Source: Olsenella sp. An270 (GTDB lineage: Bacteria; Actinomycetota; Coriobacteriia; Coriobacteriales; Atopobiaceae). Taken from it: 64,000 nt of DNA. Numbering within the stretch: the stretch's first letter is position 1; every line of letters starts with the position of its first letter. Both the position numbers and the translations under genes were made by a program. Below, piece after piece: positions 1-64,000 of this stretch. The stretch is taken from assembly GCF_002159735.1 (NCBI RefSeq), contig NZ_NFJF01000001.1, positions 186,001 to 250,000 of the forward strand, written 5' to 3'. The notes under the pieces were generated by a model, which saw nothing but the letters and a program-made list of their open reading frames with translations, made no database searches and had not been told where the DNA came from.

Positions 1-522
1 GACCAGGTGCGCGTGCACCTGCCGGTCATGGATATCGTGGTAGGAGGCCTCTTCGGCACGCTGGGCGTCCCGCTTCGCGGCGAGGTGGGCGACAAGGACC
101 GTGCGCTCGCCGCCGACGCCCTCGAGCGGCTGGGCATCGCCGAGCTTGCCGGCCGCGACGTCATGACGCTCTCCACCGGCCAGGTGCGCCGTGTCCTCGT
201 GGCGCGCGAGCTCGTGCGCGACCCGCAGGTGCTGATCTTCGACGAGCCGTGCACGGGCCTCGACCCGGAGGGCATGTACCACGTGCGCAGGACCATGGGC
301 ACGCTCGCCGCCGAGGGGCGCTCGGTCGTGCTCGTGACCCACTACCCCGAGGACATCATCCCCGAGATCGAGCGCGTGCTGCTCATCAAGGACGCCGAGG
401 TCTTCGCCGACGGCGCCAAGGCGGACCTGCTCACGAGCGAGGTCATGAGCGACCTCTTCGACGTGCCGCTCGTGGTGGGGGAGGCGTGCGGCTGGTACTC
501 GCTGCGCGGCGCCTACGCGTGA
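1..522 (+). CDS. ABC transporter ATP-binding protein, 5' truncated
   Basis: C-terminal 173 residues of an ABC ATPase; the frame is open at the window edge, so the start and Walker A lie outside. Visible motifs are a degenerate signature LSTGQ (about residue 58 of the visible part), Walker B VLIFDEP (77-83) with the D-loop GLDPEG just after, and the switch histidine in VTHYPED (about 114). The signature has T in place of the usual first G, a change seen in stand-alone ATPases of the ModF/YlmA type. It would power transport or act in a soluble ATPase pair; the substrate cannot be told. An intergenic palindrome follows. Confidence 0.82.
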   Translation, partial: DQVRVHLPVMDIVVGGLFGTLGVPLRGEVGDKDRALAADALERLGIAELAGRDVMTLSTGQVRRVLVARELVRDPQVLIFDEPCTGLDPEGMYHVRRTMGTLAAEGRSVVLVTHYPEDIIPEIERVLLIKDAEVFADGAKADLLTSEVMSDLFDVPLVVGEACGWYSLRGAYA

Positions 523-543
523 GGGCGTGAGGGCCGCCGCCCC

Positions 544-577
544 AAATAACGCACAAAATCGTACATGTGCGTTATTT
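544..577. repeat. 12-bp perfect inverted repeat with ATAACGCACA arms
   Basis: Two 12-nt arms (AAATAACGCACA and its exact complement) are separated by 10 nt. A third partial arm (TGTGCGTTAA) lies at 611-620. It lies between an ABC ATPase stop and the tRNA-Ala terminator. There is no T-tract, so it is more like an intergenic palindromic repeat or operator than a terminator. Confidence 0.6.
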
Positions 578-624
578 CCACCTGCGGATATAGATTGTTG
601 TGCTTGATTCTGTGCGTTAATCAG

Positions 625-661
625 AAAAAGAGAAAAGCGGACGTCCGAGAAGGACGCCCGC
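625..661 (-). terminator. Rho-independent terminator of tRNA-Ala
   Basis: On the minus strand a 10-bp near-perfect stem (637-646 with 652-661) has the loop TTCTC and is followed by TTTTCTCTTTTTC. It sits 13 nt beyond the tRNA-Ala CCA end. The loop and stem form the sequence GTCCTTCTCGGAC, a copy of the recurrent CTTCTCG motif. Confidence 0.75.
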
Positions 662-673
662 CTGCGAGTCATA

Positions 674-749
674 TGGTGGAGACGAGGGGATTCGAACCCC
701 CGGCCTCTGCCTTGCGAAGGCAGCGCTCTCCCAGCTGAGCTACGTCCCC
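674..749 (-). tRNA. tRNA-Ala (CGC)
   Basis: A 76-nt cloverleaf on the minus strand: acceptor GGGGACG pairs with CGTCTCC (one G-U), D arm GCTCAGCTGGGAGAGC, anticodon stem CTGCC/GGCAG with loop TTCGCAA (anticodon CGC), T arm with GGTTCGAATCC, and an encoded CCA end. It lies downstream of the candidate 6S RNA on the same strand and is followed by a terminator. Confidence 0.95.
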
Positions 750-804
750 GGAAATGGTGCGTGGGATATTGTGGCAATCCGCCGCGCGCTTGTCAACGAC
801 GACA

Positions 805-978
805 CAAAAAGTCGCCCCCTGCGGTGCGTCAATGAACCCACCTCTCAGAAGGTGGGTGTCCCCATCGCGCGTTCCGGCTTTCCCAGCAACGGGGAATCTC
901 CGTACTGAACACGAGATATCGGACTCCCAAGTAACGCTTGTCGGTTCACCCAGTTTGCCCGCAGGGGAACGACAGCCC
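805..978 (-). ncRNA. ssrS: structured RNA, probably 6S RNA
   Basis: The minus strand of this roughly 170-nt gap folds as a long rod. A closing stem joins GTCG..CCCCTGCGG at the 5' end (about 964-975) to CCGCAGGGG.CGAC at the 3' end (about 811-824). Inside are GGTG/CACC, GCGTT/AACGC and GGGA..ATCTC/GAGAT..TCCC pairings. A hairpin CCCACC/GGTGGG lies on the 3' side, where 6S RNAs have their central bubble. A TATAGT box (980-985, read on minus) lies just upstream and a TTTTT run follows the stem. Length, rod shape and placement beside a tRNA fit 6S RNA, which binds and inhibits housekeeping RNA polymerase. The family call rests on architecture, not on an alignment. Confidence 0.5.
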
Positions 979-1010
979 AACTATAGGTCTGTGAACAGAA
1001 AACACCAGTC

Positions 1011-1039
1011 TTGACTTGCGTGCCTAACTCGGCAAAAGT
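1011..1039 (+). promoter_or_regulatory. possible promoter
   Basis: TTGACT (5 of 6 to the -35 consensus) is followed 17 nt later by AAAAGT, which is a weak -10 (3 of 6). It precedes the sugar-1-phosphate transferase by 36 nt. Confidence 0.3.
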
Positions 1040-1075
1040 GGGAGTGTACGTGCGTTTGGGAGGGAAGGGAGCAAG

Positions 1076-2275
1076 GTGGTTCCGAGCTGGATACCCTACC
1101 TATGCCTCTTTTGCGCCGCCCTGCTCGCGTCGCTCGCCACGACTCCGCTCGCCCGGCACATCGCCGTGCGCGTGGGCGCCGTCGACTACCCCAGTGCCCG
1201 CCGCATCAACAAGAAGCCCATTCCCCGCATGGGCGGCATCGCCATCTTCTGCGGCATCGTGGCCGCCTTCGTGGTGCAGTACGTGGGCACGACCTTCTTC
1301 CACTGGCCCATCGTCCTGGTTCCCTCGCCGCTCCTCGAGGTCAACTACTGGATGCTCGTCCTCTCCTTCCTCGTGATCTTTGTCACGGGGCTCCTCGATG
1401 ACCGGTACTCGCTGACCCCGCTCCAGAAGCTGGGCGGCCAGGTGCTCGCGGCGGTCATCGCCGTCGCTGGCGGCCTCGTCATCGGCAACATCTCCAACCC
1501 GTTCGGGGGCGCCCACATAAGCCTCGGCTGGCTCGCGTACCCCGTCACGGTGGTCTACCTCGTTGCCTACACGAACATCATCAACCTGATCGACGGGCTC
1601 GACGGGCTCGCCGCGGGGATCTCCACCATCGCGAGCCTCACGATGTTCGTCCTCTCCGTGCAGGCCGGGCGCCTCGACGCCGCCGCACTCTCCATCGCCG
1701 TCGCCGGCTCCTCGCTCGGGTTCCTCAGGTACAACTTCCACCCCGCCTCCGTCTTCATGGGCGACTCCGGCGCCCTCACCCTGGGCTTTGCGCTCGGGAC
1801 GGTTTCGCTGCTCTCGGTGACGAGGTTCGCCGGCCTCACGACGATCATCGTCCCGCTCGTCATCGCCGCCGTCCCCATCATCGACACGTTCTCGGCCATC
1901 GTCCGTCGCCTGCGCGGCCACGTGAGCATCGGCCACGCCGACCGCGGCCACATACACCACCGCCTCATGGCGGAGGGCTTCGACCAGCGGCAGGCGGTCC
2001 TGCTCATGTATGCCTGGACCGCGCTTCTGTGCGTGGGCTCGCTGGTGATGACGCAGGTCGACACGGTCCCGCGCATCGCCATCTTCGTCCTGCTCCTGGT
2101 CGTCTCGTTCGCCTTCGCGTACCACCTTCGCCTCTTCGAGCCCGTCCTGCTCCACCACTACGACCCCAGGACCGGCGAGGACGAGCTCGTCACGCCGTCC
2201 GACGAGGGCTTCGAGGAGGAGGCCGAGCGACTTCGCGAGCACGGGGGCATCCACCTTCCGCGCCGGGGCCGGTGA
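1076..2275 (+). CDS. undecaprenyl-phosphate sugar-1-phosphate transferase (WecA/TagO family)
   Basis: This 399-residue polytopic membrane enzyme belongs to the MraY/WecA/TagO superfamily. Such enzymes move a sugar-1-phosphate (often GlcNAc-1-P) from a UDP-sugar to undecaprenyl phosphate, the first step of wall or surface glycopolymer synthesis. Seen in order: RRINKKPIPRMGG near the N-terminus, the DD motif in GLLDDRYSLTPLQ, NLIDGLDGLAAG, FMGDSGAL, and the terminal GHADRGHIHHRL loop with the His cluster typical of WecA/TagO rather than MraY. About ten hydrophobic segments alternate with these loops. The GTG start follows GGGAGGGAAGGGAGC. The polymer cannot be named from this window. Confidence 0.9.
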   Translation: MVPSWIPYLCLFCAALLASLATTPLARHIAVRVGAVDYPSARRINKKPIPRMGGIAIFCGIVAAFVVQYVGTTFFHWPIVLVPSPLLEVNYWMLVLSFLVIFVTGLLDDRYSLTPLQKLGGQVLAAVIAVAGGLVIGNISNPFGGAHISLGWLAYPVTVVYLVAYTNIINLIDGLDGLAAGISTIASLTMFVLSVQAGRLDAAALSIAVAGSSLGFLRYNFHPASVFMGDSGALTLGFALGTVSLLSVTRFAGLTTIIVPLVIAAVPIIDTFSAIVRRLRGHVSIGHADRGHIHHRLMAEGFDQRQAVLLMYAWTALLCVGSLVMTQVDTVPRIAIFVLLLVVSFAFAYHLRLFEPVLLHHYDPRTGEDELVTPSDEGFEEEAERLREHGGIHLPRRGR

Positions 2276-2282
2276 CTCCCGG

Positions 2283-3251
2283 ATGGGGGAGCACCTGACG
2301 CAGGACGCCTACGAGGCGTGCCGGCTCTGCCCGCGCCGCTGCGGCGCACACCGCGCCGCCGGCGTTCCTGGTCGCTGCGGCATGAGCTCCGAGCTCAGGG
2401 TGGCGAGAAGCGCCCTGCATCTCTGGGAGGAGCCCCCGATCTCCGGCGAGGCGGGCTCCGGGGCCATCTTCTTCTCGGGATGCCCGCTTCGCTGCGTGTT
2501 CTGCCAGAACCACGAGATCTCGAGCGAGGGATTTGGCCTGCCCGTGACGACCGCGCGGCTCGCCGAGATGATGCTCGAGCTGCAGGGGCAGGGCGCGCTC
2601 AACATCAACCTCGTGACGCCGCTCCACTTTGCCCCGCACGTCCGTGACGCCGTGGGCATGGCGCGCGAGGCGGGACTCACCCTGCCTATCGTCTGCAACA
2701 CGTCCGGCTATGAGCTTGCCGAGGTCGTACGCTCCCTCGCGGACGTGGTCGACGTCTGGCTCGCCGACTTCAAGTACGCGGACGGCGCCCTCGCCGGCAC
2801 GCTCTCCGCTGCGCCCGACTACCCGGAGGTCGCCGCCGAGGCGCTGGCCGCCATGGTCGACTCGGTCCGCGCGGCGGGCGGCCGTTCGCTCGGCGAGGAC
2901 TGCTCCATGCGGCGCGGCGTCATCGTGCGTCACCTCGTGCTCCCCGGTCACGCCGACGACTCCTGCGCCGTGCTCGACCGCGTGTGGGAAATCGCTGGCA
3001 ACGAGGCCGACCTCTCGGTCATGAACCAGTACACGCCCAACGAGGCCTGCCGTCGCGCCGGCGGCGCCCTCTCGCACGGCGTCTCGGAGGAGGAGTACGA
3101 GATCGTGCTCTGTCACGCCGACGACCTCGGATTCGAGCGGATCTGGTGGCAGGAGGGGGGCACGGTCTCCGAGAGCTTCGTGCCCGCCTTCGACGCCACG
3201 GGCGTTGTGGGACCCGAGCTCGCGTGCCCTTCTCGCCCACAAGCGCTATAA
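2283..3251 (+). CDS. radical SAM protein, PflX-like (COG1313 type)
   Basis: A 322-residue radical SAM protein. The CxxxCxxC cluster motif is seen in GCPLRCVFCQNHE at about residues 70-83, with an extra N-terminal Cys pattern (CRLCPRRCG.....GRCG) at 13-36. The mid-region carries NINLVTP and a SAM-binding CNTSGYE. The layout matches PflX-type proteins related to pyruvate formate-lyase activases, whose substrate is unknown. It starts 7 nt after the transferase stop, so the two are probably co-transcribed. No glycyl radical enzyme is nearby, so a true PFL-activase role is not supported here. Confidence 0.85.
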   Translation: MGEHLTQDAYEACRLCPRRCGAHRAAGVPGRCGMSSELRVARSALHLWEEPPISGEAGSGAIFFSGCPLRCVFCQNHEISSEGFGLPVTTARLAEMMLELQGQGALNINLVTPLHFAPHVRDAVGMAREAGLTLPIVCNTSGYELAEVVRSLADVVDVWLADFKYADGALAGTLSAAPDYPEVAAEALAAMVDSVRAAGGRSLGEDCSMRRGVIVRHLVLPGHADDSCAVLDRVWEIAGNEADLSVMNQYTPNEACRRAGGALSHGVSEEEYEIVLCHADDLGFERIWWQEGGTVSESFVPAFDATGVVGPELACPSRPQAL

Positions 3252-3286
3252 CTATGCAAACTGCCGACCCGAAAGACGGAGGAGAC

Positions 3287-3595
3287 ATGGCGGACGACAC
3301 CGGCCTCACCGACGAGGAGCGCGCCGAGCTCGAGCAGCTGCGCGCCGAGAAGGCCGCGCGCCAGCAGGCCGAGAAGGACGCGGCGGAGCGCGCCGAGCTG
3401 GAGCGCCTGCGGGCGCAGCGCGCCGCCGACGAGGCCGAGCGCGCCGCACGGGCCCGCGACGAGGAGGCGCTCGCGCGCGCCCGCGCGCTCATGGAGCCCG
3501 ACGACGACCTCCGGATGCCCCTGGGACAGAAGATCGTCATTCTCGCAATCGTCGGCGTCGCCGCCGTCTGGCTCGCCGTCACCATCCTCGGATAG
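3287..3595 (+). CDS. small coiled-coil protein with C-terminal membrane anchor
   Basis: A 102-residue protein of unknown function. Residues 7-68 are an unbroken run of E, A, R and Q heptads (coiled coil). The last 25 residues, from LGQKIVILAIVG onward, form one hydrophobic helix, giving a tail-anchored layout with the coil in the cytoplasm. The ATG at 3287 is chosen because GGAGGAGAC precedes it; an upstream ATG at 3254 has no such site. It lies between the radical SAM gene and pncB with 8 nt to the latter, so it is probably co-transcribed. Low-complexity helical proteins are easily over-called, but the start, stop and spacing fit a real gene. Confidence 0.75.
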   Translation: MADDTGLTDEERAELEQLRAEKAARQQAEKDAAERAELERLRAQRAADEAERAARARDEEALARARALMEPDDDLRMPLGQKIVILAIVGVAAVWLAVTILG

Positions 3596-3603
3596 GAGGG
3601 CAC

Positions 3604-5091
3604 ATGTCTCTCACCGATCGCACCAAGCCCACCGACGTCTGCCTCAACACCGACCTCTACGAGCTCACCATGGCCCAGGGCTTCTGGGAGGCCGGGCTCA
3701 CCGACTCCCAGGCCTGCTTCAATGCCTTCTTCCGTGACTGCCCGTTTGACGGCGGTTACGCCGTGTGCTGCGGAACGGGCCAGATCGCCGACCTCGTGGA
3801 GAACTTCGTCTTCGAGGACGACGACATCGACTACCTGGCGAGCATCCAGGCGCCGGGCGGCGGCCCCATGTTCAAGCCGGGCTTCCTCGAGTTCCTGCGC
3901 AACCATCACCTCGACCTTACGATCCACGCCGTTCCGGAGGGCCAGGTCGTCTTTGGCCGCGAGCCCATGGTGCGCGTCGAGGGTCCCGTCATCGACTGCC
4001 AGCTCATCGAGACCGCCCTGCTCAACCTCGTGAACTTCCAGACGCTCGTGGCCACCAAGACCGCGCGCGTGGTGCGCGCCGCCGAGGGCCATCCCGTCTC
4101 CGACTTTGGCCTGCGACGCGCCCAGGGTCCCGACGGCGGCCTCGCCGTCGCGCGAGCCTCCTACATCGCCGGCGCCTCCTCGACCTCCAACGTCCTCGCC
4201 GGAAAGATCTACGGCATCCCCGTCTTTGGCACGCACGCCCACTCGTGGGTCATGGCGTTCCCGAGCGAGCTCGAGGCGTTCCGCGCGTTCGCCAAGTCCA
4301 GCCCCAGGAACTGCGTGCTGCTGCTCGACACCTACGACGTGCACCAGGGCATCAGGAACGCCATCACCGTCGCCAAGGAGATGGAGGCCGCCGGGGAGCG
4401 TCTCTCCGCCGTGCGTCTGGACTCCGGCGACCTCGCGCGCCTCTCCAAGGAGGCCCGCGCCGCCTTTGACGAGGCGGGCCTGCCCTACGTGAAGATCTCG
4501 GTCTCCAACGACCTCGACGAGTACACGATCCAGTCGCTCTTCGCCCAGGGCGCGCCCATCGACTCGTTTGGCGTGGGCACCAAGCTCGCCACCTGCGACC
4601 CGCAGCCGTCGCTCGGCGGCGTCTACAAGCTCTCCGCCGTCCGTTGCGGCGCCGACGAGTCCTGGACGCCCGTCATCAAGCTCTCCGAGCAGTCCTACAA
4701 GCGCACCATCCCCGGCGTCCAGCACGTCCTGCGCTACTTTGACCAGGCCGGACGTCCGACGGCGGACATGCTCGTCGTCGACGAGGTCGCCCGCGCCGGG
4801 GAGGCCCGCGAGATGGTCGACATCGTGGACCCCTACCTCACGCACCGGCTCTCCGGCGAGCCCGTCGAGCTTCTCGTCAAGATGGTGGAGCACGGGTCGC
4901 GCTGCGGGGAGCCCGAGGGCATTGAGGCGGCCCGCGAGCGCTGCCGCGAGGCGCTCATGCGTCTCGACCCCGCCGTGGCGCGCTTCCTCAACCCGCAGAC
5001 CTATCCCGTGGGCCTCGAGCTCGGCCTCGCCGACCTCCGCAGCCGCCTCGCGCGCGAGGAGCGCGCGGAGTCCGGCCGCCCCACGGCCTAG
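3604..5091 (+). CDS. pncB: nicotinate phosphoribosyltransferase
   Basis: A 495-residue enzyme of the NAD salvage (Preiss-Handler) route. It joins nicotinate to PRPP with ATP hydrolysis, giving nicotinate mononucleotide. Seen: the N-terminal LNTDLYELTMAQGFW, the FRRxP-like region, the conserved SDFGLRRAQG block, SNVLAGKIYGIPVFGTHAHSWV, LLLDTYDV, VRLDSGDLA, and the FGVGTKLATC segment binding the PRPP phosphate. The full family length is present. The ATG at 3604 follows TAGGAGGGCAC; the open frame extends further upstream but that part overlaps the preceding gene. Confidence 0.95.
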   Translation: MSLTDRTKPTDVCLNTDLYELTMAQGFWEAGLTDSQACFNAFFRDCPFDGGYAVCCGTGQIADLVENFVFEDDDIDYLASIQAPGGGPMFKPGFLEFLRNHHLDLTIHAVPEGQVVFGREPMVRVEGPVIDCQLIETALLNLVNFQTLVATKTARVVRAAEGHPVSDFGLRRAQGPDGGLAVARASYIAGASSTSNVLAGKIYGIPVFGTHAHSWVMAFPSELEAFRAFAKSSPRNCVLLLDTYDVHQGIRNAITVAKEMEAAGERLSAVRLDSGDLARLSKEARAAFDEAGLPYVKISVSNDLDEYTIQSLFAQGAPIDSFGVGTKLATCDPQPSLGGVYKLSAVRCGADESWTPVIKLSEQSYKRTIPGVQHVLRYFDQAGRPTADMLVVDEVARAGEAREMVDIVDPYLTHRLSGEPVELLVKMVEHGSRCGEPEGIEAARERCREALMRLDPAVARFLNPQTYPVGLELGLADLRSRLAREERAESGRPTA

Positions 5092-5113
5092 CGGCACATC
5101 TGTCCAAACGGCC

Positions 5114-5192
5114 TTTGAGGCCTCAAAAGTGACGCCAGTTTTCCATCCAACTGGGAAAACGATCGTTCTCGCACGACTTTTGAGGCCTCAAA
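5114..5192. repeat. intergenic element with 17-bp perfect inverted repeat
   Basis: Arms at 5114-5130 and 5176-5192 are exact complements of each other, and each contains the 14-bp perfect palindrome TTTGAGGCCTCAAA. The 45-nt centre holds a smaller hairpin (AGTTTTCC/GGGAAAAC). It sits between pncB and argS and could also act as a transcription barrier, but no T-tract follows the outer stem. Confidence 0.65.
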
Positions 5193-5283
5193 AATCGAGT
5201 GCAAGCGTGCACATCTGATATAGTCACGTGGTCAAGAAGTCATGGTAGCTCGGGCGTCGCACGCCCGACGTGGAGGAGATGAG

Positions 5284-7128
5284 ATGCCCGAGAAGATCGA
5301 GGAGCTCGTTCGCGCCGCCATCGCTGCAGCGCAGGAGTCCGGCGAGCTGCCGGAGTTTGACGTTGCCGACCTGGGGTTCGAGCGCCCCGCCGACCCGGGC
5401 AACGGTGACTGGAGCTCGACGGTCGCCATGCGCTCGGCAAAGCTCGCCCGCCGCGCGCCGCGTCAGATCGCCGACGCCATAGTCGCGCATCTTCCCGAGG
5501 ACCCCTCGATCGACCGCGTGGAGGTCGCCGGGCCCGGCTTCATCAACTTCTACCTCGCCACGGCCTCGGCCAACGAGGTCTTCCGCACCGTCCGGGAGCA
5601 GGGCTTCGACTATGCGCGCTCGGACATGGGCGCGGGTACCAAGATTCAGGTCGAGTTCGTCTCCGCGAACCCCGTGGGACCGCTCCACATCGGCCACGGC
5701 CGCTGGGTCGCCATCGGGGACTCGCTCTGCCGCGTCTTCGAGCACGTGGGCTACGACGTGGAGCGCGAGTACTACGTGAACGACCATGGCTCGCAGATGG
5801 ACGTCTTCGGCCACTCCATCTCGATGCGCTACCAGCAGCTCCTCTCCGTGATGGGGGAGCGCGGCGTCCCCCTCGAGGACGCCCGCGCCACCCTGCTCGC
5901 CGACCGCGAGGCCTTCGTGGCGGACGAGGGCGACGAGCACCCCGAGACGCACCCGCTCACCGACGCCTTCAACGAGGCGCTCGGCGGCAACGCCTACGGC
6001 GGAGACTACATCGTCGACATCGCCTGCCGCTTCGTCGAGGAGGACGGTGACCGGTGGCTCGCCGCGTCCGAGGACGAGCGCATGGCGGAGTTCCGCGAGC
6101 GCGCCTACCTCTGGATGCTCGACTCCATCCGCGGCACCTGCCACGAGGCGCGCTGCGACTTCGACGTCTGGTTCTCCGAGCGCAGCCTCTACGTGAAGGA
6201 CGAGTCCGGCACCTCCGCCGTGGACCGCGCCCTCGCGGCCCTGGACGAGATGGGCCACCTCTATCGCGACGAGGCGGGCGCCCTGTGGTTCCGCTCGACG
6301 ATCTTCGGCGACGACAAGGACCGCGTCCTCATCAAGACCAACGGCGACTACACCTACTTCGCCTCCGACGTCGCCTACCACTGGAACAAGTTCCAGCGCG
6401 TCGACCACGTGATCGACATCTGGGGCGCCGACCACCACGGCTACATCCAGCGCGTCCAGTCCGCCTGCGAGGCGCTCGGCTACCCCACGCAGTTCGAGGT
6501 CCTTCTCGGCCAGCTCGTCAACCTGCTGCGCGACGGCAACCCCGTGCGCATGTCCAAGCGCAAGGGCACGATGGTCACCTTTGACGAGCTGCTCGCCGAG
6601 GTGGGCGCCGACGCCACGCGCTACACGCTGATCTCCAAGTCCTCCAACCAGATGATCGACTTTGACATCGAGCGCGTGAAGCGCCAGGACAACACCAACC
6701 CGGTCTACTACGTCCAGTACGCGCACGCGCGCATCTGCTCGATCCTGCGCCGCGGCGCGGGCGTCACGCTCGAGGAGGCTGCTGAGCTGGGCATGGACGA
6801 GGTCGCGCGCCGCGCGGTGGGGGAGTCCTACGACCTGGGGCTGCTCACCGATCCTGCCGAGGCGGCCCTCGCCCGCAAGATCGCCGAGCTCCCGGGCCTG
6901 GTGGAGAGCTGCGCGCGCGACCGCGCCCCCTTCCGTCTGACGCACTACGCCGAGGAGCTCGCCGCGGAGTTCCACTCCTTCTACGCCGCCTGCCAGGTGC
7001 TGCCGGGCAAGGGCCGGCCGCTCGACGAGGGCGTCTCCCACGCCCGCCTCGCCGCCTGCGACGCCACGAGGCGCGTCCTCGCGCTCACGCTCGAGCTGGT
7101 GGGGGTCTCGGCGCCGCAGAGCATGTAG
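5284..7128 (+). CDS. argS: arginyl-tRNA synthetase
   Basis: A 614-residue class Ia synthetase that charges tRNA-Arg. The HIGH motif is in SANPVGPLHIGHGRW (about residues 126-140), and a KMSKS-equivalent RMSKRKGT occurs near residue 420. The C-terminal third is the DALR anticodon-binding helix bundle, ending in LTLELVGVSAPQSM. The N-terminal additional domain (residues 1-115) is present. The start at 5284 follows GGAGGAGATGAG; the ATG at 5242 lies before that site and is rejected. It stands alone after the inverted-repeat element. Confidence 0.95.
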   Translation: MPEKIEELVRAAIAAAQESGELPEFDVADLGFERPADPGNGDWSSTVAMRSAKLARRAPRQIADAIVAHLPEDPSIDRVEVAGPGFINFYLATASANEVFRTVREQGFDYARSDMGAGTKIQVEFVSANPVGPLHIGHGRWVAIGDSLCRVFEHVGYDVEREYYVNDHGSQMDVFGHSISMRYQQLLSVMGERGVPLEDARATLLADREAFVADEGDEHPETHPLTDAFNEALGGNAYGGDYIVDIACRFVEEDGDRWLAASEDERMAEFRERAYLWMLDSIRGTCHEARCDFDVWFSERSLYVKDESGTSAVDRALAALDEMGHLYRDEAGALWFRSTIFGDDKDRVLIKTNGDYTYFASDVAYHWNKFQRVDHVIDIWGADHHGYIQRVQSACEALGYPTQFEVLLGQLVNLLRDGNPVRMSKRKGTMVTFDELLAEVGADATRYTLISKSSNQMIDFDIERVKRQDNTNPVYYVQYAHARICSILRRGAGVTLEEAAELGMDEVARRAVGESYDLGLLTDPAEAALARKIAELPGLVESCARDRAPFRLTHYAEELAAEFHSFYAACQVLPGKGRPLDEGVSHARLAACDATRRVLALTLELVGVSAPQSM

Positions 7129-7263
7129 GGGCTGGGCCGCGTCGACTTGTGTGCGTCTTTTATAAACCGACCGGCGGCCTGATGCGGGAACGATTTCCTC
7201 ATGTATACTGCGCTCCTGTGGCGTGGGCGCCCTGACGTGGGCGGTTTTCCACGACGCGAGTGC

Positions 7264-7971
7264 ATGTCTGATCATTCTGAACAGGGGGCGGTCTTGGACC
7301 TCAAGGAATACATGTCCGTTCGTAGGGCTTACAGCGTCGTTCGTCAGGCGGTCGCGTCCGACGAGCGCCTCACGTTCGAGGAGTTTGCCATCATCTGCCA
7401 CCTCCGCGAGCTGGGCGAGCCCGTCAAGACCTCCGCCATCGCCGAGTACCAGGGGGCGCTTCGCCCCACCATGACGCATCGGACCAACCATCTGGAGAAG
7501 CTCGGTCTCATCGAGCGTGCCGAGGGGACGAGCGACCGTCGCAACGTGGTGTGCTCCGTCTCCGAGAAGGGCGCCGAGCGCGCGCTCGAGCTCGCCGGCC
7601 TCACCTGTGACCAGATTCCCAACGGCCACGCCCTCTCCCGCACCTCCCCCGACCGTCTCGTCAAGTACGTCGACGCCATGGGCGGCTTCTTCTGCAAGGC
7701 CGGCGAGCTCGTCCTTCTCGGCCTGCGCTCACTCGACGGCGAGTCGGCGACGATCATGAGGCTGGTCGACACGCTCGGCCTCCTGCAGCCGACGGTCTCT
7801 ATGTCGGTCTCCTCCCTCGCCGACCGCGGCCTCGTCGAGCGGGAGCGCTCGGCCGCCGGGGCCCACACGACGAGCGTCAGGCTCACGCATGACGGCGAGC
7901 AGGCCGCGGACGAGCTGGTCGAGAAGATCGAGGCGCTCGTCGTCCGCCGCAAGCCGAGGACGTCCAACTAG
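7264..7971 (+). CDS. MarR-like regulator with two winged-helix domains
   Basis: A 235-residue probable DNA-binding regulator. The N-terminal half (about 25-105) is a MarR-type winged helix: FEEFAIICHLRELGEPVKTSAIAEYQ, recognition helix RPTMTHRTNHLEKLGLI, wing SDRRNVVCSVSEKG. The C-terminal half repeats the plan (about 148-225): LVLLGLRSLDGESATIMRLVDTL, QPTVSMSVSSLADRGLVERE, then a wing HTTSVRLTHDGE. Typical MarR proteins have one such domain and dimerise, so this may be a tandem fusion giving both half-site readers in one chain. TATACT at 7204 may be its -10, which argues against the ATG at 7201; 7264 or a TTG at 7294 remain possible. A strong terminator follows. No target is evident. Confidence 0.8.
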   Translation: MSDHSEQGAVLDLKEYMSVRRAYSVVRQAVASDERLTFEEFAIICHLRELGEPVKTSAIAEYQGALRPTMTHRTNHLEKLGLIERAEGTSDRRNVVCSVSEKGAERALELAGLTCDQIPNGHALSRTSPDRLVKYVDAMGGFFCKAGELVLLGLRSLDGESATIMRLVDTLGLLQPTVSMSVSSLADRGLVERERSAAGAHTTSVRLTHDGEQAADELVEKIEALVVRRKPRTSN

Positions 7972-7980
7972 CGCATGACA

Positions 7981-8018
7981 CGCGCCCCGCTCGACCAGAG
8001 CGGGGCGTTGCTTTTTTT
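7981..8018 (+). terminator. Rho-independent terminator
   Basis: A 10-bp GC stem (CGCCCCGCTC with GAGCGGGGCG, loop GACCA) is followed by TTGCTTTTTTT, ten bases after the MarR-like gene. Confidence 0.88.
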
Positions 8019-8034
8019 CCTGACACGGGCGTGA

Positions 8035-8200
8035 TATACTCAGCCCAGCTCGGACGGTGCATATTCGCCGGAGAGCACCCACGTTCCCATTTTCGAGCAG
8101 AGGCTCGGGACATGACGCGCAGCGACGAGGCGGCCAGCCCGCCCGGCTCTATGGCGGTGGCATTCCGTCGTGCGTGCAACACACGAGAGGTAGAAAACAC
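8035..8200 (+). promoter_or_regulatory. -10 box and long leader of rho
   Basis: TATACT at 8035-8040 is a good -10, though no clear -35 lies 16-18 nt upstream (only a T-tract). It leaves a leader of roughly 155 nt before the rho start. In enteric bacteria rho is autoregulated by termination in its leader; a similar role is inferred here only from leader length. Confidence 0.45.
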
Positions 8201-10072
8201 ATGACGGATGAAGTGACCCCTGCTTCCCCTGTGACTGAAGGCGCCGGCGAGGCGCCCGTCGCGAAGCCGAGGCGCAAGCGCCGTACCAAGGCCGAGATGG
8301 AGGCCGCCCGCGCCGCCGAGGCCGAGGCGCGCGCCGCCGCCGAGGCCGCCGGCGAGCCGTGGCCGCCCAAGCGTCGTCGCGGTCGCCCGCGCAAGGACGA
8401 GGCAGCGCCGGCAAAGGACGCCGAGGTCGAGACCAAGACCACTAAGCCCGACACCGCACCCGAGGCGACCGAGGCCCCCAAGCGCCGTCGCGGCCGCCCG
8501 CGCAAGGGCGAGCAGGCCGCGCCGACCGCGGCAAGCGACGAGATGACGAAGATGACCAGCGAGGCCACGGTCGCGAGCTCCGAGCCCGCCCCTGCTCCCG
8601 CACAGACGCTCGACGAGGCCGACCACCCTGCGAAGCAGGCCGACGCGCCGCGACCCGGGCGCAGGCACCGTCACGCCGGCGACCGGGGCGGCGAGGCCGC
8701 CGGCGCCGCGCAGCCCGGCAAGGCCGCCCAGGGCCGTCGCCAGAACGGCCAGGGCCGCCGTCGGAACCGTCGCCAGCAGGAGTTCAACGCCGAGCCCTCC
8801 GTCACGCGCGAGGAGCTCTCCGAGATGAAGGTCGCCGAGCTGCGCGCGAAGGCGGCCGAGCTCGGCGTCGACTACGCCGGCGTCCGCAAGGGCGACCTCG
8901 TCGAGGCCGTCTTCGAGGCCGCCGCGCGCGCCGAGGGCTTCCGTCCCGTTGAGGGCGTCCTCGAGGTCGGGAACGAGGGCTACGGCTGGATCCGCACCGG
9001 GAACTACATGGAGGGCGACGAGGACGCCTTCGTCCACCAGCAGCTCATCCGCTCGCTCGGCCTGCGCCAGGGCGACCTCGTCTCAGGGACGGTCGGCCCG
9101 GGCCGCGCCAACGGCAAGTACCCGCCGCTGCAGAGCGTCATCAGCGTCAACGGCCAGGCGCCCGAGAACCTCAAGAGCCGCCCGCGCTTCCGCGACCTCA
9201 CGCCCGTCTATCCCAACGAGCGCCTGGTCATGGAGTGCGGCAAGGACTCGATCACCGGCCGTGCCATCGACCTGGTCTCCCCGATCGGCAAGGGCCAGCG
9301 CGGCCTGATCGTCTCGCCCCCCAAGGCGGGCAAGACCACGGTCCTCAAGAAGATCTGCCAGTCCATCGCTGCCAACAACCCCGAGGTGCACCTCTTCTGC
9401 CTGCTCGTGGACGAGCGCCCCGAGGAGGTCACCGACATGGAGCGCTCCATCAAGGGCGAGGTCGTGGCATCCACCTTCGACATGCCGGCCGACAACCACA
9501 CCCGCGTCTCCGAGCTCGTCATCGAGCGCGCCAAGCGCCTCGTTGAGCTCGGCGAGGACGTCGTCGTGGTCCTCGACTCCATCACGCGCCTGGCGCGCGC
9601 CTACAACCTCGCGCAGCCCGCGAGCGGCCGCATCCTCTCCGGCGGCGTCGACTCCGCCGCCCTCTACCCGCCCAAGAAGTTCCTGGGTGCCGCCCGCAAC
9701 ATCGAGAACGGCGGGTCGCTCACGATCATCGCCTCGGCCCTCGTCGACACCGGCTCCAAGATGGACGAGGTCATCTTCGAGGAGTTCAAGGGCACGGGCA
9801 ACATGGAGCTCAAGCTCGACCGCGAGCTCGCCGACAAGCGCATCTTCCCGGCGATCGACCCGGTCGCCTCCGGAACGCGCAACGAGGACCTGCTCATCGA
9901 GCCCGACTACCAGCCGCTCGTGTGGGGCATCCGCCGCGTGCTCGCCAACATGAACAACGTCGAGCGCGCCGCCCGCGCGCTGGTGAGCGGCCTCAAGGGG
10001 ACCGACAACAACCGCGACTTCCTGATCAAGAGCGCCCGCAAGGCCGCTCAGCAGACGGACTACATCGCCTAG
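8201..10072 (+). CDS. rho: transcription termination factor Rho
   Basis: A 623-residue hexameric RNA helicase that ends transcription on unstructured RNA. The C-terminal 400 residues are canonical: Rho N-domain [16 protein letters not shown]-like helices (about 205-240), cold-shock RNA-binding domain with [10 protein letters not shown] and DAFVHQQ, Walker [10 protein letters not shown] (about 372-380), Walker [17 protein letters not shown], and the Q-loop and R-loop region ending [13 protein letters not shown]. The first 200 residues are a charged, Ala/Arg-rich extension typical of actinobacterial Rho, and here contain two AT-hook motifs RRRGRPRK at about 58-65 and 95-102. The ATG at 8201 follows GAGAGGTAG; the open frame upstream lacks such a site. 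Confidence 0.95.
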
Positions 10073-10100
10073 CCCCCAACGCAATCGCGCACTCATCGGA

Positions 10101-10129
10101 GCGGGTCGGCCCCTCGGGAGCCGGCCCGC
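10101..10129 (+). terminator. hairpin after rho, possible terminator
   Basis: A 10-bp stem (GCGGGTCGGC with GCCGGCCCGC, one G-U) lies 29 nt past the rho stop. The T-tract is poor (TTCGCGTCTC), so it may be an RNA 3'-end stabiliser or a weak terminator. Confidence 0.5.
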
Positions 10130-10345
10130 TTCGCGTCTCTGGTCCGCGCGTCAACTTTGATGGAAAGACGCTTGCACAACGAGCAGGCCAACGGGTATAT
10201 TCTTCACTGTCCGAGCAATCGGTCGATTTGTCACGGTACACACACCTGAAACGCAGCCTACGCCGTTGACGCATCCTCGGGTTCCAATGGGGCCAGTCTC
10301 TTGGTTTGGGCTCGTTTCTCCGCTTTTCGGGAGGGCGAGAAGAAC
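10130..10345 (+). other. non-coding gap before secreted-protein gene
   Basis: About 215 nt with lower GC and no convincing gene. TATATT at 10195 and TTGACG at 10267 are isolated promoter-like words without properly spaced partners. I see no known riboswitch here. Confidence 0.4.
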
Positions 10346-11449
10346 ATGGGGGAGAGAAGACACCCTGTCGTAGCGCTGGGTCTTGCGGGCGTCTCGCTGC
10401 TCGCACTGCCCGGCACGGCTCGGGCGCTCTCGCTCGAGCTCGTCGACGCGACCTTTGCCACCCCCACCGACGCCCTTGTCGCCGGTGCTGCGGGCGGCGC
10501 CGCCCTCACGGGTGCGGTCGCCATCACGGCGGCGCTCGTCGTCCGCTCCCGCTCCCGTGTCTCCGACGAGGTTCCCGTCATCGCGCGCCACCTGCGCGTT
10601 GACGAGGTTCCTGCGCCGCAGGAGAGCCCCGAGCCCGCACGGGCGCAGGGGCCCAGCCACGCGGCGAGCGACTACGAGGACATCGCGGAGAACTACGTCG
10701 GGCGCGCCACGTTCAGGGCGCGCATGGCACGCCGCGCCGAGGGCGTGGCGGCGACGCTGCGCGAGCGCATGGGTGCCAGCATGATGGAGGGCATCCCGGT
10801 GATCGAGCGCGCCGACGGCTCGGTGGGCGACGTCGGCACCTCGTGGTGGCGTGACGCCGTCGGGGAGGGAACCATCATCCAGGACTCCGGGTTCGCGACG
10901 GACGCGTCGGCGCCGGCGATTCCCTCCGACTTCTCGGCGTCCGACCATGACCGTCTCGTCGCCTCCGCCGGCCGTCACGGGGCCAGCATCGCGAGTCGCG
11001 TGGCCTTCGTCGACGAGGGCGCCTATCCCGAGCGCCGCACCGCGGAGGACCTCGACGACGCGGACGAGTGGGAGCGTGCCCTCCGGTCCCTGGACGAGAA
11101 GATCGCGAACGTGGCACCCCCGCAGGACCCCATCGGCTTCATCGACAGCGTCGGTGGCCCCGACTCGCTCGACGAGCCCGACAACATGGAGCCGCAGACG
11201 GCGTTCATCCCGTTCAAGACCCCGGGCGGCCACCCGGAGGTCGTGGACACCGAGACCTACGTCGACTACCTGATCGAGGACGAGTTCTCCAAGAACTCCT
11301 CGACCGCCGCGCGGCGCAGCTCCCGACGGTTCCTCAGGCTGCTCGAGGGCGGCACCCAGCCCGCCTCCCGCCACCTCGCCGACACCGGCGTCTCGCGCTC
11401 GACGTACGTCGGCAAGCACTTCGCGCTGCCGCGGGCCGCAGAGGCGTAG
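10346..11449 (+). CDS. exported or membrane-anchored protein of unknown function
   Basis: A 367-residue protein that I do not recognise. Residues 1-30 look like a signal peptide (VVALGLAGVSLLALPGTARA). A second hydrophobic stretch (about 44-70, AGAAGGAALTGAVAITAALVV) is followed by basic RSRSR, so it may be a bitopic protein with its long acidic C-terminal part inside. The rest is hydrophilic and rich in D, E, S and R with no recognised domain. ATG at 10346 is chosen because the encoded signal begins there; the upstream in-frame GTG at 10301 would disrupt it. It abuts the VanZ-like gene, so the two are probably co-transcribed. Confidence 0.75.
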   Translation: MGERRHPVVALGLAGVSLLALPGTARALSLELVDATFATPTDALVAGAAGGAALTGAVAITAALVVRSRSRVSDEVPVIARHLRVDEVPAPQESPEPARAQGPSHAASDYEDIAENYVGRATFRARMARRAEGVAATLRERMGASMMEGIPVIERADGSVGDVGTSWWRDAVGEGTIIQDSGFATDASAPAIPSDFSASDHDRLVASAGRHGASIASRVAFVDEGAYPERRTAEDLDDADEWERALRSLDEKIANVAPPQDPIGFIDSVGGPDSLDEPDNMEPQTAFIPFKTPGGHPEVVDTETYVDYLIEDEFSKNSSTAARRSSRRFLRLLEGGTQPASRHLADTGVSRSTYVGKHFALPRAAEA

Positions 11450-11920
11450 ATGGCACGACGCTCGCACGACTCGGCGCGACGGTCGACGTATCGCACGTGG
11501 GCCGTCGCGTTACTGTGCTGGGTCCTCCTCATCTGGGCGCACTCGCTCATCCAGGGGCCGCAGTCCTCGCTCGAGAGCGGGCTGGTCGTCGAGCTCCTGC
11601 GACCGCTCTTCGAGGCGCTGGGCGTCTCCGACGCCGACCTCGCCACGCTCATCGTGCGCAAGGGCGCGCACTTCTCCGAGTACGCCGTGCTCGGCATCAT
11701 CTCGTGGGGGTTCTTCTCGGCACGTCTGAGGGAGCGGGGGAGGACGCCGTTTCCGATCGCGTTTCTGGTGGCGCTGGTGCCACTCTGCGACGAGGGCATC
11801 CAGCTCTTCGTCCCGGGGCGCTCGGGCCAGCCGACGGACGTCCTCATCGACCTCTCGGGGGTCTGCTCTGGCGTCCTTCTCGCCACGATTCTCTCGGCGC
11901 TGCGCAGACGTCGAGTTTAA
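11450..11920 (+). CDS. VanZ-like membrane protein
   Basis: A 156-residue integral membrane protein with four hydrophobic segments. It carries the VanZ-family signature: a helix with LLIWAHSLIQG, VRKGAHFSEYAVLGIISW (conserved K, H, E, Y), and DEGIQLFVPGRSGQPTDVLIDLSG. Family members include VanZ of teicoplanin resistance, but most have no proven role and are probably envelope proteins. The ATG immediately follows the upstream stop, suggesting translational coupling. Confidence 0.85.
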   Translation: MARRSHDSARRSTYRTWAVALLCWVLLIWAHSLIQGPQSSLESGLVVELLRPLFEALGVSDADLATLIVRKGAHFSEYAVLGIISWGFFSARLRERGRTPFPIAFLVALVPLCDEGIQLFVPGRSGQPTDVLIDLSGVCSGVLLATILSALRRRRV

Positions 11921-11931
11921 CCATCTGGTTA
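11918..11931. promoter_or_regulatory. palindrome upstream of livJ, possible operator
   Basis: A perfect 6-bp inverted repeat TAACCA/TGGTTA with 2-nt spacing overlaps the VanZ-like stop codon, about 105 nt before livJ. The placement would suit a regulator site for the liv operon. The regulator is unknown. Confidence 0.35.
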
Positions 11932-12034
11932 CGAGTTACTTAACACTTTCTCCATATGCGTGACGCGCCGTCGCTCCGGGGCTAGCCTAGGGCTCAAATC
12001 TCCCCGACACGGGGAGCGACGGGAGGAGAAAGCT

Positions 12035-13243
12035 ATGTTCGAGAACATTTCCAGGCGTCAGTTCGTGACCGGCTCCGCGGCGGCCATGCTGGGCCTCGGC
12101 CTCGTGGGCTGCGGCGGCAACGGCGGCGGCGAGTCCACCGAGGGCGGCGACGCCTCCGGCGCCATCAAGGTCGGCATCATGGGCCCGCACACCGGCGACA
12201 ACTCGTCCTACGGCCTCGCGTGCCTGAACGGCGCCCAGCTCTACTTCAAGCAGCTCAACGCCGACGGCGGCGTCAACGGCAAGCAGGTCGAGCCGGTCGT
12301 CTATGACGAGAAGGGTGACGCCACCGAGGCTGTCAACGCCTACAACCGCCTCGTCCAGGAGGACGGCGTGACCGGCATCGTCGGCGACGTCACCACCGGC
12401 CCCACGATCGCCGTGGCCAAGGCCTCCGTTGCCGACAACATGCCCTGCGTGACTCCGTCCGCCACCGCCGCCGACGTCGTCACCTACGGCGAGAACTACT
12501 TCCGCGCCTGCGTGACCGACCCGGAGCAGGGCCGCGTCATGGCCAACTTTGCGGTCGAGCAGGGCTACAAGAGCGTCGCGACGCTCTACCTCAACGGCTC
12601 CGACTACTCCGAGGGCGTCAACGCCGCCTTCTGCGAGGAGGCCGAGGCCGCCGGCATCACCATCACCGCGCAGGAGTCCTACGCCGAGGGTGACGTCGAC
12701 TTCAACTCCCAGCTCACCAACATCATCGGCACCAACCCCGACGCCATCCTCGTCCCCAACTACTACCAGGACGACGGCATGATCGTCACCCAGGCGCGCG
12801 CTCAGGGCTACGACAAGGTCTTCCTCGGTGTTGACGGCTGGTCGGGCATCTACGGCGGCTCCGAGAACTACGCCGACGCCGCCGACCTCCACGACTGCTA
12901 CTACTGCTGCGCGTTCAGCTCCTCCAACGAGTCCGAGATAGCGACCAAGTTCGTCGAGGACTACGAGGCCGAGTACGGCGAGACGCCGACCAACTTCTGC
13001 GCGCTCGGCTACGACGCCGCCATGGTGCTCGCGAACGGCCTCGCCGCCGCCGAGGAGGCCGGCCTCGAGCCCGGCTCCGAGGACTACAAGCAGGCCGTGA
13101 TCGACGGCATCGCCTCCGGCACCGTCGAGGGCGTCACCGGCTCCATCTCCTACGAGGGCACCGGCGACCCCGTCAAGTCCTCGCTCATCATCACCTTCGC
13201 CGAGGACGGTGCCGAGGAGACCTTCGAGGTCCTCGAGGCGTAA
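12035..13243 (+). CDS. livJ: branched-chain amino acid ABC transporter, substrate-binding lipoprotein
   Basis: A 402-residue periplasmic-binding protein of the LivJ/LivK type, tethered outside the membrane. The N-terminus carries a twin-arginine-like SRRQFVTGSA, then a hydrophobic stretch ending in the lipobox LVGC (Cys at about 27), followed by a Gly/Ser-rich linker. The mature part shows IKVGIMGPHTGDNSSYG, GGVNGKQVEPVVYDEKGD and GIVGDVTTGPT, the usual type I fold blocks. Its substrate is inferred from family and from livHMGF directly downstream. A GGGAGGAGAAAGCT site supports the ATG at 12035. A terminator-like hairpin separates it from livH, so livJ mRNA should exceed the membrane-part mRNA. 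Confidence 0.92.
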   Translation: MFENISRRQFVTGSAAAMLGLGLVGCGGNGGGESTEGGDASGAIKVGIMGPHTGDNSSYGLACLNGAQLYFKQLNADGGVNGKQVEPVVYDEKGDATEAVNAYNRLVQEDGVTGIVGDVTTGPTIAVAKASVADNMPCVTPSATAADVVTYGENYFRACVTDPEQGRVMANFAVEQGYKSVATLYLNGSDYSEGVNAAFCEEAEAAGITITAQESYAEGDVDFNSQLTNIIGTNPDAILVPNYYQDDGMIVTQARAQGYDKVFLGVDGWSGIYGGSENYADAADLHDCYYCCAFSSSNESEIATKFVEDYEAEYGETPTNFCALGYDAAMVLANGLAAAEEAGLEPGSEDYKQAVIDGIASGTVEGVTGSISYEGTGDPVKSSLIITFAEDGAEETFEVLEA

Positions 13244-13271
13244 GTCCCGTCCTTCTCGCCCCACTCGGGGC

Positions 13272-13305
13272 AAGGCCTCGCGCCTTGCCCCGTTTTTGCT
13301 AGACG
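13272..13305 (+). terminator. intercistronic terminator between livJ and livH
   Basis: An 11-bp perfect stem (CGGGGCAAGGC with GCCTTGCCCCG, loop CTCGC) is followed by TTTTTG. It lies inside the liv operon and probably acts as a partial terminator favouring livJ expression. Confidence 0.8.
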
Positions 13306-13341
13306 CGGTCTCTCCCGCGCAGACCCGAGAGGAGCTCTTCC

Positions 13342-14214
13342 TTGTTCATCACGCAGGTGCTCAACGGCCTGCAGCTCGGCAGCATCTACGCGCTGGTCGC
13401 CCTGGGCTACACGATGGTGTACGGCATCATCCTGCTGCTCAACTTCGCCCACGGCGACATCATCATGGTCGGCGCGTACGTGTCGTGGCTGGTAATGGCC
13501 CAGCTGGGGCTTCCCCCCGTGCTCGCGATCGTGCTGTCGGTCGCGGCGTGCACGCTCGTGGGCGTGCTCATCGACAAGGTGGCGTACGCGCCGCTCAGAA
13601 ATGCCCCGAGGCTCTCGATCCTCATCACGGCCATCGGCGTGTCGTACTTCCTCGAGAACGGCGCCCAGCTCGTCTTTGGCGCCGACGCCAAGGTCGTCCC
13701 CGCCTACACCGACCTCACGACCGTCCAGGTCGCCGGCCTCACGCTGTCGTTCCCGTCGGTCCTGACGGTCCTCGTGACCATCGCGGCAACGGTGGCGCTC
13801 ACGCTCGTCGTGCAGAAAACCAAGCTCGGCAAGGCCATGCGCGCGGTCTCAGAGGACATGGGCGCGGCGCGCCTCATGGGCATCAACGTCAACTCCACGA
13901 TCTCGTTCACCTTCGCCGTGGGCTCCGCGCTCGCCGGCATCGGGGCCGTGCTCTACGCGATGGCCTACACCCAGGCCAACCCGACGATGGGCATGATGCT
14001 CGGCACCAAGGCGTTCGTCGCCGCGGTCCTCGGCGGCATCGGCTCGATCCCCGGTGCCGTCGTGGGAGGCCTGCTCGTCGGCTTCGCCGAGGTCTTCGTG
14101 AACGCGATCGGCCTGTCCGTCTGGAAGGATGCGGTCGTGTTCCTGCTGCTCATCATCGTCCTCGTGGTGCGCCCGACCGGCATCTTCGGCCGCACGATGA
14201 GCGAGAAGGTCTAG
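13342..14214 (+). CDS. livH: branched-chain amino acid ABC permease LivH
   Basis: A 290-residue permease, one of the two membrane subunits of the high-affinity branched-chain amino-acid importer. It has about eight hydrophobic segments and the family blocks QLGSIYALVALGYTMVYGIILLLNFAHGD at the N-terminus (seen in part) and VLGGIGSIPGAVVGG near residue 230. The TTG start at 13342 follows GAGAGGAGCTCTTCC; no ATG lies at the right place. livM follows after 11 nt. Confidence 0.93.
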   Translation: MFITQVLNGLQLGSIYALVALGYTMVYGIILLLNFAHGDIIMVGAYVSWLVMAQLGLPPVLAIVLSVAACTLVGVLIDKVAYAPLRNAPRLSILITAIGVSYFLENGAQLVFGADAKVVPAYTDLTTVQVAGLTLSFPSVLTVLVTIAATVALTLVVQKTKLGKAMRAVSEDMGAARLMGINVNSTISFTFAVGSALAGIGAVLYAMAYTQANPTMGMMLGTKAFVAAVLGGIGSIPGAVVGGLLVGFAEVFVNAIGLSVWKDAVVFLLLIIVLVVRPTGIFGRTMSEKV

Positions 14215-14225
14215 GGGGTGTGAGC

Positions 14226-15389
14226 ATGGAGGAAGAGGTCATGTCTGAGAAGCGCCCGATCATCTCCACGGGCGGGCGCGGCCCGGCCGCCGGCGGCGCG
14301 CGCCGTACGCTCCCGATGCCCGCGCGCTATGCGATCAACGCGATCGTGGTGCTCGTCCTTCTCGTCCTGGGCGAGCTCATGATCAGCGGGGGCGCCATCA
14401 ACCGCTACCAGTCCACGGTCCTCGAGCAGGTGGGCATCTACATCATCCTCGCCGTGTCGCTCAACATCGCGACGGGCTACCTGGGCCAGCTGCCGCTCGG
14501 CCACGCGGGATTCATGTCGATGGGCGCCTACGGCTGCTCGATCTTCATCATCCGCATGAGCGAGTTTCTGGGCGTCGGCGCCCGCGACTTCGTGACCGGC
14601 ACCCCGATGGCGTTCCTTATCGTCATCGGCGGCCTGATCGTGGGAGGGCTGTGCGCCGCGATCGCCGGCATCATCATCGGCATCCCCGCGCTGCGTCTCA
14701 AGGGCGACTACCTGGCCATCATCACGCTGGCCTTCGCCGAGATCATCCGCGTCGTGATGCTCAACATCGACGACGTGCTCGGCTTCGAGCTCACGGGCGG
14801 CGCGGCCGGCCTCACCGGCATCCCGGGCTTCTCGAGCTTCCTTCTGGTCTTCGGCTGCGTCGCGGTGGTGTGCTTCCTCATCCACACGATGATGAAGTCC
14901 CGTCACGGTCGTGCGATCCTTGCCATCCGCGACAACGAGATCGCGGCCGAGGCCACGGGCGTCAACACCACCTACTACAAGACGCTCGCCTTCGTCGTGT
15001 CCGCGTTCTTCGCCGGGGTGGCCGGCGGCCTGTACGCGGGCTGCGTCGGCGTCCTGCAGCCGGCGGTCTTCGGCTTCATGAAGTCGATCGAGATCCTGGT
15101 CATGGTGGTCCTCGGCGGCATGGGCTCCATGCTCGGTTCCGCCATCTCGGCCACGGTCCTCACGATCCTGCCCGAGGCGCTGCGCGCCTTCTCCGAGTAC
15201 CGCATGATCGCCTACGCCGTGGTGCTGATTATCGTCATGATCTTCCGGCCGCAGGGTCTTCTCGGCTCCTACGACTTCTCGCTCTCCCGCATCATCGAGC
15301 GCGTCATGAACCGTGACTTCCCCTGGAGGAAGCGTAACGACGCGCCCGCGGACACCGCGGAGGAAAAGGAGGTGAGCGCCGATGTCTAA
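14226..15389 (+). CDS. livM: branched-chain amino acid ABC permease LivM
   Basis: A 387-residue second permease of the importer. After a hydrophilic head of about 35 residues there are nine or so membrane segments. Family blocks seen are YLGQLPLGHAGFMSMGAY, LRLKGDYLAIITLAFAEI and VVLGGMGSMLGS. Two starts are possible: ATG at 14226 after AGGGGGTGTGAGC, or ATG at 14241 with GGAGGAAGAG before it; they differ by five residues. The gene ends inside the livG start (8-nt overlap), consistent with coupled translation. Confidence 0.93.
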   Translation: MEEEVMSEKRPIISTGGRGPAAGGARRTLPMPARYAINAIVVLVLLVLGELMISGGAINRYQSTVLEQVGIYIILAVSLNIATGYLGQLPLGHAGFMSMGAYGCSIFIIRMSEFLGVGARDFVTGTPMAFLIVIGGLIVGGLCAAIAGIIIGIPALRLKGDYLAIITLAFAEIIRVVMLNIDDVLGFELTGGAAGLTGIPGFSSFLLVFGCVAVVCFLIHTMMKSRHGRAILAIRDNEIAAEATGVNTTYYKTLAFVVSAFFAGVAGGLYAGCVGVLQPAVFGFMKSIEILVMVVLGGMGSMLGSAISATVLTILPEALRAFSEYRMIAYAVVLIIVMIFRPQGLLGSYDFSLSRIIERVMNRDFPWRKRNDAPADTAEEKEVSADV

Positions 15390-16236
15390 CGAGAAGAAGA
15401 AGCACCGCTCCGTCCTCGTCCAGGTCGAGACGCCGAACCTCATCCCCGAGCGCGACCTGGGCACTATCCCGGTCCTCCAGGCGGAGCACCTGGGCATCGA
15501 CTTCGGCGGCCTCACCGCCGTGGACGACTTCAACATCGCCATGGGCCGCACGGAGATCTCCGGCCTGATCGGCCCCAACGGCGCCGGAAAGACCACGATC
15601 TTCAACCTGCTCACGAGCGTCTACAAGCCCACGCGCGGCACGGTGCTCGTGGACGGCTACGACACGGCCGGCAAGTCCGTCGCCGAGGTCAACCGCATGG
15701 GCGTCGCGCGCACGTTCCAGAACATCCGCCTCTTCTCCAAGATGACGGTCGAGCAGAATGTGCTCGTGGGCTTTGGCAACACCATGAAGACGCATCTCGT
15801 CACCGACATGCTGCGCCTTCCCGGCCACTGGAGGCAGGAGGCCGAGTTCCACGACCGCGCCCTCGAGCTGCTGGACATCTTCGACATGCGCAAGTACGCC
15901 GACACGCAGGCGGGCAACCTCCCGTACGGCGCCCAGCGCCGCCTTGAGATCCTGCGCGCGCTGGCGACCAGTCCCAAGGTGCTGCTGCTCGACGAGCCCG
16001 CCGCCGGAATGAACCCGGCGGAGACAGAGGAGCTGATGGAGAACATCCAGAAGATCCGCGACGAGTTCCAGATCGCCATCCTGCTCATCGAGCACGACAT
16101 GTCGCTCGTCATGGGCGTGTGCGAGGTCGTCGGCGTGCTGGACTACGGCAAGATCATCGCCAAGGGCACGCCGGAGCAGATCCAGAACGACCCGCGCGTC
16201 ATCGAGGCGTATCTCGGCAAGCAGGGGGTGAAGTAG
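15382..16236 (+). CDS. livG: branched-chain amino acid ABC ATPase LivG
   Basis: A 284-residue ATPase subunit. Walker A is IGPNGAGKTT (about 65-74) and Walker B is VLLLDEPAAGMNP. The signature is the variant LPYGAQRRLEI seen in LivG proteins in place of LSGGQ. The His switch is in LIEHDMSLVMG. A 25-residue charged N-terminal extension precedes the usual start of the fold. It overlaps livM and is one nucleotide from livF. Confidence 0.94.
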   Translation: MSNEKKKHRSVLVQVETPNLIPERDLGTIPVLQAEHLGIDFGGLTAVDDFNIAMGRTEISGLIGPNGAGKTTIFNLLTSVYKPTRGTVLVDGYDTAGKSVAEVNRMGVARTFQNIRLFSKMTVEQNVLVGFGNTMKTHLVTDMLRLPGHWRQEAEFHDRALELLDIFDMRKYADTQAGNLPYGAQRRLEILRALATSPKVLLLDEPAAGMNPAETEELMENIQKIRDEFQIAILLIEHDMSLVMGVCEVVGVLDYGKIIAKGTPEQIQNDPRVIEAYLGKQGVK

Positions 16237-16237
16237 C

Positions 16238-16945
16238 ATGGCACTTCTCTCCGTAAAGGACCTGCACGTCTCCTACGGCGCAATCAAGGCCGTGCGTGGC
16301 ATCTCGTTCGACATCAACGAGGGCGAGATCGTGACGCTCATCGGCGCCAACGGTGCCGGCAAGTCCACGACGCTCAACACCGTGGCCGGCCTCATCAGGC
16401 CCGAGTCCGGCTCCGTGGAGTTCGACGGGTCGTCCGTGGTGGGCGTGCCCGCGCACAAGGTCGTGAACCGCGGCATGGCGCTCTGCCCCGAGGGCAGGCG
16501 CGTCTTCACGCAGATGACCGTCGCCGAGAACCTCGAGATGGGCGGCTACACCCGCTCGGATGCCGAGAACAGGGAGACTCTCGAGAAGGTCTACGCGCAC
16601 TTCCCGCGCCTCAAGGAGCGCCGCAGCCAGGTCGCCGGCACCCTCTCCGGTGGCGAGCAGCAGATGCTGGCGATGGGGCGCGCCCTCATGAGCCGTCCGC
16701 GCCTGCTCATGCTCGACGAGCCGTCGATGGGCCTCGCTCCGATCCTGGTGCAGGAGATCTTCGACATCGTGAAGCAGCTGGGCGAGGCGGGGACCACGAT
16801 CCTGCTCGTCGAGCAGAACGCGAACATGGCGCTCTCGGTTGCCGACCGCGCCTACGTCCTGGAGATCGGCACGATCAAGAAGACGGGCACCGGCGCCGAG
16901 CTCCTCGTCGACGACGACGTCCGCAAGGCGTACCTCGGAGGCTAG
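16238..16945 (+). CDS. livF: branched-chain amino acid ABC ATPase LivF
   Basis: A 235-residue second ATPase. Walker A is IGANGAGKSTT (about 36-46), the signature is LSGGEQQMLAMGRALM, Walker B is LLMLDEPSMGLAP, and the His position holds Q in LLVEQNANMAL, as is normal for LivF. It is the last gene of livJHMGF. A palindrome-rich repeat region follows. Confidence 0.95.
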   Translation: MALLSVKDLHVSYGAIKAVRGISFDINEGEIVTLIGANGAGKSTTLNTVAGLIRPESGSVEFDGSSVVGVPAHKVVNRGMALCPEGRRVFTQMTVAENLEMGGYTRSDAENRETLEKVYAHFPRLKERRSQVAGTLSGGEQQMLAMGRALMSRPRLLMLDEPSMGLAPILVQEIFDIVKQLGEAGTTILLVEQNANMALSVADRAYVLEIGTIKKTGTGAELLVDDDVRKAYLGG

Positions 16946-17093
16946 TGAGCCTCGGACATATCGGCGTCAGGCGGCGACGGACCACTCCTCCTCCCAGGTC
17001 CGTCGCCGTTTCTTGTGCCGAGGTCCTTCTCGTCCGCACTTCTCGACAGTCCTTCTCGCCTCTCATTCTCTGCCGCCCGCAGACCGTCCCCTT

Positions 17094-17283
17094 AGGTTTT
17101 GGGCAACATCTTTGATGCTCTTCCGCCCATGCTGCGGTTTTGGATTAAAGCTGTTGCCCACAACCTGGGGAAGTGTGGCAAATCTCCCTGGCGACATAAA
17201 ACATATGTCCCAAAACATCGAGAAGAACCTCGGGATCGTTCACGTATCACGCACGTGTGAGGCTTTTCCCCAAAAGGTTGTGT
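17094..17283 (+). repeat. left complex inverted repeat of the AbiEi/DUF559 gene unit
   Basis: This element of about 187 bp is built of ordered boxes: a 25-nt outer box at 17094-17118 (AGGTTTTGGGCAACAT...), GTTGCCCACAACCT, GACATAAA, CCCAAAACATCGAGAAGA with CCTCGG following, and CCCCAAAAGGTTG at the inner end. The same boxes occur in the same order on the opposite strand at 18587-18773, on the other side of the enclosed gene. Outer and inner boxes are also partly complementary within one copy. Confidence 0.75.
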
Positions 17284-17399
17284 TTCTCGCTATTCTGGAG
17301 AGTCGGTGAAGGCGGGGCAGGGCGTTTCGAAGAAACTAATAGACTGCATTTAAATTGCAAGCAAACAAAGCGCCAACATCGGAAAACCCAGTATTACAG

Positions 17400-17425
17400 C
17401 AGCCTGACACCAGGGTGTCAGCTAG
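17400..17425. repeat. small palindrome CTGACACC/GGTGTCAG
   Basis: An 8-bp perfect stem with a 2- to 3-nt loop lies about 65 nt before the AbiEi/DUF559-type gene, which could make it a terminator-like hairpin or an operator of that gene. No T-tract follows. Confidence 0.4.
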
Positions 17426-17488
17426 CCCCCTCCACTCGAATCGCGCCCAACGCATATGCTGCGGATACAACAGCGGAGAGGGGAGACG

Positions 17489-18586
17489 ATGAGCGAGAGG
17501 CTGCTTTTGGGATTCGAGACCGCGCAGCAGGTATGGCGGACCGTTGGCCGGCGCGTGGCGGCAGACAACCCGCCCACGCCGAAGCGTCCCCCGCTGCTCG
17601 TACGTCTGCTCTTCGAACAAGGCTTGGGCATCAATCTGGATTCCATGCCCCGTCGGACCCGCGCAAGCGCGGTTCCGGAAACCATCAACGGCATGCGTGC
17701 CGCGCATGCTCGGCTCATGTTCGACGAATGCCCGGCCACGCTTGATCTCTGCGTGTCCCGGCAGAGGGGTCGTCGCTTCTTAACAGGCGCTCGGTGCCAT
17801 CTCATGACGGGGTCCTACCCCGTCGGCTCGTTCTACGAGCTCGAGGAGGGGATTTTGGTGACGTGTCCCGAGCTCACCTTCCTGCAGATGTCGCGCACTA
17901 TCAGTGAGGAGCTGCTCATCCTCTATGGTCATGAACTGTGCGGCTACTTTGCTCACGGTATGGGCGAGCACGGATTTTGCAACTGTCCCGCATTGACCAC
18001 GGTGTCGCGCATAGAGGCGTATCTCGACCGTCTTGAGACGCTTCGGACCAGTTGCGGGGAGGGAATGCCGTGGGGCCTGCGAAGGGCTCGGGCGGCGCTC
18101 GCGCATATTCGCGACAGAGCCGCTTCGCCGGAGGAGGCAGTCCTTTCGATGATTCTCACGATGCCGCGCCACATGGGCGGCTATGGGCTTCCGCCGGCGA
18201 TGCTGAACGCCTCCGTCCGGCTCGGGACTGAGGTCGCGGAACTCTTCGGCATAGAAGAGTTTGTCTGCGACCTGCGGTGGGCTGGGCACGGTCTCGTCGC
18301 CGAGTTCCAGGGGTCGCAGCACAAGCTGCGCAGTCGGCGGTCATACGATCTGCGCAAGGGGAACGTCCTCGGTGCGGACGGTTGGACGGTGATCGAGGTC
18401 GACCGCACCATGCTCGAGCGCGCGCCGCTGATGGATGAGGTCGCAAAGTCGGTGTCAAAAGGCCTGGGCCTGCGTTGGCGGCGGCCGGGGGCGCGAGCTG
18501 CGACGTGTCAAGCTAGGCTACGAAACCGCCTGCTTAAGTTCCTTGACGACATGCGTGTAAATGCCGTTACCACGTTGGCATCGTAG
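17489..18586 (+). CDS. AbiEi-like / DUF559-type nuclease-fold protein
   Basis: A 365-residue protein with the plan of the actinobacterial AbiEi-antitoxin/DUF559 group. The middle has the block GILVTCPELTFLQMSRTI, where relatives have a TSPARTLLDLA-like motif. Then comes ASPEEAVLSMILTMPRHMGGYGLPPA, matching their SxxES...GLPxP segment. The C-terminal domain (about 245-320) resembles a Vsr/DUF559 restriction fold: CDLRWAGHGLVAEFQGSQHK, then DLRKGNVLGADGWTVIEVDR. The acidic positions D and E are present, but the usual second D of the ExD motif is Q, so activity is uncertain. GGGGAGACG precedes the ATG. It is enclosed by inverted complex repeats, which suggests a mobile or recently acquired unit. 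No transposase is present. Confidence 0.65.
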   Translation: MSERLLLGFETAQQVWRTVGRRVAADNPPTPKRPPLLVRLLFEQGLGINLDSMPRRTRASAVPETINGMRAAHARLMFDECPATLDLCVSRQRGRRFLTGARCHLMTGSYPVGSFYELEEGILVTCPELTFLQMSRTISEELLILYGHELCGYFAHGMGEHGFCNCPALTTVSRIEAYLDRLETLRTSCGEGMPWGLRRARAALAHIRDRAASPEEAVLSMILTMPRHMGGYGLPPAMLNASVRLGTEVAELFGIEEFVCDLRWAGHGLVAEFQGSQHKLRSRRSYDLRKGNVLGADGWTVIEVDRTMLERAPLMDEVAKSVSKGLGLRWRRPGARAATCQARLRNRLLKFLDDMRVNAVTTLAS

Positions 18587-18773
18587 CCAAGGTTTTGGGG
18601 CAGAGATCTTTTGTGCGTCGCGCGCGCAGTGTTCCGAGGCTCTTCTCAATGTTTTGGGGCAAACGATTTATGTCGTGTGCCTGATTCGCCTCGTTTTTCA
18701 AGGTTGTGGGCAACATTTGTGATGCAAAACTCGCAAATTGCTTGTAAAGCATCAAAGATGTTGCCCAAAACCT
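18587..18773 (-). repeat. right complex inverted repeat of the AbiEi/DUF559 gene unit
   Basis: Inverted partner of the element at 17094-17283. The 25-nt outer box at 18749-18773 is identical to that at 17094-17118, and the inner boxes follow in the same order with about 60-70% identity in between. It begins immediately after the gene stop and ends 45 nt before the thrB stop. Confidence 0.75.
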
Positions 18774-18817
18774 AGGGGGTATGCGGGTGGTAAAGAAGGA
18801 CAGGCGAGAAGGACGCG

Positions 18818-19726
18818 CTAGTGGACCTCGACGGTGGTGCCGAGGGTGTTGGCCGCGAGCGCGCGCAGCCAGTAGCCCGGGCACGTCTCGGCGAGCGCGG
18901 AGCTGACGCGGCCGGCCGCCTCGTCGCCGTCTGCCACGGCGAGCATCGTGGAGCCCGAGCCGGAGATCATGAACGCGCATGCGCCGGCGTCCAGCGCCGC
19001 GGAGCGCAGGGCCTCGTAGTCGGGGATCAGCTTTGCGCGGTAGGGCTCATGGAGCCGGTCGTGGCATGCCTTGGCGAGAAGGTCGGCGTCGCCGAGCTCG
19101 AGCGCGCGCACCGTGGCCACGCAGCGCCCCATCTGCCAGACGGCCGTCTCGCGCGATACCTCCTCCGGCAGCACGCGCCGGGCGTCGGCGGTGCGGACCT
19201 CGTAGGGCGGGGCAATCGCAACGAAGCGCAGGTTGTCGGCCACGCCCATGCGCGTGGAGGTGGTGCGGCCGTCGTCGACGAAGGAGCACACGAGCCCGCC
19301 GAGCAGAGCCGGCGCCACGTTGTCGGGATGCCCCTCCTCGGCACAGGCGAGCTCGAGCGCGCGCTCGCGGTCGAAGCCGTCGCCGGAGAGCGCCATGGCG
19401 CCCGCGATGCCCGCGATCACGCAGGCGGAGCTGGACCCCAGCCCGCCCGAGAGCGGGATGGGGGAGAGGATCGTGATGTGCAGCGGCACAGGCTCGACCC
19501 CGAGGCGGCCGCACGCATCGAGGTAGCTCTGCCACACGAGGTTGTCCTCGCCGCGGAAGCGCTCCTCGCAGCCAACGATCTCAAGCTGCTCGGCCGGCGC
19601 CATCAGGAACGTCGCCGTGAGATCGAGCGCGAGCCCCAGGCAGTCAAAGCCCACACCCACGTTGGCGCTCGTCGCGGGAACGCGAACGATCGCGACGGGA
19701 CGCTCCCGCCCGTCGGCCCCGATCAC
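18818..19726 (-). CDS. thrB: homoserine kinase
   Basis: A 302-residue GHMP-family kinase that phosphorylates homoserine with ATP in threonine synthesis. Seen: RVPATSANVGVGFDCLGLAL at the N-terminus, the ATP-binding loop PLSGGLGSSSACVIAG (about 94-108), EEGHPDNVAPALLGG, and a C-terminal SGSGSTMLAV. Its ATG overlaps the thrC stop (ATGA), so the two are translationally coupled in a thrC-thrB operon. Confidence 0.94.
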   Translation of the reverse strand: MIGADGRERPVAIVRVPATSANVGVGFDCLGLALDLTATFLMAPAEQLEIVGCEERFRGEDNLVWQSYLDACGRLGVEPVPLHITILSPIPLSGGLGSSSACVIAGIAGAMALSGDGFDRERALELACAEEGHPDNVAPALLGGLVCSFVDDGRTTSTRMGVADNLRFVAIAPPYEVRTADARRVLPEEVSRETAVWQMGRCVATVRALELGDADLLAKACHDRLHEPYRAKLIPDYEALRSAALDAGACAFMISGSGSTMLAVADGDEAAGRVSSALAETCPGYWLRALAANTLGTTVEVH

Positions 19727-21204
19727 AGGAACACCCGGGCGCAGGCGGACTCGACGAAGGCCCCCACGCGGTCAGGATCGCAGACGTCGTCGTGGAGGAC
19801 CTCGCCCGCGCGCAGGCCGGAGAGCTGGGACGGGGCGACGGTGCCCGTCAGGCGCTCCAGGGCGTCCATGCAGGCGAAGCCGTTCATGCCGTCGGTGACC
19901 TCGCCCAGCGATGCCAGGACGTCCGCACAGAACTTGTAGGGGCTCGCGGTGGAGAGGCAGACGCGCTCGGTGCCGTCGGCGGGCGTCGCGTCGAGCACGT
20001 GCTTGGCGACGGCAGTGTGCGGGTCGATAAGGACGTCGAGCTCGCGCCAGACGTCGCGGATGGTCGCGCGCGTCGCCTCGTCGTCGGCGCGTCCGCAGGA
20101 GAACACCGAGCGAATCTCGTCCATGACGCGGTCGGGCACGGTGTAGACGCCCTTCTCGGCGAGGTCCGCCATGAGGGAGGCGACGAGCTCGCAGTCTCCG
20201 TCCGAGGCAAAGTAGAGCAGGCGCTCGAGGTTGGAGGACACGAGGATGTCCATCGAGGGCGAGATGGTCTTGTGGAAGTCGCGACGACGGTCGTAGGTGC
20301 CGGTCGTGAGGAAGTCGGTGAGCACGTCGTTGGCGTTCGAGGCCACGATGAGGCGGCGGACCGGCAGGCCCATGCGCTTGGCGTAGTAGCCGGCGAGGAC
20401 GTCGCCGAAGTTGCCGGTGGGCACGCAGAAGGTGACCTCGTCGCCGGGGCGGATTGCCTCGCGGCGAACGAGCTGCGCGTAGGCGTCGAAGTAGTAGGTG
20501 ACCTGAGGAGCGAGGCGCCCGACGTTGATCGAGTTGGCACTGGAGAGCGCGACGCCGTCCTCGGCGAGGCGCGCCGCGAGCTCGCGGTCGGCGAACACGC
20601 GCTTGACCTGGCCCTGGCAGTCGTCGAAGGTGCCGTTGACGGCGCAGACCGCAACGTTGCCCCCGAGCTGCGTGACCATCTGGAGGCGCTGGATGTCCGA
20701 CACCTTGCCGGCGGGGTAGAACACCGTGACGCCCATGCCGTCCACGCCCGCGAAGCCGTCGAGGGCGGCCTTGCCGGTGTCGCCGGAGGTGGCGGTCACG
20801 ATCATGATCTTCTCGCCGTCGGCTCCGCGCGCCACGCCCATGAGCTGGGGCAGCATCTGGAGGGCGACGTCCTTGAAGGCGCAGGTGGGGCCATGGTAGA
20901 GCTCGAGCAGCCAGTCGGTGCCGAGCGGGGTCACGGGGCAGATGCCGGGGGCGTCCCACTGCGCGCCGTAGGCGGCCTCCACGCAGCGGGCGATCTCCTC
21001 GTCGGTGTAGTCTCCCAGCAGCGTCCCCAGCACGAGGCGCGCGGTCTCGTGGTAGGTCTGGCCGCACACCGTCTCGAGCGGAAGGGTCTTCTCGCCCAGC
21101 TCGTCGGAGACGTAGAGGCCACCGTCAGGTGCGATTCCGGCGAGGATTGCTTGCTTGCTTGTTACGGAATTCGCGCCTGTGCGCGTGCTGTGATAGAACG
21201 ACAT
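19723..21204 (-). CDS. thrC: threonine synthase
   Basis: A 493-residue PLP enzyme converting O-phosphohomoserine to threonine. The N-terminus MSFYHSTRT is the usual long-type ThrC start, and the PLP lysine lies in GPTCAFKDVALQMLP (about residue 115). ATSGDTGKAAL and the phosphate-binding FCVPTGNFGDVLAGYYAKRMG are present. The frame stays open far upstream on the minus strand, but AAGGAGCACC right before the ATG at 21204 fixes the start. It is transcribed divergently from hom. Confidence 0.95.
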   Translation of the reverse strand: MSFYHSTRTGANSVTSKQAILAGIAPDGGLYVSDELGEKTLPLETVCGQTYHETARLVLGTLLGDYTDEEIARCVEAAYGAQWDAPGICPVTPLGTDWLLELYHGPTCAFKDVALQMLPQLMGVARGADGEKIMIVTATSGDTGKAALDGFAGVDGMGVTVFYPAGKVSDIQRLQMVTQLGGNVAVCAVNGTFDDCQGQVKRVFADRELAARLAEDGVALSSANSINVGRLAPQVTYYFDAYAQLVRREAIRPGDEVTFCVPTGNFGDVLAGYYAKRMGLPVRRLIVASNANDVLTDFLTTGTYDRRRDFHKTISPSMDILVSSNLERLLYFASDGDCELVASLMADLAEKGVYTVPDRVMDEIRSVFSCGRADDEATRATIRDVWRELDVLIDPHTAVAKHVLDATPADGTERVCLSTASPYKFCADVLASLGEVTDGMNGFACMDALERLTGTVAPSQLSGLRAGEVLHDDVCDPDRVGAFVESACARVFL

Positions 21205-21241
21205 GGTGCTCCTTGCGTCGCGGCGTGTCGGCCTTGTTGCC

Positions 21242-21270
21242 AGTATCATAGCCGTAGCGCGGGGTGCCAA
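21242..21270 (-). promoter_or_regulatory. promoter of thrC-thrB
   Basis: On the minus strand TTGGCA is followed after exactly 17 nt by GATACT (an overlapping TATGAT is also present), 38 nt before the thrC start. It lies in the 102-nt divergent gap between thrC and hom. Confidence 0.55.
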
Positions 21271-21306
21271 GGCCCGACGGACACACACTCGAAAGATTGG
21301 ACGCCC

Positions 21307-22437
21307 ATGAACATTGCCCTCCTCGGCTATGGGACGGTCGGCCGAGGCGTCGACCAGATCATCTCCGAGCGCGTGGAAGGCGTCAGCGTGACGCGCATCC
21401 TCGAGCTGCCGGACCGCCTGAGCGACCCCCGCATGACGGCGAGCTACGACGAGATTCTCGCGGACGAGAAGATCGAGCTGATCGTCGAGTGCATGGGCGG
21501 CCTCGAGCCGGCGCGGACCTACATCATGGCCGCCCTCGAGTCCGGCCGTCACGTCGTCACCTCCAACAAGGCCGTGGTTGCCGCCCACCTCTCCGAGTTC
21601 GCGGCCGCGTCGGCGTCCTCCGGCGCGGGCCTCTACGTCGAGGCGGCGGTCGGCGGCGGCGTGCCCTGGATCGCGGGCGTCGAGAAGGTCAGGCGCGTCG
21701 ACGAGGTCACGTCCTTCTCGGGAATCATGAACGGCACGACCAACTACATCGTCGACGCCATGCGCAGGCAGGGCGCCGAGTTTGACGTCGTCCTCGCCGA
21801 GGCGCAGCGCCTGGGCTACGCCGAGCGCGACCCCTCCGCCGACATCGACGGCATCGACGTCCTCAACAAGACGATCATCTCGGCCTCCGTGGCCTTTGAC
21901 GTTGCGTGCGAGAGGAACCTCCCCGCGTCGGGCATCCGCAACCTCACGAAGGCGGACCTCGAGCTCTTCGCAGCCCACGGCCGCACGGTGAAGCTGCTCG
22001 GCCGCGGCGTCGCCTCCGAGGGCCGCTACGCCGCCGCCGTCGAGCCGGTGGCCGTCGCCGCCGACTCGCTCGAGGCCAGCGTCCCCGGCAACTTCAACCT
22101 CCTCACGCTCGAGGGGACCACGGTCGGCGAGCTCAAGTTCTACGGCCAGGGGGCGGGGAGCCTGCCCACCGGCAACGCCATCGTCCAGGACGTGCTCGAC
22201 TGCGCGAGCGGCGCGCGTCGTCCCGTCTACGACCTCTCCCGCCCGCTCTCCTACGACCCCACGCTGCTGCGGTCGGACTACGTCCTGCGCACGACCGCCG
22301 AGCTCGGGGACGCGGAGCCCTACGGCCCCGGTGCCGTCCTCGTCCGCGGCCTCACCGCCGAGGCCGCCCGTGCCCTGCTCGACGAGGCGCTCGTCGCCGA
22401 CCCCACCACGTTCATGGCCGCGGTGAGCGCGGCGTAG
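21307..22437 (+). CDS. hom: homoserine dehydrogenase
   Basis: A 376-residue enzyme reducing aspartate semialdehyde to homoserine. Rossmann motif LLGYGTVGRGV starts at residue 4. The catalytic region shows VTSNKAVVA, EAAVGGGVPWI, GIMNGTTNYI and AEAQRLGYAERDPSADIDGIDVLNK. At 376 residues it lacks the roughly 80-residue C-terminal ACT domain that gives many Gram-positive Hom proteins threonine feedback, so control may differ. Weak ribosome site (GAAAGATTGG). The frame is open well upstream, across the thrC antisense, but Rossmann alignment fixes the ATG at 21307. lysC follows after 19 nt. Confidence 0.94.
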   Translation: MNIALLGYGTVGRGVDQIISERVEGVSVTRILELPDRLSDPRMTASYDEILADEKIELIVECMGGLEPARTYIMAALESGRHVVTSNKAVVAAHLSEFAAASASSGAGLYVEAAVGGGVPWIAGVEKVRRVDEVTSFSGIMNGTTNYIVDAMRRQGAEFDVVLAEAQRLGYAERDPSADIDGIDVLNKTIISASVAFDVACERNLPASGIRNLTKADLELFAAHGRTVKLLGRGVASEGRYAAAVEPVAVAADSLEASVPGNFNLLTLEGTTVGELKFYGQGAGSLPTGNAIVQDVLDCASGARRPVYDLSRPLSYDPTLLRSDYVLRTTAELGDAEPYGPGAVLVRGLTAEAARALLDEALVADPTTFMAAVSAA

Positions 22438-22456
22438 AAAGGCAAGGTTTCTCAGC

Positions 22457-23788
22457 ATGATTAAGATCGCGAAGTTCGGCGGCTCCTCCGTCGCGTCCGC
22501 CGAGCAGTTCCGCAAGGTCAAGTCCATCGTCGAGGCCGACCCCGACCGTCGCTTCGTCGTGGTCTCCGCCGTCGGCAAGCGCGACTCCGCCGACAACAAG
22601 ATCACCGACCTGCTCCTGCTGGTGAACGCCCACATCCAGTACCACGTGGACTGCACCGCCCTTCTCGCCGACATCGAGCAGCGCTTCCTCGACATTGCCT
22701 CCGAGCTCGGCCTCAAGTGGCCCGTGCACGAGAAGTTCGAGCTCTTCGCGAAGAACATCAAGAAGCACTCGCCCGAGTACGTGGTCAGCCGCGGCGAGTG
22801 GTTCACGGCCCACCTCATGGCCGAGTACCTGCAGATGCCGTTCGTCGACGCCGCCGACGTGGTGGTCTTCCACCACAACGGCGAGGTCGACATGGAGCGC
22901 ACCGCCGTGCGCCTGAAGGACGTCATGGTGCGCGAGGGCTCCTTCGTGCTGCCGGGCTTCTACGGCGCCACGGTCGACGGCCAGATCAAGCTCTTCCAGC
23001 GCGGCGGCGGTGACATCACGGGCGCCATCCTCGCGCGCTGCATCGACGCGGGCCTCTACGAGAACTGGACCGACGTCTCCGGGTTCCTCTCCGCCGACCC
23101 GCGCATCGTGGAGCACCCGCGCTCCATCCGCCGCATCACCTTCGACGAGATGCGCGAGCTCTCCTACATGGGCGCCTCCGTCCTCCAGGAGGAGGCCATC
23201 TTCCCGGTGCGCGAGGTCAACATCCCCATCCAGATCAAGAACACCAACCGTCCCGAGGACGAGGGCACGATCATCCGCGAGCGCGCCCGCGCCGGCGAGG
23301 ACGAGCACCTGATCACCGGCATCGCCGGCAAGAAGGACTTCATCTCGGTGCACGTCAAGAAGGCGCACATGTCCAACGAGGTCGGCTTCGTGCGCCGCGC
23401 CCTCTCCATCCTGGAGCGCTACGGCGTCTCCGTGGAGCACATCCCCACGGGCGTGGACTCGTTCTCCGTGGTGGTCAACGGCTCCGACGTGCGCGACTCG
23501 ATCTACTCCATCGTCTCCGACATCCGCCGCGAGCTGGAGCCCGACGACATCACGATGGTGGACAAGCTCGCCCTCATCTCCGTCGTCGGCCGCAACATGT
23601 CCAAGCGCTCCGGCACCTCCGGCAAGATCTTCGGCGCGCTCGGCGAGGCCGGCGTCAACATCCGCATGATCACGCAGAGCTCCCAGGAGATCTCGATCAT
23701 CCTGGGCGTCAACAACGAGGACTTCGACCGCGCCATCCAGGTGATCTACGACCGCTTCGTCCGCGACGAGATGGTCACCGCCGGCTAG
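22457..23788 (+). CDS. lysC: aspartate kinase
   Basis: A 443-residue monofunctional aspartokinase, the first step towards Lys, Thr and Met. Seen: KIAKFGGSSVASAEQF at the N-terminus, SRGEWFTAHLMAEYL, FQRGGGDITGAILA, and WTDVSGFLSADPR. Two ACT domains make up the last 150 residues (ISVHVKKAHMSNEVGFVRR..., then LISVVGRNMSKRSGTSGKIFGALGEAGVNIRMI), the usual site of amino-acid feedback. It lies between hom and asd. Confidence 0.94.
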   Translation: MIKIAKFGGSSVASAEQFRKVKSIVEADPDRRFVVVSAVGKRDSADNKITDLLLLVNAHIQYHVDCTALLADIEQRFLDIASELGLKWPVHEKFELFAKNIKKHSPEYVVSRGEWFTAHLMAEYLQMPFVDAADVVVFHHNGEVDMERTAVRLKDVMVREGSFVLPGFYGATVDGQIKLFQRGGGDITGAILARCIDAGLYENWTDVSGFLSADPRIVEHPRSIRRITFDEMRELSYMGASVLQEEAIFPVREVNIPIQIKNTNRPEDEGTIIRERARAGEDEHLITGIAGKKDFISVHVKKAHMSNEVGFVRRALSILERYGVSVEHIPTGVDSFSVVVNGSDVRDSIYSIVSDIRRELEPDDITMVDKLALISVVGRNMSKRSGTSGKIFGALGEAGVNIRMITQSSQEISIILGVNNEDFDRAIQVIYDRFVRDEMVTAG

Positions 23789-23791
23789 CAG

Positions 23792-23822
23792 CCTGACAAA
23801 GGTGCCAGGTCACTTTGTCAGG
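23792..23822. repeat. 31-nt palindromic repeat after lysC
   Basis: A 10-bp inverted repeat (CCTGACAAAG/CTTTGTCAGG) with an 11-nt centre begins four bases after the lysC stop. The same 31-nt unit, with changes only in the right half, occurs right after carB at 54725-54755. Confidence 0.7.
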
Positions 23823-23844
23823 TTCTCACAAGAAAGGAACCGCC

Positions 23845-24861
23845 ATGAGCGAGAAGACCGTTGCCATCCTCGGCGCCACCGGCGTGGTGGGCCAGCAGAT
23901 GCTCCAGTGCCTCGAGGAGCGCAACTTTCCGGTGGGCAGGCTCGTGCCGCTGGCGAGCCAGCGCTCCGTCGACGCAGGCAAGACCGTGCGCTTTGCCGGC
24001 GAGGACGTTCCGGTGCGCCTGGCCGAGCCCGACGCCTTCGAGGGCGTGGACATCGTCCTCGGCGCGGCTGACGACGCCACCGCCCGCGCGCTCATGCCCG
24101 AGGCGGTGAAGCGCGGCGCCGTCTGCGTGGACAACTCGCACGCCTTCCGCATGGATGCCGACGTGCCGCTCGTCGTTCCGGAGATCAACGCCGGCGACAT
24201 CGCGGCCCACCACGGCATCATCGCCAACCCCAACTGCGCCACGATCATCGGCCTCGTGCCCGTGTGGCCGCTCCACCAGCTCGCGGGCGTGAAGCGCCTC
24301 GTCGTCTCCACCTACCAGGCGGCATCGGGCGCCGGAAAGCCGGGTCTCGACGAGCTCGTGCGCGAGATCGGCTGCGTGGCGGCCGGCGAGCCGGTGGGGG
24401 AGAGCAAGCCCTTCCAGTACCAGCTGGCCGAGAACCTCATCCCGCAGATCGGCGGCTTCAACGAGGAGGGCTACACCTCCGAGGAGATGAAGATGCTCAA
24501 CGAGGGCCGCAAGATCATGCACCTGCCGGAGCTCCGCGTGAACTGCACCTGCGTGCGCGTGCCCGTGGTTCGCTCGCACTCCGAGTCCATCACGGCCGAG
24601 TTCGAGCGGCCGATCTCTGTGGAGGAGGCGCGCGCCGCGCTCGAGGCCGCGCCGGGCGTGAAGGTCGTGGACGACCCCGCCGAGAGCCGCTATCCCATGC
24701 CGCTCGAGACCTCCGACCAGGACCTCATCTACGTCGGCCGCATCCGTCGCGACCTCTCCGCGCCCGAGGGCGTGAGCGCGCTCACGTTCTGGTGCTGCGG
24801 CGACCAGATCCGCAAGGGCGCCGCCACCAACGCGGTCCAGATCGCGGAGTACCTGGTCTAG
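23845..24861 (+). CDS. asd: aspartate-semialdehyde dehydrogenase
   Basis: A 338-residue enzyme that reduces aspartyl phosphate to aspartate semialdehyde with NADPH. Seen: AILGATGVVGQQML (nucleotide loop), VDNSHAFRMD, NPNCATI with the catalytic Cys near residue 132, STYQAASGAGKPGLDEL, and the substrate His in RVPVVRSHSESITAEF. AAGGAACCGCC precedes the ATG. It completes the hom-lysC-asd cluster and is closed by a terminator. Confidence 0.95.
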   Translation: MSEKTVAILGATGVVGQQMLQCLEERNFPVGRLVPLASQRSVDAGKTVRFAGEDVPVRLAEPDAFEGVDIVLGAADDATARALMPEAVKRGAVCVDNSHAFRMDADVPLVVPEINAGDIAAHHGIIANPNCATIIGLVPVWPLHQLAGVKRLVVSTYQAASGAGKPGLDELVREIGCVAAGEPVGESKPFQYQLAENLIPQIGGFNEEGYTSEEMKMLNEGRKIMHLPELRVNCTCVRVPVVRSHSESITAEFERPISVEEARAALEAAPGVKVVDDPAESRYPMPLETSDQDLIYVGRIRRDLSAPEGVSALTFWCCGDQIRKGAATNAVQIAEYLV

Positions 24862-24871
24862 CGAGAAGGAC

Positions 24872-24910
24872 GCCAGGGGGTCGAGGTTCTTCTCGGCCCC
24901 CCTGCTTTTC
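24872..24910 (+). terminator. Rho-independent terminator after asd
   Basis: Stem CAGGGGGTCGAG with CTCGGCCCCCCTG (one bulge), loop GTTCTT, then CTTTTCTC. The top of the stem is CGAGGTTCTTCTCG, another hairpin built around the CTTCTCG motif. Confidence 0.75.
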
Positions 24911-24953
24911 TCGGCTTACGCGCGGCCCTCTGGTCCTCGCGGCGCTCCTGCTG

Positions 24954-25099
24954 GGTTTTGGGCAACAAGTTTTATGTCCGAGGCGCGTGTGCAGCCAAAC
25001 AGGGCCCGTTTGCGGACAAGATTGTGTGCCTGCGTCACGTTTGGCATGGTTTTGCAGCAATACTTCATCTAGTGCATAAAAGAATTGCCCCAAAACCTA
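24954..25099. repeat. solo palindromic element related to the 17/18.7-kb repeats
   Basis: The outer arms GGTTTTGGGCAA and TTGCCCCAAAACC match the outer boxes of the elements at 17094 and 18773, with subterminal TTTTATG/CATAAAA arms. The inside carries TGTCCG/CGGACA. It encodes nothing and fills most of the gap between asd and the S33 peptidase. Confidence 0.65.
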
Positions 25100-25207
25100 G
25101 TGATATCTCTCGAATCCGGCCTCGCGAGAAGCGCGGCAGGGGAGAATAACACAGAACCATGCAGTTCTTGGCATCAACAGTCGTACTAACAGCAAGCAGG
25201 AGGACTC

Positions 25208-26653
25208 ATGGCGCTCCTAACAAGCTACTACCTGCCCGGCCTCGCCGTCGAGGACCACGCGATCGACGTCCCGCTCGACTGGCGGGGCACGTCCCCCGCG
25301 CGCTTGGCGGGCGTCGAAAGCGCGCCTACCTCGCTGCTCGCGGAGGCGTCGGCGGCCGAGAAGTGCGATCCCGCCTTCGAGGGTCGCTCCCTGCGCCTCT
25401 TCTACCGCGTGGTCAGCGCGCCGGAGAACGTGGGACGCGACCTCCCGTACCTCGTCTTTCTCCAGGGCGGTCCCGGCGGCGCCAGCCCGCGCCTCACCTC
25501 GCCGACAAGCGACGGCTGGGTCGCGGAGGCGGTGCGCCATTTCCGCGTGATCCTGCCCGACCAGCGCGGCACCGGACGCTCCTCGCGCGTGGACGGCGCC
25601 ACGATCGCGCGCGAGGGCGATGCCGCCGCGCAGGCCCGCTTCCTCAAGCGCTTCCTCGCGGACTCGATCGTCCGTGACCTCGAGTACCTGCGCCTCAAGG
25701 AGCTCGGCGGCGTTCGCTGGGTCACGCTCGGCCAGAGCTACGGCGGCTTTCTCACGCTCGCGTACCTCTCCACGTTCCCCGGCGCCGCGGCGGCGTGCTT
25801 CACCTGCGGCGGCATCCCGCACGTGCCGGCGAGCGCCGAGGAGATCTACGCCCACACGTTCCCGCGCATGGTCGCCAAGACGAGCCTCCTCTACGAGCGC
25901 TACCCGGACGACGAGCGCCGCCTCGCGCTCCTCGCCGGCCGCGCCGCCGTCGGAGACGTGCGCCTGCCAGACGGCTCGCCACTCTCCCCGCGACGCCTGC
26001 AGTCGCTGGGGCAGGGCCTTGGCATGAAGCCGGGCCACGAGCGCCTTCACAACCTGCTCGACCTTGCCTTCACTGCCGGCGACGGCTCCGCGGACGCGGC
26101 TCTTGCCGCAGTGCGCGGGCACGCCGAGAAGATTGAGCTCTCGCCGGCGTTTCTCGCGGGCGCGTGGTCGACCACCAACGTTGCGGCGAACCCACTCTAC
26201 TGGGTGCTCCAGGAGCTCATCTATGCGGACGGCGAGCTGGACGCGCCGATCGCGTGGGCTGCGGAGCGCGCCTGGCGCGAGCGTCCCGAGTTCGACCCCG
26301 TCGCGCGACCCCTCATGCTCACGGGCGAGGCCTGCTTCCCGTGGATGTTCGAGGAGATGCCGGAGCTGCGGCCCTTCGCGGGCGCGATGGGGTGCCTCAT
26401 GGCGGACACGTCGTTCGGCCGGCCCTACGACCCCGCGGCTCTTCTCGCCAACGAGACGCCGCTCCAGGCGGCGGTCTACTTCGACGACCTCTACGTAGAC
26501 GCAAGCCTGCAGCTGGACACGCTCGGCCGCGTGGGCGCGGGCCACGCCTGGGTCACCAACGAATTCGAGCACGACGGCCTGCACGGCGACCGTGTGTTCA
26601 AGCACCTGCTGGACGAGGCACGTGACCGCGGCGACCTTGCGGGCCTGCTGTAG
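25208..26653 (+). CDS. alpha/beta-hydrolase, proline iminopeptidase-like (S33)
   Basis: A 481-residue hydrolase of the S33 aminopeptidase family, which removes N-terminal proline or other residues from small peptides. Seen: the oxyanion block LVFLQGGPGGASPR (about 80), LPDQRGTGRS, the nucleophile elbow LGQSYGGFLTLAYL (Ser at about 178), and a late segment GAGHAWVTNEFEHDGLHGD that should carry the catalytic His. There is no signal peptide, so it is probably cytoplasmic. The long middle is the family's lid domain. CAGGAGGACTC precedes the ATG. It stands alone between a repeat element and the defence island. Confidence 0.85.
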   Translation: MALLTSYYLPGLAVEDHAIDVPLDWRGTSPARLAGVESAPTSLLAEASAAEKCDPAFEGRSLRLFYRVVSAPENVGRDLPYLVFLQGGPGGASPRLTSPTSDGWVAEAVRHFRVILPDQRGTGRSSRVDGATIAREGDAAAQARFLKRFLADSIVRDLEYLRLKELGGVRWVTLGQSYGGFLTLAYLSTFPGAAAACFTCGGIPHVPASAEEIYAHTFPRMVAKTSLLYERYPDDERRLALLAGRAAVGDVRLPDGSPLSPRRLQSLGQGLGMKPGHERLHNLLDLAFTAGDGSADAALAAVRGHAEKIELSPAFLAGAWSTTNVAANPLYWVLQELIYADGELDAPIAWAAERAWRERPEFDPVARPLMLTGEACFPWMFEEMPELRPFAGAMGCLMADTSFGRPYDPAALLANETPLQAAVYFDDLYVDASLQLDTLGRVGAGHAWVTNEFEHDGLHGDRVFKHLLDEARDRGDLAGLL

Positions 26654-26732
26654 CAAGGGTCGTCTTGCCACGAGAATTGGCGGGCGGGATCGAAGTCGCT
26701 GACCGAGTGCGCGCCTATGAAGAATTGATTGC

Positions 26733-26745
26733 CCGACATTGTCGG
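26733..26745. promoter_or_regulatory. palindrome CCGACA-T-TGTCGG upstream of the antitoxin RNA
   Basis: A perfect 6+1+6 palindrome lies 36 nt before the first antitoxin repeat, about where a promoter or operator of the toxin-antitoxin locus is expected. No consensus promoter could be assigned with confidence. Confidence 0.35.
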
Positions 26746-26781
26746 TGGATTCTATGTGACGACTGGCATAGACTGTAGGCA

Positions 26782-26853
26782 GCGGGCATATCTCGGCCCT
26801 AACGGAGAAAGTTATAAGCGGGCATATCTCGGCCCTAACTGAGAAAGTTATAA
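26782..26853 (+). ncRNA. toxI: ToxI-like antitoxin RNA repeats (type III TA)
   Basis: Two head-to-tail 36-nt units (26782-26817 and 26818-26853) differ at one base. In each, GGGC pairs with GCCC and TCTC with GAGA, and the four segments run in the order 1-2-1'-2'. This is an H-type pseudoknot, the fold of known type III antitoxin RNAs. Known ToxI has 36-nt repeats and lies directly upstream of toxN behind a terminator, exactly as here. The toxin would cut its own repeat RNA into units that then inhibit it. Two units is at the low end for the family. Confidence 0.8.
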
Positions 26854-26889
26854 GTGAGCGTTTCGCCGCTCTGAGTGCGAGCGTAACAG

Positions 26890-26930
26890 CGAGGGTGGGC
26901 TCTGCCTGCCCTCGATTTGTCTATTTGGGA
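26890..26930 (+). terminator. terminator between antitoxin RNA and toxN
   Basis: Stem CGAGGG.GGGC with GCCT.CCCTCG and loop TCT is followed by ATTTGTCTATTT. In type III systems a leaky terminator here sets the ratio of antitoxin RNA to toxin mRNA. Confidence 0.65.
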
Positions 26931-26939
26931 GGGGTTGAG

Positions 26940-27425
26940 ATGGAAGACATTGGAATCTACGAAGTGAGCGAACGCTATGTCGACTATCTGGCTCCCCTTG
27001 CTCCGCACTTGTTTCATAACAAGCGCCACGGGCAGAAGTTCTCCCGAAAGTATATCGGTGTCGTGCTGACGGTGAACGATATGGATTACTTTGCCCCCTT
27101 ATCCTCCTTCAAGGACAAACATCGAAAGATGAAGGAGGGTTTGGACCTCATCAAGCTCAAGGACTACGCCGTCATCAACTTGAACTGCATGTTTCCCGTT
27201 CCCGAGAATCAGTGCACCTATGTTGACATCTCCAAGGTAGAGGACCCCTCGTATCGCTCCCTTCTTCGGGCGGAGTATCGGGAAATCAGGGCTCTCTCCG
27301 GACGCATTAGGAAGAGCGCACGGAACCTTTATCGGCACAAGATCAAGAACGGAACGTCGACCCGTTTGGCGGCTCGCTGCAATGACTTTACGGTGCTTGA
27401 GACCGCCTGCAAGGAGTTCTTGTAA
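26940..27425 (+). CDS. toxN: type III toxin-antitoxin endoribonuclease toxin, ToxN/AbiQ family
   Basis: A 161-residue RNase toxin, near the usual ToxN length (about 170). Family blocks are recognisable in order: YEVSERYVDYL at the N-terminus, YIGVVLTVNDMDYFAPLSS (core strand and the Ser-rich active-site loop), FKDKHRKMK with the lysines after it, YAVINLNCMFPVP, LLRAEYREIRALSGRI, and a terminal CNDFTVLETACKEF. In known systems the toxin dimer or trimer is neutralised by pseudoknot RNA, and is freed on phage infection to abort growth. GGGAGGGG precedes the ATG. The two 36-nt repeats and a terminator upstream complete the locus. Confidence 0.88.
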   Translation: MEDIGIYEVSERYVDYLAPLAPHLFHNKRHGQKFSRKYIGVVLTVNDMDYFAPLSSFKDKHRKMKEGLDLIKLKDYAVINLNCMFPVPENQCTYVDISKVEDPSYRSLLRAEYREIRALSGRIRKSARNLYRHKIKNGTSTRLAARCNDFTVLETACKEFL

Positions 27426-27454
27426 AAAACGGCCGAGAAGAACGGAGGGCTCGC

Positions 27455-27664
27455 ATGAGTGATGGCATGCCCGGGTGGGCGGCGTGGGGGAGCCTCGCCG
27501 AGGAGCAGCTTGCGGGTGAGGCTGAGGCGCTGCTGCGCGAGAGTCGGCGCGCGCCGGTAGAGCGTCGCCGTGTGGAGGCGCTGCTCGACCTCTACGGCCA
27601 GAGCTTTGAGACGCTGCCCGACTATCTGCGGCGCATTGTGGGAGAGATTGAGGTCGAGGACTGA
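27455..27664 (+). CDS. small acidic protein of unknown function
   Basis: A 69-residue protein that I do not recognise. It is helical and acidic (SLAEEQLAGEAEALLRESRR, then ALLDLYGQSFETLPDYLRRIV), with no membrane segment or metal motif. The ATG follows CGGAGGGCTCGC. It lies 29 nt after toxN on the same strand and before the promoter region of the restriction operon, so it could be a regulator or accessory of either. The ribosome site and GC content near that of the host support a real gene. Confidence 0.6.
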   Translation: MSDGMPGWAAWGSLAEEQLAGEAEALLRESRRAPVERRRVEALLDLYGQSFETLPDYLRRIVGEIEVED

Positions 27665-27782
27665 CCGTCCGCCCACCAGCATGTGCGAATGCTTGCAACT
27701 CTCGGTATCATGGGAGTGTTGAATTATTGTCCGGTGCCCTCGCTACGATGGGGACGGTGCCGGTCGTAACGGGAGCGAGCAC

Positions 27783-27890
27783 ATGAATGCGCTTGTGAAC
27801 TGCAAAAACCTAACGGGGGGGGGTTCTCCGAGTAGGAGTGCCCGTCTAGTCCCGCATGCCCTGCTACGCCGCCCCGAGGGGGTGGCGTAG
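27783..27890 (+). CDS. leader ORF with G9 tract, coupled to the defence operon
   Basis: A 35-codon ORF: ATG at 27783 after GGGAGCGAGCAC, stop TAG at 27888-27890, three bases before the helicase ATG (TAGCGAATG). It contains nine consecutive G (27815-27823). With 8 or 10 G the frame would stop at 27850 or 27834 instead, before the hairpin at 27863-27891. Translation in the present length crosses and melts that hairpin, which holds the GAGGGGG ribosome site of the helicase. I infer a phase-variable leader that turns operon translation on or off. The peptide itself resembles nothing I know. Confidence 0.6.
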   Translation: MNALVNCKNLTGGGSPSRSARLVPHALLRRPEGVA

Positions 27891-27891
27891 C
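27863..27891 (+). promoter_or_regulatory. hairpin sequestering the helicase ribosome-binding site
   Basis: The 13-bp imperfect stem pairs GCTACGCCGCCCC with GGGGGTGGCGTAGC around a GA-rich loop. The right arm includes GAGGGGG, the only ribosome site for the ATG at 27894, and ends at the leader stop codon. Confidence 0.65.
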
Positions 27892-27893
27892 GA

Positions 27894-30800
27894 ATGGACA
27901 ATGCCTTTTTCGACAACAGAACCAGTATTCTCAAAGATGACCTTATCAGGGTCATAGAAGAAGGGGATACTGTCTCTATTGCGGCGTCGGTGTTCTCCAT
28001 GTACGCATTCAACGAGCTTCGCGAGCAGCTCGAGTCGCTCGACGAGTTCCGGTTCATATACACCGAGCCAACCTTTGCCAAGGAGCACGCCAAGAAGGAG
28101 CAGCGTGAGTTCTACATCCCGCGCCTTTCGCGCGAGCAGGGACTCTACGGCACAGAGTTTGAAATCAAGCTTCGCAACGAGCTTACCCAGAAAGCCGTTG
28201 CGTCGGAATGCGCGAGCTGGATCAGGAAGAAGGCTCGTTTCAGGTCCGCGACAACCGGTCAGGCGCCTGTTGCCCCCGCGCTGACCGTGAGCGGAAAGGA
28301 AGACGCCTCTACCTATATGCCCTTCCAGCGCTTTACGGTGGGAGAGCTTGGGGTGGGCGACCATCCTACCGTGACGGGCGTGTCGCGTCTTGACACCTCG
28401 ACGTCCCGACAGTTCCTTGTCATGTTCGATCAGGCGTGGGAAAACGGGGGGCTCGAAGACGTCACGGATACAGTCGTGGACAACATTCAGGCAATGTATC
28501 GGGAGAATGCGCCCGAACTTATCTACTATGCAGCGCTCTATCGAATCTTCCACGAGTTCCTTGACGATGTCTCGGTGGACAACCTGCCCAAGGAGGGAAC
28601 GGGTTTCCGTGAAAGTGCCATTTGGAACCTTCTCTATGACTTCCAAAGAGACGCGGTCCTTGCCATTATCAACAAGCTCCAGACCTACGATGGCTGCATC
28701 CTCGCCGACAGCGTAGGTCTTGGCAAGACGTTCACGGCACTCGCTGTCATTAAGTACTACGAGTCGCTCAATCGCAACGTGCTCGTCCTTTGCCCTAAGA
28801 AGCTTTCGGACAACTGGACGATGTACCGCAACAACCAGGTCAACAATCCCATAGCCAGCGATCGTCTCCGCTATGACGTGCTCTACCACACCGACCTCTC
28901 GCGCAAGCGGGGCAAGACCGTCACGGGCATGGACCTGGAGACAATCAACTGGGGCGGATATGACCTCGTCGTCATCGACGAGTCCCACAACTTCCGCAAC
29001 GGCGAAGACACGGCAACTGCGGCAAGGGACGACGGGACGGGTGGTACCGAGAACCGCTATCAGCGTCTGCTCAACCACGTCATTCGCGGTGGAGTCCCTA
29101 CCAAGGTGCTCATGCTCTCCGCCACCCCCGTCAACAACCGTTTCCGTGACCTGCGCAACCAGCTAAGGCTCGCCTATCAGGGAGATCCGGCTGGGTGGTC
29201 GGAGAAGCTGGGGCTCTCTTCCAACATTGAGGACGTGTTCAAGAGCGCCCAGGGTGCCTTCACGGTCTGGTCCAAGCTTCCCGTCGAGGGGCGTAGCACC
29301 GAGGCGCTCACTGATTCGCTCGACTTCGACTTCTTCAAGGTTCTCGACCAGGTGACGGTTGCTCGCTCGCGCAAGCATATCCAGCGGTACTACGACGTGA
29401 GCGCCATCGGCCCGTTCCCGCGCCGCAACGATCCCATCTCAATCTACCCCAAGCTCTCCACGCTGCCCAACAGCACCACATACAGCGAGATTGCCAACTC
29501 GCTTGATCTGCTCAAGCTCGCGGTTTACATCCCATCGCACTATCTGCTGGCTTCGGCTCGAGGCAAGTACGAGGACAGGAATGGCAACCTCACCACGAGC
29601 GGTCGCGAGACGGGTGTCCGCAAGCTCATGGCCGCCAACTTGCTCAAGCGTCTCGAGAGCTCCGTCTCGTCGTTCAGGCTCACGCTCGAGCGCGTCTTCT
29701 CCGTAATGAACCAGTGCCTCAACACCATTGAGGTGTTCAAGGCGGAGGGCGCGGTTACGGCAAAGGTGGATACCTCCTCTTTTGGCAAAGACTTCGACCT
29801 CGACTACGAGGATGCCGACTTCATGGACTTCTCCGTGGGCGGCAAAACGCAGTTCGATCTTCGCGACCTCGATTGGAAAAGCTGGGAGAAGGACGTCCGG
29901 GATGACGCTCAGACGATTGAGGGCCTGCTCGAGATGATTCGCAGCATCGATGCCGAGCATGACGACAAGCTCCTGCGTCTCGAACGGCTCATTGCCAAGA
30001 AGGCCGAGAACCCCATCAACCCGGGCAACAAGAAGGTCATCGTGTTCACGGCGTTCGCCGACACCGCGAACTACCTTTACGAGAACGTCTCCGAGTTTGC
30101 GTCCCGCGAGCTGGGGCTGGGAGTCGCAGAGGTCACGGGATCGGGTGGCGGCAAGACCAACGTTGAGGGCGTCCGCGGGGACCTTTCCGAGATCCTCACC
30201 TGCTTCTCACCTGTCTCCAAGGACCGCGACAAGGTCTACCCGCGTCTGCGCGGCAAGGACATCGACATCCTCATCGCCACGGACTGCATCTCCGAGGGCC
30301 AGAACCTCCAGGACTGCGACTATCTTGTGAACTACGACATCCATTGGAACCCGGTGCGCATAGTCCAGCGCTTCGGCCGTGTTGACCGCATCGGCTCCAA
30401 GAACGACGCCATTCAGCTCGTCAACTTCTGGCCGGATGAAGACCTTGATCACTATATCAACCTCAAGGCGCGCGTCGAGAATCGCATGCACGCCGTCGTC
30501 ATGACCTCGACCGGCGACGACGACTACATAAACGAGGACGAGAAGGGCGACCTCGAGTATCGCAAACAGCAGCTCGAGCAGATGAAGCATGAGGTCGTGG
30601 ACCTCGAGGACGTCTCGGGCGGCGTCTCCATCACCGACCTCGGTCTCAACGACTTCCGGATGGACCTCGTCTCCTACCACCAGGAGAACCCGGACATCGA
30701 CCGCGTTCCCACGGGCATTGATGCCGTGGTGGAAGGCGACACTCCGGGCATCATCTTCGTGCTCCGCAACGTGAATCAGGAGCTCGACGCCAAGACACGC

Positions 30801-31151
30801 AACCAGATTCACCCGTTCTACCTGGTGTACGTGAGCGACGAGGGCGAGGTCGTGCATGGTTACCTCGATCCCAAAGAGTCTCTCGACGCCATGAGACGCC
30901 TGTGCAAGGGTAAGTCCGAACCAGATGCAGCGCTCTGCCGTGCCTACAACAAGGCCACGAAGAACGGGCGAGACATGCGTGCCGCCTCGAGCCTGCTGCG
31001 CAGTGCCATCGATTCGATCGTGGAGGAGAAGGCCGAGGCCGACCTCGACAGCTTCTTCTCCGGCGGTACTACGAGCTTCCTCGAGAACGACGTCGCCGGC
31101 CTCGATGACTTCGAGCTCGTCTGCTTCCTGGTGGTGAGGCCTCGTGCTTAA
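27894..31151 (+). CDS. SNF2-type helicase with N-terminal PLD-like domain
   Basis: A 1085-residue superfamily 2 ATPase. The first 190 residues resemble the PLD-like domain found before such helicases (DDLIRVIEEGDTVSIAASVFSMYAFNEL), but without a clear HKD motif. The motor has Walker A LADSVGLGKTFTA (about 269-281), DESH in VVIDESHNFRN (about 360), SAT in LMLSATPVNN (about 405), and a C-terminal half with IVFTAFADTANYL, LIATDCISEGQNLQ and IVQRFGRVDRIG (about 823). Helicases of this type occur next to DUF4391 proteins and type III Mod/Res genes. Its role is inferred as DNA or nucleoprotein remodelling during phage defence. It overlaps the DUF4391 gene by 8 nt. Confidence 0.88.
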   Translation: MDNAFFDNRTSILKDDLIRVIEEGDTVSIAASVFSMYAFNELREQLESLDEFRFIYTEPTFAKEHAKKEQREFYIPRLSREQGLYGTEFEIKLRNELTQKAVASECASWIRKKARFRSATTGQAPVAPALTVSGKEDASTYMPFQRFTVGELGVGDHPTVTGVSRLDTSTSRQFLVMFDQAWENGGLEDVTDTVVDNIQAMYRENAPELIYYAALYRIFHEFLDDVSVDNLPKEGTGFRESAIWNLLYDFQRDAVLAIINKLQTYDGCILADSVGLGKTFTALAVIKYYESLNRNVLVLCPKKLSDNWTMYRNNQVNNPIASDRLRYDVLYHTDLSRKRGKTVTGMDLETINWGGYDLVVIDESHNFRNGEDTATAARDDGTGGTENRYQRLLNHVIRGGVPTKVLMLSATPVNNRFRDLRNQLRLAYQGDPAGWSEKLGLSSNIEDVFKSAQGAFTVWSKLPVEGRSTEALTDSLDFDFFKVLDQVTVARSRKHIQRYYDVSAIGPFPRRNDPISIYPKLSTLPNSTTYSEIANSLDLLKLAVYIPSHYLLASARGKYEDRNGNLTTSGRETGVRKLMAANLLKRLESSVSSFRLTLERVFSVMNQCLNTIEVFKAEGAVTAKVDTSSFGKDFDLDYEDADFMDFSVGGKTQFDLRDLDWKSWEKDVRDDAQTIEGLLEMIRSIDAEHDDKLLRLERLIAKKAENPINPGNKKVIVFTAFADTANYLYENVSEFASRELGLGVAEVTGSGGGKTNVEGVRGDLSEILTCFSPVSKDRDKVYPRLRGKDIDILIATDCISEGQNLQDCDYLVNYDIHWNPVRIVQRFGRVDRIGSKNDAIQLVNFWPDEDLDHYINLKARVENRMHAVVMTSTGDDDYINEDEKGDLEYRKQQLEQMKHEVVDLEDVSGGVSITDLGLNDFRMDLVSYHQENPDIDRVPTGIDAVVEGDTPGIIFVLRNVNQELDAKTRNQIHPFYLVYVSDEGEVVHGYLDPKESLDAMRRLCKGKSEPDAALCRAYNKATKNGRDMRAASSLLRSAIDSIVEEKAEADLDSFFSGGTTSFLENDVAGLDDFELVCFLVVRPRA

Positions 31152-31758
31152 CCTGCCGAGCACGGTGCTCGTCAACCGTGTGATGCCCAAGAAGGCGTTT
31201 TACGAGCACCTCAAGACAACGACTGCCATCAAGGAGCAGTTTGTCCAGCAGATCGAGCGCATCGAGATGGTCGCTTCCATCAAGGAGGCCAGCATCCACA
31301 TCCCTGGCGACAAGGATGTGGCGGAGATAGATGTCCTCGCGCTCCACCTCAAAGGTGCCGATGTTCCCTACGAGGCAATCGAGTTGGTTGCGCGTTCGAT
31401 ACCCAACAAGCTGCTCTTCGTTTGTCTGACGGACGAGTCCTGCAAGCTGCTCGTGAGGCGAGATCGTCTCTATGAGACGGAATGGGTATCAGTCGATGAC
31501 GCTAAGCTCGAGCTGGCGGGATCGACCTTAGGAGAGCTGTGGGACTCCATCGCCTCTCAGGTCGTTTTCGGCGACGCCAACTCCGTTGACCTTGCTGGGC
31601 GCCTTGAGCGCAAGAGGCGGAGCGAGTCGCTGCGGCTCGAGCTCGAGCAGGTTGAGCGGAAGCGCAAATCAGAAAAGCAAATCGCAAAGAAGAACGCTCT
31701 CTTCGATCGCAAACGCGCAATCGAGGCGGAGCTGTCCCGTCTGGAGGGGGAGTCCTGA
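31144..31758 (+). CDS. DUF4391 family protein
   Basis: A 204-residue protein matching the DUF4391 family, found between SNF2 helicases and type III methylases. The N-terminal 140 residues are alpha/beta with the conserved start LNLPSTVLVNRVMPKKAFYEH and segments QQIERIEMVASIKEASIHIP and IPNKLLFVCLTDE. The last 50 residues are a charged coiled coil (ERKRRSESLRLELEQVERKR). Function is unknown; a link between helicase and methylase is a guess from gene order. GTG start at 31144 inside the helicase end; the stop overlaps the Mod start (TGATG). Confidence 0.8.
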   Translation: MLNLPSTVLVNRVMPKKAFYEHLKTTTAIKEQFVQQIERIEMVASIKEASIHIPGDKDVAEIDVLALHLKGADVPYEAIELVARSIPNKLLFVCLTDESCKLLVRRDRLYETEWVSVDDAKLELAGSTLGELWDSIASQVVFGDANSVDLAGRLERKRRSESLRLELEQVERKRKSEKQIAKKNALFDRKRAIEAELSRLEGES

Positions 31759-33776
31759 TGGAGAAGCTGTCCCACACCACCGAGAGCATCCTCGACGAGA
31801 ACGTCGAGAAGCTCGCCGCGCTCTTCCCCGAGGTCGTGACCGAGGTTCGCGAGCCCGACGGCACCCTTCGTCACGCCATCGACGCCGATGCCCTCAGGGA
31901 GCGAGTGGGCGACGTCGCCGAGGGCAGCCGCGAGCGCTACCAGTTCACCTGGCCGGGCAAGCGCGAGGCCAAGCAGGAGGCGTACCGCCAGATAGACAAG
32001 TGCCTGCGCCCGTGCCCCGAGGAGAGCGTGGACTGGGACACGACCGGCAACCTCTACATCGAGGGCGACAACCTCGACGCGCTCAAGCTCCTGCGCAACA
32101 CCTACGCCGGCAAGGTCAAGATGATCTACATCGACCCGCCCTACAACACGGGCCACGACTTCATCTACGACGACGACTTCGCGCGGACGAAGGCCGACTA
32201 CGATGCCGAGAGCGGCGACTACGACGAGAAGGGAGGCCGTCTCGTCGCCAACCCCGAGTCCAACGGCCGCTTCCACTCCGACTGGTGCTCGATGATGTAC
32301 CCGCGTCTGTTGCTCGCGAGGGATTTGCTGAGTGATGACGGAGTTATCTTTATCTCAATCGACGATGGTGAATTGCAATCACTTGTGCAGATATGTAATG
32401 AGATATTTGGCTGCAGCAATGGTTTCCCCACCCTATGCGTCGAGATTTCTAAAACTCAAGGGATGAAAGTTGCGGCTGCCCAAAAAGGACAAATTGTAAA
32501 GAATCACGAGTATGTGACTGTTTATTCAGCCAACAAAGAGCTGGCATCATTGAATCGAATGCCTTTATATGATAGGGCGACAAAGTATGATAATCATTTC
32601 GATATCATATTAGATGATAAGGGGGCTACTAGATCACTTCTTGAATTTCTAAGGAACACCCCTGAGTCTGCTGAATATTTCGAACGCTACGGGCTTGATT
32701 ATTCTAAAGACAGTCTTCAAATATTGCTTAATATATCCAGTGAGTTTGAGGAATATTTTTATCGTTATGTCGCAAGTAGGCTATACCAAAAAACTATGAT
32801 CAATATGTCCTCAATTCAAAAGCTGGACATGCCTGTTGGAAAAGTTGTTGAATATTCTGGATACCTCCTACTAAAGAACAGTAGGGGAAGAATAGAGCAG
32901 CTTCAATCATTTGAAAAGACTTTGCATTACTCAGATGAATATAGGCCGAGATTTGAGCGCACTACAATTCGAGGTGCTCTTTGGAAGGGCTTTTATTCTG
33001 ACATGATGAACGTGGCCAAAGAAGGAGGCGTGGATTTTAAAAATGGAAAGAAGCCCGTCCGTCTAATTGAGCAACTTGCAAAATGGCTTAACAGAAGGGA
33101 CGCTATCATTCTCGACTTCTTCTCTGGCTCCGCCACCACCGCTCATGCTGTCATGCGGCTCAACGCGGAGGACGGCGGAAGCCGCAAGTTCATCATGGTG
33201 CAGCTGCCAGAGGTCTGCGATGAGAAGTCGGAGGCTGCCAAGGCTGGCTACAAGAACATCTGCGAGATAGGTAAGGAGCGCATCCGCCGTGCGGGCAAGA
33301 AGATTGCCGCTGAGGTGGAGGAGTCCAACCGCCAGCTCAAGCTCGGTGAGGAGCCAAAGAAGGTTCCGGACATCGGCTTCCGTGTGCTCAAGATCGACTC
33401 CTCGAACTTCGAGGACGTTTCTGTGGAACCGGACGGGTTCTCCCAGGATGCGATGCTTACGTTCGCGGACAACCTCAAGCTCGACCGCGCACCCGACGAT
33501 CTTATCATCCAGGTGATGCTCAAGAAGCAGATCGAGCTCTCGGCTCCTATCGAAAAGCTCCACGTCGACGGATGCACTGTCTTCTCGGTTGACGGCGGGC
33601 GTCTGGTCGCCTGCTTCGACAGGGACGTTCCCGTCGAGGTCATGACGGCAATGGCCAAGATGGAGCCCGACTACGCGGTCATGCGCGACGCCTCCTTCGC
33701 CGGTGACGATGCCGTCTCAAACTTTGCCGAGATCTTCAAGAACTACAGTTCCATTACCGAGGTCGAGGTGATCTAG
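31758..33776 (+). CDS. mod: type III restriction-modification methyltransferase (Mod)
   Basis: A 672-residue beta-class N6-adenine methyltransferase that recognises and protects the target site. Catalytic DPPYNTG lies in IYIDPPYNTGHDF (about 125-131), and the SAM-binding FSGSATTAHAVM is near residue 454. This motif order defines the beta group. Between them, codons from about 188 to 450 (about 32320-33110) form the target-recognition domain and are strikingly AT-rich, while both flanks have the high GC of the host. A C-terminal 100-residue tail binds Res. Overlaps the DUF4391 stop; Res follows after 3 nt. Confidence 0.93.
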   Translation: MEKLSHTTESILDENVEKLAALFPEVVTEVREPDGTLRHAIDADALRERVGDVAEGSRERYQFTWPGKREAKQEAYRQIDKCLRPCPEESVDWDTTGNLYIEGDNLDALKLLRNTYAGKVKMIYIDPPYNTGHDFIYDDDFARTKADYDAESGDYDEKGGRLVANPESNGRFHSDWCSMMYPRLLLARDLLSDDGVIFISIDDGELQSLVQICNEIFGCSNGFPTLCVEISKTQGMKVAAAQKGQIVKNHEYVTVYSANKELASLNRMPLYDRATKYDNHFDIILDDKGATRSLLEFLRNTPESAEYFERYGLDYSKDSLQILLNISSEFEEYFYRYVASRLYQKTMINMSSIQKLDMPVGKVVEYSGYLLLKNSRGRIEQLQSFEKTLHYSDEYRPRFERTTIRGALWKGFYSDMMNVAKEGGVDFKNGKKPVRLIEQLAKWLNRRDAIILDFFSGSATTAHAVMRLNAEDGGSRKFIMVQLPEVCDEKSEAAKAGYKNICEIGKERIRRAGKKIAAEVEESNRQLKLGEEPKKVPDIGFRVLKIDSSNFEDVSVEPDGFSQDAMLTFADNLKLDRAPDDLIIQVMLKKQIELSAPIEKLHVDGCTVFSVDGGRLVACFDRDVPVEVMTAMAKMEPDYAVMRDASFAGDDAVSNFAEIFKNYSSITEVEVI

Positions 33777-33779
33777 GTT

Positions 33780-36700
33780 ATGGAGTTCAAGTTCAAGGTC
33801 CAGCAGTACCAGACTCTGGCGGCAGATGCAGTTGCCGATGTCTTCAAAGGCCAGCCCAAAGTTGATGGGCAGCAGTTCGTTCGTGACCTGGGGGCCGGAT
33901 TCTATAACAAGAGGGGCCAGGCGTTCATTGGCAACTTCGACGGTTCTGATGCTGGTGCCTCTGATGGCTACAAGAACGCTCCGTTAACGATGGGGTCCGA
34001 CGTTCTTCTCGACAATATCAAGAAGGTCCAGGACCGCAATGGCATTGAGCGCTCGGGCAAGCTCAGCCACGCACTTGGCGCCTGTGAGCTGGACGTTGAG
34101 ATGGAGACAGGCACCGGTAAGACCTACGTCTACACCGAGACGATCTTCGAGCTCAACAAGCGCTACGGGTGGTCCAAGTTCATCATCGTGGTGCCGAGCG
34201 TCGCCATTCGCGAGGGCGTGGCGAAATCACTTGCTATCACTGAGCGGCACTTTGCTGATCGCTACGGAAAGCGCATCTGGTGGTTCGTCTACAGCAGTTC
34301 GCGCCTGAACGAGCTCGATGCCTTTGCTAGCCGGAGCGACATCTCCGTCATGGTCATCAACATGCAGGCGTTCAACGCCTTTGACGAGTCCAAGAGTAAG
34401 GAGGGACGCGGGGGAGACAAGACCGCCCGCATCATGTTCTCCGAGCGCGACGACTTTGGCAGTCGTCGTCCCATCGACGTCCTGGCGGCAACCAACCCCA
34501 TCCTCATCCTCGATGAGCCTCAGAAGATGGGAAAGAAGAACAGCGCCACGCGCAAGGCGATGCGGCAGTTCTGCCCGCTCTTCTCGCTCAACTACTCGGC
34601 CACGCACGCAGAGCATCACAACGAGGTCTACGCGCTTGACGCGCTTGATGCCTACAACATGCGCCTTGTGAAGCGCATCGAGGTCAAGGGCTTTGAGGTG
34701 CGTGGTATGCGTGGCACAGACGGCTATCTCTGCCTGCAGGAGATCAAGGTGAGCAAGGCCGCTCCTGTCGCGCGCATCGAGTTCAAGAAGCTCATGGCTA
34801 ACGGCAGCGTGAAGAAGGTCATCGGCTCGTTCGATGAGGGTGATGACATCTATGTTGCCTCGGGCGAGCTCGAGGCATATCGCAACGACTTCGTGGTCTC
34901 TGAGATTCGCGCCGACCGGGACGGTGCCCTTGGCTACGTGCGCTTCCGCAATGGCGAGGAGCTGCGTTGCGGCGAGGTTGTCGGTGACACCGTGGGCGAG
35001 GACATTCGTCGTGTACAGATTCGCGAGACCATCAAGAGTCACCTCCAGAAGGAGGAGCAGCTCTACTCACGGGGCATCAAGTGCCTCTCGCTCTTCTTCA
35101 TTGATGAGGTGAAGAAGTATCGCGAGTATTCAGTTGATGATGGGGAAGAGCTGACGGTCGGCTACGGCAAGGTTTTCGAGGAGGAGTACGCCGCTGCTGT
35201 AGCAGAGAGGCTTGGCTCTCCCCGCATTGGGGACGACGCACCCGGCTCCTATGCCTCGTATCTCAAGCAGTTTGAGCCGAGCCAGGTGCACAAGGGGTAC
35301 TTCTCGATTGACAAGAAGGGTCACGCGATCAACAGCACCACCAAGCGCGGCTCCGAGGACTCCGATGACGAAAGTGCCTACGACCTCATCCTCAAGAACA
35401 AGGAGCGCCTGCTCTCCTTCGAGGAGCCTACGCGCTTCATCTTCTCTCACTCGGCGTTGCGCGAGGGATGGGACAACCCCAACGTCTTCCAAATCTGCAC
35501 GCTCAAGGAGTCTGGCTCCGAGACGAGCAAGCGACAGGAGGTTGGGCGCGGTATGCGTCTGTGCGTGAACCAGGAGGGCGACCGTCAGGATGTTGGCGCG
35601 CTCGGCGAGGACATGGTCCAGAAGGTGAACCTGCTTACGGTCATCGCGTCCGAGAGCTATTCGAGCTTCGTGAACGACCTGCAGAGGGACATCCGCGCAG
35701 AGCTGCGCGAGCGGCCGAAGAAGGTCACGAGGGAGTTCCTCCGGGACTTTCACTATGTCGGATCGGGCGGCGTGAAGCTCGAGCTGGATGGCGAGCAGGC
35801 CGAGCTCGTGCACAACGTGCTGGTGAAGCTCGAGTACGTTGGCCTCGACGGCAGCGTCACCGACAAGTTCAAGACCGAGGGCATCAGGCGCGAGGAGATC
35901 GAGACGCTCCCCGTTGCCGCGCGCACGGTTATCGAGCAGAAGCTCCCGCTTATCGAGACCGCTCTGACGAGCGTCTTTGACGGCTCGGTGCTCGATGACA
36001 TGGTGAGCAACGGTCTCGAGGCGAAGGTCCTCTCCAACCCCCTGAACGAGAACTTCGGAAAGAGGGAGTTCCAGGAGCTCTGGAACAAGATCAACTTCAA
36101 GCAGGCATACACCGTTCACTTTGATGACGACGAGCTGCGCCGCAAGGCGGTGGACAACATCGACCGCAACCTCATGGTCTCCAAGGTGACGTATCGCATC
36201 GTCACGGGAGAGCAGGCAAAGGAGGGGAGCGCCGAGCAGCTTGACTCGAAGAGCCGCTTCGAGGTGAGTCACACCGAGACGCACAGTCTCTCGGAGGTGT
36301 CTCCCATCCACGTCAAGTACGACCTGGTGGGTGAGGTTGCCAAGCGTGCGAAGATCACCCGTCGAAGCGCGGCGAGGATTCTCTCCGAGATGAGCCCCGT
36401 GAAGTTCGCTCTCTTTAAGGAGAACCCCGAGGAGTTCATCGCCAAGGTGGGAGACGCCATCGTTGACGAGAAGGCGACGATGATCGTGGAGCACATCAGC
36501 TACAACCGACTCGAGGAGCGTTACGACGCGGCAATCTTCACCGAGACGATGCCGGAGAGCATGGCGCGCGCCTACCGGTCCAAGAAGAACGTGCAGGACT
36601 ACGTGTTCCCGGACGGGACTGCAGTGAAGTCAGTGGAGCGGCGGTTTGCCGAGGACCTGGATGCGGCTGACGAGGTGGTCGTCTACGCCAAGCTGCCGCG

Positions 36701-36950
36701 CTCGTTCCAGATACCGACGCCGGTCGGCAACTACGCCCCCGATTGGGCTATCGCCTTCAAACGTGAGCGCGTGAAGCACGTCTTCTTTGTCGCGGAGACC
36801 AAGGGATCGATGAGCACGTTGGATTTGCGTCCTATCGAGCAGGCGAAAATCGCGTGCGCGAAGAAGCTCTTCAACGAGATGGGCGATGCCGACGTGCACT
36901 ACGACGTGGTGGATAGCTATGAGAAGCTGCTGAGGATTGTGGGTGAGTGA
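33780..36950 (+). CDS. res: type III restriction endonuclease subunit (Res)
   Basis: A 1056-residue subunit that joins a DNA-sliding SF2 ATPase to a nuclease. Walker A is ETGTGKTYVYTE (about 107-118) and the DEAD position is DEPQ in ILILDEPQKMG (about 243), the hallmark variant of type III Res. SALREGWDNPNVFQICTL and RQEVGRGMRLC are the later helicase motifs. The C-terminal PD-(D/E)xK nuclease has NYAPDWAIAF (D at about 987) and ETKG (E at about 1006, K two residues on). All catalytic residues seem intact. It cuts unmodified DNA with Mod. Its end overlaps the HEPN-motif gene. Confidence 0.93.
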   Translation: MEFKFKVQQYQTLAADAVADVFKGQPKVDGQQFVRDLGAGFYNKRGQAFIGNFDGSDAGASDGYKNAPLTMGSDVLLDNIKKVQDRNGIERSGKLSHALGACELDVEMETGTGKTYVYTETIFELNKRYGWSKFIIVVPSVAIREGVAKSLAITERHFADRYGKRIWWFVYSSSRLNELDAFASRSDISVMVINMQAFNAFDESKSKEGRGGDKTARIMFSERDDFGSRRPIDVLAATNPILILDEPQKMGKKNSATRKAMRQFCPLFSLNYSATHAEHHNEVYALDALDAYNMRLVKRIEVKGFEVRGMRGTDGYLCLQEIKVSKAAPVARIEFKKLMANGSVKKVIGSFDEGDDIYVASGELEAYRNDFVVSEIRADRDGALGYVRFRNGEELRCGEVVGDTVGEDIRRVQIRETIKSHLQKEEQLYSRGIKCLSLFFIDEVKKYREYSVDDGEELTVGYGKVFEEEYAAAVAERLGSPRIGDDAPGSYASYLKQFEPSQVHKGYFSIDKKGHAINSTTKRGSEDSDDESAYDLILKNKERLLSFEEPTRFIFSHSALREGWDNPNVFQICTLKESGSETSKRQEVGRGMRLCVNQEGDRQDVGALGEDMVQKVNLLTVIASESYSSFVNDLQRDIRAELRERPKKVTREFLRDFHYVGSGGVKLELDGEQAELVHNVLVKLEYVGLDGSVTDKFKTEGIRREEIETLPVAARTVIEQKLPLIETALTSVFDGSVLDDMVSNGLEAKVLSNPLNENFGKREFQELWNKINFKQAYTVHFDDDELRRKAVDNIDRNLMVSKVTYRIVTGEQAKEGSAEQLDSKSRFEVSHTETHSLSEVSPIHVKYDLVGEVAKRAKITRRSAARILSEMSPVKFALFKENPEEFIAKVGDAIVDEKATMIVEHISYNRLEERYDAAIFTETMPESMARAYRSKKNVQDYVFPDGTAVKSVERRFAEDLDAADEVVVYAKLPRSFQIPTPVGNYAPDWAIAFKRERVKHVFFVAETKGSMSTLDLRPIEQAKIACAKKLFNEMGDADVHYDVVDSYEKLLRIVGE

Positions 36951-37519
36951 TCGTGAACTCTACGGAGGACATGAAGCGCAGGCTTGAGATGCGCGACATG
37001 CACGATTTTTTCCTGAACAAAATCAAAGGAGCAATGGATAGCGAGAATTATTTTGAGGCTGCGTGGCTCGAGTATTCTTGTCTTGAGAATCGATACTTTC
37101 GCACGCTCGGTAAGTATAAAACAGCATGTAAATACTGTAAGGGAAAATGCAAGAGTAAGAAGAACGAACTTGCGTTGAGAACCAAGGTTAGGTGCGTCCA
37201 AAGACTTATGGACGCTGGCATCAGTTGTGTCTCGGAGTCGTTTTCTCCGGATCAGATATCGAGTACGCTTTCATGGATTAAGAAAAGAAACTATCTCATG
37301 CATAGTTTACTGGCTCTAGAAACCTACCAAGAATCATTTGACCATTCGTTTCGGGAGCTCGCAGGCGAGGGCTATGATCTGGTTGTCCAAACGTATCAAT
37401 CCTGTACACGTTTTCGGGCAATCTTCTTTAGTGAGAATTATATATTTAATTTCCCTGAAGAGTGCATGGAGAAGTGCGCATGCAACGTTAAAGCTAGGGA
37501 AAGAACCATAGAGCTATAA
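36947..37519 (+). CDS. HEPN-motif protein at the end of the type III R-M operon
   Basis: A 190-residue helical protein. RNYLMH at residues 114-119 is an RxxxxH motif preceded by KK and followed by SLLAL, the form found in HEPN ribonucleases. An earlier helix EAAWLEYSCLENRYFRTL (37-54) fits the first HEPN helix. Four cysteines lie at 61, 64, 68 and 83. Many HEPN proteins are RNA-cutting toxins in defence operons, so this may be an abortive-infection effector. The family call is from motif and layout only. The DNA is AT-rich, unlike Res just before it. The GTG at 36947 overlaps the Res stop; GTG at 36953 is an alternative. Confidence 0.65.
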   Translation: MIVNSTEDMKRRLEMRDMHDFFLNKIKGAMDSENYFEAAWLEYSCLENRYFRTLGKYKTACKYCKGKCKSKKNELALRTKVRCVQRLMDAGISCVSESFSPDQISSTLSWIKKRNYLMHSLLALETYQESFDHSFRELAGEGYDLVVQTYQSCTRFRAIFFSENYIFNFPEECMEKCACNVKARERTIEL

Positions 37520-37629
37520 AGGCGCTCGGGTTGTAGGGGCGCTCGACTTGTAGATTACCAGAGTCAACCTAGTCAATCTCGCAAGCGGGTACAATCGTCC
37601 AAGTTGCGGCAAGATTGGGGGGATGTCAC

Positions 37630-37827
37630 ATGCGCATATGGAAGGACCCAAGCGGCAACCTCGTGGACGACCAGCGTCTCCTTGCGTACGTGAGCGCCCA
37701 CGGCAGCCTTTCCAAGGCCCTTGCGTCAGGTGATTTCGTGCTCGTGAGCGACAATAATGAGACGGCGAGCCGCAAGCGTCCCAGCAAGCAGTTTGGCGAG
37801 CGTCCACGCCTTGCCGACTACCTCTAG
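37630..37827 (+). CDS. small protein upstream of Fic, possible partner
   Basis: A 65-residue basic protein starting MRIWKDPSGNLVDDQRLLAYV, with no family that I recognise. The ATG at 37630 follows GGGGGATGTCAC. It ends 12 nt before the Fic start, so the two are probably co-transcribed. In some Fic modules a small antitoxin precedes the toxin. However, this Fic already carries its own inhibitory helix, and the small protein lacks that motif, so an antitoxin role is not supported by sequence. Confidence 0.6.
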   Translation: MRIWKDPSGNLVDDQRLLAYVSAHGSLSKALASGDFVLVSDNNETASRKRPSKQFGERPRLADYL

Positions 37828-37839
37828 GTCGTGAGGCCG

Positions 37840-38586
37840 ATGCCCGACGTTCTTCTCGCCAGCTACGAGGGCCTTGTCTCGAGGTGGAGGGAGCTCCCCG
37901 CCCCTTCGCGCGAGGCGCGTGTGGACGACTTTGTCCTCAACTACGCCTATAACTCCGGAAAGATAGAGAACGACGCCATCACGTATCACGACACTCACGA
38001 GGTCTTTGAGAACGGTCGCATTGTCGCCTTCACCGGTGACGTGCGGACGCTCTTTGAGATACAGAACCTCAAGACCTCCTGGGAGTGGGCGAGGCCGCTC
38101 GCAAATTCCGGGTTGCAGCTCACGGAGGATCTTGTCCTTAAGGCTCACGAGCTCCTGACCTACGGCACGTACGACGAGCAGCGTTGGGGGAGTGGGGAGA
38201 GGCCCGGCTCGTACAAACTGGGTGACTACGTTGTTGGAGCGAAGGCGGTTGGCGCTGACGCGGCGGACGTCCCCGAGCTCATGCGGGATCTCCTCGATGA
38301 TGTGAACACCTACCTTTCTGATGATGGTCATGCGCTCACCGTCGCCGCCTATCTCCATGCCTCGCTTGTTGACATTCATCCGTTTGCCGACGGCAACGGG
38401 CGGGTGGCTCGCCTGCTCATGAACATGGTCCTTCTTGCCATGGGTCACCCGCCGGTGGTGATCAGGGAGCAGGACCGGATGGCGTACTATGGCGCGCTCG
38501 ACGCCTTCCATGATGAGGGCGACCTTGAGCCTTTCAAGCAGTTCCTCGTGACCGAGTGCCTTCTCACCTGGGATGGGGCCGTGTAG
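37840..38586 (+). CDS. Fic family protein, copy 1 (autoinhibited class)
   Basis: A 248-residue Fic enzyme, a class that usually transfers AMP from ATP to a protein Ser/Thr/Tyr. The full active motif HPFADGNGR is at residues 180-188. An N-terminal inhibitory motif SGKIEN fits SxxxEN at 39-44; its Glu blocks ATP, so the protein is off until that helix moves. The ATG at 37840 is chosen over the GTG at 37831 because it then aligns without gaps to the second copy at 40657 over the first 188 residues. Target unknown. The second copy lies 2 kb downstream. Confidence 0.9.
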   Translation: MPDVLLASYEGLVSRWRELPAPSREARVDDFVLNYAYNSGKIENDAITYHDTHEVFENGRIVAFTGDVRTLFEIQNLKTSWEWARPLANSGLQLTEDLVLKAHELLTYGTYDEQRWGSGERPGSYKLGDYVVGAKAVGADAADVPELMRDLLDDVNTYLSDDGHALTVAAYLHASLVDIHPFADGNGRVARLLMNMVLLAMGHPPVVIREQDRMAYYGALDAFHDEGDLEPFKQFLVTECLLTWDGAV

Positions 38587-38644
38587 GCATTTATGTCCGG
38601 CCTCCCTGATACGCTTTGCGTGAGGATTCGGGAGGAGGTACTCC

Positions 38645-39760
38645 ATGCCGCGTGCGCTGCCGGACATAGCGGACCTTGCGCCATTTGACGGCGTGCCGCT
38701 GCGCTTTGCGTGGGAGGCTTCCGTCGTGGGGGCGCGCTACCACGGGGCGGAGGGGGCGTGCCTGCGGCTGCGACTGGGCGACGAGGTCGATCTGGTGCGC
38801 GAGCCCGAGAACGCCCACGACGCCGACGCCATCCGCGTGGAGCATGGCGGTGAGCTGCTTGGATATCTGCCGGCAGAGTTCGCCCGCGCCTGGGCCGGCG
38901 CGCTTGACGCAGGCGTGCGCACGCGTTGCGAGGTGCTCAGGCCCACGCAGAAGAACACCGTGCGCGAGGACGTGGCCGTGCCGCTCGTCTGGGTGCGCTT
39001 CTACGCCCGGGAGCAGCGCTACGAGCTCTGTGACATGCGCTATCGACCACCCTTGAGAAACCCCTTTGACGGAGGGTGGTCCGATCCCCCGGAGCATTGC
39101 TTCTATCTCGCGGACGACGATCCGGCGGGTCGTCACCGCCTGGGCGACGTGATGGTCTCGGCGGACGAGAAGACCGTGGTGGGGCTGCCGGAGGGCGCCG
39201 AACCGCCGGCGGTTCTCGTCATCCCCGAGGGCGTGCGCGAGATTGCGCCGTGGGCCTGCGCGCAGTCCGGCGCCGGGGGCGTCATCCTGCCGGACACGCT
39301 CGAGCAGATCCACCAGTTCGCCTTCGCCGAGGCGTCGGGCTGGCTCGTCCGCGTCCCCGCAGGCGTCCGCCACGTCGCTTCGGGTGCCTTTGCCGCACGT
39401 GCCACCTATGGCGAGGGGTGGCGTCCCTGCTACTTTGAGGTCGACGGCGCGAACGAGCGCCTCTGCTCGCGTGAGGGCTCGCTGCTCGGGCGCACGGCCG
39501 ACGGGCTCGAGCTGCTCTCGCTCTACGCTGACCTGCCGAGCCACGAGCATGACGACCCGGAGCTCCCGTCTGCGGGCGTCGACTACCGCGTGCCGGAGGG
39601 CACGACGCGTGTCGGCGCCGCCGCGATTAGCGTGAGCCCCATGACCTTCTCGCCCACGCGCCTTCTGGCGCCCGAGCCCCTGGGCGTGCTCGACGCCGGC
39701 TCGTTCTCGTGGGGCGCGCCGGACGAGGGCGTCGTCGTGGACTGGGGAGGTCGGTCATGA
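38645..39760 (+). CDS. HIRAN-domain protein with BspA-like leucine-rich repeats
   Basis: A 371-residue protein. Residues 22-95 look like a HIRAN domain: FAWEASVVGARYHGAEG, then DEVDLVREPENAHDADAIRVEHGG and LLGYLPAEFARAWA, with the REPxNxxDxxAI core intact. HIRAN domains bind DNA ends or stalled forks in helicases such as HLTF, but stand-alone forms also exist. The middle has BspA-type repeats (LVIPEGVREIAPWAC, VILPDTLEQIHQFAF, VRVPAGVRHVASGAF). The pairing is unusual. No signal peptide. GGGAGGAGGTACTCC precedes the ATG. It is coupled to the next gene by an ATGA overlap. Confidence 0.75.
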   Translation: MPRALPDIADLAPFDGVPLRFAWEASVVGARYHGAEGACLRLRLGDEVDLVREPENAHDADAIRVEHGGELLGYLPAEFARAWAGALDAGVRTRCEVLRPTQKNTVREDVAVPLVWVRFYAREQRYELCDMRYRPPLRNPFDGGWSDPPEHCFYLADDDPAGRHRLGDVMVSADEKTVVGLPEGAEPPAVLVIPEGVREIAPWACAQSGAGGVILPDTLEQIHQFAFAEASGWLVRVPAGVRHVASGAFAARATYGEGWRPCYFEVDGANERLCSREGSLLGRTADGLELLSLYADLPSHEHDDPELPSAGVDYRVPEGTTRVGAAAISVSPMTFSPTRLLAPEPLGVLDAGSFSWGAPDEGVVVDWGGRS

Positions 39761-40584
39761 GGCCCGAAGACGTCATGACCCGCCTTGTGCTCGCCGCGCT
39801 CGCGGACGACGCGGAGGCGTGCGCCGAGCTGCTCTCCTCCGGCGAGCCGGCGGAGATGCCCGCCGTCGCGCTCTCGCGCGCCATCGCGGCCGGCAGCTCT
39901 CGCGCGGCGCTTGCGCTCGCCGGGTGGGGCGTCACGCTCGCGCCGTACCCGGAGGCGGTCATCGTCCCCGGGGACACGCTCGCGCGACGAGAGGGGAGAG
40001 TGAGGGGCTACCTCCGCGATCTTCTCGCCTTGGGAAGCGGGCGGCTCGAGTTCTGCGGTCGACATCGCCCGCGGCGCCCCGCCCCGGGCCACGAGTTCTC
40101 GGGCTGTCTCTACCTGCATGCGATCTCTCGTGCGAGCGGCCCGGTACTGAGCGCCCTTCTCGACGCGAACTTGCTCTCGGCGCGCGACCGCGCCGGCCTC
40201 ATGCTGGTCGCAGCGAACTACTGGGTGAGCTGGCGGGACGAGGGCCTCCTCGAGACGGCCGTGCTTCTCGCCCGCTCGCTTGGGGAACGCCCCCCGTACC
40301 CGACGATCGACTTCAAGAGCTGCGGGCTGGGGAACTATATCGCCTCCGATCTCTTTGACCTGGCGGCCTGTCGCCCGGCCACGTGGCTGGGGAGCTATCT
40401 GCTCCGTGCGGCGCGCGTGGCACGGGAGGGCGGGGTGCTGCTCTCGTATGCGCACCTGGCCTCGCGCCTGACCGGGACCACGCGTCGTCCGAGATACGAG
40501 GCGGAGCTGCGCCGTGTGGTGGGCGAGGTCGGCCTCGATCTCTTTGGTACCACCGGCCCCTTGCCGAGGCGTCCGCGCCTCTGA
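39757..40584 (+). CDS. protein of unknown function, possibly ankyrin-like
   Basis: A 275-residue soluble protein. Helix pairs such as VLAALADDAEACAELLSSGE, AIAAGSSRAALALAGWGV and YLHAISRASGPVLSALLDANLLS resemble degenerate ankyrin-type repeats, but the consensus is too weak for a firm call. Residues 85-115 are Arg/Pro/His-rich. The ATG overlaps the stop of the HIRAN gene, so the two probably act together. The ribosome site is GGGGAGG. Confidence 0.65.
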   Translation: MRPEDVMTRLVLAALADDAEACAELLSSGEPAEMPAVALSRAIAAGSSRAALALAGWGVTLAPYPEAVIVPGDTLARREGRVRGYLRDLLALGSGRLEFCGRHRPRRPAPGHEFSGCLYLHAISRASGPVLSALLDANLLSARDRAGLMLVAANYWVSWRDEGLLETAVLLARSLGERPPYPTIDFKSCGLGNYIASDLFDLAACRPATWLGSYLLRAARVAREGGVLLSYAHLASRLTGTTRRPRYEAELRRVVGEVGLDLFGTTGPLPRRPRL

Positions 40585-40656
40585 CGGACGGGGCGGCGCG
40601 CGCGGCCGCGACGGGCGCTACAATGCCCCCAACAGGCCGAGGACAGGAGGTGTCCC

Positions 40657-41409
40657 ATGGCAGATTCGCTGAAGCCGCAGTACGACGAGCTCGTCGCCAA
40701 GTGGAGCGCCCTCGCTCCCGAGCGTCGCGAGGAGCTGCTCGCGGAGTTCGTGCCCGACTACGTCTACAACTCCGAGAAGATCGAGAACTCCGAGCTCACC
40801 TACGAGACCGTCAGACAAATCGTGGAGACGGGGTCCGTCACGGGCTATACCGGTGACGTCCAGCTGCTCATCGAGACTTACAATCTGAAGCTCTCCTGGG
40901 ACCTGGCGCGCGTCAAGCTCGCCGAGGACCCGTGCCTGTCCGAGGAGCTCATCCAGGAGGCGCAGGGCCTCGTGACGATGGGCACCTACGACGAGAAGCG
41001 CCTGCTTGCCGGCGAGCGCCCGGGCACCTTCAAGCTCGAGAACTACGTGGGCGGCCCGGCGAGCGTGGGCATCCCCGCGGCGGAGGTCCCGCGCGCGGTG
41101 GGTCTTCTCGCCGACGATGTGAACACCTACCTCGAGGAGGGCGAGCGTCGTCTCACCATCGCGGCCTACCTCCATGCCAAGCTCTTCGACATCCACCCCT
41201 TCGCCGACGGCAACGGGCGTACGGCGCGCCTGCTCATGAACGGCGTCCTGCTCGCGATGGGCATGCCGCCGATTGTGATCCACGCGCAGAACCACGCCGC
41301 CTACCACGCGGCGCTCGACGTCTTCCACCTGGAGGGCGACCTCGGCCCGCTCAGGCGCTTCCTGCGCTCCGAGACGATGCTCACCTGGGAGGGCCTGCTC
41401 GACGACTGA
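40657..41409 (+). CDS. Fic family protein, copy 2 (autoinhibited class)
   Basis: A 250-residue paralogue of the Fic protein at 37840. The Fic motif HPFADGNGR is at 180-188 and the inhibitory motif SEKIEN at 39-44, both at the same residue numbers as copy 1. The C-terminal block ARLLMN.VLLAMG.PP.VI is also shared. Residues around the flap (GERPGTFKLENYVGG) are kept, so both look active. AGGAGGTGTCCC precedes the ATG. The spread of differences suggests an old tandem duplication, with the HIRAN gene pair between the copies. Confidence 0.92.
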   Translation: MADSLKPQYDELVAKWSALAPERREELLAEFVPDYVYNSEKIENSELTYETVRQIVETGSVTGYTGDVQLLIETYNLKLSWDLARVKLAEDPCLSEELIQEAQGLVTMGTYDEKRLLAGERPGTFKLENYVGGPASVGIPAAEVPRAVGLLADDVNTYLEEGERRLTIAAYLHAKLFDIHPFADGNGRTARLLMNGVLLAMGMPPIVIHAQNHAAYHAALDVFHLEGDLGPLRRFLRSETMLTWEGLLDD

Positions 41410-41421
41410 CGGGAGGCGCGC

Positions 41422-41646
41422 ATGGACGACCCCATCCGCACGGTCCTGGGACCCGACGGCATGCACATGGAGCAGGAGTTCGGCTCGCTGCGCTGGGACG
41501 TCCTGACGGGGGAGACGTCGACGGTCATCGGCGAGCCCGGGGATGGCCTGCGCGTGGTGACGCGCCCGGACGGCACGAGCGTCACCGAGCAGCAGGTCGG
41601 CAACATGCGCTTCTCGCCCGACCGCGGCGTCGAGACCATCTTCTAG
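41422..41646 (+). CDS. small protein of unknown function
   Basis: A 74-residue acidic protein (MDDPIRTVLGPDGMHMEQEFG...) that I do not recognise. It is beta-rich by composition (GLRVVTRPDGTSVTEQQVG), with no membrane segment. GGGAGGCGCGC precedes the ATG. It lies 12 nt after Fic copy 2 and one nucleotide before the next gene, so it probably belongs to the same operon. Confidence 0.6.
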   Translation: MDDPIRTVLGPDGMHMEQEFGSLRWDVLTGETSTVIGEPGDGLRVVTRPDGTSVTEQQVGNMRFSPDRGVETIF

Positions 41647-41647
41647 C

Positions 41648-41866
41648 ATGGCGGGCAACCCCTTCGACTTCAATCGCAACGGCCGGTGGTCCACCTCCGA
41701 GCGCGCCTTCACCCACTACGGCGTCGACCCGCTCGTGCGGGGAGGCGGCTCCGGGTCGCCCGGCTGCGGGAACGGCTGTCTGGGGTGTCTGACCCTGCTG
41801 GTCCTGTGCTGCTTCGTCTACCTTGGGTGGCTCGTGCTCACGCTGCTCTTCTCGCCGGGGGCATGA
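41648..41866 (+). CDS. small membrane protein
   Basis: A 72-residue protein. The first 30 residues are polar (NPFDFNRNGRWSTSERA), followed by a Gly/Cys-rich linker (GCGNGCLGC) and one strong membrane helix (LTLLVLCCFVYLGWLVLTLLF). The cysteine cluster at the membrane face is notable. Function unknown; probably translated with the preceding small gene. Confidence 0.6.
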   Translation: MAGNPFDFNRNGRWSTSERAFTHYGVDPLVRGGGSGSPGCGNGCLGCLTLLVLCCFVYLGWLVLTLLFSPGA

Positions 41867-41891
41867 GCGCGCCAGCCGCGCCCGCCTCCCG

Positions 41892-42037
41892 GAGGTTATG
41901 CAACATCTGCGAGGTTATGCAACGTCCGTCTGGCGACACGATCTTATCGCCAGCTAATTTACCTGCAAATATATGTCTTTCATCCTTACTTACGGCTGTG
42001 ACAACGTTGCATAACCTCAGCAACGCCGCATAACCTC
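41892..42037. repeat. palindromic element with doubled GAGGTTATGCAAC arms
   Basis: Each side has two copies of the arm: GAGGTTATGCAAC at 41892 and 41911, and the complement at 42005-42018 and, as GCCGCATAACCTC, at 42025-42037. A central hairpin TGGCGA/TCGCCA lies within. The interior is AT-rich and encodes nothing. The layout recalls the 17-kb and 24.9-kb elements but the arm sequence differs. Confidence 0.7.
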
Positions 42038-42139
42038 GGGGCGGCGCCTGAAGCGCGTGCCGCAGGAGGCGAGAAGAACGGTCCCGTCGGACTCCGAGCG
42101 CCGCTCCTCCACACGTTCTTCTCGCGCGAGAAAAAGTCC

Positions 42140-42168
42140 TTGCATCGGGCGACGCGGTTTTGCATAAT
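42140..42168 (+). promoter_or_regulatory. promoter of the His-Lys-Lys tRNA cluster
   Basis: TTGCAT and CATAAT are spaced by exactly 17 nt, 30 nt before tRNA-His. The stretch 42038-42139 before it holds only two CTTCTCG-type words (42068, 42116) and no gene. Confidence 0.65.
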
Positions 42169-42197
42169 AGTCGAGCTGCTTCAAGAGGTGGCGAAAT

Positions 42198-42274
42198 GGT
42201 GGGCGTAGCTCAGTTGGCAGAGCGACGGACTGTGGCTCCGTAGGTCGAGGGTTCGAGACCCTTCGCCCACCCCA
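42198..42274 (+). tRNA. tRNA-His (GTG)
   Basis: Cloverleaf with the histidine-specific extra G(-1) paired to C73, acceptor GTGGGCG/CGCCCAC, anticodon loop CTGTGGC (GTG), T arm GGTTCGAGACC, CCA encoded. First of a three-tRNA cluster. Confidence 0.95.
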
Positions 42275-42287
42275 TCTAATCGAATAC

Positions 42288-42363
42288 GGATCGTTAGCTC
42301 AGCTGGTAGAGCAGGGGACTCTTAATCCCAAGGTCCAGGGTTCGAACCCCTGACGATCCACCA
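42288..42363 (+). tRNA. tRNA-Lys (CTT), copy 1
   Basis: A 76-nt cloverleaf: acceptor GGATCGT, D arm GCTCAGCTGGTAGAGC, anticodon loop CTCTTAA (CTT), T arm GGGTTCGAACCCC, CCA encoded. Confidence 0.95.
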
Positions 42364-42368
42364 TTTTT

Positions 42369-42444
42369 GGATCGTTAGCTCAGCTGGTAGAGCAGGGGAC
42401 TCTTAATCCCAAGGTCCAGGGTTCGAACCCCTGACGATCCACCA
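42369..42444 (+). tRNA. tRNA-Lys (CTT), copy 2
   Basis: Identical to copy 1 over all 76 nt and separated from it by five T. A recent tandem duplication inside one transcript. Confidence 0.95.
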
Positions 42445-42453
42445 CGATAAGGC

Positions 42454-42482
42454 GGGGGTCGTCGCAAGACGACCCCTTTTCT
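42454..42482 (+). terminator. terminator of the tRNA cluster
   Basis: A 9-bp stem GGGGTCGTC/GACGACCCC with a GCAA tetraloop, followed by TTTTC. Confidence 0.85.
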
Positions 42483-42499
42483 GTAACCAGGGAGGCCGC

Positions 42500-43282
42500 G
42501 TGTCCCGTCCGTCGTCCAACATGCCGAGAAACACGAAGCTCCGCGGGCCGCTCGCGCTCGTTGCCGCGCTGCTCGTCGCCGTTGCGACCGCGTTCGGGTC
42601 CGGTGCCGTCTCGCCGTCCGGCGGCCAGTCGGCGCAGGTCGGGAGCATCTCGACGCAGCAGACGGAATACAACACCTGGAACCAGGAGGACTACCCGGAG
42701 TACTACCGCATCGTCGGGAGGGCCGACGTCGACGTCGAGCTCGAGCCCGGTGAGATCAGCTACGAGGGCATGGACGAGCTCGGTCGCACGGGCCGCGTCG
42801 CCGCGTGCGTCACGCTCGAGATGGCGCGCGAGGGCAGCGACCGTGAGCGCGAGGACATGTCGTGGATCCATCCCTCCGGCTGGGGCCACAACCGCGAGGT
42901 CGACATCGTCATGCCCGACGGGGACACCTATCACGGCGCGCTCTTCAACCGGAGCCACCTGCTCGCCAAGTCGCTCGGCGGCGAGGAGGTCCCCGAGAAC
43001 ATGGTGACCGGCACCCGCACGCAGAACGTGGGCGACAACCACGGGCAGGATGGCGGCATGGCATATGCGGAGGAAATCGCCCGGGACTGGCTGTGGGACC
43101 ACCGCGACGGAACGCTCTACTACTCCGCCACGCCCGTCTACGAGGGGGACGAGCTCGTCTGCCGCAGCGTCATCGTGGACGTGCGCTCCTCCGACGGGAG
43201 CCTCGACCAGCAGATCGAGGTCTTCAACGCCGTCGGCGGGTTCGAGATCGACTATGAGACCGGCGAGTTCTGGGAGGTCTGA
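42500..43282 (+). CDS. secreted DNA/RNA non-specific endonuclease
   Basis: A 260-residue exported nuclease of the EndA/NucA group (beta-beta-alpha metal fold). A signal peptide is seen at about 15-40 (LALVAALLVAVATAFGSG). The catalytic motif FNRSHLLAKSLGG replaces the DRGH of classic members with NRSH, as in the EndA-like subgroup, and NMVTGTRTQNVGDN follows with the metal-binding Asn. It would degrade outside nucleic acids for food or uptake. GGGAGGCCGC precedes the GTG start. The next gene begins one nucleotide after its stop. Confidence 0.85.
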   Translation: MSRPSSNMPRNTKLRGPLALVAALLVAVATAFGSGAVSPSGGQSAQVGSISTQQTEYNTWNQEDYPEYYRIVGRADVDVELEPGEISYEGMDELGRTGRVAACVTLEMAREGSDREREDMSWIHPSGWGHNREVDIVMPDGDTYHGALFNRSHLLAKSLGGEEVPENMVTGTRTQNVGDNHGQDGGMAYAEEIARDWLWDHRDGTLYYSATPVYEGDELVCRSVIVDVRSSDGSLDQQIEVFNAVGGFEIDYETGEFWEV

Positions 43283-43283
43283 C

Positions 43284-43862
43284 GTGTCAGAGGGGCTTGA
43301 GGCGATTCGCCGCGCGCTCGAGGATGACCCCGTGCTGTACGAGGGCGTCCTGCGCACCGACCGTGAGTGGGAGGGGAGGATCTTCTCGGTCGAGCACCTG
43401 GAGGTCGAGCTCTCCGACGGCTCCCACGACTGGCGCGAGGTCGTGCGCCATCACGGGGGCGCCGGCGTGGTCGCGGTCCTCGACGGGCGCGTCTGCCTGG
43501 TGAAGCAGTATCGCGTGGCACTCGGTCGCATGACGCTCGAGATCCCCGCGGGCAAGGTGGACCCGAGCGAGCCGCGCGACGTCTGCGCGGCGCGCGAGCT
43601 CACCGAGGAGACGGGGCTCGTCGCCGAGCGGCTCGAGCTGCTCACCGAGTCCTACGGCGCGCCGGGCTTCACCAACGAGCACACGTCGGTCTACTTCGCG
43701 CACGGCCTCACCCAGGGCGAGGCGTCCCTCGACGAGGGGGAGTTCCTGAACGTCGTGTGGGTGCCGCTCGACGACGCGGTGGAGGCAATCCGCGCCGGGC
43801 TCATCGACGACGCGAAGACCGTCTCGGGCATTCTCGCGGCGAGGGCCTACGGGATGCTCTAG
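43284..43862 (+). CDS. NUDIX hydrolase, ADP-ribose pyrophosphatase-like
   Basis: A 192-residue cytoplasmic hydrolase. The complete Nudix box is seen from G of GKVDPSEPRDVCAARELTEETGL (about 90-112), fitting Gx5Ex7REUxEExGU. The preceding LEIPAGK and later SPGF-like YGAPGFTNEHTSVYFA match ADP-ribose pyrophosphatases, which split ADP-ribose to AMP and ribose-5-phosphate. The GTG at 43284 follows GGAGGTCTGAC; the frame is open further upstream inside the nuclease gene. Confidence 0.9.
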   Translation: MSEGLEAIRRALEDDPVLYEGVLRTDREWEGRIFSVEHLEVELSDGSHDWREVVRHHGGAGVVAVLDGRVCLVKQYRVALGRMTLEIPAGKVDPSEPRDVCAARELTEETGLVAERLELLTESYGAPGFTNEHTSVYFAHGLTQGEASLDEGEFLNVVWVPLDDAVEAIRAGLIDDAKTVSGILAARAYGML

Positions 43863-43898
43863 AATGATTGCTCGCCGACCGCGCGTCGGCCGAGAAAC

Positions 43899-43975
43899 GC
43901 GCCCTTAGCTCAGTTGGATAGAGCCGCGGACTTCTAATCCGAAGGTCGGGGGTTCGAATCCCTCAGGGCGCACCA
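43899..43975 (+). tRNA. tRNA-Arg (TCT)
   Basis: A 77-nt cloverleaf: acceptor GCGCCCT/AGGGCGC, D arm GCTCAGTTGGATAGAGC, anticodon loop CTTCTAA (TCT), T arm GGGTTCGAATCCC, CCA encoded. Confidence 0.95.
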
Positions 43976-43990
43976 GAGCGAGTCTGGGCC

Positions 43991-44025
43991 GGGCCCACAA
44001 ACGCGGGTCCGGCCTTTTGCCGCCT
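43991..44025 (+). terminator. terminator of tRNA-Arg
   Basis: A 10-bp stem GGCCGGGCCC/GGGTCCGGCC with one G-U pair, loop ACAAACGC, followed by TTTTG. Confidence 0.85.
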
Positions 44026-44126
44026 CCTGCGGCGGCGAGTGGCTCGCTCGCAAAATTTCGGCTGGCCACGGGGGGATATGAGTCATACTTAACAGGTGCG
44101 AGCACATCCGTTGGAAGGAGCGCGCG

Positions 44127-45125
44127 TTGATCTATACGATGACGTTGAACCCTGCCCTCGACTACGTCATGCACCCGCTGACGCTCGACATGGGCTTCAC
44201 CAACCGGTCCTCCTCCGAGGAGCTGCACTGCGGCGGCAACGGAATCAACATCTCCACGCTGCTCAACGAGCTCAACGTGCCCAGCATCGCGATGGGAATC
44301 GCGGCGGGCTTCACCGGCGACTACCTCCTCCACCGTCTCCAGGAGAAGGGCGTCGCGCTGAACTTCGTCCTTCTCGACCGCGGCTACACCCGCATCAACA
44401 TCAAGCTCAACGGCATCGTCATGACGATGGTCAACGGCATGGGCCCCAAGATCCCCGAGAAGAAGGTCGACGAGCTCCTCGAGCGCATGGACGTCGTCGG
44501 CGCCGACGACACGCTCGTCCTCACGGGGTCCATCCCCAACTCGCTTCCCGAGGACATGTACATGCAGATCATGCGTCGCCTCGGCGGCCGCGGCATCCAG
44601 TTCGTGGTGGACGCCCCGGGCCAGCTCCTGATGGAGTCCCTCGAGGCGCACCCCTTCCTCATCAAGCCCAACAACCACGAGGTCGGGCGCATCTTTGGCG
44701 TTGAGATCGAGGAGCCCGAGGAGTGCATGCCCTACGCGCACAAGCTCCAGGACGCGGGCGCCCGCAACGTCATCATCTCCTGCGGCGGCCACGGGTCGCT
44801 GCTGCTCGACGAGAACGGCGCGGAGCACGTGGTGCCCACCGCCAAGATCAGGCTCGTCAACGCCACGGGCGCCGGCGACTCCATGGTCGGTGGCTTCCTC
44901 GCTCAGGTCACGCGTGGTGCCGACTATGAGACGGCGCTGATCTTCGCCTCCGCCTGCGGCACCGCGACCGCGGCGAGCAAGGGCATCGCCAAGCGGGCCA
45001 CGATCGACCGCGTGGTGGCCGCCCTCTACAAGAAGATGGGCCGTGCCATTCCCGGCACCATCGCCCGTGACATGGAGAACAACCGCGCGCGCGAGGCCGC
45101 CCAGGAGGCGGCAGCCGAGAGGTAG
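44127..45125 (+). CDS. fruK: 1-phosphofructokinase family (PfkB) kinase
   Basis: A 332-residue PfkB-family sugar kinase. The start MIYTMTLNPALDYVM is characteristic of the FruK/LacC branch. HCGGNGINISTLLNEL is PfkB signature 1, and NATGAGDSMVGGFLAQ (about 248-263) is signature 2 with the catalytic Asp. It would phosphorylate fructose-1-phosphate or tagatose-6-phosphate at the remaining end. TTG start at 44127 after GGAAGGAGCGCG. ptsI follows after 90 nt, and PTS sugar uptake is the usual source of fructose-1-phosphate. No fructose permease is in view. Confidence 0.85.
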   Translation: MIYTMTLNPALDYVMHPLTLDMGFTNRSSSEELHCGGNGINISTLLNELNVPSIAMGIAAGFTGDYLLHRLQEKGVALNFVLLDRGYTRINIKLNGIVMTMVNGMGPKIPEKKVDELLERMDVVGADDTLVLTGSIPNSLPEDMYMQIMRRLGGRGIQFVVDAPGQLLMESLEAHPFLIKPNNHEVGRIFGVEIEEPEECMPYAHKLQDAGARNVIISCGGHGSLLLDENGAEHVVPTAKIRLVNATGAGDSMVGGFLAQVTRGADYETALIFASACGTATAASKGIAKRATIDRVVAALYKKMGRAIPGTIARDMENNRAREAAQEAAAER

Positions 45126-45215
45126 CCTCGGCGCTCAGGGGTCACATCGCCCGAGAGGGCGTGGACGTAACAGGGTTTTGGCCGCTTGCGGCCCGTAGGC
45201 ATTGGGGGAGTCGAA

Positions 45216-46919
45216 ATGTACGAGGGAGTCAACGCATCTGACGGCATCGGCATCGGCGTCGCTCGCGTCGCCGTCGAGCCCGACCTGAGCTTCACGCCGC
45301 ACGTCCCGGAGGACGCCGGTGACGAGAAGCAGCGCTACGCCGCCGCCGTGGCCAAGTTCGTCGAGCAGACCAACGCCCAGATCGCCCGCATGACCGAGAC
45401 GGTGGGCGAGGAGGCGGCCGCCATCATGGGCGCCCACATCGAGTTCGCCGAGGACGAGGGCATCCAGGAGATGGTCAACGGCTCCATCGAGGCCGGCATG
45501 TGCGCCGAGCAGGCCGTCTCCGAGGCCTACGACATGTACTACAACATGTTCTCCAACATGGAGGACGAGCTCTTCCGCGAGCGCGCGGCCGACGTCGCCG
45601 ACGTCAAGACCGGGCTTCTCGCCGACCTGCTGGGCAAGGAGGTCGTCGACCTCTCCACGCTGCCCGAGAACTCCGTCGTCGTGGTCCACGAGCTCACCCC
45701 GTCCATGACCGCGGACATCGACAAGGACAACGTCGCCGCCATCGTCACCGAGACCGGTGGCCGCACGTCCCACTCCGCCATCATCGCCCGCGCGCTGGAG
45801 ATCCCGGCGGTCCTGTCCGTCGCCGACATCACCAAGGTCATCAAGAGCGGCGACATGGTCATCGTCGACGGCTCGCGCGGACGCGTGCTCGTCAACCCCG
45901 CCGACAACGACCTCACGCACTATCGCGCCAAGGCCAAGCAGTTCGCCGAGGAGAAGCTCGCGCTCGAGGCCTACCGCGGCAAGGAGACCGTGACCGGCGA
46001 CGGCGAGAAGGTCCTTCTCGTCGCCAACATCGGCAACCCGGACGACGCCAACGTCGCGGCCGAGCACGACTGCGAGGGTGTGGGCCTCTTCCGCTCCGAG
46101 TTCCTGTTCATGGACGCCAAGGAGCTCCCGAGCGAGGACGAGCAGTTCGCCGCGTACCAGAAGGTCGCGCTGCGCATGAAGAACCAGCCGGTCATCATCC
46201 GCACGCTCGACGTGGGCGGCGACAAGGAGATCCCGTACCTCAACCTCCGCAAGGAGGAGAACCCCTTCATGGGCTACCGCGCGGTGCGCTACTGCCTGAA
46301 CAACCCGGACCAGTACAAGGTCCAGCTCACGGCCCTGCTGCGCGCGAGCGCCTTCGGCGACATCAAGATCATGGTGCCCCTCGTCACCAACATCGACGAG
46401 ATTCGCCAGGTCAAGGCGCTCGTCGAGGAGTGCAAGGCCGATCTTGACGCCCGCGGCGTGGCATACAACAAGGACATCGAGGTCGGCACGATGATCGAGA
46501 CGCCCGCCGCCTCGCTGATCGCCGACGACCTGGCCGCCGAGTGCGACTTCTTCTCCATCGGCACCAACGACCTGATCGGCTACACGATGTGCGCCGACCG
46601 TGGCAACGACCGCGTGGCCTACCTCTACGACGTGTACCAGCCTGCGGTGCTGCGCTCGCTCAAGCGCATCATCGAGGAGGGCAACAAGGCCGGCATCATG
46701 GTCGGCATGTGCGGCGAGGCCGCGGCCGACCCGCTGCTGATCCCGGTGCTCATCTCCTTCGGCCTGGGCGAGTTCTCCGTGGCCGCCCCGTCGATCCTGC
46801 GCACCCGTCGCATCATCTCCGAGTGGACCAAGGCCGAGGCCGACGCCCTCACCGAGAAGGTCATGAAGCTCAAGACCGCCACCGAGGTCAAGGCCATGCT
46901 CCAGGCCGCCGCGCGTTAG
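45216..46919 (+). CDS. ptsI: phosphotransferase system enzyme I
   Basis: A 567-residue EI that takes phosphate from PEP and passes it to HPr. The active His is in TGGRTSHSAIIAR (about 185-190). The PEP-binding barrel shows GVGLFRSEFLFM, RTLDVGGDKEIPYLNL, EVGTMIETPAA, FFSIGTNDLIGY and the catalytic Cys in GMCGEAAADP. Standard length. No ptsH lies beside it, so HPr must be encoded elsewhere. GGGGGAGTCGAA precedes the ATG at 45216; an upstream GTG-like extension is rejected. Confidence 0.95.
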   Translation: MYEGVNASDGIGIGVARVAVEPDLSFTPHVPEDAGDEKQRYAAAVAKFVEQTNAQIARMTETVGEEAAAIMGAHIEFAEDEGIQEMVNGSIEAGMCAEQAVSEAYDMYYNMFSNMEDELFRERAADVADVKTGLLADLLGKEVVDLSTLPENSVVVVHELTPSMTADIDKDNVAAIVTETGGRTSHSAIIARALEIPAVLSVADITKVIKSGDMVIVDGSRGRVLVNPADNDLTHYRAKAKQFAEEKLALEAYRGKETVTGDGEKVLLVANIGNPDDANVAAEHDCEGVGLFRSEFLFMDAKELPSEDEQFAAYQKVALRMKNQPVIIRTLDVGGDKEIPYLNLRKEENPFMGYRAVRYCLNNPDQYKVQLTALLRASAFGDIKIMVPLVTNIDEIRQVKALVEECKADLDARGVAYNKDIEVGTMIETPAASLIADDLAAECDFFSIGTNDLIGYTMCADRGNDRVAYLYDVYQPAVLRSLKRIIEEGNKAGIMVGMCGEAAADPLLIPVLISFGLGEFSVAAPSILRTRRIISEWTKAEADALTEKVMKLKTATEVKAMLQAAAR

Positions 46920-46940
46920 GCGCCGCCCCAACCGATTTTC

Positions 46941-46975
46941 GGACGGCCCCCTCTGCGGAGGGGGCCGTTCTTATG
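46941..46975 (+). terminator. terminator after ptsI
   Basis: An 11-bp perfect stem ACGGCCCCCTC/GAGGGGGCCGT with loop TGCG, followed by TCTTAT. Confidence 0.75.
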
Positions 46976-46994
46976 TCTGTCGGGCTTCCTCGGA

Positions 46995-47105
46995 GGTTTG
47001 GGTTCATCGTTCTCGTGAGAGAAGAGGCGCTGTTTGCAAAGGCGCAGGTAAACGACTCGCCCTCATGGACGCACTCGAAAGTACGCCCCCTTGCGAACCC
47101 AAACC
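46995..47105. repeat. palindromic element with GGTTTGGGTTC arms
   Basis: Perfect 11-bp arms (46995-47005 and 47095-47105) enclose 89 nt. It lies between the convergent ptsI and lipid-kinase genes. The layout matches the other long intergenic palindromes but the arms are distinct. Confidence 0.6.
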
Positions 47106-47118
47106 GTGGGAGGCGGGC

Positions 47119-48048
47119 TCAGCTGGGGAAGATGACGCTGAGGGCGGAGGGGAGGAGGTCGATCGAGAAGGACGTGCCCTCGAGGGGCTCGCCGTCCACC
47201 TGACAGGGTGGCGCCGCGTCAAACTCGAGCTCCGCATGGCGGATGCGCAGCGTCTCGATGACGCTCGAGCGGACGTGACGACCCGAGCGCGCGAGACCGA
47301 AGAGGGCCATGAGGCGCGGCAGGGACGGCTTGCGCGTGTTGTAGCAGACGTCGAGCAGCCCGTCGGAGGGGTCCGCGTCGGGACAGATGAGGAAGCCGCC
47401 GCCGTAGCTCGGGCCAATCTGGAAGGCGAAGACGTGGGGCGCGAGCTCGAGCGGCTCGCCGTCGTCGAAGCGCGCTGTGCAGGCAAAGCCCTGCTTGGCC
47501 TGTGAGAGGATCTTGAGGCCGGAGGTCACGAACAGCGCCTCGCCCTCCTGCGAGGTGTCGGCGGCGCGCCTCGCGGTGGTGTCGATCGCAATCGCGGCGT
47601 CAAGGCCAAAGGAGAGGGTCTCGGCGAAGTAGGTCCCGTTCACGCGTCCCACGTCGACCGGGCGCGCGGTTCCGCGGACGATCTGCGCGAACGCCCCCTC
47701 GACGTCGTTTCTCGCCATGCCGAGCGTCCTCGCGTAGTCGTTCCCGGACCCGAGGGGCAGGACGGCGAGACGCGGGCGCCGTTCACGGGGGAGCGACATC
47801 AGGCCGCACACGACCTCGTGGATGACGCCGTCGCCGCCGAGCACGACGAGCGTGTCGTAGCCCGCGGCGCGCGCTGCGATCGAGGTGGCCTCCTTGGCGC
47901 GCGAGGTGAGCCGCACGTCGTACCCATCCGTCACAGACGAGTAGCTTCCCAGGAAGCGTCGGGCGAACTCGGCGCCCTCGGCACCGCGTCCGCTGTGAGC
48001 CGCAGGGTTGGCGACCAGGAGGGTACGGCCGAGAGGGGAGTCCGACAT
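47119..48048 (-). CDS. diacylglycerol/lipid kinase family protein (YegS/BmrU-like)
   Basis: A 309-residue soluble or peripheral lipid kinase. Seen: LLVANPAAHSGRG at the N-terminus, the nucleotide loop VLGGDGVIHEVVCGL (about 68-82), PLGSGNDYARTLG, and FGLDAAIA. The C-terminal half has the beta-rich YegS fold ending CQVDGEPLEG. Members phosphorylate diacylglycerol or related lipids in membrane turnover. It is convergent with ptsI and reads away from the tRNA-Pro promoter. Confidence 0.9.
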   Translation of the reverse strand: MSDSPLGRTLLVANPAAHSGRGAEGAEFARRFLGSYSSVTDGYDVRLTSRAKEATSIAARAAGYDTLVVLGGDGVIHEVVCGLMSLPRERRPRLAVLPLGSGNDYARTLGMARNDVEGAFAQIVRGTARPVDVGRVNGTYFAETLSFGLDAAIAIDTTARRAADTSQEGEALFVTSGLKILSQAKQGFACTARFDDGEPLELAPHVFAFQIGPSYGGGFLICPDADPSDGLLDVCYNTRKPSLPRLMALFGLARSGRHVRSSVIETLRIRHAELEFDAAPPCQVDGEPLEGTSFSIDLLPSALSVIFPS

Positions 48049-48090
48049 GCGCTTCCTTTCCCGAGGTTCTTCTCGGAGCTCATTCTACGC

Positions 48091-48119
48091 TTGCCGCGCG
48101 TCCCGCGCTCACCTATACT
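48091..48119 (+). promoter_or_regulatory. promoter of tRNA-Pro/tRNA-Gly
   Basis: TTGCCG and TATACT with exactly 17-nt spacing, 14 nt before tRNA-Pro. Confidence 0.65.
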
Positions 48120-48132
48120 TTGACCCTGCGAC

Positions 48133-48209
48133 CGGGGCGTGGCGCAGCTTGGTAGCGCATCTGCTTTGGGAGCAGAGGGTCGCTGGTTCGAATCCAGTCG
48201 CCCCGACCA
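48133..48209 (+). tRNA. tRNA-Pro (TGG)
   Basis: A 77-nt cloverleaf: acceptor CGGGGCG/CGCCCCG, anticodon stem TCTGC/GCAGA with loop TTTGGGA (TGG), T arm TGGTTCGAATCCA, CCA encoded. Confidence 0.95.
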
Positions 48210-48215
48210 ACGCAT

Positions 48216-48289
<74 letters not shown>

Positions 48290-48300
48290 TGGGACACGAT

Positions 48301-49853
<1,553 letters not shown>

Positions 49854-49883
49854 TCGAGAAGAGCAAGGGCGCATCGACTGTTC

Positions 49884-50012
49884 TCAGCCCGGCCGGCACT
49901 CATGGGTGCCGGCCGGGTTGACGTTTTACGGCAGGGAGTGCGGGGTTCGTCTCGGCATCCGACGATGGGTGCCGGCCTTCGGTGCCCCTGAAGCCGGCAC
50001 TCATGAGTGTCG
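49884..50012. repeat. two related GCCGGCACTCATG hairpins after gdhA
   Basis: A perfect hairpin CCGGCCGGCAC/GTGCCGGCCGG lies at 49884-49915. A second one (GGGTGCCGGCcTTC with GAAgCCGGCACTC) ends near 50008. Both share GCCGGCACTCATGRGTG. The first could terminate gdhA, although only GTTGACGTTTT follows. Confidence 0.6.
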
Positions 50013-50088
50013 GTGCGGGCCGCGCGTCCCGTCCGACGTCATTTTGTGCGGATGCGTTATGTCGCAACACGGTGAACGCGTTTCCGGC

Positions 50089-50205
50089 TATACTGTCCTG
50101 TGACCTTTAAGACGGTACGAGAGACCGAAAAGGCGTCCACAACCTAATCGCAGCTGCCTTCTTCGGAGTATCCGCCCCGCGGCGGTCGCTCCGTTTTTTG
50201 TAGCT
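50089..50205 (+). promoter_or_regulatory. carAB leader with probable PyrR attenuator
   Basis: TATACT at 50089-50094 is the likely -10. Just downstream, TTTAAGACGGTACGAGAGAC with CCG after it folds as CGGT/ACCG around CGAGAG, resembling the PyrR anti-antiterminator loop (CNGNGAG). A strong terminator follows at 50164-50205: CGGAG..CCGCC/GGCGG..CTCCG then TTTTTTG, 40 nt before carA. Together they suggest that pyrimidine level, sensed by PyrR and UMP, ends transcription early. PyrR itself is not in the window. Confidence 0.6.
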
Positions 50206-50245
50206 GGGGATTCCCCTGGGCGCACGACGAAAGGGCGGTGTTGCT

Positions 50246-51514
50246 GTGAACCTGTTGGTCGATGGAGGCAAGCATCCGCGAGCGCTCCTCGCGCTCGAGG
50301 ACGGGACGTACTTCTTCGGACGTTCCGCCGGTGCCGAGGGCGAGACCTTCGGCGAGATCGTGTTCAACACCTCGATGGTCGGCTATCAGGAGATCGTCTC
50401 CGACCCCTCCTATGCCGGCCAGATCGTGACCCTCACGTATCCCCAGATCGGTAACTACGGCATCAACGAGAAGGACATGCAGGGCGACCCGCTCCACCTG
50501 GCCGGCCTCGTGGTTCACGACATGTGCTACACGCCGAGCAACTGGCAGAGCGTCGAGTCCTTCCCGAACTTCCTCGCGCAGAACGGCGTCGTGGCCATCG
50601 AGGACGTGGACACCCGCGCGCTCACGCTGACCATCCGCGAGGGCGGCGCCATGCGCGCGGCCATCTCCACGACCGACCTCGACCCCGAGAGCCTCATTCG
50701 CCGCGTCAAGGCCGCCCCAGCCATCGCCGACCACAACTACGTCGCCGACGTCTCCACGAAGGAGTCCTACGTCGTGCCCGGCCAGGACGCCGACGGCCAC
50801 CCGCGCCTGCACGTGGTGGCCTACGACTGCGGCGAGAAGAAGGGCATCGCCAAGCGTCTCTCGGCCGCCGGCTGCGAGGTCACGGTCGTGCCGTGGGACA
50901 CGCCGGCCGAGAAGGTCCTCGAGATGAACCCCGACGGCGTGTTCTTCTCCAACGGCCCCGGTGACCCGGTCTCCGTGCCGCCCGTGGTCGACGCCGTGCG
51001 CGTGTGCCTCGGCAAGCTCCCCGTCTTTGGCATCTGCCTCGGTAACCAGGTCATCTCCATGGCGGCCGGCGCCCAGATCGAGAAGCTCCCGTACGGCCAC
51101 CATGGCGGCAACGAGCCCGTGATGAACCTGCTCACCGGCAAGGTGGAGATCACCGCGCAGAACCACAACTACGGCCCGGTCTTCTCGACCTTCGGTCCGC
51201 TCGTGCCCGAGCTCTCCGGCGGCGTGGCCGAGCATCCGGCAGACGGTGACCTGCGCTTCTGGTCTCGTGCCCGCATCGCTCCCGTCGTCCAGACCGAGAA
51301 GTACGGTCGCGTGCGCCTCACGCACGTCAACCTCAACGACGGCACGCCCGAGGGCATCCAGTTCCTGGACATCCCCGCCTTCTCGATGCAGTACCACCCC
51401 GAGGCCAAGCCCGGCCCCAATGACTCCACGTACGCCTTCTCGGCGTTCGCCAAGCTCATGCGCGGCGAGGACGACTACCTCGCCATCGACGTCCGCGAGG
51501 GGAGGCGCTTCTAG
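50246..51514 (+). CDS. carA: carbamoyl-phosphate synthase small subunit
   Basis: A 422-residue glutamine amidotransferase subunit that feeds ammonia to CarB. The N-terminal domain shows FGEIVFNTSMVGYQEI and DVDTRALT. The class I amidotransferase domain has the Cys in FGICLGNQVISMA (about 264), with N in place of the usual H of GHQ, then QNHNYG, and the His-Glu pair in QYHPEAKPGP. It is 40-60 residues longer than many CarA proteins because of a longer segment between the last motifs. GTG start at 50246. The carB ATG directly follows its stop. Confidence 0.95.
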   Translation: MNLLVDGGKHPRALLALEDGTYFFGRSAGAEGETFGEIVFNTSMVGYQEIVSDPSYAGQIVTLTYPQIGNYGINEKDMQGDPLHLAGLVVHDMCYTPSNWQSVESFPNFLAQNGVVAIEDVDTRALTLTIREGGAMRAAISTTDLDPESLIRRVKAAPAIADHNYVADVSTKESYVVPGQDADGHPRLHVVAYDCGEKKGIAKRLSAAGCEVTVVPWDTPAEKVLEMNPDGVFFSNGPGDPVSVPPVVDAVRVCLGKLPVFGICLGNQVISMAAGAQIEKLPYGHHGGNEPVMNLLTGKVEITAQNHNYGPVFSTFGPLVPELSGGVAEHPADGDLRFWSRARIAPVVQTEKYGRVRLTHVNLNDGTPEGIQFLDIPAFSMQYHPEAKPGPNDSTYAFSAFAKLMRGEDDYLAIDVREGRRF

Positions 51515-54724
<3,210 letters not shown>

Positions 54725-54755
54725 CCTGACAAAGGTGCCAGGGCCCTTTTTCAGG
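54725..54755. repeat. 31-nt palindromic repeat after carB
   Basis: Second copy of the lysC-distal unit (23792-23822). The first 17 nt are identical, with four changes in the right half. It begins at the base after the carB stop. Confidence 0.7.
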
Positions 54756-54760
54756 TCTCG

Positions 54761-54796
54761 GGCCGTCGGGCTTTTCGCCCGGCGGCCCTTTTTTGA
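54761..54796 (+). terminator. terminator of carAB
   Basis: A 12-bp stem GGGCCGTCGGGC/GCCCGGCGGCCC with loop TTTTC, followed by TTTTTT. Confidence 0.9.
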
Positions 54797-54829
54797 CAGT
54801 CCAGGCGCCAATGAGACTGATTTCAAAAG

Positions 54830-54988
54830 GACCTGCCACCAAAACCGACTTGTGAACAGATTTGTGCCGTGGTCGCCTCAGTTATCACTCTTTGAGCTGA
54901 GTTTACCTGGGGGATTGTTATCGCAGGCACTGCTGTTGGATGTCCCTCAGATAGAAATCTGTTCACAAGTCGGTTTTGGTGGCAGGTC
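54830..54988. repeat. 159-bp element with perfect 34-bp inverted repeats
   Basis: The 34-nt arms at 54830-54863 and 54955-54988 are exact reverse complements (outer end GACCTGCCACCAAAACCG). The 91-nt centre contains a small CTCAG/CTGAG hairpin and encodes nothing. The perfect arms suggest recent insertion or strong constraint. The rest of the gap to 55146 shows no other structure. Confidence 0.75.
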
Positions 54989-55146
54989 GTCTCAAAACTG
55001 GAGCCATCTGTCTACGTTTATGGGCCTCTGCCGCGTTGGACGGCGCTCTGCCGCAGTAGGATTGTTCTCCGCGTGGGAGGTCGGAATTACAATGACGGGT
55101 GACGTTCCCGGATGGTCCGGGGAGACGCCGCCCGAGGGAGACTCAC

Positions 55147-55989
55147 ATGGCGCGACCGCTTGAACCCGGCTCGATCGTTGACTGCCACACGCATACGTGC
55201 TTCTCGGACGGCGCGGGGACGTTCGAGGAGAACGCCCGCGCGGCCGTTGCGGCGGGGTGCGCCGTGCTGGTCTGCACGGACCACCTCACGCTTCCCGCAT
55301 CGATGGACCCCGCGGGCGAGGCCCAGGTGGTCGAGAGCGACCTGCCGGCGCACCGCGCCGCGTTCGAGGCCGCGCGCGACGCCCACCCCGAGCTTGAGAT
55401 GCTCTACGGCTTCGAGGCCGACTGGTATCCCGGGTGCGAGGCCGACGTCCACCGGTGGTCGTCCGGGGCACAGGTCCTTCTCGGCAGCGTCCACTGGCTG
55501 GGCGAGAAGGACGACGGCGCGTGGATCGACGACACCTCCGACCTGAGCATCTGGCACGAGCTCGGACCGGACGAGGTGTGGCGCCGCTACGTGCGCGCCT
55601 GGTGCGCCGCCTGCGAGAGCCCGCTCGCCTTTGAATCGATGGCCCATCCCGACCTGCCGGAGCGCGTCCGACCGCTCGGCCTCGGGGCGTCGATCGACCT
55701 CGCGCCGCTCTGGGACGAGATGGCCGCCTGCGCGCACGACACCGGTCGCCGCGTCGAGCTCTCCACGGCCGCCCTGCGCAAGGGAGTGGGGGACTACTAT
55801 CCCGCGCGCGGCCTGTTCGAGCGCTTCCGCGCGGCGGGCGTGCCCGTCGTCGTGGGCTCCGACGCGCATCGCCCCGAGGACGTGGCGTACGGCGTCACTG
55901 CCGCATACGCCCACGCCTGGGACGTCGGGTACCGCGTCGTCGAGGTCCCGCGTGCGGATGGCGGCTGGGAGCCCATGCCGCTGCGCTAG
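55147..55989 (+). CDS. PHP-domain phosphoesterase, histidinol-phosphatase-like
   Basis: A 280-residue metal-dependent phosphatase of the PHP family. Metal ligands are seen in VDCHTHTCFSDGAGTFEEN (HxH), CTDHLTLP, the Glu in LYGFEADWYPG, GSVHWL, and VVVGSDAHRPEDVAYG near the C-terminus. The layout matches HisK-type histidinol-phosphate phosphatases in histidine synthesis, but no his genes are near, so the substrate is open. GGGAGACTCAC precedes the ATG at 55147. Confidence 0.85.
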   Translation: MARPLEPGSIVDCHTHTCFSDGAGTFEENARAAVAAGCAVLVCTDHLTLPASMDPAGEAQVVESDLPAHRAAFEAARDAHPELEMLYGFEADWYPGCEADVHRWSSGAQVLLGSVHWLGEKDDGAWIDDTSDLSIWHELGPDEVWRRYVRAWCAACESPLAFESMAHPDLPERVRPLGLGASIDLAPLWDEMAACAHDTGRRVELSTAALRKGVGDYYPARGLFERFRAAGVPVVVGSDAHRPEDVAYGVTAAYAHAWDVGYRVVEVPRADGGWEPMPLR

Positions 55990-56028
55990 TATGGGGCGGA
56001 CAGCCTTTCGCATTCCATGGAGAAGAGC

Positions 56029-56715
56029 ATGGCACGTGTGCTGGTGATAGAGGACGACGCGGCGATCAACGACGTCGTGGCGACGCGTCTTGCACGCGAC
56101 GGCCACGCGGTGACGCAGGCGTTCTCCGGCTCCGAGGCGCGCCTCCTCCTGGGCGAGAAGGACGCCGGGTTCGATGTCGTCGTCTGCGACCTCATGCTGC
56201 CGGGTGCGACGGGCGAGGAGCTCGTGGGCCTCATCCGCTCCCGCGACGCGGCGACGCCCGTCGTGGTGATCTCCGCCCGCGCGACGGCGGCCGACAAGAT
56301 CGGTCTGCTCGACCTGGGTGCCGATGACTATCTCGTGAAGCCCTTCGACCTCGACGAGCTGGCGGCGCGCGTTGCCGTGCAGCTGCGCCATCGCGGCGCG
56401 GTCGCGGCGACCCCCTCGGGAACCCTCCGTCATCGTCGCTGGACCCTCGACCCGGAGGCCCGCACGCTCACCGTCGATCCATCGACGGAGGTCCCGCTCA
56501 CCAAGATCGAGTTCAACATCCTCGAGGCGCTCGTGAGGCGGCCAAACAAGGTGTTCTCGAAGGCGGAGCTCTTCGAGCTGGCATGGGGCGAGCCCTTTGC
56601 GGGCGACGACTCCACGGTGGCCGTGCACGTCTCCAACATCCGCTCCAAGCTGCGTGCAACCGGCACAGACGACTACCTCAGGACCGTCTGGGGAATGGGC
56701 TTCAAGCTCGCGTGA
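56029..56715 (+). CDS. OmpR-family response regulator
   Basis: A 228-residue two-component regulator. The receiver domain has IEDDAAIND, phospho-Asp in VVCDLMLPG (about 53), VVISARA and the Lys in DDYLVKPFDLDEL. The winged-helix output has LTKIEFNILEALVRRPNKVFSKAELFELAWG and VAVHVSNIRSKLRATG...LRTVWGMGFKLA. ATG at 56029 follows GGAGAAGAGC; ATG at 56017 would add four residues. Its partner kinase is encoded at the far end of the ABC cassette at 59379. Confidence 0.93.
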   Translation: MARVLVIEDDAAINDVVATRLARDGHAVTQAFSGSEARLLLGEKDAGFDVVVCDLMLPGATGEELVGLIRSRDAATPVVVISARATAADKIGLLDLGADDYLVKPFDLDELAARVAVQLRHRGAVAATPSGTLRHRRWTLDPEARTLTVDPSTEVPLTKIEFNILEALVRRPNKVFSKAELFELAWGEPFAGDDSTVAVHVSNIRSKLRATGTDDYLRTVWGMGFKLA

Positions 56716-56744
56716 GACAAACGACCCCGTCCCCTTTGTCTCAC
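56712..56744. repeat. 33-nt palindromic repeat overlapping the regulator stop
   Basis: Ten-bp arms GTGAGACAAA/TTTGTCTCAC enclose 13 nt. It overlaps the stop codon of the response regulator, like the 31-nt units next to the lysC and carB stops. The arm and centre resemble them in plan but not in sequence. Confidence 0.65.
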
Positions 56745-56834
56745 CGCGTACCCTCAAGGATTCTTTAGATTTGGCTCACGGTTTCTAAAGGTCTGCCTGC
56801 CAGACTGGGAGGCAGCCTCTAGAAAGGAGCGAGC

Positions 56835-57764
56835 GTGAACGTCATCGAGACGCACGGCCTCACCAAGCGCTACCGTCGCAAGCTGGCCGTGGACAACCTG
56901 GACATGACCGTCGCCGCCGGCGACATCTACGGCTTTGTGGGCAAGAACGGATCCGGCAAGTCGACCACGATGAAGATGATCTGCGGCCTGGCGCGCCCCA
57001 CGGCGGGCGAGGCCGTCCTCTTCGGCGACCCCCAGAACGGTGGCGCGACTCCGCAGGGCTTCTCCCGCATTGGCGCGCTCATCGAGAGCCCAGGCGTGCT
57101 CGCCAGCCTCACCGCGCGCGACAACCTCGTCGCCAAGGCGCTCGCGCTCGGCATGACGCACGCGGGGCAGGTTGCGGACGACCTGCTCGGCCTCGTGGGC
57201 CTCGACCCGACCGACCACCGTCGCGTGAAGGCCTACTCGCTCGGCATGAAGCAGCGCCTGGGCCTGGCGCTCGCGCTCCTGGGCAGCCCTGACCTGCTGC
57301 TCCTGGACGAGCCGTTCAACGGCCTCGATCCCGAGGCCACGCGCGCCGTGCGCCTCGCGCTCGTTCGCCTCAACCACGAGCACGGCGTCACGATCATGAT
57401 CTCCTCCCACGTGCTCGACCAGCTCGACCGTGTGGCCACGCGCTTTGGCGTCATCTCGGACGGGCGTCTCACGGCCGAGTTCACCGACGAGGAACTCCAC
57501 GAGCGCTGCGGCAGCTCGGTACGCGTGCGTCTCGCGCAGCCAGAGCGCGGCCTCGCCCTGCTCGAGCAGGCGCTCCCGCGGGCGGCCTTCCGCGCGGAGC
57601 CCGACGGCGCGCTCGTGGTCACGGGCGTCGCGCTTGAGGAAGTGAGCGCGGCGTGCTTCTCCACCGGCGTCGAGGTTCGTGAGCTCACCCAGCAGGAGCG
57701 CGACATCGAGGAGTACTTCGTCGAGCTCATGGGGGCTGGCGAGAAGGACGGGGGCGCCCGATGA
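56835..57764 (+). CDS. ABC exporter ATPase, bacitracin/lantibiotic-resistance type
   Basis: A 309-residue ATPase. Walker A is GFVGKNGSGKSTTMKM (about 35-50), the signature is the degenerate YSLGMKQRLGLALALLG, Walker B is LLLLDEPFNGLDPEA, and the His switch is in ISSHVLDQLD. LxLGMKQRL is typical of the BcrA/SpaF-like group that exports or expels peptide antibiotics. A C-terminal 90-residue extension follows. GTG start after AAAGGAGCGAGC. Its stop overlaps the first permease start. Confidence 0.9.
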   Translation: MNVIETHGLTKRYRRKLAVDNLDMTVAAGDIYGFVGKNGSGKSTTMKMICGLARPTAGEAVLFGDPQNGGATPQGFSRIGALIESPGVLASLTARDNLVAKALALGMTHAGQVADDLLGLVGLDPTDHRRVKAYSLGMKQRLGLALALLGSPDLLLLDEPFNGLDPEATRAVRLALVRLNHEHGVTIMISSHVLDQLDRVATRFGVISDGRLTAEFTDEELHERCGSSVRVRLAQPERGLALLEQALPRAAFRAEPDGALVVTGVALEEVSAACFSTGVEVRELTQQERDIEEYFVELMGAGEKDGGAR

Positions 57765-58561
57765 TCGCCCTGCTCCGTTCGGATGCCTATCGCGTCCTGC
57801 ACTCCCGCTGGATCTGGGGCGTGGTTGCCATTGTGACGTTTCTCCTGTTCGCGCCAGCTCTCATGATGCGCTGGACCAGCATGGGACCCGTCTTCTACGA
57901 CGACCTCACCAGCTCAGCGCTCGCCATGACGGGCGTTCAGATGCTTGCCGCGGCCATGGCGTGCATTGTGTGCTGCGACCGAACTGACATAGGGTTTTCC
58001 CGCTCGATTCTCTCGTCTTTCTGCGAGCGCGGCCGCACGGTGTGGTTTGCCGAGAAGTGCGTCTTCTCGTTGGCGCTGGCTGCCGTCTTGATCGTGTTCA
58101 CGTTTGTGGTGGGGCTTCTCGCCCTGCTGGTCTCCGGGGTTCCGGTGGCAAATCCCGAGCCCGCGTGGCAGGTTGCGGCCTGGCTCGGCTGTATGTGGCT
58201 CTGCGCCGCGCCCTACGTCGCGCTCACGGTGCTCGTGGCCCACCTCACACGCAGCGAGGGCGTGACCATCGGGTTCGCGGTGCTCAGCTCTGGAGGCCTG
58301 CTCGAGGGCGGCATCGTCATAGGTATCGATGCTCTCTGCTACCTTGCCGGCGGCCATTTCCTGGATTTCTCCTCTGCCGTTGCTCCGTGGCTGCCGTCTC
58401 AGATTGCCGGCATCGTCGGTCAGGGAGCCGCCGCGCTGCTCTCGACGGACAATGCCGAGCATCTGTCCGCCGCCGTTCGCGCACTCGTCGTCTGCCTGCC
58501 GCTCACCGTTGCCGTCACCGCCGCCGACGCGCTGCTCGTCTCGAGGAGGGATGTCGCATGA
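57761..58561 (+). CDS. ABC transporter permease 1
   Basis: A 266-residue protein with six hydrophobic segments, no ATPase motifs, and the start MIALLRSDAYRVLHSRWIW typical of ABC-2 permeases paired with BcrA-type ATPases. Sequence conservation in this family is low, so the call rests on topology and gene order. It overlaps both neighbours (ATGA at each end). Confidence 0.85.
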   Translation: MIALLRSDAYRVLHSRWIWGVVAIVTFLLFAPALMMRWTSMGPVFYDDLTSSALAMTGVQMLAAAMACIVCCDRTDIGFSRSILSSFCERGRTVWFAEKCVFSLALAAVLIVFTFVVGLLALLVSGVPVANPEPAWQVAAWLGCMWLCAAPYVALTVLVAHLTRSEGVTIGFAVLSSGGLLEGGIVIGIDALCYLAGGHFLDFSSAVAPWLPSQIAGIVGQGAAALLSTDNAEHLSAAVRALVVCLPLTVAVTAADALLVSRRDVA

Positions 58562-59379
58562 TGGAGCTGCTCAAGTCCGATCTCTACCGCACGGCCCGCT
58601 CGCGCTGGCCATGGGTCGTGCTCGCCCTCGTCGCGCTTGCCACCCTGGGCAGCGCCGTCCTCACGATCTGGTGGCCGCTCGAGCCTGGCATCGTCTACGA
58701 CGGCCTCACCGGGCGCGCAGGCGCCCTGCGCCTCGCCGGGCGCGGGAGCTCCATCGTGCTCGTGAGCACGATCGCCCCCTTCGTGGCCGCGCACCTTTCC
58801 TGCGCAGACTCCGATGGCGGCTTTGATCGCACGCTGCTTGCGTCCCTGCGAGGCCGCGTTGCGTACTTTGCCGAGAAGTACCTGCTCACGGTGCTCCTCT
58901 CGGGTATCATCCTGCTTGCCTACCTGGCGTTCAGCGGTATCGGGGTCCTTGTGACCATGCGCGCCGTGACCAACGTAGAGCCGTTCTGGCAGTTTGTTGC
59001 CTGGGCGGGGGAGGGCTGGCTCGCGGCGTGCGTCTACGCGCTTCTTGTGCTGCTTGTTGGGCAGCTCACGCGCCACCGGGCAATTGCCCTTATTGTCGCG
59101 TTCCTGCTGCTCTCGGGTGCCGTGGAACAGGGGTTCTTCAGCTTCCTCCTGCTTGTGAGCGACGCGTTCGGCCTGGGGTGGGCCCCGGCGCTCGAGGCCG
59201 CCATTGCCTGGATGCCCTACGTCACCATCGCCGCTGTTGGCAACGGTGCCGCGGACATGCTGGCCGTCGACGCCACCGGCTTTGCCCCGGCTGTCCGAGC
59301 GCTCATCGTCTGCGTCCCGCTCTGCCTCGCGTGCGTCGGTCTCGGCACCCTTGTTGGCACGAGGCGTGACCTCGCGTGA
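58558..59379 (+). CDS. ABC transporter permease 2
   Basis: A 273-residue second ABC-2-type permease, a divergent paralogue of the one before it (MMELLKSDLYRTARSRWPWVVLA; a shared middle motif with V-EPFWQFVAWAGEGWLAA against NPEPAWQVAAWLGCMWLCA). Six membrane segments. The two would form a heterodimer. The adjacent ATGs at 58558 and 58561 are both possible starts. Confidence 0.85.
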   Translation: MMELLKSDLYRTARSRWPWVVLALVALATLGSAVLTIWWPLEPGIVYDGLTGRAGALRLAGRGSSIVLVSTIAPFVAAHLSCADSDGGFDRTLLASLRGRVAYFAEKYLLTVLLSGIILLAYLAFSGIGVLVTMRAVTNVEPFWQFVAWAGEGWLAACVYALLVLLVGQLTRHRAIALIVAFLLLSGAVEQGFFSFLLLVSDAFGLGWAPALEAAIAWMPYVTIAAVGNGAADMLAVDATGFAPAVRALIVCVPLCLACVGLGTLVGTRRDLA

Positions 59380-60395
59380 TGCATGACGTGTTCCTCGAGC
59401 AGCTCTACCGCTGGCTGGAGCCGCTCGTAGACTGGTTGCTCGCAAGCTCTAGGATGGAGTGGCTGGTCGGGATCGTGGAGGGGTTTCACATGGCGGATGC
59501 GCTCATGCTCGCGGCTGTGCTCGTGCTCGGCCTTGCCCTGGGAGGGCTCTTCGTCATCGCCTGCTATGCAACCGAGCTGGGTCGCCAGGCGCGCTTTCTG
59601 ACCGCCCGCGACCGTGCGAGCAACGCGCGGCTCACCTGCGGCAGCCGTCTGCCGGGCATGGTGGGTGTGGTCGACGCCGTGAACGCCGAGCTTGCTGCTG
59701 CCGAAGCGGAGCGCGTGGAGGCCCTGCGCGCCGCAGACGAGTTCTCGCGTGGTCTTTCCGCGCTCAGCCATGACGTGCGGACGCCGCTCACCGGCGCACG
59801 CGGCTATCTGCAGCTGGCGCGAGAGGAAGAGGACCCGGCGCGCAAGGACGCCCAGCTCGCCGCGGCCGACGCTCGCCTCTCGGCGATGTCGGGGCTGCTC
59901 GACGAGCTCTTCTCGTATGCCCGAGCCGCCGATCCCGACACCCCGCTCGAGCTTGGCCCCATTGCCCTGCGGCCTCTGCTGGAGCAGGTTCTTGTCGGGC
60001 ACTACCCCGAGTTCGAGGAACGTGGCTGGGAGCCGACCCTGACCTGCGACGAAGTTCTCGTCGAGGCCGATGGGGAGGCGCTCTCGCGCATCGTCGAGAA
60101 CCTCGTTACCAATGCGCTGCGCCATGGCTCCGGTCCGCTTTCGGTGCGCGCGCGGCGGACGGGCGAGAAGGACCGTCTCGCCGTAGAGTTCGCCAACTCC
60201 GTGGCAGGATCGGATACCCTTGACCCCGACCGCCTCTTCGAACGCTTCTATCAGGCGGACTCCTCGCGCTCAACGGCGGGGTCCGGTCTTGGCCTGTCCG
60301 TTGCTGCCAAGCTCGCCGAGGCACAGGGCATGACCCTCGCCGCGCGCCTCGAGGGCAACATGCTCGTTGTCACGCTCGTTGTGAGCGCAGTCTGA
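59379..60395 (+). CDS. sensor histidine kinase
   Basis: A 338-residue kinase. One clear membrane helix lies at about 30-60 ([24 protein letters not shown]), with little outside sequence, so it probably senses at or in the membrane, or through the ABC exporter, as BceS-like kinases do. The H box is [16 protein letters not shown] (His at about 130), the N box is [15 protein letters not shown], and F/G boxes are [15 protein letters not shown] and [17 protein letters not shown]. Its start overlaps the permease stop (TGATG). It pairs with the regulator at 56029. Confidence 0.9.
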
Positions 60396-60406
60396 AGGGA
60401 GAGCTC

Positions 60407-60724
60407 ATGATCGTCACCACCACGAACTCCGTCGAGGGACACCAGATCACGGACTATCTCGGCATCGTCACCGGCGAGGCCGTGAGCGGCATCAACATGT
60501 TCCGCGACCTCGGCGCGGGGATTAGAAACGTCTTCGGCGGTCGCTCGGCCGGCTACGAGGAGGAGCTCCAGCAGGCGAGAAACGAGGTGCTCGCCGAGAT
60601 GCAGCAGCGAGCGGAGGCTCTCGGCGCGGATGCCGTCGTGGGCGCCTCCATCGGCTATGAGACCTTCGAGGGCATGATCATGACCTGCTGCTCCGGCACC
60701 GCGGTCCGCCTGCGTCGCGCGTGA
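60407..60724 (+). CDS. YbjQ family protein (heavy-metal-binding domain)
   Basis: A 105-residue protein of the YbjQ/UPF0145 family. Seen: [34 protein letters not shown] at the N-terminus (residues 1-34), [37 protein letters not shown], then a short Cys pair in [11 protein letters not shown]. The family forms pentamers, and its function is not established. It lies 11 nt after the kinase and may be co-transcribed. Confidence 0.9.
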
Positions 60725-60836
60725 CGGCGTTCAGGGGATGGCCAACGTTGTTCAGGTCCTTCTCGCTAGCGTGAATTATTCAACGTGATGAGGGTATCCT
60801 TTAGAAGTTTGGTACACTCATAAGGCTGTGCGAACT

Positions 60837-60923
60837 GCGGGCGTGGTGGAACTGGTAGACACGCTGGATTTAGGTTCCAGTGGGGGAGACCCCGTGAAGG
60901 TTCGAGTCCTTTCGCCCGCACCA
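60837..60923 (+). tRNA. tRNA-Leu (TAG)
   Basis: An 87-nt class II tRNA: acceptor GCGGGCG/CGCCCGC, anticodon stem CTGGA/TCCAG with loop TTTAGGT (TAG), long variable arm GTGGGGGAGACCCCGT, T arm AGGTTCGAGTCCT, CCA encoded. It lies 48 nt before trigger factor on the same strand. Confidence 0.95.
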
Positions 60924-60971
60924 GCGAGAAGGAAGTGGCGGGGCCCCGCCATCAGAGACACTGGAGGAACG

Positions 60972-62321
60972 TTGAAGATCACCGTTACCGCTGAGAAGCC
61001 GTCCGACGAGAAGATGGCTGCCACGCTCACCATCCCCGCCGCCGAGGTCGACGCCGCCATCGCGCGCGCCTACAAGGACATCGCCAAGAAGTACAACTTC
61101 CAGGGCTTCCGTCGCGGCCACGCGCCGCGCCCGGTGATCGACGGCATCGTCGGTCGCGAGGCCGTCCTCGCCCAGGCGACCAACGACCTCCTGAGCGCCG
61201 CCGAGCCCCTCATGCTCGAGGAGCTCGACGTCACGCCCGTCGGTCGCGTGGACTTCGGCGCCGAGGGCGCCGAGCCCGAGCTCGCCCAGCAGGGTGCCGA
61301 CTACGTGGTCGCCGCCACCATCGGCGTGCGCCCGGCCTGCGAGCTCGAGAGCTACGACGCCCCCACGATCAACATGCCGCCCGAGGAGGCCACCGAGGCC
61401 GAGATCGACTGGCAGATCAACCAGCTCCTCAGCTACCAGGTCACCTACGAGGACGTCGAGGAGGACCGTGCCGTCGAGCCCGGCGACGTCGTCTCCGTGG
61501 ACGTCGAGAACGTCGAGGGCGCCGGCCACCTCGCCGGCACCAACCGCATGCTCGCGCTCGACGGCCAGCAGGTGCCCGACCAGCTCCAGGAGGGCATCGT
61601 CGGCATGAAGAAGGGCGACGAGAAGGCCATCGAGTGGACCCGCACCCACGAGCACGAGGGCGAGGAGCACTCCCACACCTTCTCCGTCAAGGTGAAGCTC
61701 AACGCCATCAAGAAGGCCGTCACCCCCGAGCTCGACGACGAGCTCGCCAAGAAGTACGGCTACGACGACGTCGCCTCCTTCCGCGACGCCGTCAAGGAGG
61801 AGATCGAGGGCGACAAGAAGACCAGCCTGCCCAACCTCAAGGAGGATCGTCTCGTCGAGGCCGTGGGCAAGCTCCTCAAGCTCGAGACCGTCCCCGAGGC
61901 CTACCAGAACGAGATCTTCAACGAGCTCGCCTCCGAGTTCCTCGCCCGTCTGCAGAGCCAGGGTGCCTCGCTCGACATGTACCTGCGCGCCCGCGGCGTG
62001 AAGTCCGACGACTTCATCGCCGACCTCCGCGTCCAGGCCGAGGAGCGCGCGCGTCAGTCCCTGGCGCTCGACGCCCTCGCCGCCAAGCTCGGCGTCGAGG
62101 TCAGCGACGAGGAGGTGCGCGAGGAGTTCGAGAAGGCCGGCGTCGAGGACGTTGACGCCTCCGTCGAGCAGTGGCGCTCCGAGGGTCGTCTCCCCGCCAT
62201 CCGCGACTCCATCCGTCGCACCAAGGCCCTCGACTGGCTCGTCGAGAACGCCAAGGTCAACATCGTCGATGAGATCGCCGAGCGCGCCGCCGAGGGCGAC
62301 AAGGCCGAGGACGCCGAGTAG
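60972..62321 (+). CDS. tig: trigger factor
   Basis: A 449-residue ribosome-bound chaperone and peptidyl-prolyl isomerase. The N-terminal ribosome-docking domain contains the signature GFRRGHAPRPVI (about 47-58). The FKBP-like middle domain follows (AVEPGDVVSVDVENVEG, GIVGMKKGDEKAI). The C-terminal helical arms end in an acidic tail (AAEGDKAEDAE). TTG start at 60972 after GGAGGAACG. tig-clpP-clpX is a widely conserved order linking folding and proteolysis. Confidence 0.94.
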   Translation: MKITVTAEKPSDEKMAATLTIPAAEVDAAIARAYKDIAKKYNFQGFRRGHAPRPVIDGIVGREAVLAQATNDLLSAAEPLMLEELDVTPVGRVDFGAEGAEPELAQQGADYVVAATIGVRPACELESYDAPTINMPPEEATEAEIDWQINQLLSYQVTYEDVEEDRAVEPGDVVSVDVENVEGAGHLAGTNRMLALDGQQVPDQLQEGIVGMKKGDEKAIEWTRTHEHEGEEHSHTFSVKVKLNAIKKAVTPELDDELAKKYGYDDVASFRDAVKEEIEGDKKTSLPNLKEDRLVEAVGKLLKLETVPEAYQNEIFNELASEFLARLQSQGASLDMYLRARGVKSDDFIADLRVQAEERARQSLALDALAAKLGVEVSDEEVREEFEKAGVEDVDASVEQWRSEGRLPAIRDSIRRTKALDWLVENAKVNIVDEIAERAAEGDKAEDAE

Positions 62322-62341
62322 CCTCGTCTCACGGATCGGAA

Positions 62342-62374
62342 GCGCCCCGGGCGGCGACCGCTCGCCCGGGGCGC
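62342..62374 (+). terminator. hairpin between tig and clpP
   Basis: A perfect 12-bp stem GCGCCCCGGGCG/CGCCCGGGGCGC with a 9-nt loop. No T-tract follows, so it may stabilise tig mRNA or partly stop polymerase rather than fully terminate. Confidence 0.55.
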
Positions 62375-62396
62375 ACACATACGAAACGGAGAGCAC

Positions 62397-63014
62397 ATGC
62401 ACCAGCCTACCAACATCCCGCTCATCCCGTACGTCGTGGAGCAGACGCCGCGCGGCGAGCGCAGCTACGACATCTACTCCCGCCTGCTCAACGACCGCAT
62501 CGTGTTTCTCGGCGAGGAGGTCACGCGCGACTCCGCGAACCTCGTGATCGCGCAGCTCCTTCACCTGGAGAGCCAGGACCCCGACAAGGACATCTCCCTG
62601 TACATCGACTCGCCCGGCGGCGACGTCTACGCGGGTCTGGGCATCATCGACACGATGAACTTCATCAAGCCCGACGTCTCCACCATCTGCGTGGGCATGG
62701 CCGCCTCCATGGGCGCCGCTATCCTCGCGTGCGGCGCCAAGGGCAAGCGCCTGGCGCTGCCCAACTCGATGGTCCTCATCCACCAGCCGAGCTCCGGCGT
62801 CTCCGGCCAGCAGACCGACATCCAGATCGTCGCAGACGAGACCCGCTGGATCCGCAAGCGCCTGAACGAGATCCTCGCGGAGGCGACCGGCCAGCCGATC
62901 GAGAAGATCAACGCCGACACCGAGCGCGACAACTACATGCGCGCCGCCGAGGCCTGCGAGTACGGTCTCGTCGACAAGGTCATCACCTCTCGCACCGACC
63001 AGAGCCAGGAGTAG
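62397..63014 (+). CDS. clpP: ATP-dependent Clp protease proteolytic subunit
   Basis: A 205-residue serine protease forming the two-ring ClpP barrel. Ser is in [16 protein letters not shown] (about 106) and His in [10 protein letters not shown] (about 131), with the Asp in [23 protein letters not shown] (in part) after it. The start ATG follows CGGAGAGCAC. It is 3 nt before clpX. Confidence 0.96.
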
Positions 63015-63017
63015 CAC

Positions 63018-64000
63018 ATGCCCAACAACGACACCGACTCGTTCGGCGGCGAGATGCGCTGCTCCTTCTGCGGGAAGACCCGCAGCCAGGTGAGCAAGCT
63101 CATCGCCGGTCCTGCAGGCGTCTTCATCTGCGACGAGTGCGTGCACGCGTGCACCGACATGATCGATGACGCGGAGGTCTCCGAGGAGGGCGTCGAGGGC
63201 GGAGAGGGCGCCGACGACGGCCTGCCCATCAAGAACCTGCCCACGCCACACGAGATCTACGACGAGCTCTCGCAGTACGTCATGGGGCAGGAGCAGGCCA
63301 AGCGCGCCATGAGCGTGGCCGTCTACAACCACTACCGTCGCATCCTCTCCGGCAACGACGAGGTCGCCGAGGGCGAGGAGGACGTGGAGATCGCCAAGAG
63401 CAACATCCTGCTGCTGGGCCCCACGGGCACGGGCAAGACGCTGCTCGCCCAGACGCTCGCGCGCTTCCTCGAGGTGCCCTTCGCCATCGCCGACGCCACC
63501 ACCCTCACCGAGGCGGGCTATGTGGGCGAGGACGTGGAGAACATCCTCCTCAAGCTCATCACCGCCGCCGACGGCAACGTCGAGCGCGCCCAGGTGGGCA
63601 TCGTCTACGTGGATGAGATCGACAAGATCGCCCGCAAGGCCGAGAACCTCTCCATCACGCGCGACGTCTCCGGCGAGGGCGTGCAGCAGGCGCTCCTCAA
63701 GATTCTCGAGGGCACCGAGGCGAGCGTCCCCCCGCAGGGCGGTCGCAAGCACCCCCAGCAGGAGCTCATTCGCATCGACACCACCAACATCCTCTTCATC
63801 TGCGGCGGCGCCTTCGTCGGCCTGGACAAGATCGTGGCCGATCGCATCGGCAAGAAGGGCATTGGCTTCAACGCCGAGGTCGGGCAGAGCGCCGAGAAGA
63901 ACGAGGACTACCTCATGGAGCAGGTCATGCCTCAGGACCTGCACAAGTTCGGCATGATTCCCGAGTTCCTCGGGCGCATCCCGGTCATCACCGCCACACG
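63018..64000 (+). CDS. clpX: Clp protease ATPase subunit ClpX, 3' truncated by window
   Basis: The first 327 residues of the AAA+ unfoldase that feeds ClpP. The N-terminal zinc-binding domain has CSFCGKT...CDECVHAC (four Cys, about 15-39). Walker A is [13 protein letters not shown], Walker B is [11 protein letters not shown], and the IGF-loop region and GFNAEV are in frame, followed by EFLGRIPVI at the edge. The gene continues past 64000 with no damage seen. Confidence 0.95.

Follow-up and report, generated by a model that had tools for sequence, protein, structure and literature searches.

The window, by which we mean the whole 64-kb stretch of DNA analysed, carries on its forward strand a closely packed operon of five genes, whose boundaries are given here as mechanical ORF ends. 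The first gene (27894–31151, +) encodes a SNF2-type helicase, with C3a139 HKD+Snf2 as the best defence model. It is followed by the genes for a DUF4391 protein (31144–31758, +), overlapping the helicase gene by 8 nt, a type III DNA methyltransferase (Mod; 31758–33776, +; MTase_III 8.9e-190), with a 1-nt overlap, a type III restriction enzyme (Res; 33780–36950, +; REase_III 8.5e-279), starting 3 nt past Mod, and a 190-aa protein (36947–37519, +), which overlaps Res by 4 nt and showed no family in Pfam, PADLOC or NCBIfam. The presence of both Mod and Res subunits, judged from these matches, points to a type III restriction-modification operon. An identity as DISARM, a set composed of DrmA, DrmB and DrmC with DrmD or DrmMI, was rejected: the helicase reached 131 bits against DrmD, whose cut-off is 610, and neither DrmB nor DrmC appeared among the matches listed for the five operon proteins (the best 25 of 44 for the helicase, the best 25 of 26 for Mod).

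The upstream DNA holds a 69-aa gene of the integration site (27455–27664, +), lacking a Pfam or NCBIfam family, which we regard as context outside the switch described below; its DNA is present, and the leader absent, at operon-free sites (genomes G014 and G029). In G011 a second copy of this DNA (L169) adjoins another island with two large anonymous ORFs of 1082 and 1114 aa. Further upstream, a ToxN/AbiQ toxin gene and, immediately before it, a 36-nt repeat in 2.1 copies (26781–26854 and 26895–27425) look like a type III toxin–antitoxin pair beside the operon.

The window leader and its reading frames

Directly ahead of the helicase gene lies a putative leader ORF of 35 sense codons plus TAG (27783–27890, +), in the helicase frame. 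Its ATG (27783–27785) is preceded at a distance of 7 nt by the ribosome site GGGAG (27771–27775, +), while its TAG (27888–27890) is followed by CGA and then, in the same frame, by the helicase ATG at 27894. The leader contains a tract of exactly nine G (27815–27823, +), at which slippage may occur and which is the sole G or C run of at least 7 within the window; nine G runs of at least 8 were counted on both strands of the 2.01-Mb window genome. This arrangement had been proposed in the first-pass annotation, and on re-reading the same coordinates were obtained. As separate observations on G runs, a G9 at L119 (G000:C8:256037–256045) lies among the opening codons of a long ORF whose beginning, by eye, resembles a signal peptide, making it a candidate phase-variable and perhaps secreted gene, and the reverse strand of G009 contains 114 overlapping nine-base G windows, far above the other genomes of the genus and perhaps reflecting very long runs.

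The window genome is in the ON configuration, in which the leader would be translated through to its TAG. With one G more the reading would end at a stop at 27833–27835 (+), and with one G fewer at 27847–27849 (+), i.e. 58 or 44 bases before the helicase ATG. Both stops lie upstream of a hairpin stem that begins 31 bases before this ATG; the first-pass annotation had placed them at about 27834 (G10) and 27850 (G8), and the frame check, giving 27835 and 27849, agrees within one base. The OFF state at −44 may leak a little, because that stop is only 13 nt ahead of the stem. A role of the tract as a promoter-spacing element was rejected for the window, since the tract sits within the leader ORF, 3' of the leader ribosome site. 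A scan of 27430–27960 gave neither a sigma-70-like promoter nor a terminator-like site, and Rfam returned no family match for 26600–28100.

The hairpin (27863–27891, +) consists of 13 pairs closed by a GAG loop, covers the leader stop and the putative helicase ribosome site, and is present in the minimum-energy fold of 27760–27920. This 161-nt fold has a z of −2.59, with 5 of 200 shuffles equally good. The SD-like GGGGGTG (27878–27884, +), 9 nt before the helicase ATG in the 3' arm of the hairpin, is the only such sequence found there by eye and would serve as the helicase ribosome site. Thus the earlier description of a 13-bp hairpin over the only helicase ribosome site holds for the fold, with the uniqueness of the site judged by eye.

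The core sequence following the tract was found exactly in 9 of the 31 genomes of the genus and, when up to one mismatch was allowed among 396 genomes of the class, in those nine alone. In genome contigs the exact pattern occurred 11 times, eight times within the genus and three times in unrelated contexts; viral contigs gave two, both in unrelated contexts, and eight matches with two mismatches were dropped, with no G-tract leader around them and coding DNA by eye. Of the nine genus loci, six lie ahead of the helicase operon and three (G003, G024 and G027) ahead of brxA. Several elements are invariant in all nine: the GGAGC and ATG of the leader, then the tract itself with the 13 bases that follow, and further on the 3' half of the stem, as well as the CCGAGGGGGTGGCGTA stretch at the SD-like sequence. 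The stop reached with G10 is likewise invariant, and the stop reached with G8 is kept throughout, as TAA instead of TAG in G025. Since these parts are invariant, and the same arrangement is found again with unlike leader sequences (see below), we regard the window layout as more than chance. For the inner ten pairs of the hairpin, the nine-sequence comparison shows pairing in 90 of 90 cells, and the 11 changes found there are one-sided and preserve it; covariation in these nine sequences showed no excess over shuffles (105 of 500 reach the observed value). Over the stem the leader peptide varies, with R replaced by C or by H, which suggests that the act of translation, rather than the peptide, is important.

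Tract length is not fixed between species, so the fixed tract that, in the first-pass annotation, would have refuted the idea is not borne out at this level. The nine genus loci have G9 in seven cases and G10 in two, and seven leaders are in frame, those of G011 and G013 being out of frame. In the type shared by G008 and G013 the leader ATG lies one base nearer the tract, and the G10 of G008 restores the frame by a compensating change; within the leader, as far as its stop codon, the two differ in nothing but G10 versus G9. Similarly, G004 and G011 differ by G9/G10 and by two bases within the leader. These close-relative differences are between species, and several tract lengths, stemming from metagenome-assembled genomes, may include assembly errors.

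Helicase and BREX leaders across the order

Relatives of the helicase were found at E ≤1e-100 in 69 of 395 genomes, and 71 of the 72 rows were examined as helicase loci, leaving out G440, whose row starts at residue 387. Fifteen of the 71 have a sense-strand G run of at least 9 (G9–G11), ending 51–155 nt before the start, and span three families and six genera. All belong to the 16 loci with at least 68% helicase identity, the exception among these being G360; none of the other 55 loci has a leader, nor any G or C run of at least 7 within 350 nt upstream. The search of other genomes for G-tract leaders ahead of helicase/DUF4391 operons, suggested at the outset, was therefore positive in 15 of 16 loci at this identity. 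DUF4391 and Mod follow the helicase in 14 of the 14 leader loci checked (G363 left out). In G254 (L175) a second run, G12, lies at −203 upstream of the leader-bearing helicase.

Ahead of the tract, each helicase leader has a start codon accompanied by an SD-like motif. Past the tract, one frame only reaches a stop at −3, −1 or 0 from the helicase ATG in 15 of 15 loci, so that the upstream stop abuts the downstream start as in a coupled pair; the two remaining frames end earlier, at −29 to −133. By frame reading, each thus contains a long homopolymer in which a change of +1 or −1 would alter expression; nine leaders read ON and six are OFF by one G. The abutting stop was compared with dinucleotide shuffles for 10 of the 15 helicase leaders and 6 of the 10 coupled BREX leaders described below. 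For the helicase leaders, shuffles gave an abutting stop in 1.7–9%, and the product across five leader families is 9e-7, or about 1e-5 with families A and D merged, the end window having been set after seeing the data.

These five families are A, which includes the window's leader (7 loci), B (G107 and G243), C (G118), D (G254 and G363) and E (G245, G099 and G337). They were compared by local alignments without the G run against shuffles, using 12 helicase and 6 BREX leaders: z was 5.4–28 within families, and the mean z between families was −1.0 to 1.0. The A–D pair is the exception (mean z 2.3), so A and D may be related and four clearly unlike leader groups remain. Some BREX leaders (G366 and G232) show a weak resemblance to family E.

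The window's leader also precedes BREX in the three species mentioned above. The DNA corresponding to window positions 27430–27890 (+) is common to these loci at 90–93%, the similarity breaking off at 27890 with the final base of the leader stop codon. In G024 (L049) BrxA, BrxB, BrxC, PglX in two parts and PglZ follow in order, as in BREX type 1; as an additional feature of this locus (L049 2565–11725, minus strand), the two ORFs of the split PglX have other genes between them. The ORFs of G003 are arranged as in G024 apart from the inserted ones, which differ, and G027 is truncated by a contig end; in both the BREX assignment is based on ORF layout and brxA.

We then considered brxA at large, in a set of 40 loci from 39 of the 395 genomes (41 rows, two G308 rows being pieces of one gene; this broken brxA may have causes beyond the tract). 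Twenty-three of the 40 have a run of at least 8 at their front: ten in coupled leaders, three in in-frame N-terminal extensions and ten inside the first brxA codons. The coupled leaders stop at −3 to +11 of a brxA start chosen by rule, two of them have C-tracts, and the least certain are those of G191, G366, G428 and G091. By tract length, coupled leaders are ON in 3 cases and OFF in 7, extensions ON in 2 and OFF in 1, and internal runs ON in 5 and OFF in 5. Taking helicase and BREX together, 19 of the 38 tract-bearing loci are ON and 19 OFF; binomial values for ON/OFF counts against one third (0.03 and 0.025) overstate independence, because the counts include near-identical loci. In genus g33 the pre-tract sequence is almost identical in seven species, with G9 in four and G10 in three. 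Eight of the brxA loci (L262–L269), read for only 60 bases past the match start, have G8–G10 within the first brxA codons, and in seven of these a G9 or G10 follows nearly identical upstream sequence.

The distribution of the leaders does not follow that of the operons. In a midpoint-rooted helicase tree of the 31 rows with long sequence (G363 not included), 14 leader loci and the tractless G360 form one clade (100/100). Within this clade, leader families A and B are discordant with the tree: G314 has an A leader and its sister G243 a B leader, and G107 (B) falls in the same polytomy as A members. Specifically, the helicase DNA of G000 and G107 is 90% identical, and the aligned 140 bases before it only 52% (47% for G000 and G118). 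This discordance, together with the leader common to helicase and BREX loci, indicates that the same operon occurs behind different leaders, and the same leader ahead of different operons.

Nineteen leaderless loci (14 helicase, 5 BREX) were also viewed. In 12 an ORF of about 65–70 codons, ending at −4 to +17 of the operon start, occupies the leader position; the other seven have a shorter ORF (G412, G186 and G360), a different ORF (G379) or none (G434, G411 and G347). Of five upstream-ORF peptides scanned, four gave CopG/NikA/DUF6290-like matches below Pfam cut-offs and one gave no match, and on this basis the small ORF is likely a ribbon-helix-helix gene. Its position suggests that the leader replaces a small coupled gene, probably a regulator.

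All together, these data favour, as the reading we would bet on with some reserve, that the slippage leader is a separate exchangeable module, able to switch any operon it abuts without change to a protein. In Coriobacteriales the layout would have originated, or been reconstructed, on several occasions (the helicase operon has at least four unlike leader groups before it, and BREX has more). It could be shuffled between unrelated defence operons, taking the place that a small, probably ribbon-helix-helix, gene has in relatives.

A proposed switch by leader translation

The predicted cost of opening the region from SD to start averages 20.5 kcal/mol for the 15 helicase leaders, compared to 7.7 for 53 leaderless controls (53 of the 56 leaderless helicase loci; G336, G262 and G360 were excluded). 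All 15 leaders exceed 13 kcal/mol, a value reached by one of the 53 controls. Against shuffles, z is 3.5 for helicase leaders and −0.18 for controls (Mann–Whitney p 3e-9, the loci not being independent), and the mean z of the five families is 5.0 (4.98), 2.6, 3.0, 2.6 and 1.5 (1.49). The operon starts behind helicase leaders are thus predicted to be unusually closed, although in different ways: in the predicted folds of families B and C the start is closed partly through pairing with the coding sequence, and not by the window's hairpin. The BREX leaders gave a mixed result (mean 16.9 kcal/mol, z 1.6), since 5 of the 10 coupled leaders are not above shuffles. The hairpin part of the proposal is firm for the window's leader family, and in half of the coupled BREX leaders the start is predicted to be no more closed than in shuffles.

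We consider it very probable, from the sequence comparisons, that the leader is a phase-variation switch in which slippage sets the frame and leader translation opens the operon start. Replication slippage would alter the number of G. When this number is in frame, the leader would be translated to its stop abutting the operon start; full translation would break the structure hiding the operon ribosome site and leave a ribosome at the start codon, and the first gene would then be translated by coupling, whether this works by unfolding, by reinitiation or by the two combined. Gain or loss of one G would make the ribosome stop upstream of the structure, leaving the first gene shut. In this OFF state coupling and polarity would also silence the genes downstream, whose close packing suggests that they follow the switch. 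Slippage within a strain, translation of the leader and the resulting ON/OFF setting of defence are what we infer from sequence. The switching of the operon through hairpin melting and reinitiation, as originally proposed, is borne out to the extent that a single frame abuts the helicase start in 15 of 15 leaders, that tract lengths vary between species and that helicase starts are predicted to be closed; the closed start does not extend to the five BREX leaders mentioned.

Replication slippage is plausible since MutL, the repair gene looked at (PF01119), was found in 0 of 31 genomes of the genus (against 11 of 14 controls), and since a G10 tract of Bifidobacterium breve held about 6.5% G9 molecules (PMC9187656).

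Long homopolymers can also slip during transcription. RNA polymerase slippage on the G run would yield mixed messages with a fixed in-frame fraction whatever the DNA length, i.e. an expression tuner in place of a heritable switch, and the layout and its conservation would look identical. However, it fails to predict DNA length differences between near-identical leaders or the OFF state of 6 of the 15 helicase loci, though it could soften such differences, and we hold it to be improbable. Still less credit is given to an attenuator, in which the leader would sense tRNA charging or its peptide would stall the ribosome, the G run being just glycine codons. A short ORF overlapping a structure is the layout of attenuators, but the leader families are unlike, the peptide varies in the stem region within one family, the same six helicase loci are out of frame, two BREX loci (among the less certain leaders) have C-tracts instead, and the window scan gave no terminator-like site. 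Finally, the conserved block might be an operator for a protein, or a site of recombination or integration, with the short ORF incidental. This would suit the sharp end at 27890 of the DNA common to restriction-modification and BREX loci and the 13 invariant post-tract bases, but is the least credible reading, as families B, C and E have the same frame layout without the block and one out-of-frame stop survives a change from TAG to TAA.

Relation to known systems and meaning

G-tract phase variation inside defence genes is already known, and the G repeat of Helicobacter pylori tlpB is non-coding. In the latter case a variable G repeat in an mRNA leader, read by the sRNA RepG, sets expression; the repeat is a small-RNA target and not a reading-frame switch (PMC8295292). 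For phage defence, G-tract phase variation at 1e-2 to 1e-4 is reported for the Pgl system (BREX type 2) of Streptomyces coelicolor (PMC4365076, PMC9122589). There the tract is inside pglX (PMC4365076), whereas here it is found in a separate leader or, in some BREX loci, at the brxA N-terminus. Phase-variable type III mod genes and phasevarions likewise switch type III restriction-modification by simple repeats; in the cases named in the papers cited the tract is in the methyltransferase gene, in contrast to a leader before the first gene of a longer operon (PMC12707154, PMC12003011).

The nearest known layout is that of the B. breve pilus clusters bbr_0113 and bbr_1889, where a G10/G11 in a short upstream ORF heads the operon, slippage was measured and downstream polarity was proposed. 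The upstream ORF of B. breve, however, fuses with the next ORF into one protein, whereas the window leader has a stop, and the operon gene a start, of its own; moreover, those clusters encode pili, and the window operon phage defence (PMC9187656). As for coupling with RNA unfolding, upstream translation opens a closed downstream start in the f1 genes VII and IX: coupling is lost when the upstream stop is shifted to a position well before the hairpin, and persists when the stop still reaches into it. This system is not phase variable (PMC12548453). The same coupling review names short upstream ORFs that only deliver ribosomes, and a word search of the text available gave no phase variation, slippage or homopolymer (PMC12548453). 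In the searched text of a 2026 BREX survey, phase-variable occurs in the reference list only (PMC12839542). A search of the open-access literature, covering titles and the starts of abstracts with most subscription papers outside it, gave no case in which a defence operon with a start of its own is coupled to a phase-variable leader.

In conclusion, what appears new here, and is well supported by the comparisons of sequence, is simple-repeat phase variation through a coupled leader, with the tract not inside the switched gene. A simple rule, that one frame abuts the start and two stop early, may be used to find such leaders in any genome. If this reading is true, one heritable ON/OFF switch would govern each whole defence operon while all of its proteins stay intact, and ordinary sequencing data would reveal heterogeneity in defence through nothing more than the length of the tract. 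In addition, calls of defence operons from gene content would be misleading, since by tract length half of the tract-bearing loci would be OFF.
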